Shown here piece after piece: positions 1 through 64,000 of a DNA stretch of 64,000 nt. The stretch's first letter is position 1; each line of letters opens with the position of its first letter. The position numbers were made by a program, and so were the translations under genes. The notes beneath the pieces are model-generated. The model searched no databases, was not told the DNA's origin, and saw only the letters and a list, made by a program, of their open reading frames with translations. The stretch covers positions 39,807,993-39,871,992 of the forward strand of contig NC_088644.1 of assembly GCF_964019385.1 (NCBI RefSeq). The letters run 5' to 3'. The stretch comes from Sycon ciliatum. Its lineage: Eukaryota; Porifera; Calcarea; Leucosolenida; Sycettidae.

Positions 1-1300
1 GGCAGCGTGTTTCTGTTTATCCTCAAATCTGCAAAAGAGCTCACCCGGGGGTCTATAGACTCTTTACATGGCAGCCGTTGCTGACAAATATTAATTCAGG
101 AATGTCATACATAATTATACACTATGCTTCGTGAGAATGCTACTTCGGACTTACCATTCAGAGAAGCTTCTCTTTCCATCGCAAGCTTAACAAGACATTT
201 CGCTTTTTTTATGAATGACTGGAACTGGCAGTGAGGTCAGGTAAGATCCCATGTTAGACTACATGTAAGAGACCTCAAGACTACACAGCTTGTCACAGCA
301 TATCCACGGCTGTCATTACAATGAGTAGTCAGTATCCTGGTATCTCCCCTAGCCCTAGTCATGTCACAACGTTGTCAAGGCTCCCTTCACACTCGCGTGG
401 CACCCAGAAGAGAGTCCATATGCAGGCTTGCCTATCCATGCTGCCGAGCAACCAAATTTGGACATTCCGTGACCAGCTACATAGGTATGTGTGTTGACGG
501 CCTACAGCATGCAGTTCTTTTGAACTTGAAGCGGGCAGAGTCAATGAGCTCCACCATGGGGCGCATATTACAACAATGTAAAGTCACTGAAGTGTACAGG
601 TAACATTCCTTTTGCCAATCCCTTCAGGATCGACGATGAGTAGAAGCGTACAGTCTTTGGCCTGGCAACTTTCCACATGTCAACGCATACTCACTTTTTA
701 CTTGTATTGCATACTCAGCATGAACATCACATACACACAGCATTGGAGAGCGAGGTTTACATGTACAACAAAAATGTATTAATTTTGTAACTCTCAGTTT
801 GATGATGAAGCGATCGTCAGATAGCTGATAAGAAGACCTGCACTGTAACATTATTCACTGCAATGCAACTCCCTGATGATGCCGCCTCATGGCCGGGAGA
901 CACTTTGGAAGAATTATACATGTACTGGTGCATCCCAGGACTGGTGAAGAGTATGCGTGATTCCTTCTGCACTCCTTTACAAAGTAGAAATACTTCAGTA
1001 TTGAAAAAAACTGAGAAAAAAGTTTGCAGTGGCAATTCACAGTGCACAGTGCAAATCGAATCAGGAAATCTCCTAATATGTCGTCGCAAGTGCCCACTTT
1101 ATGTATAGTAATAAAGTTCACCGTCTTAGATAAAAGAAAGTCTCAAGGCCCAAAAGGGCATAGGGATTGATAGAATGCTTACAATATACACATGTACCAG
1201 TCAATTCAAATTCACCTGCTGATAGCTCGGAGTAAGTTACTCATCGGCATGATCAGATTGTGACTCAGTACATGTACATGACTGTGCTAGTGGTTAGCAG
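1..1300. other. No recognised gene
   Basis: No conserved reading frame, repeat or RNA motif was recognised here. Short open frames exist on both strands but look random. The region lies downstream of the PTB adaptor on the minus strand and may hold its 3' UTR. Confidence 0.4.
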
Positions 1301-1307
1301 GCATGGG

Positions 1308-2219
1308 TCACTCTCCTGCTGTATCGTTGTCGAAGGTCTGCGCAAACTCCTTGATCTCCTCATAGTTCAGGTCTTCCTCCGGCTTGATGGCCAGGTCACC
1401 CGTGCTCAGCACATGCGGGTTGATAACGGCACTGGAGCGGCGGTAGAACGAGCGGTGGCGGGCCAACTTCTCCTCTTTCTCCGGAGGTACGTAGGCACTC
1501 ACCTCCTCATACAAATTCTCTTCTGGCTCAGGCTCAGGTTCGGGTTCAGCAGGTGTAGTCGCATCCTCACCAGTTCTAGCCAGAACCATGTTGTTAGGGA
1601 TTTCTCCACCGGCCTGTGCGCTGGACTCCACCGAGTTCTGGTGCGCAGCTAAGCGCTCCTCTCGCTTCTGACTGGCAGAGTCTTTCTTTTGATTGGCCTG
1701 CCAGTCGAGGAACGCATTCTGAAACGCCTTGGCCGTGACGCGCACCAGAGTTCTGGCCATTTTCGTGCTTTCGCAGAGCATGACGTGACACGAGGTGGAC
1801 GAGGTATCCTTGCTCTCCAGGAATACGAACACATTATTGTGTATCGGGTGAGAGCCGGCGTACGCCACGGCATAGAGCGGTATGCGAATGACGTCCATCG
1901 CGTCGCGACGATCCAGGATGCTCAGCTTTTGGCCACTGACGACGAGAACCAGCCGCTTGACAGGAGTCGTCTTCTTCGCGGCAATCACTCGGCTCACAAT
2001 TCCGTCCACTTTCCGTACTGTCTCTTTGTCCGCCACGGCCACTGACTCCATCTTCTCGAATCCTAAGTAGGTCACGTAGAAACTGAGTCCGACTTTGAAT
2101 GGATCCTGGGCTTCTTCCTCGCCGAAGCTGTATGTATTACTGCCCTTCATAGCTCGCCGCAGAGCACCCGGACTGTGCTTGATCGCTTCCCCAGTTTTAC
2201 GCAGCAGCCGAGCAGCCAT
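1308..2219 (-). CDS. PTB-domain endocytic adaptor, LDLRAP1/ARH-like
   Basis: A single-exon reading frame of 303 aa. Residues of about 40-175 read as a phosphotyrosine-binding domain of the ARH (LDLRAP1) type: it opens FYVTYLGFEKME and closes with MARTLVRVTAKAFQNAFLDW, the amphipathic helix that ends ARH/GULP PTB domains. A basic N-terminus (LLRKTGEAIKHSPGALRR) precedes it, as in ARH. The tail is Glu/Pro-rich with NLYEEVSAY and LNYEEI tyrosine motifs; I see no LLDLE clathrin box. Known PTB adaptors of this group bind NPxY tails of lipoprotein-type receptors and couple them to clathrin/AP2 on the inner plasma membrane. ARH assignment rather than GULP or FAM43 is by recalled similarity. The start is the first ATG of the frame. 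The vertebrate orthologue has introns; this gene appears to have none. Confidence 0.7.
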   Translation of the reverse strand: MAARLLRKTGEAIKHSPGALRRAMKGSNTYSFGEEEAQDPFKVGLSFYVTYLGFEKMESVAVADKETVRKVDGIVSRVIAAKKTTPVKRLVLVVSGQKLSILDRRDAMDVIRIPLYAVAYAGSHPIHNNVFVFLESKDTSSTSCHVMLCESTKMARTLVRVTAKAFQNAFLDWQANQKKDSASQKREERLAAHQNSVESSAQAGGEIPNNMVLARTGEDATTPAEPEPEPEPEENLYEEVSAYVPPEKEEKLARHRSFYRRSSAVINPHVLSTGDLAIKPEEDLNYEEIKEFAQTFDNDTAGE

Positions 2220-4080
2220 GCCTGCGAACTATTCCACTCCAAATGCGCTGAAAATTCCACGATACTGAATGGGGAAAAAGTATCAGTTTTCTTTGGTGCT
2301 TCGGTCGATCACTCTTCACATGTAGCTCACTGTTTCAGTGTTTGAATCTGTTGCAGTGTTGGTGCTTTTCCTTCTCTGAGCCTACTGTCACTGAGTCCTG
2401 TACTAGTATTACACATGTAGTACTGAGGGCGAGGCTCGAGCCACACTCGTCTCCAACTCGACCTACCGCACGCCCTCCTGTCCCATTCTTATCAAGGACT
2501 TAGCTTCGACGTGTTTCGGTGTTCATCATACATATAGTGACGTACTAAGTAATAATAATAATTATTATTATTATTAGTTGTTGGTCACTCAGAATCAGAA
2601 TATTTGAGCGGGTTTCACTGCCCCTGTAGAGTCTCTAAATCGAAGACTTCGCGTACATGTAGCCGAAATAAGAGTAGCAACGGCTCTGTGCTGCCTTGAT
2701 ACATGTAAAACTACAGAATCACCAGTACCGGTAAGTTTGAAAACCGCCCAAAACACCTGTGACACAGCATGAAAATACAAACATCAGTCTAAAACCTGTT
2801 TGATCGGGATCCAAGTAACACTAACAGTGTTCCAACCCTAACTAGTAACCGCCAAGGAGGGCTGGGAAGTCAGCATCAGGACAGTAGGCAAGGTAACGAT
2901 TTCCGTCGCCGTGCCAACTAATTACTTACTTTTCCCTCCACAGCACTTGCACTTGCAGTTGCAGCTGTGTGAGGGCTTGCCTCGACTTGAGTTCGCTTGG
3001 TTGACGCGTCACTTGACTCACAGTGCAACTAGTGTGATACACACGAACGGGGAAAAACAACTCAGGGCGACGAGTCGAGTTACACTACAGAGACCCACCG
3101 TGTGATTTTCAAAGAAAGAGTCCGCCGCCCCAATTCCCTAATCGAAGCTACAGCGTGTAGATCTACATGGTGTATGTTTTGCTAGTTACTGGAGAAGTGA
3201 GCAGATCAGACACTGGTTTGGATGTAATTTGGGCGAGCAGCACGCCTCTACCCGATACGCTCTTGCGCGGACGCTGGTGAAGTCGATTGGTCAGCACGTC
3301 CTTTGACGGTCGGTGGGTGAGTTACACAATATGAATATTCCCCATTCTCCACAACCATGCTATCGTCTACAAATTAAAATGATTTTGTCTAGGTAAAGGC
3401 TACTGGTGCATAATTGGCAACGCGAATGGCTGATGAATAGTCGGCGTGTGATCACTAGTACGGTAGTACCTGAGACTGCGATCATGAGAAGGGACAACCA
3501 GTTAGTAACGTCGACCTCGATGTCTGCATACACGATACAGGGAGTTAGCCCAAGTCACATGCAGTGCTCATGTTATTCCCATGATGTAGTCAGGTACAGT
3601 CAGTGGTTGACTAAGCCTAGGGATATTTTTCTCATACAACTGCTGTAGCGCTGTGCACTCCTGTAGAGCTGTGCACCGTTGTAGAGCGTGCTGGTCAGTG
3701 ATATTTGCTGCCATGACGTGCGATACAAAATCCCTAGCAACACCAACACCGTTCTGTTAAACAGGCCGAACTTACAATTGTAACTGGCCACCGCCTAACA
3801 AGTTACAGCAAGTCGCCTGAGATGCAGAGACAATCATAGATTCCGCTTTGGAAATGTGGCAAGAATAGGCAAAACCGAATGCCAGTCACGAACACGACTT
3901 ACTACAGGCTCGGCTGAACCAGTCCGGTTGTTCAGGTAAACACCAGACCAATGTTTTGGCCACTAACACATGTTTCCTGCTGAGGACGTCATGTGTAGCC
4001 GTGGTTGGCTAAAAAAACCGTGCAATCGCCATGCATGGTGGTCATTGGCTACTCCAGCCATGTATTGTTTGGAATAAAAT
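2220..4080. other. Intergenic; no gene recognised
   Basis: Presumed promoter side of the minus-strand PTB gene. It contains a short (AAT)n/(ATT)n stretch near 2551-2577. No exon, RNA gene or repeat family shared with other parts of the window was found. Confidence 0.35.
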
Positions 4081-4165
4081 AAATATATATCTGGCAAGGT
4101 ACGTTCGGACCTGATTGGAAATTTTTATTTCCATTGCTATCAGGTTCGGCCTCATTTCCTCTGTG

Positions 4166-4209
4166 CTGCGCTGACGAGTCCACAAAGGACGAAACAGTTC
4201 TGTCCGCAG
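4166..4209 (+). ncRNA. Hammerhead ribozyme, type I, copy 1
   Basis: Stem I CTGCG (4166-4170) pairs with CGCAG (4205-4209). The core CTGACGA is at 4171-4177. Stem II GTCC/GGAC closes an ACAAA loop. GAAA lies at 4191-4194, then a very short stem III CAG-TT-CTG. The cleavage triplet is GTC, with cut predicted after 4204. Stem II differs from copies 2 and 3 (GTTC/GAAC) by a compensatory change that keeps pairing, which supports selection on structure. Confidence 0.88.
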
Positions 4210-4353
4210 ATTGAGTATATAATATATATATATATATATGCGTTATGCAGAGCTCACTGACTTGTCAGTTTGAGCACTCTGGCAAGGTACGTTCGGGCCT
4301 GATTGGAAATTTTTATTTCCATTGCTATCAGGTTCGGCCTCATTTCCTCTGTG

Positions 4354-4399
4354 CTGCGCTGATGAGTTCAAAAAGAACGAAACAGCATGCTGTCCGCAG
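4354..4399 (+). ncRNA. Hammerhead ribozyme, type I, copy 2
   Basis: Stem I CTGCG/CGCAG (4354-4358 with 4395-4399), core CTGATGA 4359-4365, stem II GTTC-AAAAA-GAAC, GAAA 4379-4382, stem III within CAGCATGCTG, triplet GTC with cleavage predicted after 4394. All invariant hammerhead positions are present. Confidence 0.9.
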
Positions 4400-4581
4400 A
4401 TTGAGTATTTCGCTCCTGCTCTTGTAGCAGTTGAGCACTCTTGCGTGGGGTAGTGCCTTTGCTGTTTGCGTTATGCAGAGCTCACTGACTTGTCAGTTTG
4501 AGCACTCTGGCAAGGTACGTTCGGGCCTGATTGGAAATTTTTATTTCCATTGCTATCAGGTTCGGCCTCATTTCCTCTGTG

Positions 4582-4627
4582 CTGCGCTGATGAGTTCAAA
4601 AAGAACGAAACAGCATGCTGTCCGCAG
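4582..4627 (+). ncRNA. Hammerhead ribozyme, type I, copy 3
   Basis: Identical in core to copy 2: stem I 4582-4586 with 4623-4627, CTGATGA 4587-4593, stem II GTTC/GAAC, GAAA, and cleavage predicted after 4622. It is followed directly by (TA)n. The distance to the copy 2 cleavage site is 228 nt, the expected size of a released monomer. Confidence 0.9.
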
Positions 4628-4899
4628 ATTGAGTATATATATATATCAAACACAATGAGTGAAAGGCTATGGTATGGCCGGACAAATGGAAACGGCTCAA
4701 TTCGCCGGTCCTGCAAAACATGGTCTTGGCTTTACCATTGAGACAACCGTTCCTGTACGAGCCTTTTCATAGAGTGTTCCTCCCTCCCTTGTTCCATTTC
4801 TGTTGACGTAAATCACAGGTTGTCCGGCGTCCACAGCAGCAATCAGCCCTAACTGATAGAGTGCCATAACTTCAGCTACTGTCACTGCTGCCAAGCATC

Positions 4900-7800
4900 A
4901 TGATTCCACCAGTTACATCACTGGTCAAGTATGACAATCCGAAAATCAAGTCCACACACGACGTAAGAACTGTGAGGATAGCATAGCCAATGGATCCCCG
5001 GGACATGTGAAAAGAGTTATGCATACTGTACTAAGAGGTATTTGATCTTCTGTAGATTGCATCCATTGGCGTGTAAGCGTGGCTGGGTATGCTTTGGGGA
5101 TGGAAGTGCTACTAGCCGGGCCATGCATGAGTCAATGACGCACGTTCATCTCCGGCCAGGTCCACTTTATATGCACATGTAGGTGTATGGCCAAGACCTA
5201 TTTTCTGTCTCTCTGCCAGTCTTCCTGTCTCTGTCTCACCACCTTACTCTCCAAAGGATTATCCTTGTGTATACACATAATTATAGCTTTTACCACAGTC
5301 ATATGGCTTTCGAAATTGCAACTGTTCGTCCTTCTGCTTCTGTAGTGTTCAAGTCAAGGGTATACTTTTCATGTTTTTTATCCAGCCACCAGCCCAACAG
5401 CAGCAGCAAGGGGTCATATCGCCCACAAAGACAAAGGCTTCAGCAACAGAAACTCAGAAGCTGAAGGAAACTGACGAAATCCTTTCCGCCATTCTTCCTC
5501 CAAGGTAAGCAGATAAGAAGTTAGGTCTATGGTACATATTGGTACTGACTTTCCGAACATGAGTTCTGGTCAGAGTGCATGCGTGCTGAAGTGCACGTGT
5601 GGGCAGTCGAGTTCATTGTGCTCTGTAGCGGAAGATCAGATTGATGCTATTCTCCATGTTTGAGCAAATGGGACAAGAGTACAAGAACAACAACAGCACA
5701 GGACTTTGGCCCGAGGGAAAGTCCCTGTATCCGGGGAGCAACAATTCATGTTTTTCTTGCCTAGATCAATTCATGACTACATTGTACAGTGCTGGCAACT
5801 GAAATCCGACCCCCTTGCGGGCGCGGCGCGCCGGCAAGGGTGTCGGATTTCAGTTGCCAGCACTGTACTTGTTGATGCAGTCCATAACCGAACTATAATT
5901 TCAGAGCATATAAAATACTATAATTTTAGTTCAAGCATACAGGTACCTATTGGGGCTTGATAGTGAATGGCGTTAGTGGTACGGTTTGCAATGGTCATTG
6001 ACCTGTGTACAGGGAATGGCAGGAGAGTGGACAGCTGTGGGTCCAGCCAGTCTCCAGCACGCCTGCTACCAGAATGGAAGTGCTGGGATTGAAGGTGAGT
6101 GGACTGTTGTCTGCAGTGCGACACATGCAAAAACTTGGGCCTCGTGCGTATACAATTATTTATAAACATACGTATACTGGTGAACACATGTAGCCACATA
6201 CACGCATACGCACATACACGCATACGCACATACACGCATACGCACATACATTACACTCAATTGTACATATTCACTACCAGATAGTGGTCACATGGGTCTT
6301 TCCGGAGGAGTGGAGAGAGATTCAAAGAAGTCTTGAAGGATGACTCTTGAACTACACTACGAGTGATACCCCCCCCCCACCCCGTCCTTCAGCCCAGACT
6401 CTGCATGGATCTGGAACTGATCCCGTTCAATGGACTCACCAAAACCGCTGACCTGCAGATGTGCCGAGGAGGCTCGGTTCCTCTAGTAACCTTGCTGATA
6501 TAGGTGCGTGGTGAGAAGCACTTTGAACCAAACCAATTTTCGAATCTATTTGACAAATTGACCATATTGGAAATAACGAGATTTCACCATTCGGGCCAAG
6601 GTGGTGAGGCGGTGTTGTCACATCTGGTCCGAAATGCAGGGTGTGTAAAGGGTATTGCGCTGTCTAAATGCAGGGTGACACAAAATGTGATGTATTGTGT
6701 TGATTAGATCCATACCTGGTCTTCTACTGCAAGCGGAGTATATTAACACTAGTCTTCCCATCACTGATGTGTTTTTGTACCTATAGGAGTTACTAGACAC
6801 GAGGATTCAGCAGCGACAGGCCAGGGAGACTGGCATATGCCCCGTGCGACGCGAGCTCTATAGCCAATGTTTTGGTACGTTGTGTGCAAGTGCGCTCACC
6901 CTTTTTCTATTATAGGATGGCACAATTGAAGATAAGTGTCAATAGGTCGGTTATTCTGACCTGGCATACTGTTTGAAAACGACTGTCCAGAAGGGATTCT
7001 CCCTTGAGGTATTGATAGCAGTTTTTCAGGCGGTTGTAATTCTATCATATTTCAAAGTAAAACCTATGTGTTGCTGTGATTTTGCTGGATTTGTGACTCT
7101 GGGACAGCATGGTAGTCGAGAGAAACAGTGCTATAATGCTTTGTTGTGTATGTTCCGAACAATTCCTCTCAGTTAACTATCACATAGGAGAAGGTGTGAA
7201 TGTGTAAATCGTCCCCGTCAGGGTTTCTTGCCACCTGCTCTGCCATGTACTGTAAAACATGTAATTTTAGGTGTGCATTAAAATTTCGGAGCCAGGGACC
7301 TGCCAGGTTTCAGGTGGAATGTAGAATTAGATGACCAGCGTTCCCTTCGCATACAAGTGCATGCTCTAGTGCAGTATGTGTGGTATTCAGCGAGGAGGGC
7401 TTGCAGATGCTAAATAATGACCACAATAGCAGCATGGGATGTTTGTGATGTGATGACGGCTGTGTCCTTCTAGACGAGATTATCCGCCAAGTCACCATTG
7501 AATGTTCTGAGCGTGGACTTCTTTTGCTTCGGTAAGGCTGATTTGTACAGATTTTCAATTCATAATCCGTACGTGTAAATGTGCCGGTGTGCCACTCGCT
7601 GAAATGAACCCTAACCTTCATACTGCACACACTGCATGGCAGAACATCAGTGTCCAGATACCAATTGAGTGTACCTTAGATTATCGCCAGCATGCATAGT
7701 GTGGAGTTATATTGCATGTACAATGCAGCAGCATGCCGGCCATCGTTTTCTGCTGTGTAGTATGTTGACTCGAGAGCTGTAATAATACGACTCCCTGATG

Positions 7801-8890
7801 CTGACCTGCACTGGTATCGCCAAACAGTCTAAGTGTTATCTATGCATGGTCCAACCTTCATTGGTTTAAGGTCTTCGCATACTTCTGTGAGTATAACAAA
7901 GGCACGTGGCTGTTACAAACGAGCAATCGTGAGGTGTCTTGTTGGTTCATTGCAGGGTTCGTGATGAGATCAAGATGACACTGCAGGCCTATCAGACTCT
8001 CTATGAAAGCAGGTACGGTACCGTACAGTTACTGGTCGTTTGCACGCATTGCTACTGGCTCACACGGTACATGTACGTAATCATGTACTCGAACACTCTT
8101 ATTGCATTTGTGATGGTTGCACCACCACTAGTTGCAGGGGCGTACGAAGGTATTATAGTGTGGTAAGGTCAGCCATCTGAAGTACAATTTACTCGTGGGG
8201 GAGTGGTGGCTGAGCCGAAAATTTTGGAAATTTAGATCCCAGATCAGTGTATTTATTGATTCACGGGGTACCAGGGGCAAAAAGTGATACGGTCAACACC
8301 GCAGTGACCGCACAGCGTCCGACGGCCCCGAGTTGCCAGCTAGTGTGGCACAACATCCAAGAGAGAAGGCAAAGCAACACAACTGGTTCCTACTTTGCTC
8401 AGTACACGACTCAACGTAATCTCAAGCTAGGTTGATGGTGATACAGCGTAGGATGAATACGTTAGAATCCCTAAGGCGAAGTAATCATATGTTGGAGAAG
8501 CGATCACACACGTGGCAAGAGGCCTGTGGGCGAGAGTAAGCGTCATCACCTAGAACTGTACACACGATTCATGATCTGCATATTGTCTGTGATAGCAGTA
8601 CATAGCGGTACATCACAGCATTGTTTGCACGTGCGCGCGTGCATGTGTGCATGTGTATGTGTATTTGTGTAGTCCCTGCGAACATACACTTCACGTACAA
8701 GCTGTTCACTGTGTGCCTGGAGTGTTCGAGTAGGTCAGAGCTATATGATCAAGCCTAGTGTTTCTCCCCACATCATGAGCGTTTTACCTTGTTGTCTTGT
8801 TGGTTTTAGTGTGGCGTTTGGCATGAGAAAGGCACTGCAGTCTGAGCAAGGCAAGTCAGACATGAAAGAGCGGGTAAGTGATTAGAACAC

Positions 8891-8936
<46 letters not shown>

Positions 8937-8941
8937 GCACG

Positions 8942-8990
<49 letters not shown>

Positions 8991-10304
8991 GCATACACAC
9001 ACACACACACACACACATGCACACACTAGATTGGTTCTATTCCAAACCGTGCATTCTTTTCAAGTTGAAACCACATACTTCGTGGATAGACTACTATTTC
9101 TCTTGAATTACAATTTCTACAATTTCTGGTGCTTTGCTTTAGATTGTCGAACTCGAGGAAGAAGTCAAGCAACAGGAGAAAATGGTAGCAGATTGGAAGA
9201 ACAAGTACGAGGCGCTGGAGAAGCGTGAGGCAGAAAGAAGAGTTGCTGACCAGACCAAGCATCAGGAGGAGATGCAGTTTGCTAAAAGAACCAACCAGCA
9301 ACTCAAGGTAAGAAATTATTGGACAAAAGGACCTACTCAATCTTCGGACAGAACTGTTTCGTCCTTTGGGACTCATCAGCACATCACAGAGAAAATGAGG
9401 CCAAACCTGATAGCAATGAAAAATAAATTTTCCAAAGCCAGATTTAAACCAGGCCCAAACGTACCTTGCCAGAGTGCTCAAACTGGCAAGTCAATGAGCT
9501 CTGCGTAACGCAAACAGCAAAGGCACTACTCCACGCGAGAGTGCTCAACTGATACAAGAGCAGGAGCGAAATGCTCGCGGACAAGGACTTACAAATAAAT
9601 CAACTGCAATACTAGAAAATCCAATAGATCCTAGTAAAACCCTGGAAAATATCTTTCCACCACAGCCAGTGATTGACGACGAAGCAGTATATATTATGCA
9701 GTCTTGGTTTGCTGGAATTAGAGCCTGCCAAACTCTACTGCCCAGTGTCGTGGCAGTGCCTTTTTATGCCGGTTACAGTAAAACCTGTTACTAATGACCA
9801 CCCCTTGGGGCTAGAGAAAGCGGTCTTTAGTGGCAGGTGGTCCTTAGCTAGAGGTTTGCACTGCACAACCATCGGAATGTGAGACCGTCCGTGCCTGGCG
9901 AAGTGGTCTGTAGTACCAGGCTGGCCACTAGTCACGGTGGTCTGTAGTACCAGGCTGGCCACTAGTCTGTAGTACCAGGCTGGTCACTAGTCTGTAGTAC
10001 CAGGCTGGTCACTAGTCTGTAGTACCAGGCTGGCCACTAGTCACCATGATCTCTAGTTACAGGTTTTACTGTATATGTCAAACCCCATACTTGGGGCCTC
10101 AGTTTTCCAGTTCAGGGGAAACCCCGGTTGTAAGTCGACTTCCTGTCGTTTCGTCCAGTTCTTAGGTCATAATATGTCGACCTATAACCGGTACGATACT
10201 TATGGTAACTTTAGCAATGGATGCCATCGAGTGAGTGTATATTGTGTCATTGTTGTATGCTGCAGACCCAGCTAGAGGGAATCATTGCACCGAACAAGAA
10301 ATAA
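4900..10304 (+). CDS. DNALI1: Axonemal dynein light intermediate chain p28
   Basis: Nine exons: 4900-4962, 5386-5504, 6013-6094, 6787-6874, 7474-7531, 7956-8012, 8810-8873, 9143-9307 and 10266-10304. All junctions are GT/AG with matching phases. The coding length is 735 nt, giving 244 aa, close to the family's usual size. The start [12 protein letters not shown] matches the conserved N-terminus. Further family landmarks are [56 protein letters not shown] and the coiled coil ending [20 protein letters not shown]. The protein binds single-headed inner-arm dyneins in motile cilia and flagella, so the organism has motile cilia. Introns hold a fold-back MITE (intron 2), (CA)n starting just after the donor (intron 7), and an inverted retrozyme monomer plus a MITE (intron 8). 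Confidence 0.95.
5787..5865. mobile_element. Fold-back MITE, Tc1/mariner-like (copy 1)
   Basis: A 79-bp element flanked by TA on both sides. Its ends are inverted: CAGTGCTGGCAACTGAAATC against GATTTCAGTTGCCAGCACTG. The GC-rich centre differs from the other two copies (18819-18955 and 55631-55730). It lies in DNALI1 intron 2. TA target duplications and CAGT termini suggest mobilisation by a Tc1/mariner-type transposase, which is inference. Confidence 0.8.
6190..6250 (+). repeat. (CATACG)n-type simple repeat
   Basis: Short repeat of CATACACGCATACGCA units in DNALI1 intron 3. Confidence 0.8.
8887..9026 (+). repeat. (CA)n microsatellite
   Basis: Interrupted (CA)n with GCAC variants, starting about 14 nt after the 5' splice site of DNALI1 exon 7. 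Open frames across it are artefacts of the repeat. Confidence 0.95.
9331..9577 (-). mobile_element. Retrozyme-like monomer, inverted copy in DNALI1 intron 8
   Basis: Read on the minus strand, this is about one full monomer of the 4.1-4.6 kb array. It starts at the segment that follows the ribozyme (ATTTCGCTCCTGCTCTTG), runs through GGCAAGGTACG and ends with a hammerhead (9342-9384) and GATTGAGTA. It is therefore bounded near ribozyme cleavage sites, as expected if an RNA monomer was reverse transcribed. In this copy CTGATGA, stem II GTCC/GGAC, GAAA and GTC are intact, but stem I has two mismatches (ATGTG against CGAAG), so cleavage may be weak. Confidence 0.8.
9776..10071. mobile_element. MITE with CAGTAAAACCTGTAAC ends (copy 1)
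   Basis: TA-flanked element in DNALI1 intron 8. Its ends are CAGTAAAACCTGTTACTAA and, inverted, AGTTACAGGTTTTACTG. Relatives lie at 16425-16621 and 33377-33552. This copy is longer because a 25-29 bp piece (CTGTAGTACCAGGCTGG.CACTAGT) is tandemly repeated about five times at 9908-10042. Confidence 0.75.
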
Positions 10305-10499
10305 TCTGAGTCGACACGACAACAATTTGACCAGACATTGTTGACCCGCCATGGATGTGAGCGTATTTTCACATGGTCTACATACGTGTGCATGGCCTTG
10401 CAGCATCCAGCTCACCGAGTCGACTTGCTGTATTGTACATAGCTCAGCTGATTCATAATGATACAGCTCACAGTATTGTCCATTGGTCTGCTGTGTGGG

Positions 10500-10566
10500 G
10501 TGAGAAGTGAGACGCACTTTCAATGTTCGATTGGCACTGAAGTGTGATGATAACTCTCCATACATT
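10500..10566 (-). pseudogene. Sulfotransferase exon fragment
   Basis: Minus-strand translation YGELSSHFSANRTLKVRLTS resembles the start of sulfotransferase A exon 8 (YGELSSHLTDNHTLNKLNSS, near 11330-11390). At DNA level GTGTGATGATAA.TCTCCATACA is shared. The match stops soon afterwards and the catalytic motif upstream of it is absent. It is probably a partial duplicate of the last exon, between DNALI1 and gene A. Confidence 0.5.
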
Positions 10567-10856
10567 CGGGATGGCTTGCTAGTAGCCGAGACGTCACTTT
10601 TCCGTTCTCAACTGTCTTGATTTTTTTGTCATTTGCTTTACACTAATTTGTTTAACTTTTATCTCAAGGTACAAACACACTCATTTCTATCTGTAAGTGT
10701 AAGTATCTTGTTTAATAGGAAAATTAATAATGTTCAACTCAAGGTGAAAAAATGATAGGTACTCAACATCAATTTCTCGTTGGTGCTGGTGCTTTGAATA
10801 TAGGGCATTTCCAGGGGGGAATTAGGGCTAGGGTGGGAGTTGTTTGTGTAAATAAC

Positions 10857-13800
10857 TTAGAGAAATGCTGGAGGCTTAGCAACATAGCTAAATAATTGAC
10901 AGTCCAGGTGATACGCATTCTGCACATCATAGAACTCTTTAACTGTTAACTCTGAATTCAAGTGGTTCACAACTGAGGTGTTCGCAAGCGTTGTCATCTC
11001 ACTACGCACGGGAGAAGTCACTTCATCCGCTATGCCAATTGCTTGCAGAGCATGCACAGCACTCTGCGGAAGCTCCTCCACCTTGGCAATGAAATGATAT
11101 TGAACTACGCAGGGCTGACACAAGTCGGTGACGGGCATCCAGTCATCTCCCGTCAACACTGGACCGCGCTTGGCGAGGAACTGCATCACACTCCGATAGG
11201 TCACGTTCCCTGAAGCATTGCCGGCCTCAGTTAGAATCCGCTCCGGACTCATTCCTTGCCATGATGGATCCTGCTCCTGTGTGGTATTGTCGCCTGTCGC
11301 AGGAACTGAACTGTTCAGTTTGTTCAATGTGTGATTGTCCGTGAGGTGTGATGATAATTCTCCATACAGTGATACAAGGCGGTGGACGGGATGCTGCACA
11401 ATGGCTAACCTGTAGCAGAGAGGGAGAGACCCATGCATAACAGTTACCACACAGACCAATAGACAGCCGTCCCCGGGTATACTGAGCCCCATACATACCA
11501 CACACGCACAGAGACCAACAGACAGCCGTCCCCAGATATACTGAGACACATACATACCACACACGCACAGGGACCAATAGACAGCCGTCCCCGGGTATAC
11601 TGAGCCCCATACATACCACACGCGCACAGAGACCAACAGACAGCCGTCCCCAGATATACTGAGACACATACATACCACACACGCACAGGGACCAATAGAC
11701 AGCCGTCCCCGGGTATACTGAGCCCCATACATACCACACACGCACAGAGACCAACAGACAGCCGTCCCCAGATATACTGAGACACATACATACCACACAC
11801 GCACAGAGACCTACAGACAGCCGTCCCCAGATATACTGAGACCCATACATACCACACACGCACAGGGGCCAATACTGATACCCGTCCCCGGATATACTGG
11901 CATTCACACAATACAATGGAATACATAGCGCGGGAACCTGAAAATGAATTGTATTGATTTATTTGAATTCGGCATCTCAACAGTACAATGTACAACTAGG
12001 GAAGATCCGAATGACAATAATATACATAAACATAAATGAGGGATATGAATGTACTGATATACTTATAGGTGCTACAGCCAATCATTTTATCTAAACAAAT
12101 TCTTAAATTCTAGAAGGATGCAGGGACAGACGGTGGGAAACAGTGTTGAGATCTTATTGTGCTTTCTTAAAGGCACGACTTCACCACTGGTAGGTATTTG
12201 CAATATTTACAGTCATCGTATATCCGCTAATAAAGTATCGACAAGTTCCTTCTAGATATTCTGGCAGCATTGTTACGGCTAGTCCTGCTGGCTGTGACAT
12301 TGTAGGAGTTGCATTATAAGTATATTTTTCACAGTAAAAAAGTATTTATTTGTAGAGCTTGTGTGGACACAGATTCCTAGGTTCGAACCCTGGGTTAGAT
12401 GTAACCGCAAGGCAACCAGCCAATGCTGTACATGCAGAAGAGATGGGATACTGCTTGTCAGCCAAACATGCTACCACTGATCTCGTCTGTCTGTGTCTGT
12501 CTATAGGTGCTCCAGTGTGTAACTGAAAGTATGTATGTACTTCAAGTACATACATGGATATGCAACCTGGTGCAGTGAGCCCTTTACTAGGCTTTAGCCA
12601 AGCTGCCTCAGCTATCCCTGATTGTGAAGTCAATTTTGAAATGGTCAATGCCTTACTTGTAGTAGGCTCTCAGTCGATCCCTGATTTCCGGCATGGCCAA
12701 GTGGCCAAGTGGCTTCAGTGAGTAGCTTGAGTTGTGAAATTGGAACTTGTCAGCAACCTCCTGGAGGATGTAATCCCATACATGTGATGTTGCAGAGTGC
12801 AAAGAATTTCCTGGAGTGGAAGATGACAACGATAGGAAGATGAAAATAAGGATGAGATTGACGACGGCAGCAGCAACGGCAGTTACGACCAACACAAGGA
12901 CACAGGACTTTTGAGGATGAGCCACACTGTGATGCCCGAAAAGGGAGTTCACCGTGATTCTAAATATTGGAATGTAACTGACATCGAACATTGCTCTTCG
13001 CCACACCTCAACTATTACTTGCATAGCTATTCACTTAAAATTATTTCAATTAAAAAATTGGTCTGTGACCATCATCGGGAACTGATAAGATCATGGGACC
13101 GGAACTCGCTCAGTCTCCCACGCGCTGCCTCCACCCTATTCACTAGATCCCCGATCTTTGCTGGCTATGTGTTTTGGGCAACATTACCAACGCAGGCCAA
13201 GACCAGCACGTCGATGGATAATTTTGTTGCTAAAATCTCTGCTCAATTATAGGTTTCATGTACATGTATATCCTGCTGGTTTGTCTCCTCCTTTGCCTTC
13301 TTTGCCTCTTATTTGTATTCTTTTATCTGTTTTACTGCTGTGGTTGGCTTTCACCCTTGTCTCAGTTTTATTGGCCGTCATCATGATGTGCCATGAGATA
13401 ATGATATAAATACAAATACAAATAATACTACTTCTGAAGTATAATAATACTACTTCTGAAGTATAATTATACTGATAATTATACTACTTCTGAAGTATAA
13501 TTATACTACTTCTGAAGTATAATAATACTACTTCTGAAGTATAATACTACTACTTCTGAAGTATAATACTACTACTTCTGAAGTATAATTATACCACTTT
13601 AGAAGTACTTCTGAAGTATAATAATACTACTTCTGAAGTACATGTATAATGATTATACTTCGAAGTAGTATAAATAAATAATAATAATAATTCCCTCAAA
13701 CCAGTTAATAATAATTATTATTATTACTTCAGAAGTACTTCAAGTATTATTATTATTATTATTATTTATTTATACTACTTCAAAGTATAATCATTATACA

Positions 13801-14412
13801 TGTACTTCAGAAGTAGTATTATTATACTTCAGAAGTAGTATAATAGTGCTGCAGTTAATTCCACAACCCAGCTACCCGACACTCACCAAGTCGAGGGACA
13901 ACACAAAAGACGGCCTCCATGTCGTCGTCGTAGAACAAGTGCCGCAGGAGTCTCTCCTCCATTGCTTTGGTCAAGGCGTTCTCGAAGTTGCCCGGCTCAC
14001 CTATTTTTCCAGTTGTAGCCTTGCATACACGCTCCACTGGTGATGCATGATTGTATTTGGAAGGTGGCTGCATACGTAACAGAACATAACAGTTTTCATC
14101 AACAAGCTCAATAGAAGTGGGCAGCTGTGGACTAATATTCATCAGTTTGAGGGCATGAAGGGGCTAGGGGACAATGGATGGATATAGTCTATTAATATAA
14201 TAAATATATTATGATAGATGGCACAGCTGTTCATTGAAATCCAGTCCGGCAAGGGGGGGGGGTACTTCCTAGGCATCTCCTCACTTGCCTGTGCTGATCT
14301 GACCCAAAAAGGATCACACATCTATGGGGCAGGAGTGCACACAAACGTTCACACACTTGCAGACACATACAAACGCATACACAGCCACCCCCCCCCCACA
14401 CACACACACACG

Positions 14413-14464
<52 letters not shown>

Positions 14465-14509
14465 CACACACACACACACACGCCACACACACACACACAC
14501 ACACACACG

Positions 14510-14553
<44 letters not shown>

Positions 14554-14570
14554 CACACACACACACACGC

Positions 14571-14642
<72 letters not shown>

Positions 14643-17600
14643 TCTAAAACTATTTAGACTGGAGAAGGAACTAGTGCATTCTAGACACAGGTAACATGTA
14701 ACAAAAGATCTGAGAGAAGATCTGTTTACTCTGATAAACTAGGCCTACAGTCAACTTGGCTAATAATGACTGCGGATATAACGACAATTCGCGAATAACG
14801 ACAGAATTTCCATGCCCAGAGCAAAGTCCCATCTAACTGTATACATTTAACTTCGGATACAACGACTATCTGAATAACGACAATTCGCGAATAACGACAA
14901 GCCTTTTAGTGCCCCGAGGTCATATTCACTGCTTGAATAACGACTTTCTGGGCTTTTGACAGCTATTTGAAGTACCTGTCATGCAGAATTACCAGAACTC
15001 ATGCCAGGCATGGCGGTGGATAAAGGCACACCTGCAGCCAAGGGGGGGGGGGGGCTTTTTATTTTTTTGCTTCTAAATACATGTTGGAGTGATCAGCACA
15101 ACTACAATGTCCTGTAGTTGTCTACTACCGTACTGGCAATATATATGGTCGCAGTGAGGCCATGAAGCGTTACATTGGCACATGTTTACCGCACGCAGGG
15201 CGTTACATGCAAAGTCGCACAGGAGGCGTTACACAGGTTTCTATATTGCCGCATTGTCACCAGGAAACTGGTAAACACATCGCTCTTCTTCGCAAAACGA
15301 CCTCGGGAAAGAAGAAACCTTTGAGATCGCCAACCACTGAATGATGCGCCTTCGAGTGTCAGGACTTCCTGCTGCGTCCAGTTTTGAACTTTTCACCACG
15401 CGGTACACGTGCTTTCACAGTTTTTAGCCTTTTTTTTGTAGTGCAAACTGCAATGAAAAGATCGCCGCACCCCGCCGGACGCGCGTTACGAACGCAACGA
15501 AAATTTGTCGCACTAGCCTGGTCGCGCGTTACGCCGCACCCCCCCCCCCCCCCCCCCCCCTGCGTTACGCGTTACGCGGCAACATATATTGCCAGTACGG
15601 TACATGATTGTACAGTAATCATCATACATGTCATGTACATGTCCCTGGCTGTAGATGGCTCCAAAACTTGCAAAAGGCTAGTTTTTCATTTCCCTTCCAT
15701 ATCGACTTTATAGTTCCTTTCAATTGTAATATGAAAATGGGGTACACGTTGGTATAGAGCATGAAAAGAGCTTCATTTTGATATGCGGGTCATACTATAC
15801 AAAAATATGGGTTCACATACATTCAAATGGGACTTCGGGTATAAGGACACTTCGCGAATAAGGACATTTTTCCGATGCCCCGCCGAATGTCATTATAAGC
15901 GAAGTTGACTGTACTCACCAAAGTCTGGTAATTGTGCCGTTGCGCAAGAACTTCATCCACCAAGGACTTTTTCTCTGTGCGGGATGGAATAGAAAATGCA
16001 AATGATTTTTAAACAGAACACACGATCAGTGGCAGCTAATGTTAATGTGGCCAGCTTCCACACCCACGGGGAAAATGCTCGTCTCTCTTTGGAGTCCACA
16101 AACGGTGCAACCCTTTCACTGATACCCAGCTAGCTGCATCATCTACAGTCAATCTCGTGGATAATGACCTAGGGTGAAACAACAACTCGCGATTAGCGAC
16201 ACAATCTTCAGGCCTGATGGCCAAAAAACGTGACAGATCACGAATGACGACACTTTTGCATGCACGGCCGAGGGCCGAAAGAGGGAAATGGCATTATGTG
16301 CAAATGCCGCTTTGCCTCAGGCCAATTCCAAGCTTCAGTGGATGACGATCATCACCACTTGTAGCTCTTTGAAACGGAGATAACAATAGAGAGGAACAGA
16401 GTTCTGGCTGACAGTCCACAACTGCAGTAAAACCTATAACTAAAGACCACCGTGACTAGCGACCAGCCTGGTGCTACAGACCACTTTGCCAGGCACGGGC
16501 GGTCTCACATTTGTATTATGGTTGTGCGGTGCAAACCTCGAACTAAGAGCTAAGGACCACCTACCGCTAAAGACCGCTTTCTCTGGCCCCAACGGGTGGT
16601 CGTTAGTTACAGGTTTTACTGTTATTGCATCCTCTCAGTATTGACTGTAGTACTGGCATAGTCGACATTGCATGACTGTGAGTTCAGTCTTTAGTGTCCA
16701 TGCTGTAGCCGCACCATTACAAATTTCACACCGTCAAAAAATGGCCAGGTGAAACAGGAACTTGAATTCCAGTTCATACATCTCAAGAACACAGAATGAG
16801 ATAGATACTCAGGGATTTCTCACCAGCATCTACATCAGGCTTGCCCTGGATAATAACTGGCAGTGGATTCGCGCTGTCGGAAGACCGGCTGAGAACATTG
16901 TTAAACTCGGGGCTACTGGAACTAGAACGAGACTCTTCTTGAGCTGAGGGATACAGCAGCAAAGGCAGTAAGAACGTGTTGCAGGTGTTATGTGGTCATC
17001 AGAGCCATAGACTGAACACTATAATTATTACTGTCCAAGAGTAAACGAGTATCGCCGAAGTCGCATCAACCTCTTCTTCACAAGCGTAAACGAGCAGTTT
17101 AAATTGTTCGCAAACATTATCAAAGCCATGCTTGAACATTACTACTTGCAATAAATCTCACTCCCAATTCGATAACATTGTGTGCCTGTATATCGTTGGG
17201 CCAAGTTCTCGTTTCCCGTGTGAATCAAAATGGACAAGAAAAAGAAAGAAAAGAGAAACAGCAAGGAGACTGGAGAGACAGAGAAAAGAAGGAAAGAATA
17301 GCACGGCATTTTGTAACGATGAAAGTGACTTGAAGTCAACATAATAATTATATTATGCATTCCGTGTGGTGCGTAACCGGGACTGTCTCTTTTTATCGAC
17401 CTTCAGATTCTGGAAATTCTCATTTTGTTGCATCAGTTACAACAGCAAGTAATGCAAACATCTGCCTGTGTGACTCTGCTTTGAAAGACCTGCAGTGGCC
17501 CAGTCACCCATGATCATCATTCTGTATCCATACCAGGATTTTAGCCAGGACACAATTGTAGGCAGGCAGGGAGGGGGGGGGGGGGAGGGTAGGGGAAACA

Positions 17601-20600
17601 AACAGTTCTCCCTTTATTCCATGTTCCACTATTGCCTTGTCACACAAAATGCAACATATGATTGTCCGGAGCAATCGAGTTGTGGCCGCATTTTCACTGT
17701 GTGAACTGAAAAAGAACACAAAAATCGTAAAATGAGTAGGGTGTCGTTGAGCTATCAGCATTGGGAGGGCATCCGAAGAGGGGGCGCTGCGCCTCCCCCC
17801 CCCCCCTCCCCACGGCAAGAACACTGCATACACACCGTACCTTTCTTCTGCACCAGAGTGCCGCTGTTGCCGTTCATGTGAACCGAAACTTTGTTGTGGA
17901 CAAAAGTGCGGTGCTTGCCAGCCCTGCGATAAAACTGTACCGAGTGCTTTTCATCTGCAAACATAGAGCGTTAAGAGTGTCAAACACAGCAAACCAAGCA
18001 CACCCGTCGAGGATTTTATAAAAGCAAGAAAGAACCGCTCCCGTAAAAGACACACCTGTGGTGTATAAGGCAGCATTGTGGAGTCAGAGTTATAATATAA
18101 TATGCTATTTCCGTGTGGAGAGGTGGTATTCAGCATCTTGATGTGGCAAGCTGAACAGGGGCCCTACTTCGAAGCACTTCAGTCATGTTCGGATGAATGA
18201 CTTGTGCTGTTCTAGTGTCTGATTCGATGCTTGCATCTTGTGCTGTGTGGGGCCTCAGAGGTTAAACGTGCAGGCGGTTTGCGACTGATGTATTGCAAGC
18301 CTGGACTCTTGTGGCCCACCAAATTCTCAACACACCGTTTTTCTAGCCTTGCAAAACTCCATGATAAACCTAAGGTTGCGTTTGGTTGGGCAAGTTCGGA
18401 ATGTAAATGACAACCAATCTGGAATGAGAATCACCTGACCAAGCCAACGAGCAAGAATGATTCCCGGTGATTCCCATTATGGACCGTGACCTACAACACA
18501 CAACCTAAGAATAGGGGTGGGGATGGGGAACATTAACCTGTGACCTTACTCGTTGGCCTGCGGCGCTGATGGTACCCGAGCAGCTGGTGCTCAGAAAGCT
18601 CCCCAAACGAATCTGAAGTTATCTCAATTTCCTGCAGCTCGCGAAGTCCTGGACAGTTTACAAGTATTCACACAAACATTCGAAGATGACAAGGAAGTTC
18701 ACAGTTGAATAGCGCTTACCTGAATACCGGTATTAGTTGCAAACACATCGAACTCTAAATAGACACATACACAGACATTGTATACTTTTACTGCATCAAC
18801 CTGGCATCTACATCAGGACAGTGCTGGCAACTGAAATCCGACCCCTGCCTGAGCTCACATCCCAAAGACCCAACACGGGATGGTAAAACTGCAAAACAGA
18901 GACTGCTAGAATGTGAACCCACCGCTCAGGGGTCGGATTTCAGTTGCCAGCACCGTACATGACTGTTTTTTTTTGTTTTTGTTTTTTTTAGTTTTTTTTT
19001 TACGAGAAACCACGAACCTCGAGAACAGAATACTGCATGGTAGAGGTGGTTGCAGACGCAACTGTGGTGGTGAAAACTGAGCATCTCCGCCGACCTGAGG
19101 TCTCGGCTTCAGCGACACTTCAGAGCACCAAAAACTGGGGAGGAGTAGGCACAGGGGGAGGGGGGGGGGGTACATTTATATAGAGGAAGGAAAAACGGAA
19201 AGATGATACATGTGATAGAGGAAGAAAATAAAAAATAAAAAATAAATAAAATAATAAAAAATAAAAAAAATAAAAAGGGGGGAGCCAGGGTGCAAGCAGA
19301 GAGGGTGTTCAGGGAGTGTTCAGAGGGCATCTGTGGCTGAACGCCAGTCTCGGCTGCGGAGCGACTTGTAGGCGCCTTCCTTGAATGCCTGCATTCCCTT
19401 CTGCGTGGGAAGGTTGCGTAGCAGGGCAGATGGGAGACGATTCCAGTCTTGGATCGTGGCATGGGGGAATGATCGGAGAGCACTATTACGGGCTCCGGCG
19501 GGCAGTGTCGGTGCTAGTTGGTGCTGGTGCTGGTTCTTTTGCTGGTGGCGAGTGGAGCGCCGGTGCTGGTTTGCAACTGCCCTCGGTGGTGTCATGGTGG
19601 TCAGGATTGGGGGACCGTCGATCCAATGCAGCTTGTACAGGAATGTGAGTGCTGCGACTTGACGCCGAACAGTGAGGCTTGGGAGGTATGACCCTGGGCC
19701 GATGAGCTTTAGGGCTCGATGCTGTACCCGGTCCAGCTGGTTCAGGGTAGACTGGGACGCACCCAACCATGAAGCGGGCAGTACTCAAGCACTGGGCGGA
19801 CGAAGCCGCGATACACTGCATACTTGGCCTTGCTGTCGAGAATGGGCAGGGCCTTCCTCATGAAGCCAAGACGTTGGTGACCACGGACTGCAACCCGTCG
19901 AATGTGGGAGCGAAAGGAGAGGCTCCGATCAAAGAGCACTCCGAGCAACTTCAGCTCCTCCACTTCCTCTATGGCCACCCCATTGAAAGTGGCTGGAGGA
20001 ATCGGCTAGGGTTGACGGTGATGCGAAATTGTCAAGACTTGCGACTTTGTCGGCTCGAATGCGATCTTCCAGCTCTGGCCCCATTCAGCTAAGGCATCCA
20101 CAGCAGTCTGGAGCTGCGCTAGGCCAACTGGGAGAGCGGTCAGGGATGGGATGCACTGATAAAGCGTGGTGTCATCTGCATATATGGCGAGCTGGGTTGT
20201 GGCTGGGAGGTGGTCCTCCATGTCATTGACATATAGGAGGAACAGAGTGGGGCCCAGTATGCTCCCTTGCGGCACACCTGAGCTGATTCGGAATTTAGGT
20301 GAGGTTTGTCCACTCACAACGGCCTGGATTCGTCTATCCGCCAGGTAGCTGTGGAGCCACTTGAGGAGGTTCCCGGACACTCCGTAAGCCTTTGCCTTGT
20401 GAAGGACACCTGCGTGGGAGACTTTATCGAAGGCCCCCGCAATGTCGACGGCAACAATACGTACAGCACCGCCAGCAGCTGCTATCTTGCTCCATTGGTG
20501 GTGTAGTCCTGTTAGGAGATCAGCAGGTCCTAACCCTCGACGAAAACCGAACTGGTGGTTTGAGAGTATATTATTTCGTTCGAGAAAGTTGGTGAGAGCA

Positions 20601-23600
20601 CGGTTAACAACTGCTTCCATTGTCTTGGAGATGAGCGACAGGAGGGAAATGGGCCGATAGTTCGATGGGGCTGACTTTGACCGTTTCTTATGGACTGGGA
20701 CGACACTTGCCACTTTCCAAGACTGTGGTTGTGTCCCCGACGTCATGCACTGGCGGAAGAGCAAGCATAGTGGCACTGCAAGGTGCTCAGCGTTGGCTTT
20801 GAGGACTCTGCCCGGAACTGCATCAGGGCCTGACGCTTTCGAAGGATCAAGGGCCCTCAGCAATTTACAGACCTCAGCAGGGCGGAAGCGAATACTTAGG
20901 AGACGGCTTTGGGAGCGAGGCTGGACAAAGGGGAATTCAGATTCCTCATTGAAGTCCTGTGGGCCGAGGCTGCACTTATCGGCGAAGTACTGACCAAGGC
21001 ACTTGGCCTTCTCCTGACTGGTTGTGTACTCAGTTCCATCAGCAGATCGGAGTGTTGGTATATCAGCGCTGCGGCCCTTGCCACCCGCACGCTTGATAGT
21101 GGACCACCATTCCTTGTCCCGAAGGCTACCAGTGGTGAGTTTCTGCCGGAGCATGGTAATATGCCGTTCTCTGTTTCGCTGGATGGTACTGCGTGCAGAG
21201 GCTGCAGCTGTGCGGTAGTGTGCTTTCTTATCAGCACTGTCGGGATTTGAGCGCATCTGGTGCCACATCTGTCGCTTGGTGTTGACTGCAGCTGTACACT
21301 CCGGTGTCCACCAAGGTTCGTCGGAGGGGCGCGATGAGATAACTCTGTTGGGTATGAATTGTGCCATTCCTTCGAGGATCCTCTTGGTGATGTTGTCGCA
21401 GCTGAGATCCGGTTCAGGTCCGAGCATGCTCTCCCAGTCTGTTGTTCGGTAGAAGTGGGCAAGCCGCTCCCAGTCTGCGCGGTGGTATCGCCAGACTCTA
21501 CGCGATGTCTTGGGCTCACGGGTGAGCTTCACAGGAAAGTCAACTTGGAGGACAGCATGATCAGAGAGTCCAATAGGCGGGTGTGCCTTAACAGTTGCTG
21601 GTGAAGGGAAATCAGACATCACCAGGTCCAGGGTGTTATCACCTCGGGTGGGTACGTCGACATGTTGACTCAGGCCATGGTAGCAGCAGATATCCTCTGC
21701 ATACTCTCCAGCTCAGGTGGTCTTGTTGCTGCAGAGCCAGGCAGCGTTATGCACATTGAAGTCGCCGGTCACAATGACATTTGATCCGTAGGTACGGGAT
21801 GCCTCCAGCGTGTTGTCCAAGTATTCCAATAGCTAGAGATCTGTCTCCGAACAGGACCCGGGCCGATAGGCTGCACAGATAACAACTTTCTGTCCACTCT
21901 GCGTCGTGACACTCAGCCAGATGATCTCGTGATCATGGCACTGGATGTGATCAAGATGTTCATATCCTAGGCCAGCCTTCACCCAGACTGCTACTCCACC
22001 ACCGTGTGCAGAGCGATCCTTGCGGATGGGGGTGTGATAGCCAGGCATGGCTGCTTCAGAGTCGCTGCACTTCTCTGGCGTAAATTTTGTCTCTGTGACT
22101 ACTGCTATATCTGGCTTCAGGGTCTGGAGGGTGTGGCGGAATTCTGCAAGCTTGGACGATAGGCCAAAGGCATTTGTCACCAAGAGTCTGAACATCGTTG
22201 GTTGGCTACTGGGCATCGTGCATGCTGGACGATCCCTTGAGGGCACCAGACAATTCATCAGTGTGCTGGAACTCACCAAGTTTGGATTGCAGTCCGAAGG
22301 CATTTGTCAGCAGGAGCGTTCGGCTTGGGGGAATCATTTGGATTGCTGCTCAGTGCGTTCCTTAAATCGCCATGGCCTCGCGTACAGGGGCCTTGGCCAG
22401 AAATTCTCAGTTGTGACCAGGGTGAGGTCCTTAGCGTCCACAGTTAGGTGGGCAGACACTCTTCCTGCCTCCGTGGTGTGGAGGCTGCAAGTGTGCACCG
22501 TTGCCGCACCCCCTGCTGCAACTGTACGCTGGCGGGTGAAGCATTTCAGTCCCTCCTCAGTACAGCTTGAGCTTAAATTGCCTACATACAAAACTGCCCT
22601 CCTGGACCTGGGAGGCTCTCCTGACACCAGTTGCCAGCTGTCGTCGTCTAAGACCTCCAGGACTGGCTTGGAGCGATGTTTAGCGCTCCTGCTGTAGGGG
22701 CCCTCAATGCCAATGTCAATGATCTCAGAATTACTGTCTTCCTCACCGGACGCCTCAGGGTCACTGCCAGTGTCACCCACGCTACGGGGCTCACCCGTAC
22801 TAGCAGTGCACGCGGCAGCCTGGCCTGTGCGGGTACGGGTACGATTTCTTGACGATTTCGTAGATCTACTCTTCGTACGCTGGCTCTGCTGAGGAGCTTG
22901 AATATTTGGGAGAACACTTGCCTTGGCAATGGCGGCTTCCTTGAGGGAGACAACTTCCTGAGTCAGGCCTGACACTTGCCGCGACAGGTCATTGATTCTT
23001 TTGTTGAGGCGATCCTCGCGATCGGCCGACTCGGACGCTAAGTTCGCCAGGGTCTTGATAACCTCAATCACAGACGACTCGATACCCGGGAGGGAGCACA
23101 ACAGTTTTGTCTCTACCTCTGAGAGCCCCTTGAGGGCGGCCTTTGTAGCTGGGGGCATGGCCGCCAGAGGTGGGTCAGCCCTACTACACGATACTAACTA
23201 ACTAATACTGCTAGTGGTCCTCTTGGCCACGCCGACGGGCTGCCAGAGACTGAAAAACTGCGGAGCTCAAAAATTTGCTTCCACTTCAGATGGTGGCCTC
23301 TGTACAGTCAAACTAATGAATAACAACAACCTTGAGGTGTGAGAACAACTCGTGAATAAACGACACCATCTTCTGACCTACTAACCAGCATACCTGTGAA
23401 ATCCGCTGACTCATGCTGTATACTTAGTGCCCATTAGAAAATCCGCTGACTCACCCCATACCAATTGAAATCATTCGCGTAACCTCTATAATGATGACAG
23501 CAGAGCGTCATACAGCGCTTGATTGGACGCTGCGGATATCTATGATAATACAGCGCCTGATTGGACGCTGTGGATATCTATGATAATGATAATCGTTGGC

Positions 23601-24112
23601 AGAACTGTTCGCTTAACCCCATCCGAAATGGCGAACATTATTTATTTACAATGTACAACGATGGTGTCGCATTACTCACGGTACTCTAATTGTTGACGAT
23701 AGAGGAGGACATCTTGAGCAGTTTCTGTCAGCTCTTCCGAATCATCGTGGTCATGGTCATCCAGCAAAGCTTGCCCTGCGGTTGACTCGCCACCTTTCAC
23801 CAGACCAACGGTAGATCTACTGTGCGAAGGCAGTGGACTTGTTGCAGCGGGTACTGGGCCAGTGCGGGCGATTGGCGGACCTACTCGCACCAGTGCAATA
23901 CTGTGTACTGCCTCTGTCACGTTACGGTTTTGTTCCTGGGCCAGGGCCGCAACACTGAACAGCGATCTTTTGACAATCCTGGCGCGGCGTTCACCGTCCA
24001 GACGAAATGTGGAGAACGCCTGAAATCCAGACAGCAGGCAGAACACAACCGATAGTAGATATGTCAGCAAGAGAAGCCTGTGTTGCTTCATTCCGTCGCT
24101 GGGGGGCAACAT
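10857..24112 (-). CDS. Carbohydrate sulfotransferase A (HNK-1-type, type II Golgi)
   Basis: Eight exons on the minus strand: 24112-23680, 18648-18550, 17954-17841, 16943-16824, 15974-15919, 14067-13887, 12810-12657 and 11409-10857. Coding length is 1710 nt, 569 aa, with all phases matching. Exon 1 gives a type II signal anchor (HRLLLLTYLLSVVFCLLSGF). Exons 2-4 encode a low-complexity stem and are all phase 1-1. Exons 5-8 correspond one to one with sulfotransferase B. The C-terminal part has the PF03567-family pattern LFYDDDMEAVFCVVPRLG, YYKLAIVQHPVHRLVSLY and DLCQPCVVQYHFIAKVEELP. Members transfer sulfate from PAPS to glycans in the Golgi. Oddity: the 5'-phosphosulfate Lys is Arg (VVPRLG) with a short insertion after it, and the 3'-phosphate Arg is Gln (VQHP), so activity is doubtful. 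A second possible start is 24091. Intron 1 holds a LINE. Confidence 0.85.
11448..11885. repeat. 59-bp minisatellite with 118-bp higher-order period
   Basis: About seven copies of a 59-bp unit containing AGACAGCCGTCCCC, in intron 7 of sulfotransferase A. Two variants alternate (CCCCAGATATACTGAGACAC and CCCCGGGTATACTGAGCCCC), giving a two-unit higher-order repeat. Long open frames across it in all minus frames are repeat artefacts. Confidence 0.9.
13425..13852. repeat. AT-rich palindrome array forming a large inverted repeat
   Basis: Many copies of the palindromic motif ACTTCTGAAGT joined by ATAATAAT spacers. On a larger scale the left arm (about 13610-13693) and right arm (about 13745-13835) are inverted copies around a centre near 13700. 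It lies in intron 6 of sulfotransferase A. Confidence 0.85.
14383..14640 (+). repeat. (CA)n microsatellite
   Basis: About 250 bp of (CA)n with regular CGCCACAC interruptions, in intron 5 of sulfotransferase A, preceded by a C-run. Overlapping open frames are artefacts. Confidence 0.95.
14748..15911. mobile_element. TA-flanked MITE with CAGTCAACTT ends, carrying a nested element
   Basis: Ends are CAGTCAACTTGGCTAATAA on the left and TTATAAGCGAAGTTGACTG on the right, flanked by TA. The body has repeated GATA(T/C)AACGACAATTCGCGAATAACGAC. A compact 195-bp relative lies at 47058-47252. This copy is 1164 bp because it contains the element at 15128-15600. On the gene strand it starts at intron position +8 of sulfotransferase A exon 5. 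Decayed relatives are seen around 16141-16270 and 23300-23370. The ends resemble pogo/Tigger-type termini (inference). Confidence 0.75.
15128..15600. mobile_element. Nested MITE with CCGTACTGGCAATATAT ends
   Basis: Inverted ends CCGTACTGGCAATATATATG and CAACATATATTGCCAGTACGG, flanked by TA. The interior has several GCGTTAC motifs and a C-run at 15540-15560. It sits inside the larger MITE at 14748-15911, so it inserted later. Confidence 0.7.
16425..16621. mobile_element. MITE with CAGTAAAACCTGTAAC ends (copy 2)
   Basis: 197 bp, ends CAGTAAAACCTATAACTAA and TTAGTTACAGGTTTTACTG, in intron 4 of sulfotransferase A. The interior matches the copy at 9776-10071 without its internal tandem duplication. 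Confidence 0.75.
18819..18955. mobile_element. Fold-back MITE, Tc1/mariner-like (copy 2)
   Basis: Same inverted ends as at 5787-5865 (CAGTGCTGGCAACTGAAATC and its complement), with a different 80-bp interior. It lies in intron 1 of sulfotransferase A, just beyond the poly(A) end of the LINE. Confidence 0.75.
19320..22303 (-). pseudogene. LINE ORF2 (endonuclease and reverse transcriptase), broken
   Basis: Protein would provide nicking and reverse transcription for its own element. The endonuclease part and the fingers/palm region (YADD box) are readable, but three stop codons and one frameshift interrupt it, so no full product can be made. C-terminal NQLDRVQHRALKLIGPGSYL aligns with the 60.8 kb copy. 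Confidence 0.85.
22334..23158 (-). CDS. LINE ORF1, coiled-coil plus RRM-like RNA-binding protein
   Basis: Open frame of 274 aa. Residues of about 45-75 form a coiled coil (RLNKRINDLSRQVSGLTQEV), then a basic Ser/Arg/Thr stretch and an RRM-like segment beginning RRAVLYVGNLS. This is the usual architecture of an ORF1p that coats LINE RNA. It is intact although ORF2 of the same element is broken. Confidence 0.75.
   Translation of the reverse strand: MPPATKAALKGLSEVETKLLCSLPGIESSVIEVIKTLANLASESADREDRLNKRINDLSRQVSGLTQEVVSLKEAAIAKASVLPNIQAPQQSQRTKSRSTKSSRNRTRTRTGQAAACTASTGEPRSVGDTGSDPEASGEEDSNSEIIDIGIEGPYSRSAKHRSKPVLEVLDDDSWQLVSGEPPRSRRAVLYVGNLSSSCTEEGLKCFTRQRTVAAGGAATVHTCSLHTTEAGRVSAHLTVDAKDLTLVTTENFWPRPLYARPWRFKERTEQQSK
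23503..23590. repeat. Tandem duplication of about 40 bp
   Basis: Two copies of ATACAGCGC.TGATTGGACGCTG.GGATATCTATGATAAT, just downstream of sulfotransferase A exon 1 in its intron. A smaller pair (AATCCGCTGACTCA) precedes it near 23399 and 23441. Confidence 0.8.
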
Positions 24113-25500
24113 TGTCCGCACTTCGGCAAGGAGCAGCTACACAACATGCTAGGTTCCGGGACAGTGGCATTGGGAAGTTAGTTGGGCAGGTAAGTAAAAT
24201 TTAATTCTCTCTTTTCGGTCCGCAGTCGATCTACACCGCAGTGCGACACTATTGAGTACCTGTCCAAGTGAGTTGAATAACGTTCTTGCTGTATCCCAAC
24301 ACTTGCAATAGTGATCGCACAAGGTTAGTCGGCGTCCATGTTGCCGATAAAACCTAGGCTAAAGCCAGAGTAAAGGCGAGCGGTCCTGTACAGCCAGCCA
24401 CCGAGCGGTCTCCACTACACTTCTAGACTATTTTCACAAACTGACTTTGTTTATGCGTAGAGATAGATGCGCCTGCCACTTGTCGATTCGATCTGCCGCA
24501 GAGCCACGAGGCGCTGTAATAAAGTGTTACCCGGAGGAATGGAAACGTCCGGACACATGACAGCACTGCAGAGCCAACGGGCCGAGGTGAATCGTCCCGA
24601 ATCAACGGAGCATTCGTGTGCGGCGTGGATCTACGCGAGTGGCGGTGCTGAATTGGACGGACAAGAGGCTTCTGGAGTGGTGCGAACCTGGAAGCAAAGG
24701 TATTTCAAAGAGGAAACCCCTCAACGCAACTTACTTTGATCTATGTCACACCCTGGTCCAGTGCTAGCTCAGCTGTCGCACCACTGTACTACAACCATCG
24801 ATGTAGACCACTGTACTACAACCATCGATGTAGACCTACCGACTATGTAGTACTACTAGTAGATCTACTTGTGCCTAAACCCTTCTCAAGTACCTGTGCC
24901 TGGGCATCTGCCTGGGTCTGCCGCAGGCCTGCTGCCAGTGCCTGGTAGGTGGTAGTGTGATACTCTCTCTGTCTTCTTAATTGTAGGTGATGTGCAGGCC
25001 ACGAGCTGACATCGTGTCGCTGTTTGAGGTCAGTGGTACATGGTCTAGTGGAGAAAATTATGCTGCAAAGACTTGAAAGAGGCCAAATAGGGCACATTTA
25101 CGCGACTGATACCCACCACACATCTGGAACTGTGAAACATGCCGGTATTAATGTCATGATCACCCGGTATGAGCATAATAAAATGCCGGAAGTGCACAAT
25201 GTCTGTATCACTAGGCCTAGGGTAGTAACCCTGGTCCCCCAGTGCTCCTGAGCGTAACATCGCCGAGTATCTTTCCCCCTTCCTTCTGTGTGCACTTGCA
25301 GACCTGCTTGGCCAGGCAAGACCCTGCTTGCCTGTACTGTACATAATGATAATATTATGCTAAGACTAAGAGTAAAATGCAGGGAGTCGTAAAATACCAT
25401 TCAATGTATTTTTTCGACTCCCTGCTGGCAATGCCCGCAATCACAGCACATTCATATGAACTGAAGTGTCTATGCATCATTCAAGTATGGTATTTCCGCC
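24113..25500. other. Upstream of sulfotransferase A; no gene recognised
   Basis: Presumed promoter region of sulfotransferase A. It includes a 28-bp tandem pair (CCACTGTACTACAACCATCG) at about 24780-24835 and a hAT-like micro-palindrome at 25380-25425. Confidence 0.35.
25380..25425. mobile_element. Micro-palindrome with CAGGGAGT ends
   Basis: 46-bp hairpin: CAGGGAGTCGTAAAATAC and, inverted, GTATTTTTTCGACTCCCTG. Same ends as the 38-bp element at 60030-60067. No convincing target duplication is seen here. Confidence 0.6.
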
Positions 25501-25534
25501 CAGGCCACAGCTGAATCGGTCTACAGATTGCACC

Positions 25535-25536
<2 letters not shown>

Positions 25537-25630
<94 letters not shown>

Positions 25631-25660
25631 CACACACACTACTACTACTACTACTATGTA
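25537..25660 (+). repeat. (CA)n plus (CTA)n microsatellite
   Basis: About 100 bp of pure (CA)n followed by ACTACTACTACTACTA. Confidence 0.95.
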
Positions 25661-25743
25661 CAGCTACCCTATCGGGCCACGCCGCTCCCAGAAGCGGGAG
25701 ACAACGACAAGAAGAGAGAAGAGAAGAGAGAGAAATCGCAAAG

Positions 25744-26085
25744 TCAACAATATTTGGCATGGCGTTGCAAGTCCTGTGGCCTTGAGAACCGTCTTTCGCA
25801 ATGCTCGCATTCATGACGGCAGTTGTTCCTGGCTGCACGTGACATCCGTTTCGCACGGTCACAGTGATGACGGCTCAAACCAGAACGAGAGCGGAAAGAG
25901 CGGCGACAAACATCACATCGCAAAGAGTCAGATTCATGGCGAATGGATACAGTGGGGACATCCGTGGACACAGGACAGCGATGCACAGCCAGTCCTCCAG
26001 CGCTCCTCAACCACCGCATGCACTTCATACATTGCCTGGCACCCTTCTGTTGTGACACAGGCAACTTCCGCTGGGCAATGCACAC
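25744..26085 (-). pseudogene. C2H2 zinc-finger cluster, probably a LINE C-terminus
   Basis: Minus-strand frame with three finger-like motifs: CMKCMRWLRSAGGLAVHRC, CDVCRRSFRSRSGLSRHHC and CEHCERRFSRPQDLQRHAKY, ending in a stop. The last resembles the single finger of the adjacent 1097-aa LINE protein (CVCGRPFRRPGDLKRHAKFC). I read it as the C-terminal end of a related element into which the 26-29 kb LINE inserted. A host gene is possible but no upstream exon was found. Confidence 0.5.
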
Positions 26086-26144
26086 CTTGACCTTGACCTT
26101 GATCTTGCCCATTGCGTAAGCAATGATAGCGAATGTCGGAAAGT
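26086..26144 (-). other. LINE 3' UTR with hairpin and short tandem tail
   Basis: After the stop codon of the 1097-aa ORF the minus strand reads TTCGCTATCATTGCTTACGCAATGGGC and then repeated AAGGTC units. ATTGC/GCAAT forms a hairpin. The same position in related copies reads ATCGCC/GGCGAT (near 49869-49890) and ATTGC/GCGAT (near 50321-50341), so the stem covaries. It is probably the recognition structure for the element's reverse transcriptase. Confidence 0.65.
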
Positions 26145-29100
26145 TCAAGTGAGAACACGAGCGCAGAACTTGGCATGTCGTTTCAGGTCTCCTGGTCGAC
26201 GAAATGGGCGTCCACAGACACATAGAAGAGGATCAGGAGCGGGCCGTGGCGGTGGGGTGCTACTCGCAACTCGTCTCCAGCCGGGACGATCTTGGCAACT
26301 CTCAAGCCAGGTGGTCACGCCGAGGTCCGCCAGGTCAGTCGATACCACATCTCGCCACCTCTTCTTCGGGCCGTGACGAGGACGGGGGGCAGGCAGCTCG
26401 CCGAACAGCAATTGCTTCGGTGCGCGTGAGTCGTCCATCCTGCCGACGTGACCCAGCCAACGAAGCCGGTGGCGACGAATGATGCGGGTGATATCAGGGT
26501 CAACACCGAATGTAGCTGCTAATGTGGCCGTTGAGATCCGATCATCCCACTGTTGACGACGGCCGATACCCACAATGGACCGAACACACTGATGGTGAAA
26601 CGTGTTTAGCTTCTGGAGGTGGCCTGCCTTGGTGGTCCACGTCTCCGCACCATACAAGAGGGTCGTGAGGACGACAGCCTCATAGACACGCCTCTTGCTG
26701 CGAAGCGACAGGGTCTGGTTATCAAAGACAGGAGCTTTGAGGGCTCCGAACACAGCTGAGGCTTTCGCAAGGCGAGAGCGGACATCAGCACAGGCAAGAC
26801 CATCCGAGGAGAGCACACTGCCAAGGTAGATGAATTGGTCCACCACCTCAATCGTGTCTGCTCCAACAACAACGTCACGGCGATCAGCAGACTCACCCAC
26901 AGCCATACCCTTGGTCTTTCTCACACTGACCGTCAGGCCCCAGCTGCTTGCGCATGTGATGAAGCTGGAAGTCATCGCTTCGAAGGCAGGCCGAGATGTT
27001 GCGTAGAGTGCAGCGTCGTCAGCAAACTGGGATTCTGTGACCGTTGATGACAGAAGCTTGCCCTTCGCCGTTCGGTCACCTACTAGCTTCCTCCCGACTT
27101 TATATCGAAAGCATATGCCAGCGTCCGGACAACTGGACCTCCAACTGGCAACGACGGCAGAGAAGTACAAATTGAAGAGCATTGGTGCGAGAGTGCAGCC
27201 CTGACGCAATCCATTCCGCACAGTTATCGGGTCAGTCAGCTTGCCATCCACCCGAACAGAAGCAGTCATGCCGTTGTGGAGTGACTGAATGATGCGGAGC
27301 ATTGCCGGCGGAACACCAAGCTTTTGGAGAACCTGCCACAGCGCTGCACGCGGGATACTGTCATACGCCTTTCTCAGATCGACGAACAGGACATATGCAT
27401 CTGAATCATGCTCCAACGTCTTCTCCATCAACTGCCGTGCGACGTACACCATATCGACGCAGCCACGTCCCTTTCTGAAGCCGCACTGAGAGTCTGGCAA
27501 GACATTTTCAGCGATAGCTTTGAGGCGGTCCTGCAGAATACGGGCAAGCAGCTTGCCGACAACGTCCAACAGACTGATGCCGCGCCAGTTATCACAGTGG
27601 TGTAGATCTCCCTTCTTGGGGATGGGCACAACCACTGCATCACGCCAATCATCGACTACAGTGCCTTCGAGCCAGGATTTACGCATGATGGTCAGGATGC
27701 GACTGTGTAGGTCTTTGCCACCATGTAAGACCATGTCCGGTAGAATGCCCGACTGACCGCCAGCTTTACCCGCTTTCATGGTCCGCAGTGCAGCCTCCAG
27801 CTCAGCAGCAGTGGGTGGCTGGTCCAGCTCAGGAATAACAGGGCGATCCGCCATCATCTCGACCACAGCTGCGTCAAACTCACTCTCAACGTTCAGGACA
27901 CCCTGAAAGTGCTGCAGCCATCTTCCACTGACAGCCTCGGGTCCATCACTCAACGTGCCATCTTCCAAATACACAGCAGACGGCTGCATTGGACGGCGGC
28001 CTTGATGGAGCGTCTGCAACTTGCGGACTGCAGCCCAACGAACAGAACAATTGTTAGCAGCATTTTCAGCTTGGGATGCGATGTCTTCAATCCAAGTTTC
28101 CTTGGCACTCCTTACAGCCTTCTCCACCTCACGTTGTGTCTGACGAAAGTTCTTGCGTGAAGACGCGGTGTTCTTCTGCAACATGACATCTCCAGCGGAA
28201 TTCTTGATATCAATCAGCGGAAGAAGCACAGTCTCACTCGCCTTAAACCAGTCGGGTTGCCTGCGTTGCCGTGGTCCCAGGACATCCTCTGCTGTACTGC
28301 ACATTATATCCTTCACCGCTTGCCATTGGTCAGCTGCAGTGTCCGCATCAGCAGTATCAGGGAGCTTGTCTGAAATTTGTTCAGCAAAGCTCTTGCGAAC
28401 GGCCGGGTCACCCAGCTTTCCGACAGCAACAGGTGCGGGTTTCGGCACAGGGCGAGGCCTGCGGCACAATGGACGATCAAGTAGAATCCTGCTGCGAACC
28501 ATGTGGTGGTCTGTCCAACAGTTGGCACCTCGCATTACGCTGACATCAAGACAAAAGCGACGGTGTGGCTGCCTCATGATGATAAAATCTATGAGATGGG
28601 TTTGCTTCGTAGCTGGGTGCATCCAGGTCCCACGCCTCGACGCAGGTTTCTGGAAATGGGTGTTCATTACAGACAGCCCGTTGGTAGCACACCACATCAG
28701 AAGCCGCTCACCAGCATCATTCCGCGCACCGTGACCGTATCTCCCCAACACAGCCCTCCATTCGTCTCCTGCGTCATTGCTGCTGCCAACTCTAGCATTG
28801 AAGTCACCAAGCAGCAACAGAACATCACTGGCTGGCACACCATCGACCACCCTCTGCAAATCTGTAAAGAAATGATCTTTGACGGGTGCAGTAGCTTTAC
28901 TGGTTGGTGCGTACGCACTCACAACTGTCACATACAAATCATTCCTTCTCTGCCATTCGCCATGCACTCGAAGTTCCCCCGCCTCCGCGAGCTTGAGACG
29001 GGCCACAACCAATCTCGAACTTACAGCGGTCCACTGCTCACCAGCACGTCTCCAAGCCTCCGTCATCCCTGGGTTCAGCATAATTCCAACACCTTCGTTC

Positions 29101-29438
29101 CTACGCGCAGGACCATCGCCATTTGGTAGACGACGACCTGAGTGCAAGAACGTATATCCATCAGCTCTCCAGACATCGGACTCGAACCACTTTGTCTCTT
29201 GGATCGCAGCGATAGCAATCCCATATCTCCGAAACTCCGCGACCAAGAAATCCAATTTACGATCGATCGACAAATTATTATTTTGCCGCTTTCTGCAGAT
29301 CCGCTCGTCTCCAGAGTCCTCGACAAGGGAACGAACATTCCACGTCGCGAAAGCGAGAGCAGCTCCACGTCCACCACCACCACGTCCTTCCTTTCTCCTC
29401 TCTGTCTGGTTGGACTTCGTCGTCGTCCTCCTCACCAT
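26145..29438 (-). CDS. LINE polyprotein: endonuclease, reverse transcriptase, zinc finger (intact)
   Basis: Uninterrupted 1097-aa frame. The N-terminal AP endonuclease has FATWNVRSL, AIQETKWFESD, LLLGDFNARVG and a C-terminal CWTDHHMVRSRI block. The central reverse transcriptase has ADAYVLF-type VDLRKAYDSIP, LRQGCTLAPMLFNLYFSA and QFADDAALYATS. A thumb/connection with RRHRLRWLGHVGRMDD follows, and a terminal C2H2-like finger (CVCGRPFRRPGDLKRHAKFC). A single ORF of this size with EN then RT fits the RTE or a related clade, by recalled resemblance. The lack of any stop suggests recent insertion and possible activity. It lies between sulfotransferase A and B on the same strand. Confidence 0.9.
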   Translation of the reverse strand: MVRRTTTKSNQTERRKEGRGGGGRGAALAFATWNVRSLVEDSGDERICRKRQNNNLSIDRKLDFLVAEFRRYGIAIAAIQETKWFESDVWRADGYTFLHSGRRLPNGDGPARRNEGVGIMLNPGMTEAWRRAGEQWTAVSSRLVVARLKLAEAGELRVHGEWQRRNDLYVTVVSAYAPTSKATAPVKDHFFTDLQRVVDGVPASDVLLLLGDFNARVGSSNDAGDEWRAVLGRYGHGARNDAGERLLMWCATNGLSVMNTHFQKPASRRGTWMHPATKQTHLIDFIIMRQPHRRFCLDVSVMRGANCWTDHHMVRSRILLDRPLCRRPRPVPKPAPVAVGKLGDPAVRKSFAEQISDKLPDTADADTAADQWQAVKDIMCSTAEDVLGPRQRRQPDWFKASETVLLPLIDIKNSAGDVMLQKNTASSRKNFRQTQREVEKAVRSAKETWIEDIASQAENAANNCSVRWAAVRKLQTLHQGRRPMQPSAVYLEDGTLSDGPEAVSGRWLQHFQGVLNVESEFDAAVVEMMADRPVIPELDQPPTAAELEAALRTMKAGKAGGQSGILPDMVLHGGKDLHSRILTIMRKSWLEGTVVDDWRDAVVVPIPKKGDLHHCDNWRGISLLDVVGKLLARILQDRLKAIAENVLPDSQCGFRKGRGCVDMVYVARQLMEKTLEHDSDAYVLFVDLRKAYDSIPRAALWQVLQKLGVPPAMLRIIQSLHNGMTASVRVDGKLTDPITVRNGLRQGCTLAPMLFNLYFSAVVASWRSSCPDAGICFRYKVGRKLVGDRTAKGKLLSSTVTESQFADDAALYATSRPAFEAMTSSFITCASSWGLTVSVRKTKGMAVGESADRRDVVVGADTIEVVDQFIYLGSVLSSDGLACADVRSRLAKASAVFGALKAPVFDNQTLSLRSKRRVYEAVVLTTLLYGAETWTTKAGHLQKLNTFHHQCVRSIVGIGRRQQWDDRISTATLAATFGVDPDITRIIRRHRLRWLGHVGRMDDSRAPKQLLFGELPAPRPRHGPKKRWRDVVSTDLADLGVTTWLESCQDRPGWRRVASSTPPPRPAPDPLLCVCGRPFRRPGDLKRHAKFCARVLT

Positions 29439-29677
29439 TCCAAATTCAAATTTTCGAAATTCTCAAAATGAACTTTCCGACTACTTGTGCAGTGAGTGCG
29501 CAACAACAACTCCGCAGTAGCTTGCAAGGCCACTGGCGGAGGTCACCACAGCCCTGCCCTGGTCTACACCACACGGACAGGGCTGTGTTACGTGACACAA
29601 ACGACTTGAGGTCAGAGCACTCAAAAATGCAACCAACCTCTACTGTACCAAGCACACACATAACATAACACATAACA

Positions 29678-29679
29678 AT

Positions 29680-29711
<32 letters not shown>

Positions 29712-29733
29712 ACACACACACGAACACACACAC
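29678..29733 (+). repeat. (CA)n microsatellite
   Basis: Interrupted (CA)n, about 55 bp. Confidence 0.9.
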
Positions 29734-30727
29734 ACATAACAGTTACCTCTTGGAGGCAAAGTACATTGTACTAGTAATGACAATATCCCACGCCCAGTAC
29801 ATAAACTTATTGTAATGTCATTGCAAAGAGTTGCGGCAAGAGGAAGAACATAATAATATTATTATAATGTTACGAGTTATCATTAACCTGCCATGTTTGT
29901 TCTCCTTCCTCATCTCCGCGAATAAACTGATTGGCTCACCAATGGAGTTCACAATGACTTTCTAGTACAACTTTGCATGTACATATGTACATGTATAATG
30001 TAGATCTACACTGATGTGTTTTGTAAAGCTGACCTGCATGTACAGTACTTCTTTGGAAATACTTGTAGAAAGAATGCTGGGAGGGGGAGGGGAGGGGGGG
30101 GGGGGGGAGTATAATGCTGCTGCACGGCCAATTTTTGAGAATGCCCCTTGTTTACATACACTGTACATGTCAGGTACTTAGTTTGCAAGTTACCGTAATG
30201 TCAGTTCTGCATTGAGCATGAGCTTCTGGCTGGAACAGTTTCTCCTTCCTTCTCTGCCCACTAGTTTCATTTTGTACTAATATCATGACAGCATGGCATA
30301 CATGTACATAGAGAAGGGAGGGTGAGTCGATAGTTTGTGTGGACATGATATGCTAGGCTCTGGGCCGAAGTCTGTGCACTCTATGCAAACTATCTAGTAG
30401 TAGCATGGTAGTACTGGAACTAATAAGTAATACTTCAAATTCTTTGTCCCCATCCATGTTCGACATCATGCAGCACTTGTAGCAATATCACAGCCTGTAC
30501 AGGTGGTTTGTTTTGAGAGCCATGTGAACTGTGCATGCCAGACGACATCATTTGCATACTGTCTCAAGGACAGCACTTTATTTGGGCGGTTTGAATATGC
30601 ACTGCACTACATGGAAATCAATGAAGCACTATTGACTGTTCTAGTGTTTGGATACAATGAATTAACAGACACTTGCCAGTGCATGCCACTTTCCCCTGAC
30701 TTCATCTCCCAATCATCTCAACATTCG

Positions 30728-30763
30728 TGTGTGTGTGTGTGTGTGTGTGTGTGTCTGCCGGTG

Positions 30764-30795
<32 letters not shown>

Positions 30796-30874
30796 CCGGT
30801 GTGTGTGTGTGTGTTTGTGAGTCTGAGTGTGGCAGTGTGTGTGTGTGCCGGTGTGTGTGTGTTTGTGAGTCTGA

Positions 30875-30905
<31 letters not shown>

Positions 30906-30940
30906 TGAGTCTGAGTGTTGCAGTGTGTGTGTGTATGTGT
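30728..30940 (+). repeat. (TG)n with embedded TTTGTGAGTCTGAGTG units
   Basis: (TG)n interspersed with three copies of GTTTGTGAGTCTGAGTGT and with GTGCCGGTGTG variants, a compound minisatellite. Confidence 0.9.
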
Positions 30941-31849
30941 AATGGGCTAGCCTAATAATATCTGACAGTCTCACCTCCATGGCTTTGTAACAAACTGAGT
31001 GACTGTAGCTAACTACAGTCTATTACATTTAAGCCTAGATTAGAACGTTACAAAAACAGGTTTATCTTTCATGATGAGTGAAGAGTTGAATGCAGTCATG
31101 TTGCAGCCACTGCAACCACCTACAAGTATAAGGTGCCGGTGCAGGTTGCATTCTTCAAATAATTGATTTCTATTTTAAACTACCCGCCACACCCACCCAC
31201 AGCTGTACAGGTACAAAGATTGGCGCAACTTAGTTAGGGGTGCAAATACACAGAGTATGAAAGCAATCATACCAATGACACTGAGATTGCACTTACGCTG
31301 ACGGGTTTCAACAGAGCAAACTGCATCACTTTGTCCTAGGACAGGTACCCAGTAGAGAAGAGGTGGATAAGACCCTTACTTAGCTGTCTACATGTTGCGG
31401 CATACAGTGCTGCAATCACCTGGAATGCAATCCTGAGAAGAAATATGACAGTGTACACCCTCTCTCGTATGTGACATACAGCAGCTTTTAAAAATATCAC
31501 ACTTCAATTTTAAAGGAAATGGGACCTGTGCTAGTCCCTTGGTTCACAACGTGCAATTCCTGAGTTTGACTCTGCCAAAGAAAAGGTCAGAGAGAGACTT
31601 GGAATTAATCATGTGTATTATGATGAAATGAGTTTCAACTCCCTCAAAATACATGGTCCATGACAAGCAATACCACCTCCACCAGACATCGAACCTGGGA
31701 CCTAGCTTACATTGAATTTGAAGTTCTCTCATTACTGTACTTTCAAAGTACAATATTTTAGAAGGATTATTTCTTCAGAATAAATACAGATAATTGCTTT
31801 CCAGACTAAGCCCATCAATCAGACTTAGCATGGCTGACGGTAGTTCAGG

Positions 31850-34800
31850 TCAGGTTGGATTAGTTTTCCACGAAAGGTACGGCGATCTCTTGTAGTCGAA
31901 GATTAGGTAGTCGGCAGCATAGACGTCGTGGACGGCCATGTACTCAGCGGGAATGAGCAGAGAGTTCATCTCCTGCACCATCTTATCATCCACGGCCTTG
32001 TGGTGGTACGAAACCTGCGAGTCCCTGCCCGGAAATGCCACCGTGCTCGGGAGGCCGATCGCCTCCATCATACTTGCAGAGCTGTTGGGCGCCTCCTCGA
32101 TCTTGCCGATGAAGTCGTAGCGGATGTCGCACGGTCGGCAGAGGTCGTTCATGGGAACCCAGTGTTCATTTCGAGCCACGGGCCTCTGGCTGGCAATGAA
32201 GCGCATTACCTCCTGGTAGGAAAACCTTCCAGACTCGTGTGTATAGTTGGTCATGAGGCGTGGGTTATACTTCTTCCACAGCTTGTTCTGCTGCTTCACT
32301 CGATTGCCAAATTGGCTCCGAAAATCGGATTTTCTCGCCAGCGACGAGAATTTGTCCAGGTAGAGCGACACAAGGCGATTCGCCGGGTTTCGCACCATCA
32401 TGTATCTGCAGAAAGTGCCAGAAGAGAAGCCAGAAACAATGTAATATTTTATGCAGTGTTTAGCACAGAGCCCAGGTGTGTGTTGAGCGTACAACTCCGA
32501 AAGCTGTACGTAAGTTCCCGTCTGGTCATTGCATACCAGGATTTGAGTACCAGCAAGAATCTGTCAAAAGCCCAGCCGAGAATTCGAGCACCTTGCAGTG
32601 ATGGCTGCTATTGGGCAAACTATTCTTCTTTTCAGAAACAAGTGAGTTTCTTGACTCCTGTATTTCCCTTTATATACCTATCATTTCCCCATCATAATGG
32701 CATGCCATAGCACAATTACAAATACAATTGTGCCAGGGCAGCTGCATGCAAGCAATGGCATGCTTTAGCACAATTATACTTGAGTACAATGTACATAAAA
32801 TTGTGCCAGGGCAGCTGCATGCAAGCATGGTAGGTCCATGGGCTTACTTGAAGTAAGTCCTCAGTCGCATCCGTATCTCATTTCGATTGTTCAACTCGGC
32901 TAGTGACTTGAATCGCCGGGCGTTGGCGTCCTTGTATACACCTTGGTAGTAGGTGGGCTGGTGGCGCAGATTATCACTCAGAGATAGGAGAACGCTCCTC
33001 CAATTGTGGGATGCTGAACAGAGCAGCACGCACTATGAATTATCGAAACCATCAAGCAACATGCCATGAAGAACACCCTGGCCATAGCACCATCGCACAT
33101 AGAAGTTTACTATTACTTTTTTTGGACATGACAGTTAAATTCCACTCCGAACACGTCAGGTCAAGAAGGCCCAAGTTTACAAAAATGTTGAAATAGCACC
33201 ACAGTAGGATTAGCCAGCAAGAGCAATCAGCTACAGTCCTGCTCAATGAAATCCAGCTGCGGCACTCAAGTCTGCTCCTTGCACCGTTTCAAAGCCCAGT
33301 GTTTGCAGGTCTGGGGCTGCGCAACGCCCGGCGGGTGCTTGAGTGACACGACTGTATTTCACTGAGCAGGACTATACAGTAAAGCCTGATGTAAGCAACC
33401 TCTGGGTTTAGCGATCACCTGCTCTTAACAACCGTTTTTCCAGGCACGGACAGTTCTACACAGAAACTGTGGGACCTGGTTCTAAAGACCACCTGGCTTT
33501 AACGACCGCTTTCGCTTGCACCATGGGGTGGTCGCTTAAACCAGTTTTGCTGTACATGGAAAATGCACAACTTTTAAATTAGACTACAACCACAGCACAT
33601 ATACATGAATATATACTCGAACACCCCCGAGGAACAATCCCTATTCTCTGACTCACCTACTTTGGGCAGAGCACAGTAGATAACCTGCATGTCATCGTTG
33701 TAGAGAAGGTGCTCCAGGAGCAGGGCTCTGCGACCGGGTTTGATATGCTGGAGCGGATCAGCATCCTGTTCATCTGCATGGCTGCGACGCAGTAGCGAGC
33801 ATCGTTTCTCAACAGTGTTGATATAGTTATGCCGGGACACCGGCTGGAGTGAACAGAGTATCGTGAAGAAATTCATTCAGTAGCATAGCGTTAAAATAGA
33901 AGAAATCACCTGGAAACGAGTTATGAAGCAACTATCCACGACTCAGAAAGTGCGATAACAGGGCACACTTGAAACTGAGAGGCCACTGAGACATTCAACG
34001 ACCTGAGACCTAGCTCTAACACATCTCCAATGCGCAAACCAACAGCCTTCCAGCTTGAAAGGTTGAAGGTTATGGCAGGACCAATGAGCACTTTCTGACC
34101 GGTATCTTGTTACCGTCGTGGATAGTTGCTTCATAACTCGTTTCCATGTGATTTCTTTTATTTTAATTAGGGCTGAAACGATTATACCGAATAATCGAGT
34201 ACTCGTTTGATAACTCTAACGATCGAGCAATCGTTTAGATTACCGATTACGATTATTTTGCGTTTTTTTTGTGTCCAGAAAGTACTGTAAACCCTCGTTT
34301 ATGAAGTTTGAATCAGTTTCCGCTGGGAGTATGCAGTTGCCAGGGGTATGGTTTATGTTCTGAGGTTAAATTGACTTCAAAACTGCCATGTTTCGGAGCT
34401 ACCCTTTCACTAATGCAGATTTGTTGGTATTATGAAGTCATAGTTTGTGGAAACAGAGTGCTGTTGGCACAGAATTATGACACTATTTGCTAACGATTAT
34501 AATCGATTACTCGATCGTTAAGCTAAAGAGTAATCGATACGTGAAAATCCACGATCGTTTCAGCCCTAATTCCAAGAATGCTGCGATGCAGCATTCCTCC
34601 TTTATGCCCAATCGAACATGGTTGAACAGGCGGTCATGTGTTCCTGCGTGCCACTGAAGTCACCTGGTCACCGCGCCAGCAGTCGAGAACTTTCACAGCA
34701 AGGTTCAACTCGAGTTCAACTCGAGTGACAGGAGTGCACCCAAAAAAGGTCAAACAGGCTGTAAGTTGTACCCTTCAGGCGCTAGGCTAGGGCCGCTAGG

Positions 34801-36698
34801 CACGGTGACCAGGTGACTGGTGTACTGCAGGAGCACGTGACCGCTTGTTCAACCATGTTCGATTGGGAATAAAGGAGGAACGCTGCATCGCAGCATTCTC
34901 AGACCAAAACCAGTCGACTTAGCGTCCAAAAGACTACAACATATGGGCCAATCGCGGTCATCCGTGCTTTTATAAGAACGAAATGGCGAATTTAGTGACA
35001 TTTTGCATACAAATCCCCATCTAGTAGGGCGCAGTCACCCAGTTTCGGTGGAAGTGCGCGAGTTCAATCTTTACTTATAAAGAAGAGGCACCTATGACGT
35101 GTGTCTGTGTGTCACGCTCAGGCCATCCTGCGGAGCAGCGCTGCCCTGAGCACGCGAAACGTGCGAACAGTGTAGCTACCGGCCCCAGAAGCACTGAGCA
35201 CGCGAAGCGTGCGAATCGTGTAGCTAGCGGAAGCAGCCACAGAAGCACTGAGCACGCGAAGCGTGCGAATCGTGTAGCCACCACCACGTGCTGAGCACGC
35301 GAAGCGTGCGAACAGTGTAGGTAGCAGACACGATCAGTACGAGTAGCAGTAGCAGCCGCGCGCAGAAGCACTGAGCACGCGAAGCGTGCGAATCATGTAG
35401 CCACCTAGCCTAGGCCATAGGTAGCACTAGCAGCCGCACAAGCGCTGCGGACCACGTGAACCGTTCTCTGGAAATAGAAACATCTGCAACAAAAGGATAC
35501 AAAAGATCTGCACTGACTGCACTCTGCATCTGATCAGCAGTGAAGAGCGCATCGCACTTTTGTTCGTAAGTTTATGAATTTTTTGAGCCGCTTCATCCGC
35601 CACCAGGTGATGGACAACCCTGACCAGCCTCCCGAAGGCGTAACAGACGTCCCTCCTTCTCCTTCCAACGATGAAGAACCTCCCTCACCAGGACTTCAGC
35701 GGTCTGGCCACCACCACGTGCTGAGCACGTGTGCTGTTCATGTACTTGCTTCACCCGCATGCCACATTCGGCCAGGCAACGCTGGCCGGGGGTGCTGCTA
35801 GTTGGGAATAAAGAAGGAATGGAGCGTCTCAGCTTCCTCGGACCAAGACCAATCGACTTAGCACCCCAAAGACTACAACTGGTGAAAATTTGATTCTAGG
35901 CTTAACTTCCCCTTTAACAAAATGGATGTCCCAATCACACGTATGACCCAGGTTTTCAGATGGATACAATCTTGCAGTAAGGCAAGAAGTAAGCAGTCAT
36001 CATCAATATAGACAGCACTCCTCAACCACCAATTCCAATGAATGTCAACCCTACGCAAAGGAATGGCTATTTTGAATGCACAACTCTTTACTAAATAGCA
36101 CTTTTCTTGAAGTAGCAACTTGGGCTCTTAGCTCTTTACAAAAAATCATTTCAAAAACACCATAACCTCATATACCTGCTGTTGTATCTTTTTCCGTCGG
36201 TCCAAAACTCCCCGTACCACTGCAACATCCTCTGAAATACACACACATGCACACACACACACACACACACACACACGCGCACGCGCGCACACACACACAC
36301 ACACATACACACACACCGCATTACAAATAGGGTGTGCAAACGGGTCACTTGGCACTGACTACTAGTATATGAATCACCTGCATATAGAAAGGCAGTTGTA
36401 TTGGTTGTTGCCAGATATACTTATTGAACTGTTGTTTAACTGAACACGCCATATTTGCAAGAAGTACGCACATATGATACAAAGCACCAGGAATGCAGGA
36501 ATGGTCACACTTACTTGCAATAAGCTGTAGCTCCTCGTCAGCTATGGATCTCTTCAGTCGAAACGGACTCCAGGTTGCTTTCGAATTAACGTCATTGTCG
36601 TCCAATAGAAGTCGTATACCATAGGTCATGAGGCCAACTGCCAAGAGGAATAGTACGATGTTTTCCAGCGCTAATCTAAGCCGTTTCCTTACTTGCAT
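31850..36698 (-). CDS. Carbohydrate sulfotransferase B (HNK-1-type, type II Golgi)
   Basis: Five exons on the minus strand: 36698-36515, 36231-36176, 33843-33657, 33013-32848 and 32405-31850. Coding length is 1149 nt, 382 aa, with all phases matching. A 56-nt exon 2 has exactly the length of its counterpart in gene A. The N-terminus has a signal anchor ([21 protein letters not shown]). The PAPS-binding motifs are conserved: 5'-phosphosulfate [15 protein letters not shown] (joined across exons 3 and 4) and 3'-phosphate [35 protein letters not shown] follows, as in family PF03567. It should transfer sulfate from PAPS to a glycan in the Golgi; acceptor unknown. It is a tandem paralogue of gene A, in the same orientation and upstream of it. 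An upstream splice site (TTTCCTGCAG) near 36714 may mark a 5' UTR intron. Confidence 0.92.
33232..33374. mobile_element. MITE with CAGTCCTGCTCAATGAAA ends
   Basis: Ends CAGTCCTGCTCAATGAAAT and ATTTCACTGAGCAGGACT with TA flanks, in sulfotransferase B intron 3. A decayed relative lies at about 36898-37047. Its right flank directly abuts the next element at 33377. Confidence 0.7.
33377..33552. mobile_element. MITE with CAGTAAAACCTGTAAC ends (copy 3)
   Basis: 176 bp, ends CAGTAAAGCCTGATGTAAG and AAACCAGTTTTGCTG, more diverged than copies 1 and 2. It is TA-flanked and shares its left TA with the preceding MITE. Confidence 0.65.
33945..34140. repeat. Dispersed repeat with GTGCGATAACAGGGCACA
   Basis: Related, partly inverted, to segments near 42465-42735, 46118-46390, 56165-56190 and the arms of the fold-back at 57991-58706. 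Shared pieces include TTTTGTGCCCTGTTATCGCACTTTCTGACTG and GCCTTCCA.CTTG.AAGG. Nature unknown; a non-autonomous element is likely. Confidence 0.5.
34168..34568. mobile_element. hAT-like non-autonomous element
   Basis: Inverted ends TAGGGCTGAAACGAT and ATCGTTTCAGCCCTA, with subterminal AATCGA/TCGATTA repeats on both sides, typical of hAT-type MITEs that begin (C/T)AGGGCTG. No clear 8-bp target duplication remains. It lies in sulfotransferase B intron 2. Confidence 0.75.
34573..34905. repeat. Long fold-back repeat
   Basis: Left arm GAATGCTGCGATGCAGCATTCCTCC, then CCCAATCGAACATGGTTGAAC, continuing to about 34670; the right arm is its inverted copy (about 34800-34905), including CACGGTGACCAGGTGAC. 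Arms are about 100 bp. It lies in sulfotransferase B intron 2 right after the hAT-like element. Confidence 0.75.
34858..35880. repeat. Composite region bounded by an 80-bp direct repeat, with hairpin array
   Basis: An 80-bp segment at 34858-34940 (TTGGGAATAAAGGAGGAA, then CGACTTAGCGTCCAAAAGAC) recurs directly at 35800-35880 (TTGGGAATAAAGAAGGAA, then CGACTTAGCACCCCAAAGAC). Between them lie five or six copies (35146-35400) of a unit containing CTGAGCACGCGAAGCGTGCG, whose GCACGC-GAA-GCGTGC is a perfect hairpin. Each terminal repeat includes AATAAA. It may be a small terminal-repeat element; no coding capacity was recognised. Confidence 0.5.
36240..36316 (+). repeat. (CA)n microsatellite
   Basis: Interrupted by CGCGCACGCGCG, about 75 bp, starting right at the acceptor of sulfotransferase B exon 2 (upstream side on the minus strand). 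Confidence 0.9.
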
Positions 36699-37315
36699 TG
36701 TTGTGGTACATCTGCAGGAAAAGATGCAAGTTGAGCGAAGACCCACATTGAATCTCTCCAAAAGACCGGGATTCAACTGAGTTGCAATTATTTGAAAATG
36801 CCTACACCATCAAACCCATTGGAGCATTTCTTGACGTATGGGCAATAAAGTGCTAAGGGGGGGGGGGGGGGGGTAGATGCCTAATGACCCAGATGTAGCA
36901 CTCTGCGCTGCTCAATGAAAGCGGACGCTGCAAGGTGTGTGCCCTGGCACATTTCAAATGCCAGTATTTGTAGGTCTAGGGCTGCAACAGCGCCCACAAC
37001 ATGTACTTGGCTCATGTTGTCGAGTTTCATTTAGTGGGACTGTACATGATAGAATTATTTCAACTGTGAAGGTGAGGGAGATAGTGATGGCAAAAGTGCC
37101 TTGTGGTGAAAACACAACACATGTGGTCGGAGCAAGTCAGGAGCCAGTGCTGACCTTCCAGACGGATGGACTGTTGTCAGAGCTTGTCTTTTAGTTTTTC
37201 ATCAACAAAGCACATACCCCGGCACACACACAGGTGTGGATGTATTTCTCACTGTGCCATGCAGTACTTTGCCCCACGGAGGCATAGGATAGAGAGCAGG
37301 CACACGTGAGTTACC

Positions 37316-37496
37316 CAGTATTTTCCGGAGTATAAGCCGCACTTTGAACACTCAAAATCCCCCCCCCCCAAAAAAAGACGTTGCAGCTTTTACTCCGATG
37401 ATCAAAATTCATGGTGGTAAATAGGGTGGATGTCTGTATTTCGTGACAAGAAAATGGGGGTGCGGCTTATACTCCGGAAAATACGGTACATGCACG
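37316..37496. mobile_element. MITE with CAGTATTTTCCGGAGTATAAG ends
   Basis: Inverted ends TATTTTCCGGAGTATAAGCC and GGCTTATACTCCGGAAAATA around a 130-bp interior with a C-run. A half copy (AAAGTGCGGCTTATACTCCGG) lies near 43779-43802. Such ends occur in DNA transposon families of several animals; the superfamily is left open. Confidence 0.7.
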
Positions 37497-37514
37497 GTAA
37501 CATTCTCGCAATCC

Positions 37515-37955
37515 ATGGATGCAGCTAATGGGGTCGTTCTCGGCACTTGTGCCAGTGGTTGTGAGACTTATCCACTCACCCCCACCGTTAGGCGCTGCAT
37601 CTGCCGCTAGGGTTTTCCGGGTGTTAGCGGATGTCGTGAGTTCCCTTCGGGAACGGACACGATAATTTACTTTTTTTAATCCGTGCACATGCGTCTACCA
37701 GACACAGTTCTGACCCATCTACATCTACATGTAGATGGTCACAAAAATTGGGTCACGTTTCAAAGACTTGAAAAATGCCCCCAAGAACTATTAAAAAGTA
37801 AATTATCGTGTCCGTTCCTGAAGGGAACTCACGGCGCCCGCTAACACCCAGTAAACCCTAGCGGCAGATGCAGCGCCTAACGGCGGGGGTGAGTGGATAA
37901 GTCTCACAACCACTGGAACAAGTGCCCAGAAAGACCCCATTAGCCGCATCCATGT
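37515..37955. repeat. Large inverted repeat, arms of about 160 bp
   Basis: Left arm (37515-37676) and right arm (about 37796-37955) are inverted copies. They share CACTCACCCCCACCGTTAGG, GTGAGTTCCCTTCGGGAACG and GATAATTTACTTTTT. A single copy of the arm lies at 54560-54672, just after the first esterase gene. The spacer is about 120 bp. Confidence 0.8.
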
Positions 37956-39357
37956 ACCCCCTGTGCCTGGCCACTACCAGTATTGATGGGCATAAAATAT
38001 GTTTACTTATTTGCAGTTAGTATGTATGTTCTGAGTTCCGGGCAATTCCTAGATCCGGACGGTGCTCTGTCCCAAACTGCAGGGATTGGGGGGAGGGGGG
38101 TTCTATTGTGTGTGTCATACTCTTAGGTCCAGACGTTAGTCCTGTACCGCTGCATGTGTACACTGTTGTACTGGCCGGTACTGTGTTGTTACCTTTACCA
38201 GCATAATACCGGGCTGGTATAGTACAAAAAAAAACCCACATTTTCGTGTGCAAAGCCACTGCATTGTCACCTTCTACTGTAATGGGATTCTACGCACTGC
38301 AATGGTTGAGATCATACACACAGACTCAGCACCACGTGTAACAGCAACACCACAATGAAGATCTGCTTCGCGCAATCTACACCGGCGTAGTTGTAATGCA
38401 GATATTTGCAGTCACACGGAGGCCGGTACATTGCAAGTACATCGATGATCTAGCTCAGTAGCTGAGGGTTGTTCAAAAATCAATAGGATCTTGAAAGGGA
38501 ATGTTCAACGCAGCCACAAAACAATCCTGGCTTACCTTTCGCAGAATACGACAGACTCAGTGTACCTCGTCCTTCTCGATTTTGAGGCGAATCTGCACAG
38601 CCTGCACTTTGATGTAAGCGGTGGAGCTATGATTTGGAGATCCAATCCCAGTCACCGTCACTTTGCCTTTTCCTCTTTGTTTGTGAAACTCGTGGCAGAG
38701 AGTACTTCACCGTGGTCACCTGAAGTGAGAGGAAACCACCCCTAGCGATTGCAGGAAGCGTTTAGTTTCCACACGCAGTACCTACACTGCACTGCCGCTG
38801 GGCTGCGGCGGGGCACAGCGTCAGCAGTTATCCACGAAAAATGCCTACTACCGTAATAACCATGACCTTGACTGACTGTGCCACCAAGCCGTGGCCGAGG
38901 CCGGGGACACTTCAGCTTAGGCTTCACACTCACATCAGTGTCAATGATTTTTATGTTCTGGTGTGACATAGGCATTATCACTCATCAGATCTGGCAGCGT
39001 CGTATCACAAAGTGACAGTAATCATACACACAGGAACCTCACTCAGTCTACTCTGTGCCGTGTGTGTTTTCTATCCAGCTTGGAACATTGGGGAAAGTAA
39101 CGTTTTTAAATAGTTTGTGAAGCCTAATTATAAGAGTAAAGGTGCAGTGTCGCATGTAAACCCCACCGCCTACACTATGTCTATGGTTCTTACTTCTGGC
39201 CGTGACAGACGGATGCTTCGAATCTAGCTCCACTTATCCAGGCCCAGCTAAAGAGTATGAGTAATGAAAAGAGGACCTTGCTAGACTAGAGAGATAGCGG
39301 AGATTCCAGAATATGTGGCCTCAACTGGCCCAAGTCACGTGGAGGCAAATGAAAATT

Positions 39358-39819
39358 TTAATACTTTCGTCGAGTCGCAGTATGGACACGCGCACGCACA
39401 TGCACAGTAGATCTACTCAGTAGACTGAGAGTGACTTCCACAAGTGCATCATCTGCAACAGTTATGTAAAGACGGCCGGTATACTTTAGCTTTTCCTGCT
39501 GCAGACAAAACTCACTCAAACATCTGATTGTGTCGAGTACCGAACCACTTGATAATAATACTGGTCGAGTCAACCAGTACGTCTTGTTTTCATTGTTTGC
39601 TAGAGTGATATGTGTAGCCTCCATACTACACGCTAAGCCTGAGCTAAGGTCAAGAGGAAGAACCAAGGTTGAATTCCTTACAACGAATCGATATTTTACT
39701 ACTCTCTGGTTGCTACTTTGGTCTCGGCATAAGATCGTCCTTCCGGCCAGGACAATTTTCCACGAACAGTCGAAAAAAGGAGGGAAGTTAGTTGCTTCCA
39801 CGCTGCACCCAAACTGGAG
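39358..39819 (-). CDS. Possible terminal exon of an unrecognised protein
   Basis: Minus-strand frame of about 150 residues with no internal stop and ordinary amino-acid composition (for example VVKYRFVVRNSTLVLPLDLS). It starts after a plausible acceptor (GTCAGTCTAG) and ends TRRKY-stop. No family was recognised. A plus-strand frame (39530-40018) is open over the same bases, so the coding strand is uncertain. A candidate upstream exon with acceptor TGTTCTACAG and donor GTAAGT lies at about 40064-40151, but its phase does not join directly. Confidence 0.25.
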   Translation of the reverse strand, partial: LQFGCSVEATNFPPFFDCSWKIVLAGRTILCRDQSSNQRVVKYRFVVRNSTLVLPLDLSSGLACSMEATHITLANNENKTYWLTRPVLLSSGSVLDTIRCLSEFCLQQEKLKYTGRLYITVADDALVEVTLSLLSRSTVHVRARVHTATRRKY

Positions 39820-41049
39820 CTCACTTGTCACTAGACTGACTCACGACTTTCATCCAGAGAAGTCTGTCAAACCTTCCACTCGGCAAACCCGCAAGAAAGC
39901 ACCACTGGCCTGCTCCATACATAGTGTTTTCGGGGAATTCACCCCTCATCAGTTGAGCTTAAGTAGGCTGCTGAGCTTGAGGAAGATTGTGCCTGAAGAC
40001 CACCACTTGCGTGTATAAATGCACTCCAGTCCAAACCATCACCAGGGATACAAACTTACAGAGACGCTCCGTCTCCAGCGCGATAAACACCTCGTGAACC
40101 TCACATACATGTAGCAGCGTGAGTCAGTGTCGCTCATGGATAGGTACTGTAGAACAGAGAGTGAGGACCCTCGGTCATTCGCAACGCTGTCAGTGTCACC
40201 TCCAAACCAACTACAACTAACTTGTACGCGACTACAATTATTGTAGTCACAAGCCCGCGCTGGGCACAACAGGCTTATAAGTTATAAACTTACTGCCAAG
40301 GTCGTTACCACTATTTCATACGATCTTGTGCTTATTTTGCCCGTAAAAGAGGCTGGCACACGATTGCTATGGCGCCGGATACCGGCGAAACCCGACGGCG
40401 TAACGTGAGTTGCGGTCGCTGCGTAGACATAGCTTCACCACACACTACAAGTACAATCATCATGATCATTGTACACTACAATCACGTGACCATACTGAGT
40501 CTGGAATCTACGGCCACCACATGCACAGTCCAGAGACTGTCCAGTGAGTCCACCGCGGCCAAGGACCATGCAAGGACTGATCGAGTATATTATAGTAGGT
40601 CGACGCATGGGCCGAAAAGGCTAGAAAGTAGAATATCGTTCTTTTGTGGTATGGGAGGAGCGGCCGAGGGAGGCACAGTCTGCAGGCTACACCACCGTCA
40701 ATGACTCACCATTGCTAGGATGGTACATAACACGAGCGGCTACTGCACGATCACGGACAGATCAAGTCAGTCACAGACAGGTAACGTGAAGCAGTCATCC
40801 TCGACACTGATCCCTTGGCACGACTCAGAGCTAGAGCGAGCAGTGGCAAACCTCACAATTTGCAGGATTCACCGAATAAAATGCAGGTGGAATTTCTTCT
40901 TCGCGGGACATACGCGACCTGAGGACGGCGTGGAGATCAATGAAGCGTCCGTGGCGGAGTAACACTAGTAACTGGACACCGACAACGGTGGATCTGAGAT
41001 TAGTCGCAAGGACCAGTAACCGACGCGGGTGCAGGGTGGCAGGGTAGCA

Positions 41050-44193
<3,144 letters not shown>

Positions 44194-44687
44194 GCCAGTT
44201 TGCAAACTTTGAAAGTGATCATGCCGTCAGCCCGCGGTCCAGAAGTCACCTGGGCACCTCATGGAGATTGCTTGTATGGTGTATGCTCCAATACGATTGT
44301 CTTGCTTATAAAGTACCCATACATGTATATACTCCATACATGGCGTGAGATGCAAGTCCAGCGTCAGAGATGGCTCTCAGGACAAGTACAAAAATAATAA
44401 TAGCTAAGTTTTGCAACAGACATGTGCTGGTTTCCTGTCATTGCTGTTTTGGCATATGAATACATGTTTTGCACAGTGAGCCTCCGTTCTGCATGCATTC
44501 TGCAAAGAGTGCGTTTGCACTCCAACATTATATGCATTCTCTGTTCCCTGGCTGCCCAATTTGGGATGTTTGTTAAGGAAACCCAGCCTAGATCTGATCT
44601 TGGTGGCTGGCTTCCGTGCACCAGTATTTTTTGGTAATGCTACTGAAACATCACCATCATGTACATGTAGGTCTGTATGTACTCAAT

Positions 44688-44732
44688 CTGCGGGCAGAAC
44701 TGTTTCGTCCTTTGTGGTCTCGTCAGCGGAGC
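44688..44732 (-). ncRNA. Hammerhead ribozyme relic, inverted
   Basis: Minus strand: CTCCG-CTGACGA, stem II GACC/GGAC, GAAA, stem III CAG-TT-CTG, then CC and CGCAG. It belongs to the 4.1 kb family (GATTGAGTAC follows). The cleavage triplet is GCC instead of GTC, and stems I and II each carry a mismatch, so it is probably inactive. Only about 90 bp of the monomer remain. Confidence 0.75.
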
Positions 44733-47057
44733 ACAGAGAAAATTTATGTACATGCATGTATTTTTAGACAGTTATCCTACTTGGAAGTAATTCGCAAGTA
44801 CACATGGCCTACAAGCCTGATTGGTAGAAAGTCCTAGTAGAAAGACGCTTCTTTCTGAAGCATCCTTACAGAATATTATTATTATTAATCTGCAGCTGCA
44901 CAGACCCCACTTTCAGTATCACATCATGGTTATACAGAGCACTCTATTCTATTTCATTTCAGCATTTTATAATGCACACATCCTGCCACTTTCTGTTGAG
45001 AGTGACTTCATCATATGCATTGCTCGCACTGTCTCAGTTTGCTGGCCCACTGTCTTTACAATCATTAATTTTTGTTTCTCCTTTTTTTCAGCCTGTTCTG
45101 GTATGGATGTTTTGCACACGAATTCTCATAATTATCTGCTTGCACCAATATCGCCGCAAAGCAACCCATTTTTTTTGTACCAAGTCCACTATGCTGCCGA
45201 ATAAACGCGGAGAGTCCACTGATGAAAAGTGCTGTGCAGTACAGTGTACGCACGCACCAGAACAAACCTCTTGCAATCAGGAACTAGTAGTAGCTGATAT
45301 TTTACTACTCCCTGATTACAATGGATGCCAAGAGTAAAATAAGCTCACTTGTGTGTACTGAGAAGTAAGGACTGATATCATCTGAAGGTGCATGCTGCAG
45401 ACAAGGTTGGTGACATCATCCGAAAGGGTAGGGACATTAATAATCACACGGGAAACCTTTTCTGCTACTTTGATGGAATCTGTGCGTTTTTGATTTTAGC
45501 CATTTTCAGGTCTAATAATAGTGCATGGCAGGAGAGTCCTAGGCTTTGGCTTGTTAGTGACGGATTAGCCCAAGGGCTAACATGAATGGCGTTAACAAGC
45601 CAGTTGCCTGACCTGCCCTAGACTGACCATTTTAGAAAGAGGTTATTATTCGCTTTGCGTAGACTGGAAAGTCCCTTGAATCATGTCCTACTTTGATAGC
45701 ATGCTCAGTATTCAAATGTTCTGAAGTTGATAGGGACCATTTCACTGATTGCCAGTAGATGATAGTTTAATTATTAACTGTTTTATAAGCGGTGAAAGCT
45801 TTGTACCTAGTGGCTGTGTCAAAGTGCAATTGGATGGGTACCACCTCAATGATTGCTAATAGATGAAAGTTAATTAACTGCTTTGCAAGCGGTGAAACCT
45901 TTGTACCTAGTGGCTGTGTGAAAGTGCAATTGCATAGGTAGCATAGCACAGCAGTGGTTAATATGTCTTGACAATGTGGTCTAACTACAATTCGAATCAG
46001 CAAAGTAACACACCACCCAATGCAAAGCTTCCCCTTCTGTATTTACCTTTGATAGTTCTGACCTTACCAAGTTGGGTGGCGTGTTCCTTTGCTTCTTCGA
46101 AGTGTAGTTAGACCACAGGACTCGTCATCGTCCTGTAACAGCCGACATTCTCTGTTGCTGTAGGACTTAGCTTGTGCACAATTTCGTTGTGCTCACCCTA
46201 CCATCATTGGTCTTACCTTAATTTAACCTCAAACATTCCAAGTACTGAGTTGGAAAGATGTTGGTTTGCGCACTGAAGATGCGTTACAGATATACGGTAC
46301 ATGTACTTCTTGAAGTAGGTACCAGGTCGTTGCATGTCTCATTAGTCTGCCAGTTTTGTGCCCTGTTATCGCACTTTCTGACTGCTTATTGTCTTACTCT
46401 AGTGTCAGTGTTGGACAGTGACTCTAGCTAGCTCGTATTCGTGTGTCTTTCAATGTAATCTGTCAGATTATTTTCCTTTTTCAGGCAGTTCACTTCCCGG
46501 GCAGAAACTGGCCGTGGTTGGTCCCCTACGGAGGGGAAAGACCCTAATGCCATCTTGGAATCTAACACTTGAACATATGCCAAGCCCATACAAACATATC
46601 CCCTCAACCACACACACGCACATGTATATAAACAGACGAAGATACACGCATGCTTGCAGGCAACGACGCACGCACGCCCGCTCACGTACAATAATATTAT
46701 GGTTTAATAGGTCCTGTGTTGGGTTAACATGGTGCTGTACTGCGCACACGCTTCTTATTTTATGTATGTCCTACCCAGCCTAGCCGTCTTCATACTCCCA
46801 GTCCCCTTTCCTCGTGTTCCCCATGATACAGTACTGGGTCATCTACATGATTGTACATGACCCGTGTAGTTCACAATGATCTCAGGACCTCAGGTCGGCC
46901 GAAAGCATGCACTTGTCACACCACTCTTTTAGGTGTTCCTCTGACCACTGAGAATTGGAGCCATTGGGCACTTCCAGGCCGGAGAAAAGAGAAAAAAAGA
47001 CGCAGGCACTTACGTAAAAAAGGAAAAAACGGATGCAGGTACACGTACTACATGTTA

Positions 47058-47252
47058 CAGTCAACTTCGCTAATAACGACTGCGGATATAACGACAATTC
47101 GCGAATAACGACAGAATTTTCATGCCCAGAGCAAAGTCCCATCCAACTGTGACACATAATTATTATAATGAGACTTCGGGTATAACGACACTTCGCGAAT
47201 AAGGACACTTTTCTGATGCCCCGCCGAGTGTCGTTATAAGCGAAGTTGACTG
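47058..47252. mobile_element. TA-flanked MITE with CAGTCAACTTCGC ends (compact copy)
   Basis: 195 bp, ends CAGTCAACTTCGCTAATAAC and GTTATAAGCGAAGTTGACTG, flanked by TA. Interior has TTCGCGAATAACGAC repeats. It is the short form of the element at 14748-15911. Confidence 0.85.
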
Positions 47253-47909
47253 TACTTGTACTTACATCATTGTACAATCGCTATTCAGACTAACTTGAAA
47301 TGGCAGCAGGCTGGGTAGTTTACATGTACATGTATGCACAAGTCTCATTGCCACAGTTTGTTTCAGCAGTAAAGATAAACGGCAACTCACTTGTACACTA
47401 GCTACCAATCGACACGATTTCCACGGCTGTCTGCAGAGCCAGGGAAGATAGGCGCAGGGTTCTTCCCTTCCGCGTAGCTATGTCTTTCATACATGTACAA
47501 GGAGCTGGCAATACCGGTAAGGCTCACTTTTATCAACAAGATGATGGCCGTGCCAACACTTTTAGTCACAGTGAATCACGCGCTGTGAAGTATTTTCTCG
47601 TCTTAAACATAACCTCGGCACGAAGCTGCTTCACAGGGCTGTGTCAGAAGAACGTCCACTTGCTAAGGACTGCAATGAACTTTCGTCTACATGTGGTTAA
47701 ATACACTCGCTGTTAAATGCTAACCAACTCCTTCTTTCGAAGGGTAGTCGAGCTGGGGTGAGTGTCTCTTTGCTTTTGACTCTCGTAGGTTCTAAGGGCC
47801 ATCTGTCTTATCAGTTTGTTGGGGGCGAGGCCAATTCCTTAGCCGTAGGGTCACCCTCCGGTGGCATTCATTTTGTGAACGTGGAACCTGCCAAATACTT
47901 TCTGACAGG

Positions 47910-48584
47910 ATGAGCTCAACCGTGGTCGGAGGAGTGATGCTTTGCCTTTTGGGCTGCGTCTTGGGCGCTCATGTGGCAATGGTTGCAGGATCATTGAGTC
48001 GTCCCCAGGTGTACGACCTGCTCCGACTCCATAACCGCCTCCGCTCGGACGTGTCGCCGACACCCTGCCAGCAACTGCGACCGCTGGTTTGGAGTTTGGA
48101 GTTGGCACAAGTTGCACAGCGCTATGCCAGTTCATGCAACTGGGAGCACAACCCACGGCGGAGCACCCAGGCCACGAAGTTTGCTCGGGTGGGCGAGAAC
48201 CTGGCGTACAGCACGGCCACGCGTGACAGCGTGTTGGACCTAGTGCAGGCCTGGTACGACGAAATCGACGACTACACGCTGTCGACGAATCAATGCCACG
48301 CCAGACCGTGCGGACACTTCACACAGATTGTCTGGAACACGACAACACACGTTGGATGTGGCATGCATGTGTGCCCTACATCGTCAACGAAACACTTAAC
48401 GCTCAACCCCCGGCAGTACCCACAGGTCCTGATTCTCGTCTGCAACTACGGACCAGCAGGTAACTGGGCTGGTCGGGCCCCCTACTCGGCTTGCAGCGGC
48501 AGTGGGCGCCTTCTCCATGCAATCACACCTGCACTCATACATACGTATGTTGCTCTTCTTGTGCTTAGAGCTGCGTTTCAATAG
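47910..48584 (+). CDS. CAP-superfamily (CRISP/GLIPR-type) secreted or GPI-anchored protein
   Basis: Single-exon frame, 224 aa. A signal peptide (MLCLLGCVLGAHVAMVAGS) is followed by the CAP domain at about residues 30-195. It begins VYDLLRLHNRLRSDV, with LVWSLELAQVAQRYASSCNW, FARVGENLAYST, the CAP1 motif GHFTQIVWNTTTHVGCG and the CAP2 motif LVCNYGPAGNWAG. Likely active-cleft residues are the His in LHN, Glu in GEN, and His in GHFTQ. A hydrophobic C-terminus (TYVALLVLRAAFQ) after a small-residue stretch suggests a GPI signal or anchor. CAP proteins are extracellular and often bind sterols or lipids; the function here cannot be told. No introns. The start is the first ATG giving the signal peptide. 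Confidence 0.88.
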   Translation: MSSTVVGGVMLCLLGCVLGAHVAMVAGSLSRPQVYDLLRLHNRLRSDVSPTPCQQLRPLVWSLELAQVAQRYASSCNWEHNPRRSTQATKFARVGENLAYSTATRDSVLDLVQAWYDEIDDYTLSTNQCHARPCGHFTQIVWNTTTHVGCGMHVCPTSSTKHLTLNPRQYPQVLILVCNYGPAGNWAGRAPYSACSGSGRLLHAITPALIHTYVALLVLRAAFQ

Positions 48585-48934
48585 AGCATATTGTGCAATA
48601 TTGTACGAAGTACATTCATCGATAACATATTGTTAGTCTTGTTAGTTCTTTCCTCACGTTCTTTTCTTGTCGTGAAAGGTGATGAAGCACAATCCATACC
48701 ACCACTGGTGCACACATCATGTGAAAAGGGTCATGCAATATCAAGAGCAGTACGAGGCAGCCTCACGGGCATGTGTCCTAATTTCTTATTAACCCTTTGG
48801 AGTTGATCGTTCCTTTAGGAACGGTCGATCGTTCCTTTAGGAACGGTGCCCATGCCACTGTTATACTTTAATCCGATCAGATTGTGCTGTATGAAGATCT
48901 GACCATGTCCATCAGATTAATCTATTCTGTATTA

Positions 48935-48979
48935 CCTTCTCTGACGAGCCTTTTCGTAGGCGAAACAGCTGTCAGAAGG
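48935..48979 (+). ncRNA. Hammerhead ribozyme, type I, second family
   Basis: Stem I CCTTCT (48935-48940) pairs perfectly with AGAAGG (48974-48979). Core CTGACGA 48941-48947. Stem II GCCT-TTTCGT-AGGC. GAAA 48962-48965. Minimal stem III inside CAGCTG. Cleavage triplet GTC, cut predicted after 48973. Flanks are unrelated to the 4.1 kb family, so this is an independent element. It starts 351 bp downstream of the CAP stop codon on the same strand, so it could also act in that gene's 3' UTR. Confidence 0.85.
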
Positions 48980-49779
48980 AGTCAAAGGTACCGGTGCCCG
49001 ACACCCTTCGTTGTTAGAATATTTCTTGTGTGTAATGGCTACCGAGGGTAGCAGCTAATCAGATAAAAGAGCGCATGAAGGAGGGGGAGTAGAGAAATAT
49101 TGGATCATTGAAAAGCCGAATGGTACAGCTCACCACATCATCGGACATCAGCAAGATAAGGGGGCGTTCGAATTGCCCTCATCAGCTTTTCGTTTGACCA
49201 GGTAGGCACAGTGGGTTGGTCTAACACCATGGTAGAGATACACGAGGTACCAGGCTCTAGTCCTGTCCGGGAGCGGTTTTTCCAGCTGTGCTGTTGCCCA
49301 GAGTCAACTAGGAACTTTTGGCCAGGCACAAGGGGTACGTGTTGATGCGGCTAATGGGGCTTTTGGCAGAGTGGGTGTGTGCAGAAAAGGTACGTGGATG
49401 TGCGAAAGGTATCACTGTTTTCAATGCATTGACAATTGAAGTAATTGCCAGTGGCTTCAGTTCTGTGCTTCGTGTGCAATCTCAACTCAAGAACAAAACG
49501 TTCAGAACTGAGGAAAGGGCTGTTCAAGTGGGTGGACGAAGGTCAATGTATAACTCAAGTCCTGCACGCCCAATGAATGTATATTGCATACCCTATTTTG
49601 TATGTCAAATCTCATATTCTCCCTCTTTCCGTGAGGATTTCCTTGCTGAATGCTGATGCCAAGCTCTACACATACAATTGTTTACATGTACATGGCTGTA
49701 TATCCCTGTGTGATATGGAAACTGTGTTACACGTGTCTAACCGCAATGTTTGCGTATACATAGTCAAGCACGCATACAC

Positions 49780-49818
49780 ACGCACACACACGCACACACA
49801 CGCACGCACACACACACG
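49780..49818 (+). repeat. (CA)n short tract
   Basis: Interrupted (CA)n with CGCACG, about 40 bp. Confidence 0.85.
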
Positions 49819-49859
49819 TACACATACCTACTTCGAAAAAAAAGAAAGAAGTAAGGACC

Positions 49860-50290
49860 TTTGGAAAGCCCATCGCCAAAGGCGATGATAGCTGCCAGGC
49901 GAGACAGTAATTATAGTAGCGGGATAAGTCATTCGGACGGCGAAAGTCGCGGCCGCAGACACAGACGAACACTCTTGGCTGGGGCTGCCTTGGTGGCTTC
50001 CACTGGCTAAGCGCCGGCCTAGTCTAGTCCCTCCGGTATTGAGCTAGGTGGTACCATTGCGTCTCCGAGATTCCGGTCGACCGCAGGTCTGAAGCTGCCA
50101 TATCTCTCCAACGACGCTTGGGTCAATGGCGGGGCCGCGCGTTTGTGCCCTCCGCAAACAGGATCAGCGTTGGCAACCTGGTGTCATCCATTCTTACCAG
50201 GTGGCCAAGCCATCGCAGGCGATTTACACGAATGGACTCTTCCAGCGAGGCTGGCTTGCCGCTGTGCTTCGCCACGTTTTCATTTGACAG
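49860..50290 (-). mobile_element. 5'-truncated LINE with C-terminal zinc finger
   Basis: Minus-strand translation gives RVNRLRWLGHLVRMDDT, then KRRWRDMA and, after an in-frame stop, CVCGRDFRRPNDLSRYYNYC. These match the C-terminus of the 1097-aa LINE protein (RLRWLGHVGRMDD, KKRWRDVV, CVCGRPFRRPGDL). It ends with the family's 3' hairpin (ATCGCC-TTT-GGCGAT near 49869-49890). A separate copy of that hairpin lies at about 50321-50345. Confidence 0.8.
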
Positions 50291-50467
50291 ATATTCACAT
50301 ACTCACACACCTCAGACCTGCCCATCGCAGAAGCAATGATAGCGAACGACTATGTTAGACCTAGCAACTAGTGCTGGGATTACACCATTCAACAGCTTGC
50401 AAGGCTGATGAATTGGCCGCCACTAATTTTAGCCTGGTATCCACCACACAGCTGATTGAAGTGGCTT

Positions 50468-50590
<123 letters not shown>

Positions 50591-51844
50591 GTACCTTAAA
50601 ACGCATACTACGAGTTTAAAATATTACAACTCTTCTTTTACTGAAGACACAACCGTGTGGGGAGAGCAGGGGAGGGAAGTAGCATGTAAAGACAATAATG
50701 GGAAGAGTAGGGGCTCCAACAAGGAACCTGTGCTGGCGAGGCAACTTCTCAGGCAAGCCAACAACGCCGACCCGTGGTCTGGGCGTTACCGCGCGCACTT
50801 GCGAACCATGAGAGTTTCTAGGGAGAGGAGAGAAGACAGAATGGAGAGGGCATTACTGTGAAAAAGAAAGAAGACAGAATGGAGAGGAGACAGTATTGTA
50901 AAAGATGAGGATGTGTAGAGAATAGGATGGGAGTGCAGACGATGTATGGATGTGTGGAAAATGGTATGGGAGTTCAGAAGATGTATGGATGATCAGGGGT
51001 AGAGGACATGAGCACACACATGTAAATGCTGGACGGGCATCCATCTTGCTAATGGTTCCTAGAGGGGGTCAGAGGCCCAAAGCCAATGGCTATGGCGAAG
51101 ATTGTGGTGCACATTTTGCCTTAGAAAAAGGAAGCTTGGAGGCTCTTGAGAGATGGCGGTTTGGTGAATAGGGAATCTGGGAGTACATGTACATGATTGT
51201 TCGTGATTGTATTACTTCTCTGCCCATGTATGATATGTCAGCCAAGTCAGCCAATGACAGGAAAGCAACATGTCATTAGCTGGGGTTCAGAAAATTTCCT
51301 TTTATGGGCAAGTTATCGATAATAGGTTGGAGATCGCACATGACAAATGCATAAAATAAGCCAGAGTTTTGTGCAGCGCACATTCGTCATATGGCCCTGG
51401 GTATCACGTGGTTACGACTGGCCAAAGAAGACAAGACAGTAATATCGCGTGATCAAGTGAGTCGGTTTGGATATTTTTGTTTACAAGTACAGTCCATCGC
51501 GTCATCGGTGTTTGCTAGACAGCGTACACGCGCGCAGTCCGCATGGCCAGACACAATGTAGATCTACAGTGGACACTCATGCTCACACTACAATCAGTGC
51601 CCTGTTTGAACTTGTCTACCATGGTCTACATGGCGCCTTCTCATCTTTGTCACGATCGTCAGTGACCCGCTACACACCTACCTAGTAGATCTACCTCTCC
51701 TCCTCCTCTAAGATGTAGATCTGCCAGCGTTGACACTCTTAACTCTGGCTACTAGTAGACCATGATTGTCTTGGACCCAGAGCGGCATGCGGCACAGTCT
51801 TGAGGCATGCAGATGCATGGGAAGGAAAAAGAAACACCGCCACC

Positions 51845-51900
51845 CAACACTGTTTATATCTATTCGTGCTGAGGTAGGCAGCTTTCACAACTCTTTGAGG
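51845..51900 (+). promoter_or_regulatory. Probable core promoter of esterase copy 1
   Basis: TTATATCTATTCGTGCTGAG at 51853-51872 contains a TATA-like box, about 80 bp before the start codon. The same block, CTATATCTATTCGTGCTGAG then GTAGGCAGCTTTC, lies before copy 2. Conservation between duplicates supports function but could reflect recent duplication alone. Confidence 0.4.
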
Positions 51901-51938
51901 AACGTTTCTTGGCTGGTTGGAGCTGCGCCTTCTTCATC

Positions 51939-53876
51939 ATGATTCGCGCCGTCTCATTTATCGTGGCTGCGGCCATGGTAGTAGCGTGTCACGCACAAGA
52001 CAAGACCCAAGTCTTCTTGCTCATGGGACAGTCCAACATGTTGGGCGAAGGTAAAATCGGACCGGACAATGTGAACGGATCGCTCGGGTACGTGCGTGTG
52101 TTTTTTTGTTTGTAAATCTCTTTACTTCTCCCCGATACATAATCATTGGTCCGCTTCACTCATTAGAGTCGAATCGAGCGAGCTGTACTCCCGGTGCTGA
52201 GGGACGGGATCGCACCCCTGTACGGCCGCTTCCCCATACGGCCATGTCTCACCCCCAGACGATGTACACTATCCATGCTGGTCGAAATGAAAAAATACAT
52301 TGGTCCTGCAGCCCGCTCCGCGCCGGTCTTGTGAAGAGCTGAGTATAGTAGTGTATCATGATAATGATTGTGTTGTGTTGTGTTGTGTTGTGTTGTGCAG
52401 GTTTGCCGTCAAAACCGAGCATAAGTATGAGTATCTCTGGGATGCGAAGAACAACAGCTGGGCCGTCCGCGATGATGTCCGCTACGTGTTTACCATGGGC
52501 AGCGGAAACGCAACGTTCGCCAAATCCCAACTGCTACACAACGAATGGATGACCGTCACTGGCAAAACCATTGGACCTGAGTTAGGCATTGGAAACTTCG
52601 TGGGAAATTTCTCAAAGCCTAAAGTCATGATCCTGAAGGGCTGCATTGGAAACAGGTAAATACTAATATTCTGTGTTCGCGTTCATCGACTGCCTTTCAA
52701 GTTTGTACCGCCCTTTCTCAAGAGGATGCGCCCAGCCCGTGTGAGAGTGCCCAGATGGCGCCAAGGCAGACTATCTTCTGTACAGTACAATAGCGGATCG
52801 ACGATAGTTCGTTGCAACTCTGATGTTCATGCCCAGTGCAGTGATCCGGTCACGTACAATACAACAGCAAGGACCACTGCACCTCAGCACCACATTTTCC
52901 CTTTACCACGTAGATCCATGTATGACCAACACCATGTACATGTACCAAGGACTAACACTTGCTATCTGGTGGTGGCTCTTAGCATGAAACTCTAAGGTGC
53001 ATTAACTAATGCAACACCTTTTACCCAACAATTCTATTGGTTCTGCTGTTTGCGCTAAGTAACACATTAGTTGCTGGCATTCCTGTACGTGGACGACTTA
53101 CAAAAGTTATGACTTTGAACGTGTGATATGTTTTTCTACAGAGCACTGGGTTGGGATCTGCTCCCACCAGGATCTGAAGAATGGGACTACACGGACAGCA
53201 AAGGAAACCAGTGGACGTATGCTGGCTATCATGATTCTCCCGAAAAGTGGGCAAAGGGAACCAAGCCCAAACCGATGGGTTGGTTTGCGGGTGAGCAGTA
53301 CGACGGAGACACAGAGCGCATGTCATTCATTCTCAGTAACTTCTCAGCATACATGCCAGAAGAGAAGGATTACGAAATCGCTGGTTTCTTCTGGTGGCAG
53401 GGAGACCGTGACAGATACGACGGCGGCCTCGCGGAGCGCTATGAAACCAACCTTGTCCAGCTGATCAAGACCCTTCGCAAGCAGTACAATGCTCCCAGCG
53501 CCAAGTTCGTCATTGCCTCCCTTGGCCAGACACCCATGGGTGCTACTGGTACTGAGGGCATGATCCTGCAGGCAATGCTCAACGTGGCCAATGGAACACT
53601 CTACCCACGTAAGCATCTTGTCACCCGTGTCGGCTGTTTACTCTATTGTGTAAAAACGTGTTGTGCTACATCAATGTACAGACTGTATCTTGTCTTTGTG
53701 CATGACGTAGATGGAATCCATGTGATTACGAGACATATCTGACGGGCTCACTAATACCTAGTAACACCTGGTAAAGTTCTTATCATGCCTGTCCCAGCTC
53801 TAGTTACTCCTTTATCACTGTTATCTGGCAATGCGTGTTGTTGGCATCCATTGCAACACATCCGATCTGGTCTGGT

Positions 53877-53924
<48 letters not shown>

Positions 53925-54100
53925 CAGAATTCGAGGGCAACGTGGGCACCGTCTACTCTCACCCGCTCTCCATGGGAGGAAGCTCAGCCTCGCATTATGG
54001 TGGCAACGCCGAGACGTACATGAACATTGGAGAGGCCATGGGTGACAAAATGGTCAATCTAATGAAGGCAGATGAGAAGTATGCCCGTTACTATCATTGA
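51939..54100 (+). CDS. Secreted SASA-domain carbohydrate esterase, copy 1
   Basis: Four exons: 51939-52087, 52401-52655, 53142-53608 and 53928-54100. 1044 nt, 347 aa, all phases match. The signal peptide is IVAAAMVVACHAQ. The SASA (DUF303, sialate O-acetylesterase-like) domain starts with the nucleophile block FLLMGQSNMLGEG (Ser near residue 32). It continues through MILKGCIGNRALGWDLLPPG and FFWWQGDRDRY, equivalent to the WYQGE block of the family. It ends SHYGGNAETYMNIGEAMG, whose His is the likely catalytic one (inference). The family removes acetyl groups from sialic acids or plant-type glycans; the substrate here is unknown. At 347 aa it is shorter than animal SIAE (about 500 aa) and closer to bacterial single-domain forms. 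(TGTTG)n and (TG)n tracts sit directly at the acceptors of exons 2 and 4. Confidence 0.88.
53879..53923 (+). repeat. (TG)n tract at a 3' splice site
   Basis: (TG)22 ends four bases before the TTCAG acceptor of exon 4 in esterase copy 1 and takes the place of a pyrimidine tract. Copy 2 has only about five repeats at the same place. Confidence 0.95.
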
Positions 54101-54559
54101 GGAAAATCGTTGGGCATCGCGTGGAACTTCAAGCCTTGACGCCTGCATTATACTTATTTCCCATCCGTGCATTGGATTGCACCGTCACGTTTGCATAATG
54201 GCAACATTTTATGCATCGAAATTTTATTTTATTCTGAAAATTCGTTTATTCTTTAGCCATTTTAGAAGTTTTCTATCCAGTGTTGTTGTTGTTGTGGTGG
54301 ACAGAAGCCAGCAGCAGGTCACTGGAACTGGTTACACTAGCTTGTTTGGTGTGATCAGAAGTTCGAGGGTGAAGAAATCCCACCTGCACTGCATGCTGTC
54401 ACTAAGTGTGGTGTGGTGGCTAGCATGACTACATACTGTAGTATGCCTGTACAGTTGTCTAAAGTCCCTAGGCTGCATACACTGGCTACAGTGCTCAATG
54501 TAGTATGCCTGTATGTGTAGCTGCACGATGGACATTCTTGCTAGAGAACTTAGAAACAC

Positions 54560-54672
54560 TCACCCCCACCGTTAGGCGCTGCACCTGCCGCTAGGGTTTA
54601 TCGGGTGTTAGCGGCCGTCGTGAGTTCCCTTCGGGAACGGATACGATAATTTACTTTTTTTTTTTTTTTTAA
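54560..54672. repeat. Single arm of the 37.5 kb inverted repeat
   Basis: CACTCACCCCCACCGTTAGG, then GTGAGTTCCCTTCGGGAACG and a T-run, as in the arms at 37515-37955. It lies between the two esterase genes. Confidence 0.75.
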
Positions 54673-55119
54673 CTTAGAAACATTCCTACAACACATTCAT
54701 AATTATAGGCGACAAATGAATTGCCAGCTATTCGAGCAGGGTGCTGCATTGAAAAGGCACTGGTTCAGGTCAAGTGACATGTACAGTGTACGTACAAACC
54801 ACTGTAGAACAGTCAGCACTCTGTCCGCACTGTTTGTGTTTTCCTGTGATCTGCGCTAGAGCCAAAAGCAGTGTCACGATCGCCAGTGACTCCCCCACAC
54901 ACCTCTCCTCCTCCCCCCAAGATGTACAATAATTAGATCTGCCAGCGCTGACACTCTCTACTACTCTAGTACTTAGTCGACTAGCACTGTAGTAGCAGCT
55001 GCTTGTCTCGGACCCAGCGACATGCAGTACAGACTTGAGGTCTGTAGGTCTACTCTGTAGATGTATGGGAACGATAATTATCAAGGGAAAAGAAAAAGAC
55101 ACACCACCACCCAACACTC

Positions 55120-55165
55120 TCTATATCTATTCGTGCTGAGGTAGGCAGCTTTCGCGACTCTTTGA
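55120..55165 (+). promoter_or_regulatory. Probable core promoter of esterase copy 2
   Basis: CTATATCTATTCGTGCTGAG followed by GTAGGCAGCTTTC, matching the block before copy 1. Homology between the two genes extends upstream to about 51650 and 54875, so the promoter was duplicated with the gene. Confidence 0.4.
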
Positions 55166-55211
55166 CTTTGCGGAAAGTTTCTTGGCTGGTTGGAGCTGCG
55201 CCCGATTCATC

Positions 55212-58200
55212 ATGATTCGTGTGGTCTCAGTTATCGTGGCTGTGGCCATGGTAGTAGCGTGTCACGCACAAGACAAGGCCCAAGTTTTCTTGCTCATGGG
55301 ACAGTCCAACATGTTGGGCGAAGGTAGCATCGGTCCGGACAATAAGAACGGATCGCTCGGGTACGTGTGTGCGTTTTTTGTTTTGTAAATCTCTTTACTT
55401 CTCCCCGATACATTATCATTGGTCCTCTTCACTCATTGGAGTCGAATAGAGCGAGCTGAACTCCCGGTGCCGAGAGACGGGATTGCACGGTCATGCACCC
55501 CTAGCCCTGTACGGCAGCTTCCCCATGTCTCTCACTACGCGTTACCCAGACGAAGTACACTATGTATGCCTACCGCAGACTGTGTAGTTGCACGTACATG
55601 TACAATCATGTACATGTACTTGCACTAGTACAGTGCTGACAACTGAAATCCGACCCCCTAGCGGTGCGTTAGCTGCGTTAGCGATTCGTACGAGACGCTA
55701 GGGGGGGTCGGATTTCAGTTGCCAGCACTATACTACATGTAGTACTACTACTAGTCTAGAGAGAAAAGGGAAAGCACCTGAGGAGGAGTCCAGATGGAAA
55801 AGGAAAGACAAGTACGCTGAAAGGATGGGTCACGCAATACGGTTAATTCTCATCGTGGATAGGAGAATTGATCGTTGGCGAATCTGTATTGAGTGCGAGC
55901 AGGCGGTGTGGTCCGAGCAACGCCGGCGCAATCGAACAAAGCAAGGGTGTGGTACGTAAAATGTACGCAGTTTTTTGCCAGGATGTGGAGCAAGATAGCT
56001 CGGCAAATATACCAGAATACGAGTACAATACAACAATACAATTTGAAACTCGGATGTTGAGCCAATAATAAATGTAGAAAGGAAAAGGACATAATTATGG
56101 ATACGAGTTAAACTGTCCACCAATCCACTGTAACTAGTTACTAGTATACAGTCGAATGTCTCAGCACTCTGTCAGTTTTGTGCCTACAGTCCATTCAGAA
56201 AAAGATGGACTTCTAGCTTTTCTCGGGCCATAAATGGGTCAACCGTTGAGTTGTTTTAGAATTTTTTCTGAAATCCCCTATGGAATCCTTTTCCAATTAT
56301 GTTTCTGAAGTCTATTTCTCCAAAAAGCAAGCCATAGCAAGAATAGGATTTCGGCCAGGTTTTGCCTCAAGAGCACTGAATTGGGAAAAATCATCAAAAT
56401 CCAGGCCGTTTGACCCTGCCTGCAACAGTGCATTGTACGGTTCGAACCCCAGTTCGGGTACCCTTTCTTATTATTATTATTATTATTAGACACAATCTCA
56501 TAGCATGTGACAAGCATAGCTAATGCAGGGACAGAATCCCCTGAGACAAGGGCGTTGAGCCAGCCACGGCAATAGTAAGCTAGGAAAACAAAGCAAATAT
56601 GAATTAGAGCAGAAAATGAATGGAAAATTACAAAGAAAAACGATTAGCGGAAGTGAGCACTATCAAAATTCGTGCATCACCCAGGTATTCGAGAATGGTC
56701 TTCGATGATAATTATTGCGTCTAGTTCAGTTGTGATAGTAGATCTTTAAACTGACCAATAGAAGAACAAGTTTTCAGACCGTATGGTAATGATAACCAAT
56801 GAGAGTAGCCGGAAAACAAAGGGGACTTTAGATACTGGGCTGACAGGATGAGCGCGTTACGGGTTGAGCTTGTCGAAAACCAATTGTACTTCATCATGTG
56901 TGAAGGGGTTTTATGAAGAAATATTTTATGAACCAGTGTACAGAGATGGTGCTTATGACGAACGGAGAGAGGAGAAGTGTGTGCAAGTCGATAAAGGGCA
57001 TCCGAAGGAAAACATCGATCCTTGTTGTAAAGAATTTTAAGTATAAATCTATGGTGGACTTCTAATTGGTTCAGAGTTGTGTCAGAAAGGCCACACCAAG
57101 CGGTATCGCAATAGTCGAATATAGGGAGAATATAGCACTGATAAAATAATAGTTTACACTGGATGGGCAAATGAGTGCAATGTGGTTGTAGTACCCCTAA
57201 TGCTGAACTGGTTCGCTTGCATACACAGTTGACATGTGCAGCCCAAGAGAGTTTGCAGTCAAACATCACACCCAGATGTTTGTGCTGAGTAACAACACGG
57301 ATAAGCATAGTCGAGTCAGGGAAGTATAATGGTTGATCAGGAGGGGATGAAGAAATATACATGGCTTCTGTCTTGTCTAAATTGGGCTGGAGTTTCCACG
57401 TTTGCATCCACATGACAGTGCTGTTGATGCGATGCTGCATGGTAAGGAGTAATTGTGCAGGGGAGGAATCAGAACAGATAAGGCCAGTGTCATCCGCATA
57501 CAAACTAACATCGGGGACAGCTGAAGGTAGGTCATTAACGTAAAGCAAGAATAACAAAGGACCCAGAATGGAACCTTGGGGCACTCCAGACGTTACAGGG
57601 AGGGGATCAGACAAGAAATAAGACAAGCGAACAGCCTGAGAACGAGCAGACAGATACGAGGATATCCAACGCAAGGCAGCATCCTCCACCCGGAAGGTGA
57701 CCTCCAACTTCTCAAATTTCAAATTTCACAGCACTGCACTGTGTACGATAAAATCTTGAAAAATCGCCTAATACGGGAGCTCGCCAGAGCCAGGGCCCAT
57801 CTTTTTGTGAATGGACTGTAGTTGGCGCACTTTCTGACCGTATAATTATAGTATCTAGTTACAGTGGTGGACAGAACTCGCATCCATAATTATGTCCTTT
57901 TCCTTTCTATACAACAATACAAGAATATTTTCAACAGAATTACAATAATAGACTCGGATGGAGAGCCGAGGATTAAAGAAAAAGGAATGAGGAACTACAA
58001 GTTACGCTATAATGTTCACTAACACCACCAGTTACTAAACAATCAGCTCATGCGATAACATTGCACGACACTGACCGACAGTACTGACGTTCTACAACTA
58101 ACTGGCTTACAGCTCTAGCACATCTCGGTTGCGCACTCCATCAGCCTTCCAACTTGGAAGGCTCTAAGTTATAATATTATGATAACATAGGAGGGGAAGG

Positions 58201-61200
58201 TGAGCGCAACCAAGACAAGCTCAAAGATGCTTGTTACCGCTGCTTATTGTCCATCTAAATTGTCATAATCCGAGTACAGTGCTGTTTTCGGTTTTGCATG
58301 ATTCTTGTTCGCATAGCTTCCCCGATCTTCGCATCTTTGAGCCACACAAGTTGCATGGAATGTTGCTTTGCGTCCTTGAATCATGGTTTGACCGTATTGT
58401 CCAATGGTCTGGCCAGCATCGTCTATCGACATGCATGTACATCCGCCAACGTCCTTCCCAGCTGAGACTTTTAGCTCGTGCTTGTCTTGGTTGCGCTCAC
58501 CTTCCCCTCCTTATGTTATTTCTTTAACTTAGAACCTTCCAAGTTGGAAAATTGGTGGAGTGGGCATCCAGGATGTGCTAGAGCCGTTACTGCCAGTTAG
58601 GTGTAGAACGACAGTACCGTTGATCAGTGTCGTACAATGTTATCGCATGAGCTGATTGTTTAGTAACTGGTGGTGTTAGTGGACATTATAGCGTAACTGT
58701 AGTTCCTGGGTCCTTTTTTCTTTTCTATAAAATTAATTACAGTAACGTTTGCGCATCTGTCTCTCAGTGGTTAGAGCATCGCTGGCCTCAAGCGAAAGTC
58801 GCAGGTTCGAGTCCTGGTGGTGACAGTCAATTTTTTTCTTCAGACTTTTCCCGTTTGCATCTTTCCCTCAAAGCAGTGTATATTTGTATTGTATTTGTGT
58901 GTATTGCATCTAATCAAGGATTTCCCAGAGGCTCTAGGCCTCAGGCCTGTCCAGGGAATCTCCTACTCATAGAAATACGATGTATTCCGGAAAGAGTGCA
59001 AAAAGAAAATGAAGAAAAGAAGTACATGTAGTCAGAGAAAGTGCGCAAGTTAATTTTAAAGTGTTGGAATCATGCGGCCATCAGTGTAGTGTGTGTTTCG
59101 GCAAACATCCTGGAAGAGGGAATGTCTGAATTAGGGGATACAGGTCATAGAAGTGAGTGATGGCGGTAAACAGTCCCATAGCATTCTGGCTCTGTGCAAA
59201 CACAGAGAGGAACAACGTACACAGTAAACACCTGATAACTGATACATGTTCAGTTTTTTCATCCAACCAAGATTCTGTAAAAGCCGGTGTGGTTGGATTG
59301 CACTCCAAGTACACTTACTCCGGATTCGGCCAAACGATCGCGCTCACTTGGAGTGCACTTGCTCGGGATTCACTCAATCGACCATAAGATAAAAATAAAT
59401 TTCACGGTTCGCGTGAGACTCGGCTGGAAGCCGAGTTTTCCGCATCCGCCGTGGGAACGCCACCACCCTCTAGGATCAAGGCGCAGATGCAGCGCCTAAA
59501 TCATAGTCTTAGACCATCCCACTATGCCTGCCTGCCCCTAGCCATACTGGCAGAAATGCAAAAGAAATACGCTGGTCCTTCGCCCGCTCCGGGTCGGTCT
59601 TGTGAAGAGCTGAGTAGTGTATCATGATAATGATTGTGTTGTGTGGTGTTGTGTTGTGTTGTGCAGGTTTGCCGTCAAAACCGAACATAAGTATGTGTAT
59701 CTCTGGGACGCCAAAAACAACAGCTGGGCCGTCCGCGATGATGTCCGCTACGTGGAAATCATTGGCAGCGGCAACGAATCATTCGCCAAAGCCAAACTGG
59801 GACACAACGAATGGATGACTGTTACTGGCAACACCATTGGACCTGAGTTGGGCATTGGAAACTTTGTGGGAAACTTCTCAAAGCCTAAAGTTATGATCCT
59901 GAAGGGCTGCATTGGAAACAGGTAAAATATTATGTGTTCGCGTTCATCGACTGCCTTTCAAGTTTGTACCGCCTTCTCTCAAGAGGATGTGCTCAGCCTC
60001 TGTATTGAAAGTTAGTTAGATGGTACCAGGGAGTAGTAAAATACGTGTATTTTACTACTCCCTGGATGGTACCTAGGCAGAGTGCTCTACACAGTAGAAT
60101 AGTGAAGCGAGGCTAGTTCGTTGCGTCTCCCATTTTCATGCTCATTACAATGATCTGCTAACAAGACATACATGTACATGTATCTTGTATCAATGCAACA
60201 CTGGAACAATGTGAGCCCAGCCTTTCCCCACTCCGTCATCCCCATTTGGACGGTGCAGCCACTAGTTTCTCCAAGGAAATTGAGCAAAGCTACTGGAGTA
60301 AACCTAGGAAACAGCCACAGGGCAGCAATGGTGCAATCACAGAGCAGCAATGGTGCAATCACAGGACAGCAATGGGCAAGTGCCCAAGTGCATAAATCTA
60401 GGTGCAGGGAACTGCTAGCCTAGAGAGCTGCCTGCCTCTATCATTCCCCACCCATTTCACCCAAAGAACATTCAAAAGTTCAAGACAGCAGCTTATCACC
60501 ATCTCTTCAGAACGAACTGGCACTGGGCCACACATAGCATACTTTTTTTTTTTTTTTTTTTTATACGAAAGTCCACTATATTCCCGAATATGTGCGAGAA
60601 GTGGTGGCGGGGCCAGGCTGCTCTGCCGACCTCAAAGGTCTCGGCGTCTACGCAGACAAAGCGCGCCATAATGCAGTAAAACCATGTAGAGAGGAGGAAG
60701 AGGGGAAATGAATAATAGTGAGAAACAAGGACAATGGGTAGATGGTCGTGAGAGAAGCAGAGTGAAAGATAACGTCACACTGTGGTAAGGGGGGGGGGGG
60801 GGAGGAGGATGCTAGTGAGGCACTGGTCTAAACCGTTTCATAGGGCGTCGGTGGCTGCTTGCCAGTTCAGGTGCAGCAGATACTTGTTGCATTTTTCTTT
60901 GAATAATTGGAGCTGGCTGGGTTGCGGCCGTGCTGGTAGAATGGTCGCTGGTAGGCTGTTCCACAAGGGAATAATGCAGTCTGGGTAGGAACCCTGGAGG
61001 CTGCTACGAATGCGCACGGGCAGCGTCGACTTGAGCTGGAGCGGGTGGCAGTGGGCAGTCTCCGTGGCTAACCTAGTGGATCGACCACCCGCTGGGCGGG
61101 GATTGGCTGGAGGTGGGAGGATGGGCTTCAGGGGGCTTGTTGTTGGAAGGTAAGACAGCTTGAACGTGAACGAAAGCGCAGCAACCAGTCGGCGGTGTTT

Positions 61201-64000
61201 CAGGCTGGGGAGCCAGGCGCCTGGGCCAATCACCTTCAGTGCCTTGTGCTGGATTTTGTCCAGTCTGGATGTACCTGACCCCATCCACACCAGGCAGCAG
61301 TATTCCATTGTTGGCCGCACGAAGCCTTTGTAGACTGCCGTGCGGCCGCTGGAGTCCAACAGGGGCGCAACCTTTCTCAGGAAGTGTAGGCGTTGGGCAG
61401 CCTTTGAGGCCACGGCCCGGAGGTGTGCTGCGTAGGACAGTTGCGAGTCGAATGCTATGCCCAGAAGTTTAATTTCCTTCTCTTCAGGAACAGTCACTCC
61501 ATTGAAGAGCACTGGTGGGAACGCTGGGGGAGGCTTGCGGTGGTCGATGATGAGGGCCTGAGATTTGGATGGCTCGAAGGTGACCTTCCACTTGGAACCC
61601 CAGTGGGAGACGGCGTCCACTGCTTCCTGGAGTTGTGCTGCAGAGTCGGATATGCTGGCGGTGGCAGAGATGCACTGATACAGTGTCGTGTCATCTGCAT
61701 ACGTGGCAAGCTCAGCACCAGCAGGCAAGGTGTCCTCGCAGTCATTCACGTACAGGAGGAATAACGTTGGTCCAAGGATGCTACCTTGTGGTACCCCTGC
61801 TTGGATATGGTGCAGGGAGGACTCTTGGCCGCCCACAACAGCCTGCAGGCGCCGGTTGTGCAGGTAGCTTTCCAGCCATCCGAGAAGCGGGCCGTCTATA
61901 CCGTACACGGAAGCCTTATGCAGCAGGCCAGCATGGCTGACTTTATCAAAGGCGCCTGCTATGTCTATCGCCAAAACATGGGCGGCTCCTCCTAGGCCGG
62001 CTGCTCGGGACCATTCACAGTGGAGCTTGGTTAAGACGTCGGCTGTGCTCAGGCCCTTTCTGAACCCGAACTGTTTCGCAGAGATGACATTGTGGGACTC
62101 CACGAAACTGGTTATCTGACGATTGACAATTGTTTCCATCACTTTGGATATGATAGACAGCAGAGACACAGGTCTGTAGTGTTGAGGCAGGTTCTTGGAT
62201 TTCTTCTTGTGAATGGGTGTGACTCTAGCTGTCTTCCAGGATGTCGGCATAACCATGCTGTAGAAGCTAAGGGAGAACAGTTTGGAGAGTGGCTTACTTA
62301 GGGGGTCGGCACACATCTTCAGAACTCGCGCGGGAATGCAATCCGGTCCAGTAGCTTTCGATGCATTTAGGCGCCGGAGTTCTCTCTTGACAGTGGCAGG
62401 GCGGAACCGAACCGTTGAGAGCTTTTCAGCCGTGCGCTTTGCAACGTGGGGGAAATCAGTCGCTGGTTGGTTGGGATACGCGAGTAAGAGGGTAGATCCA
62501 CAGTGTCCTACCCTGCTTGGACATAATTTCTCCTTCTCCTCACAGACAGTCTCCTCTTGAATTTAAAAGTCTAACAGTGTTCACGCAAATACTTAAAACT
62601 TATTCTTTTGCTCACTGAGCAACACAATCTTTTCATTTTCTTTCTTCTGTGTTCTTTTTCAACTTAATTCTCCCAACACGATCCCCATTTGGTGCGTCCA
62701 TGGAGATATGAAGCCGAGACCTCTGATGGTGGCAAACAGCATGTAACTCTGAGTTGCAATAGCCTAGCCCTGCTCCACTGTTTGCACTATGCAACAATTT
62801 CCCCAAAACATTCAGTTAGGTTTGTTAACTAAATTGGCTTTACTTGACTTTGTGGATTGCGTCGGTGCTGACACTTCTTACGAAATTGGATACAACCAAC
62901 CAATTTGTCCTTACATTATTGTCCAAGGAGGTATCCTACTTCTAAGTAGGTTTGTTGTTTGTGTTAAGTAACATGTTAGTTGTCAGCATTCCTGGATCAT
63001 AGATTGGCCGTGGACGTACTAAAGTAATGACTTTGAACATGTGATATGTTTGTCTACAGAGCACTGGGTTGGGATCTGCTCCCACCTGGATCGGAAGAAT
63101 GGGCCTACACGGACAGCAAAGGAAACCAGTGGACGTATGCTGGATATCATGATTCTCCCGAGAAGTGGGCGAAGGGAACCAAGCCAAAACCTATAAATTG
63201 GATGGCGGGTGAGCAGTATGACGGAGACACAGAGCGCATGTCATTCGTTCTCAGTAACTTCTCAGCATACATGCCAGAAGAGACCGATTACGAAGTGGCT
63301 GGTTTCTTCTGGTGGCAGGGAGATCGTGACAGATACGACAGCGGTCTCTCAGAGCGCTATGAAACCAACCTTGTCCAGCTGATCAAGACCCTTCGCAAGA
63401 AGTACAATGTTCCCAGCGCCAAGTTCGTCATTGCCTCCCTTGGCCAGACACCCATGGGTGCTACTGGCAATGAGGGCATGATCCTGCAGGCAATGCTCAA
63501 CGTGGCCAATGCAACACTCTACCCACGTAAGTATCGTGTCACCTGTGTTGGCTGTTTACTCTATTGTGTAAAAAAACTTGTATTACTAAATCAATGTACA
63601 CACTATTAACTTGTCTTTGTGCATGACTGCAGATCGACCTTAGGCTTGGAGATCCATGTGATTACGAGACATGTCTGATGGGCTCAGTAATACCTAATAA
63701 CACCTGGCAAAGTTCTTATCATGCCTGTCCCAGCTCTAGTTACTCCCTGACCATTGTTATCTGGCAATGCGTGTTGTTGGCATCCATTGCAACACATCCG
63801 GTCTCGTCTGGTTGTGTGTGTGTGTATTCAGAATTCGAGGGCAACGTGGGGACCGTCTACTCTCACCCGCTCTCCATGGGAGGAAGCTCAGCCTCGCATT
63901 ATGGTGGCAACGCCGAGACGTACATGAACATTGGAGAGGCCATGGGTGACAAAATGGTCAATCTAATGAAGGCAGATGAGGAGTACGCCCATTACTATCA
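55212..64000 (+). CDS. Secreted SASA-domain carbohydrate esterase, copy 2 (cut by window end)
   Basis: Exons 55212-55360, 59667-59921, 63060-63526 and 63832 to beyond 64000. The first three have exactly the lengths of copy 1 (149, 255, 467 nt). The window stops after YAHYY plus two bases; by comparison with copy 1 only four bases, including the stop, are missing. Signal peptide, GQSNM nucleophile block, FFWWQGDRDRY and SHYGGNAETYMNIGEAMG are all intact. It differs from copy 1 at scattered residues (for example VEIIGSGNESFAKAKLGHNE against VFTMGSGNATFAKSQLLHNE). Intron 1 is 4.3 kb (0.3 kb in copy 1) and intron 2 is 3.1 kb (0.5 kb in copy 1), both swollen by mobile elements. No disabling change is seen. 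Confidence 0.88.
55631..55730. mobile_element. Fold-back MITE, Tc1/mariner-like (copy 3)
   Basis: 100 bp in esterase copy 2 intron 1. Ends CAGTGCTGACAACTGAAATC and GATTTCAGTTGCCAGCACT, TA flanks. The interior is itself palindromic (CCTAGCG..CGCTAGG) and unlike copies 1 and 2. Confidence 0.8.
56078..56137. repeat. Tc1-like terminal repeat, left copy
   Basis: GGAAAAGGACATAATTATGG, then GTCCACC..CCACTGTAACTAG is the inverted copy of 57857-57917 (CTAGTTACAGTGGTGGACAG, then CATAATTATGTCC). The ends point outward from a TA, so these look like termini of two related elements in opposite orientation. Confidence 0.55.
56465..57722 (-). mobile_element. 5'-truncated LINE (CR1/Jockey group)
   Basis: In intron 1 of esterase copy 2. 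A 333-aa minus-strand frame (56721-57722) reads as the C-terminal half of a reverse transcriptase: PVTSGVPQGSILGPLLFLLY, LYADDTGLICSD, then VVTQHKHLGVMFDCKLSW and the ILPIFDYCDTAW block, with no stop. The element ends in (TAA)n at 56468-56488. It is a different family from the 19 kb and 61 kb LINEs. Confidence 0.88.
57857..57917. repeat. Tc1-like terminal repeat, right copy
   Basis: Begins TACAGTGGTGGACAGAACTC, inverted relative to 56078-56137. See that entry. Confidence 0.55.
57991..58706. mobile_element. Fold-back element with arms of about 220 bp
   Basis: Left arm GGAACTACAAGTTACGCTAT then ACTAACACCACCAGTTACTA; right arm TAGTAACTGGTGGTGTTAGT then ATAGCGTAACTGTAGTTCC. Arms extend inward to AGCGCAACCAAGACAAGC (about 58202 and 58479). 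The central 240 bp is unique. It lies in esterase copy 2 intron 1. It shares segments with the dispersed repeats at 33945, 42465 and 46118. Confidence 0.85.
58753..58837 (+). ncRNA. tRNA-like sequence (pseudo-tRNA or SINE head)
   Basis: A-box-like TCTCAGTGGTTAGAGC (58762-58777) and B-box GGTTCGAGTCC (58804-58814) are correctly spaced. A perfect 5-bp anticodon-type stem TCGCT/AGCGA encloses GGCCTCA, and a T7 terminator follows at 58831-58837. The acceptor stem does not pair and the usual U33 is missing, so it is unlikely to be a working tRNA. Confidence 0.45.
60030..60067. mobile_element. 38-bp hAT-like micro-element with 8-bp target duplication
   Basis: A near-perfect palindrome, CAGGGAGTAGTAAAATAC-GT-GTATTTTACTACTCCCTG, flanked on both sides by GATGGTAC. 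The corresponding place in esterase copy 1 intron 2 (near 52752) reads CCCAGATGGCGCCAAGGCAG with no insert, an empty site. CAGGG termini and an 8-bp duplication are hAT hallmarks. Confidence 0.85.
60541..62470 (-). mobile_element. CR1/L2-like LINE, 5'-truncated, ORF2 open
   Basis: In intron 2 of esterase copy 2. The minus-strand frame is open from about 62470 to its stop at 60838, ending LHLNWQAATDAL. It contains FRPATVKRELRRLNASKATG, GFRKGLSTADVLTKLHCEW, PQGSILGPTLFLLYVNDCED and YADDTTLYQCI. It matches the 19 kb LINE (ending SRDWRSATDAL) and ends in poly(A) at 60543-60562. Only the endonuclease and N-terminal reverse transcriptase are missing. Confidence 0.9.
62471..63059. other. Rest of esterase copy 2 intron 2
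   Basis: About the last 150 bp match the end of copy 1 intron 2 (TAAGTAACA.GTTAGTTG, CATTCCTG, ACTTTGAAC.TGTGATATGT). The stretch before it was not recognised. Confidence 0.5.

Follow-up and report, generated by a model that had tools for sequence, protein, structure and literature searches.

Insertion anatomy and Penelope-like neighbours of a probable hammerhead retrozyme family in the sponge Sycon ciliatum

Metazoan non-LTR retrozymes are described in the available part of PMC7229834 as non-coding tandem repeats of 150–450 bp with a type I hammerhead ribozyme and a GC content below 50%, flanked by target duplications of more than 4 bp and residing in genomes that also contain Penelope-like elements (PLEs). 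The same part reports this plan from cnidarians, molluscs, amphibians and other phyla and names PLEs as a strong candidate for the mobilising enzyme; the mode of insertion and the borrowed enzyme were left open in the accessible sections of two papers from 2020 (PMC7229834, PMC7761336). For the Anolis PLE Poseidon, reverse transcription was found to start internally, downstream of the hammerhead cut, in AT-rich DNA and at two adjacent sites, and PLEs were reported to have two 3′ ends and an optional "tail" of 30–40 bp (PMC11167929). Plant LTR retrozymes are also non-coding hammerhead retroelements thought to move via circular RNA, but they carry their hammerheads in LTRs and have 4-bp duplications, a primer binding site and a polypurine tract (PMC4918200, accessible text), which is not the plan found here; their hammerheads are of type III (PMC7229834, available part).

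The family described here was identified in a window of 64,000 nucleotides of Sycon ciliatum DNA, by which we mean the whole stretch analysed. It resembles the metazoan non-LTR retrozymes of PMC7229834, as far as the available part describes them, in its type I hammerhead, tandem organization, lack of protein, GC content (48% in the unit), target duplications and PLEs in the same genome, with units of 224–230 bp compared to 220–240 bp in corals. With the newt and axolotl repeats of the same source part it shares the type I hammerhead, a weak stem III with a palindromic loop (ACAGCATGCTGT in Sycon) and tandem copies, while the amphibian units are longer (330–350 bp). In comparison with Poseidon (PMC11167929), the internal start downstream of the cut, the AT-rich target and the tandem copies appear alike, whereas the Sycon unit lacks an ORF for reverse transcriptase and GIY-YIG endonuclease (RT-GIY-YIG) and has a full-length hammerhead. 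The putative start lies 11–13 nt past the cut in Sycon, compared to 111–118 bp in Anolis, where the cut is located 26 bp into the ORF; furthermore, the Anolis start is not homologous to the cut DNA (PMC11167929), while Sycon shares 1–2 nt (TA) with it. The retrozyme plan as such is already known; what is new in the Sycon family is its insertion anatomy, and its PLE neighbours are informative as well. Compared to what the available part of PMC7229834 offers, the junctions could be resolved: the 3′ end is fixed 11–13 nt beyond the cut, and the 5′ end varies. They can be read directly in a chromosome-scale sponge assembly that holds thousands of copies, many of them identical. The family also places retrozymes in a sponge, a host group for which the text of PMC7229834 contains neither "sponge" nor "porifer". 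Within the limited literature collection searched, no paper pairing a hammerhead ribozyme with Porifera was found, and none on topic that joined retrozymes with target-primed reverse transcription. Overall, we consider it quite probable that the family is a metazoan non-LTR retrozyme, i.e., a non-autonomous, protein-free retroelement of about 224–230 nt with a type I hammerhead and a proposed cycle through RNA circles.

The features of the family identified in the window, including two older copies detected by blastn of the array on the window, are as follows.

4090..4217, + strand: insertion 1, a 5′-truncated retrozyme (unit positions 99–228) of the 226-bp subfamily
4171..4204, + strand: predicted type I hammerhead 1, spanning the core up to the residue (4204) behind which the cut is expected
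4218..4238, + strand: (TA)n tract of 21 bp between both insertions
4239..4635, + strand: insertion 2, an array of 1.7 units (unit positions 60–228, then 1–228) of the 228-bp subfamily
4359..4394, + strand: predicted type I hammerhead 2 (RF02275, 28.8 bits); cleavage expected after 4394
4587..4622, + strand: predicted type I hammerhead 3 (RF02275, 31.2 bits); cleavage expected after 4622
4623..4635, + strand: tail of 13 nt beyond the cut with GATTGAGTA at its end, the typical family 3′ terminus
4636..4647, + strand: (TA)n TC, 3′ flank
9334..9571, − strand: older, nearly full copy, 85% identical
44680..44743, − strand: older 5′-truncated copy (unit positions 163–228), 83% identical

The first-pass annotation had described three units in a row at 4085..4646 as one array. 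The element is indeed present there, but it ends at 4635, the remainder up to 4646 being (TA)n, and the three units belong to two insertions of two subfamilies with (TA)n between them. Insertion 1 revealed 94% identity to the 228-bp unit and a TT loop in stem III, while in insertion 2 the second unit served as the reference and the first was 100% identical to it; the spacings between the cleavage sites are accordingly unequal (190 and 228). Insertions 1 and 2 are separate events that hit one (TA)n tract or its edge. Paired with the 3′ flank, the (TA)n TC around 4083–4091 is a possible target duplication of the window array, though of low complexity. As judged by eye, stem I is broken in the copy at 9334–9571, which has similar GTCCTTGTCC and GTCCTTTTGTCC near its two ends, and the ribozyme position U16.1 is mutated in the copy at 44680–44743.

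A pairing-aware scan, which required the conserved core, a UH cleavage site and paired stems I, II and III, detected four hammerhead motifs in the window, three borne by the retrozyme and one unrelated, and none in 60 random 64-kb sequences generated with a first-order Markov model. The three retrozyme motifs, all on the + strand with cleavage residues 4204, 4394 and 4622, each possess CTGANGA, GAAA, the cleavage triplet GTC, a stem I of 5 bp and a stem II of 4 bp, in agreement with the invariant core, GTC and complete stem I that had been noticed at first inspection; stem III has 4–6 pairs when counted through the loop. Based on core, cleavage triplet and three helices, open at stem I, they are predicted hammerheads of the type I class. 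A covariance search, as proposed in the first-pass annotation, gave E values of about 1e-5 and yielded no match at gathering score in the whole 64-kb window: against a gathering score of 52, Hammerhead_HH9 (RF02275) gave 31.2 bits for hammerhead 3 and 28.8 bits for hammerhead 2, and against one of 34, Hammerhead_1 (RF00163) gave 30.1 bits for hammerhead 1 (E values of 9e-6, 5.6e-5 and 2.6e-5, respectively, with 801 bp searched). Outside the window, four places, of whatever family, exceeded 34 bits among 74 candidates scored out of 76236.

The compensatory change in stem II that had been pointed out between copies is real: one compensated pair is U-A in 12 and C-G in 11 of 23 distinct units. 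Since this change separates the two subfamilies, it is largely one event. Among the 23 units, 97.0% of 368 pair cells hold, compared to 26–49% when the partners are slid, while two of five covariation measures (both-side changes and further pair types) revealed no excess over shuffles. As the 23 units are close relatives, the covariation evidence is weak, and the invariant core and the triplet weigh more.

Downstream of the array, the ATG of a DNALI1-like protein is located at 4900, leaving 264 bp between the element end at 4635 and the ATG, near to the distance of about 250 bp given before. The name DNALI1 is a putative one for the N-terminus; for the exon at about 9146–9310, an axonemal dynein light chain domain (Pfam PF10211) supports it. 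A function of the array within DNALI1, as its 5′ UTR or promoter, would be in keeping with its position on the same strand 264 bp before the ATG. It is, however, one of thousands of dispersed copies, and the copy at 9334–9571, in an apparent intron after the apparent 5′ splice site of the 9146–9310 exon, is antisense and decayed; we regard such a role as the least probable of all readings, and the effect on DNALI1 proposed earlier is unsupported beyond proximity. Downstream of the C-terminal-type exon 9146–9310, an ORF at 9498–9794 (+) resembles by eye an earlier part of a DNALI1-type protein, without a Pfam match, which suggests a rearranged or duplicated DNALI1-type gene.

Genome-wide counts were obtained from the 538-Mb S. 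ciliatum assembly, in which the window is part of contig C2, using exact patterns with reversed-pattern controls. For the ribozyme 3′ half followed by the 13-nt tail, 3225 matches were counted (1684 in forward and 1541 in reverse orientation; control 0), and this copy count, which had been proposed earlier, excludes that no other full copies exist. The 3′ half alone was found 4685 times (control 13), so that 1460 of these lack the exact tail, the seamless unit-unit junction 1757 times (control 0), and the tail running on into TATAT 408 times (control 0). The family is dispersed over at least 10 contigs and falls into two subfamilies, the 228-bp type with ACAGCATGCTGT (GCATGC type) in stem III and the 226-bp type with the TT loop. 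Tandem units measure 224–230 bp; 51 arrays contain two or more full units, and arrays reach 10 or more near-identical units. No coding capacity was detected, the longest stop-free run in a trimer of the unit being 75 codons, and no LTR-like plan was seen in the mapped loci. Together with the target duplications in 23 of 46 arrays, these features bear out the retrozyme reading of the first-pass annotation. Since 250 units, picked by regular expression from the mapped loci and the window, hold only 23 distinct ribozyme sequences, the commonest found 98 times, the family appears to have been active recently. In 146 pairs taken from the first four full units in 51 arrays, units of one array differed by a mean of 0.82 edits, compared to 4.22 edits between the first units of separate arrays (1275 pairs). 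The exact-pattern scan of viral contigs gave no matches. A scan of prokaryote genomes yielded two matching loci (L001 and L002, contigs of an uncultured Flammeovirgaceae bacterium MAG), which were rejected as members based on flanks that are unlike by eye; they show a hammerhead-like motif downstream of a short ORF (by eye).

Insertion anatomy was analysed in two samples. The query-picked sample consisted of 37 loci chosen by similarity to the window array and the window itself, together 80 arrays; the C1 sample comprised the motif-plus-tail matches on contig C1 up to 16.04 Mb without C1:583 kb, i.e., 40 loci with 46 arrays. Since the latter was chosen with a pattern containing the tail, to which single-unit copies ending elsewhere are invisible, only multi-unit arrays and copies found by blastn are a fair test of the 3′ end there. 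In the C1 sample, 44 of 46 arrays and 18 of 20 multi-unit arrays end at unit position 225–228; one exception looks split by a later insertion (L075), the other ends at position 23 (L077). The same 3′ end was found for 78 of 80 query-picked arrays and 52 of the 53 multi-unit ones, both exceptions being cut by the locus edge, and both decayed copies in the window, detected by blastn and independent of the pattern, end at 228. The 5′ ends, in comparison, are spread over the unit (positions 15–193 in the 20 multi-unit arrays of the C1 sample), and many copies are single and 5′-truncated, 26 of the 46 C1-sample arrays consisting of one piece. In the (TA)n-rich query-picked sample, certain 5′ breakpoints recur (position 65 in 10 arrays, 88 in four), perhaps through microhomology with (TA)n. 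As blastn hides short stretches of a preceding unit at array starts, the arrays recorded as starting at 1–3 (20 query-picked, four in C1) were reread: 19 truly start at 216–228 or 1, and five at 2–3. Array L030 begins at position 216, directly behind the cut, as expected of a run-off product.

Exact target duplications of at least 8 bp (8–19 bp) flank 23 of the 46 C1-sample arrays, the other 23 having none of 8 bp, while 200 shuffles of the 3′ flanks among arrays gave a mean of 1.44 and a maximum of five. After removal of seven simple repeats and with L057 and L058 taken as one duplicated locus, 15 distinct sites with 8–16 bp remained, eight of which flank multi-unit arrays of two to six pieces. 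In eight of the 15, the duplication begins at the terminal TA of the unit or one base ahead of it, and the boundary was therefore placed at GATTGAG with the TA shared; the unit end lies 11–13 nt past the cleavage site. The impression gained from the query-picked loci that all insertions lie in (TA)n had to be abandoned, as only five of 46 C1-sample arrays have a (TA)n 3′ flank, and the genome-wide 3225 matches of motif plus tail versus 408 of the tail into TATAT, patterns that differ, also contradict it. Nine pairs of arrays lie tail-to-tail across short (TA)n (L011, L012, L019, L023, L025, L029, L031, L035, L062), and two further pairs across a tetranucleotide repeat (L089, L091), as if each insertion offered a landing site for the next. 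Four pairs are fused head-to-head, three of them with only (TA)n or ATAT in between.

Arrays of 10 or more near-identical units would also be expected of a hammerhead-containing satellite DNA that spreads through unequal crossing-over alone, with no retrotransposition involved, and some growth after insertion is possible. Against this speak the multi-unit arrays between target duplications at eight distinct sites, the single 3′ phase in 18 of 20 multi-unit arrays, and the many single 5′-truncated copies dispersed over at least 10 contigs, so that we disfavour this explanation as very improbable.

Overall, the junctions fit a target-primed reverse transcription that begins at a single internal position of an RNA which is either circular or uncut. 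In the proposed cycle, an array would be transcribed and the transcript cut into monomers by its hammerheads, and, by analogy with work on other animals, a host ligase would close the monomers into circles. A borrowed reverse transcriptase, primed by the nicked target, often at TA, would begin copying at a single internal RNA site, GAGUA, 11–13 nt downstream of the cleavage site, would run once or several times round the circle and would stop at variable places; the junctions suggest that the cDNA would then be sealed with a target duplication of about 8–16 bp. Cleavage, circularisation and the circular template are predicted steps. A run-off copy of a cut monomer would not extend 13 nt beyond the site at which that monomer was cleaved; the template must hence be either uncut or a closed circle. 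The array lengths, the one 3′ phase, the spread 5′ ends and the near-identical units fit several laps round a circle, though a linear uncut multimer could have been the template instead. The GAGUA start site is a prediction that can be tested with purified protein.

With respect to the enzyme, we identified two PLE families that coexist with the retrozyme in the genome, the second beside the arrays. The first (L096, L097) encodes an 807-aa ORF in L096 with a GIY-YIG domain (24.5 bits, cut-off 22.6), and the sequence that it shares with the retrozyme unit is at most 12 nt. The L096 ORF is flanked by inverted 367-bp repeats (L096:1–362 and 2824–3190) carrying a possible minimal hammerhead, CTGATGA...GAAAC, without an Rfam match at E ≤ 1. 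The second family was recognized by a reverse transcriptase ORF at L046:2266–3501 (−), with tblastn E values down to 3.6e-20 for a Sycon PLE and 1.2e-17 for P0037, a protein with RVT_1 and GIY-YIG above cut-off. Its own RVT_1 match (24.8 bits) lies below the cut-off of 29.6, and its GIY-YIG motif was seen by eye. Five PLE proteins matched nine of 77 mapped loci by tblastn (best E 3.6e-20), and blastn with the L046 piece revealed 52 pieces of at least 60 bp in 20 of the 77 loci (L020, L024, L026, L030, L033, L042, L046 and 13 others), namely in 19 of 37 query-picked loci versus one of 40 C1 loci. These pieces are mostly 95–100% alike, and the family is therefore young. In 41 of 52 cases the 3′ end falls on one of two sites: 18 pieces stop at the shorter, and 23 reach or pass the longer, where the blastn query itself stops. 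The longer form has an extra stretch of about 35 nt (by eye), and both mostly run into (TA)n. These two 3′ ends match the PLE pattern reported in PMC11167929. Genome-wide, the exact 3′-end word gave 719 matches against none for the control. What had been taken for a palindromic (TA)n "host repeat" turned out to be 3′ ends of this family, and the empty-site pattern for it, present at a single place, proves nothing. A GIY-YIG match on C291 was likewise discarded as a PLE, being by eye a bacterial UvrC-like ORF; the contig (L098, 17.5 kb) is probably a symbiont or contaminant.

Pieces of the second PLE family and retrozyme arrays form 25 neighbour pairs spaced by at most 40 bp, 12 tail-to-tail, 10 on the same strand and three head-to-head. 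The latter three were considered as chimaeras of a single event, but (TA)n lies at the centre of each, and two insertions fit equally well. In 19 pairs, PLE pieces are fused head-to-head and their 3′ ends point away from each other, such as extension of both strands at a break might produce. Among the listed matches on C1:0–40 Mb, five of 10 PLE clusters have a retrozyme within 5 kb, where about 0.2 would be expected at random with about 95 listed retrozyme loci in this stretch, though a shared liking for (TA)n could equally explain such neighbours.

Neighbours this close would also occur if the retrozyme units were the terminal repeats (pLTRs) of a Penelope-like element, and PLEs of other animals carry hammerheads (PMC7761336, accessible sections). 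This reading is contradicted by the 1757 exact seamless unit-unit joins, by the PLE pieces having their own 3′ ends (41 of 52 at two sites) and every relative orientation to the arrays, by the (TA)n separating both at the junctions read, and by 57 of 77 loci without a PLE piece; an RT-GIY-YIG ORF placed between units as one element was not found. We consider it even less credible than a satellite origin.

The second PLE family is, judged by its position in the same (TA)n tracts, the best candidate for the enzyme source. The same retrozyme might instead be mobilised by a LINE with an APE-type endonuclease, and several points agree with this: the window contains LINE-like reverse transcriptases, one with an endonuclease domain, while the five PLE proteins found no match in it by tblastn, and most C1-sample sites are not (TA)n. 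Target duplications of 8–16 bp are also usual for LINEs. For Nematostella, duplications of 15 bp were compared to LINEs (PMC4918200, accessible text). On the other hand, the retrozyme 3′ ends lack an A-rich tail, they are internal to the RNA with a TA common to the target, as in the PLE model (PMC11167929), and a PLE family with two 3′ sites lies in the same tracts. Because this young family adjoins arrays in the same (TA)n tracts, we rate the Penelope reading higher and the LINE explanation lower, the latter being unlikely but still the main rival. With evenly balanced confidence, we propose that a Penelope-like enzyme copies an RNA circle made by the ribozyme in a rolling-circle, target-primed manner, starting at the 11–13-nt site with the TA shared. 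Under this proposal, each insertion would copy between a fraction of a lap and ten or more laps, and, if it is true, the enzyme class behind animal retrozymes would be named.

The predicted fold of the 228-nt circle has a minimum free energy of −73.6 kcal/mol with 68% of the bases paired (z = −2.29 versus 200 shuffles, the lowest of which reached −75.3). In this fold, stem II forms all four of its pairs, while stem I forms none of five and stem III none of four, the bases past the cut pairing with UCUGUG instead; forcing the hammerhead gives −68.5 kcal/mol, at a cost of 5.1 kcal/mol. Most metazoan circles are predicted to allow the hammerhead, according to the available part of PMC7229834, whereas the lowest-energy Sycon circle is predicted not to. 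As stems I and III are absent from it, the circle may be held uncut, or the fold model may be wrong.

Two further repeats were observed in the window. At 43192–43519, a 21-bp tandem repeat is present in 15.6 copies that are 99% alike. The unrelated type I hammerhead motif lies at 48935–48979 (+) (RF00163, 29.8 bits, E 6.5e-6 in 151 bp), the pairing-aware scan having placed it at 48941–48973, and belongs to a dispersed repeat for which the genome gave at least 42 matches. Five pairs of them are in inverted (−,+) order, a few hundred bp apart, and among the copies the core is constant and the stems are variable, as judged by eye.
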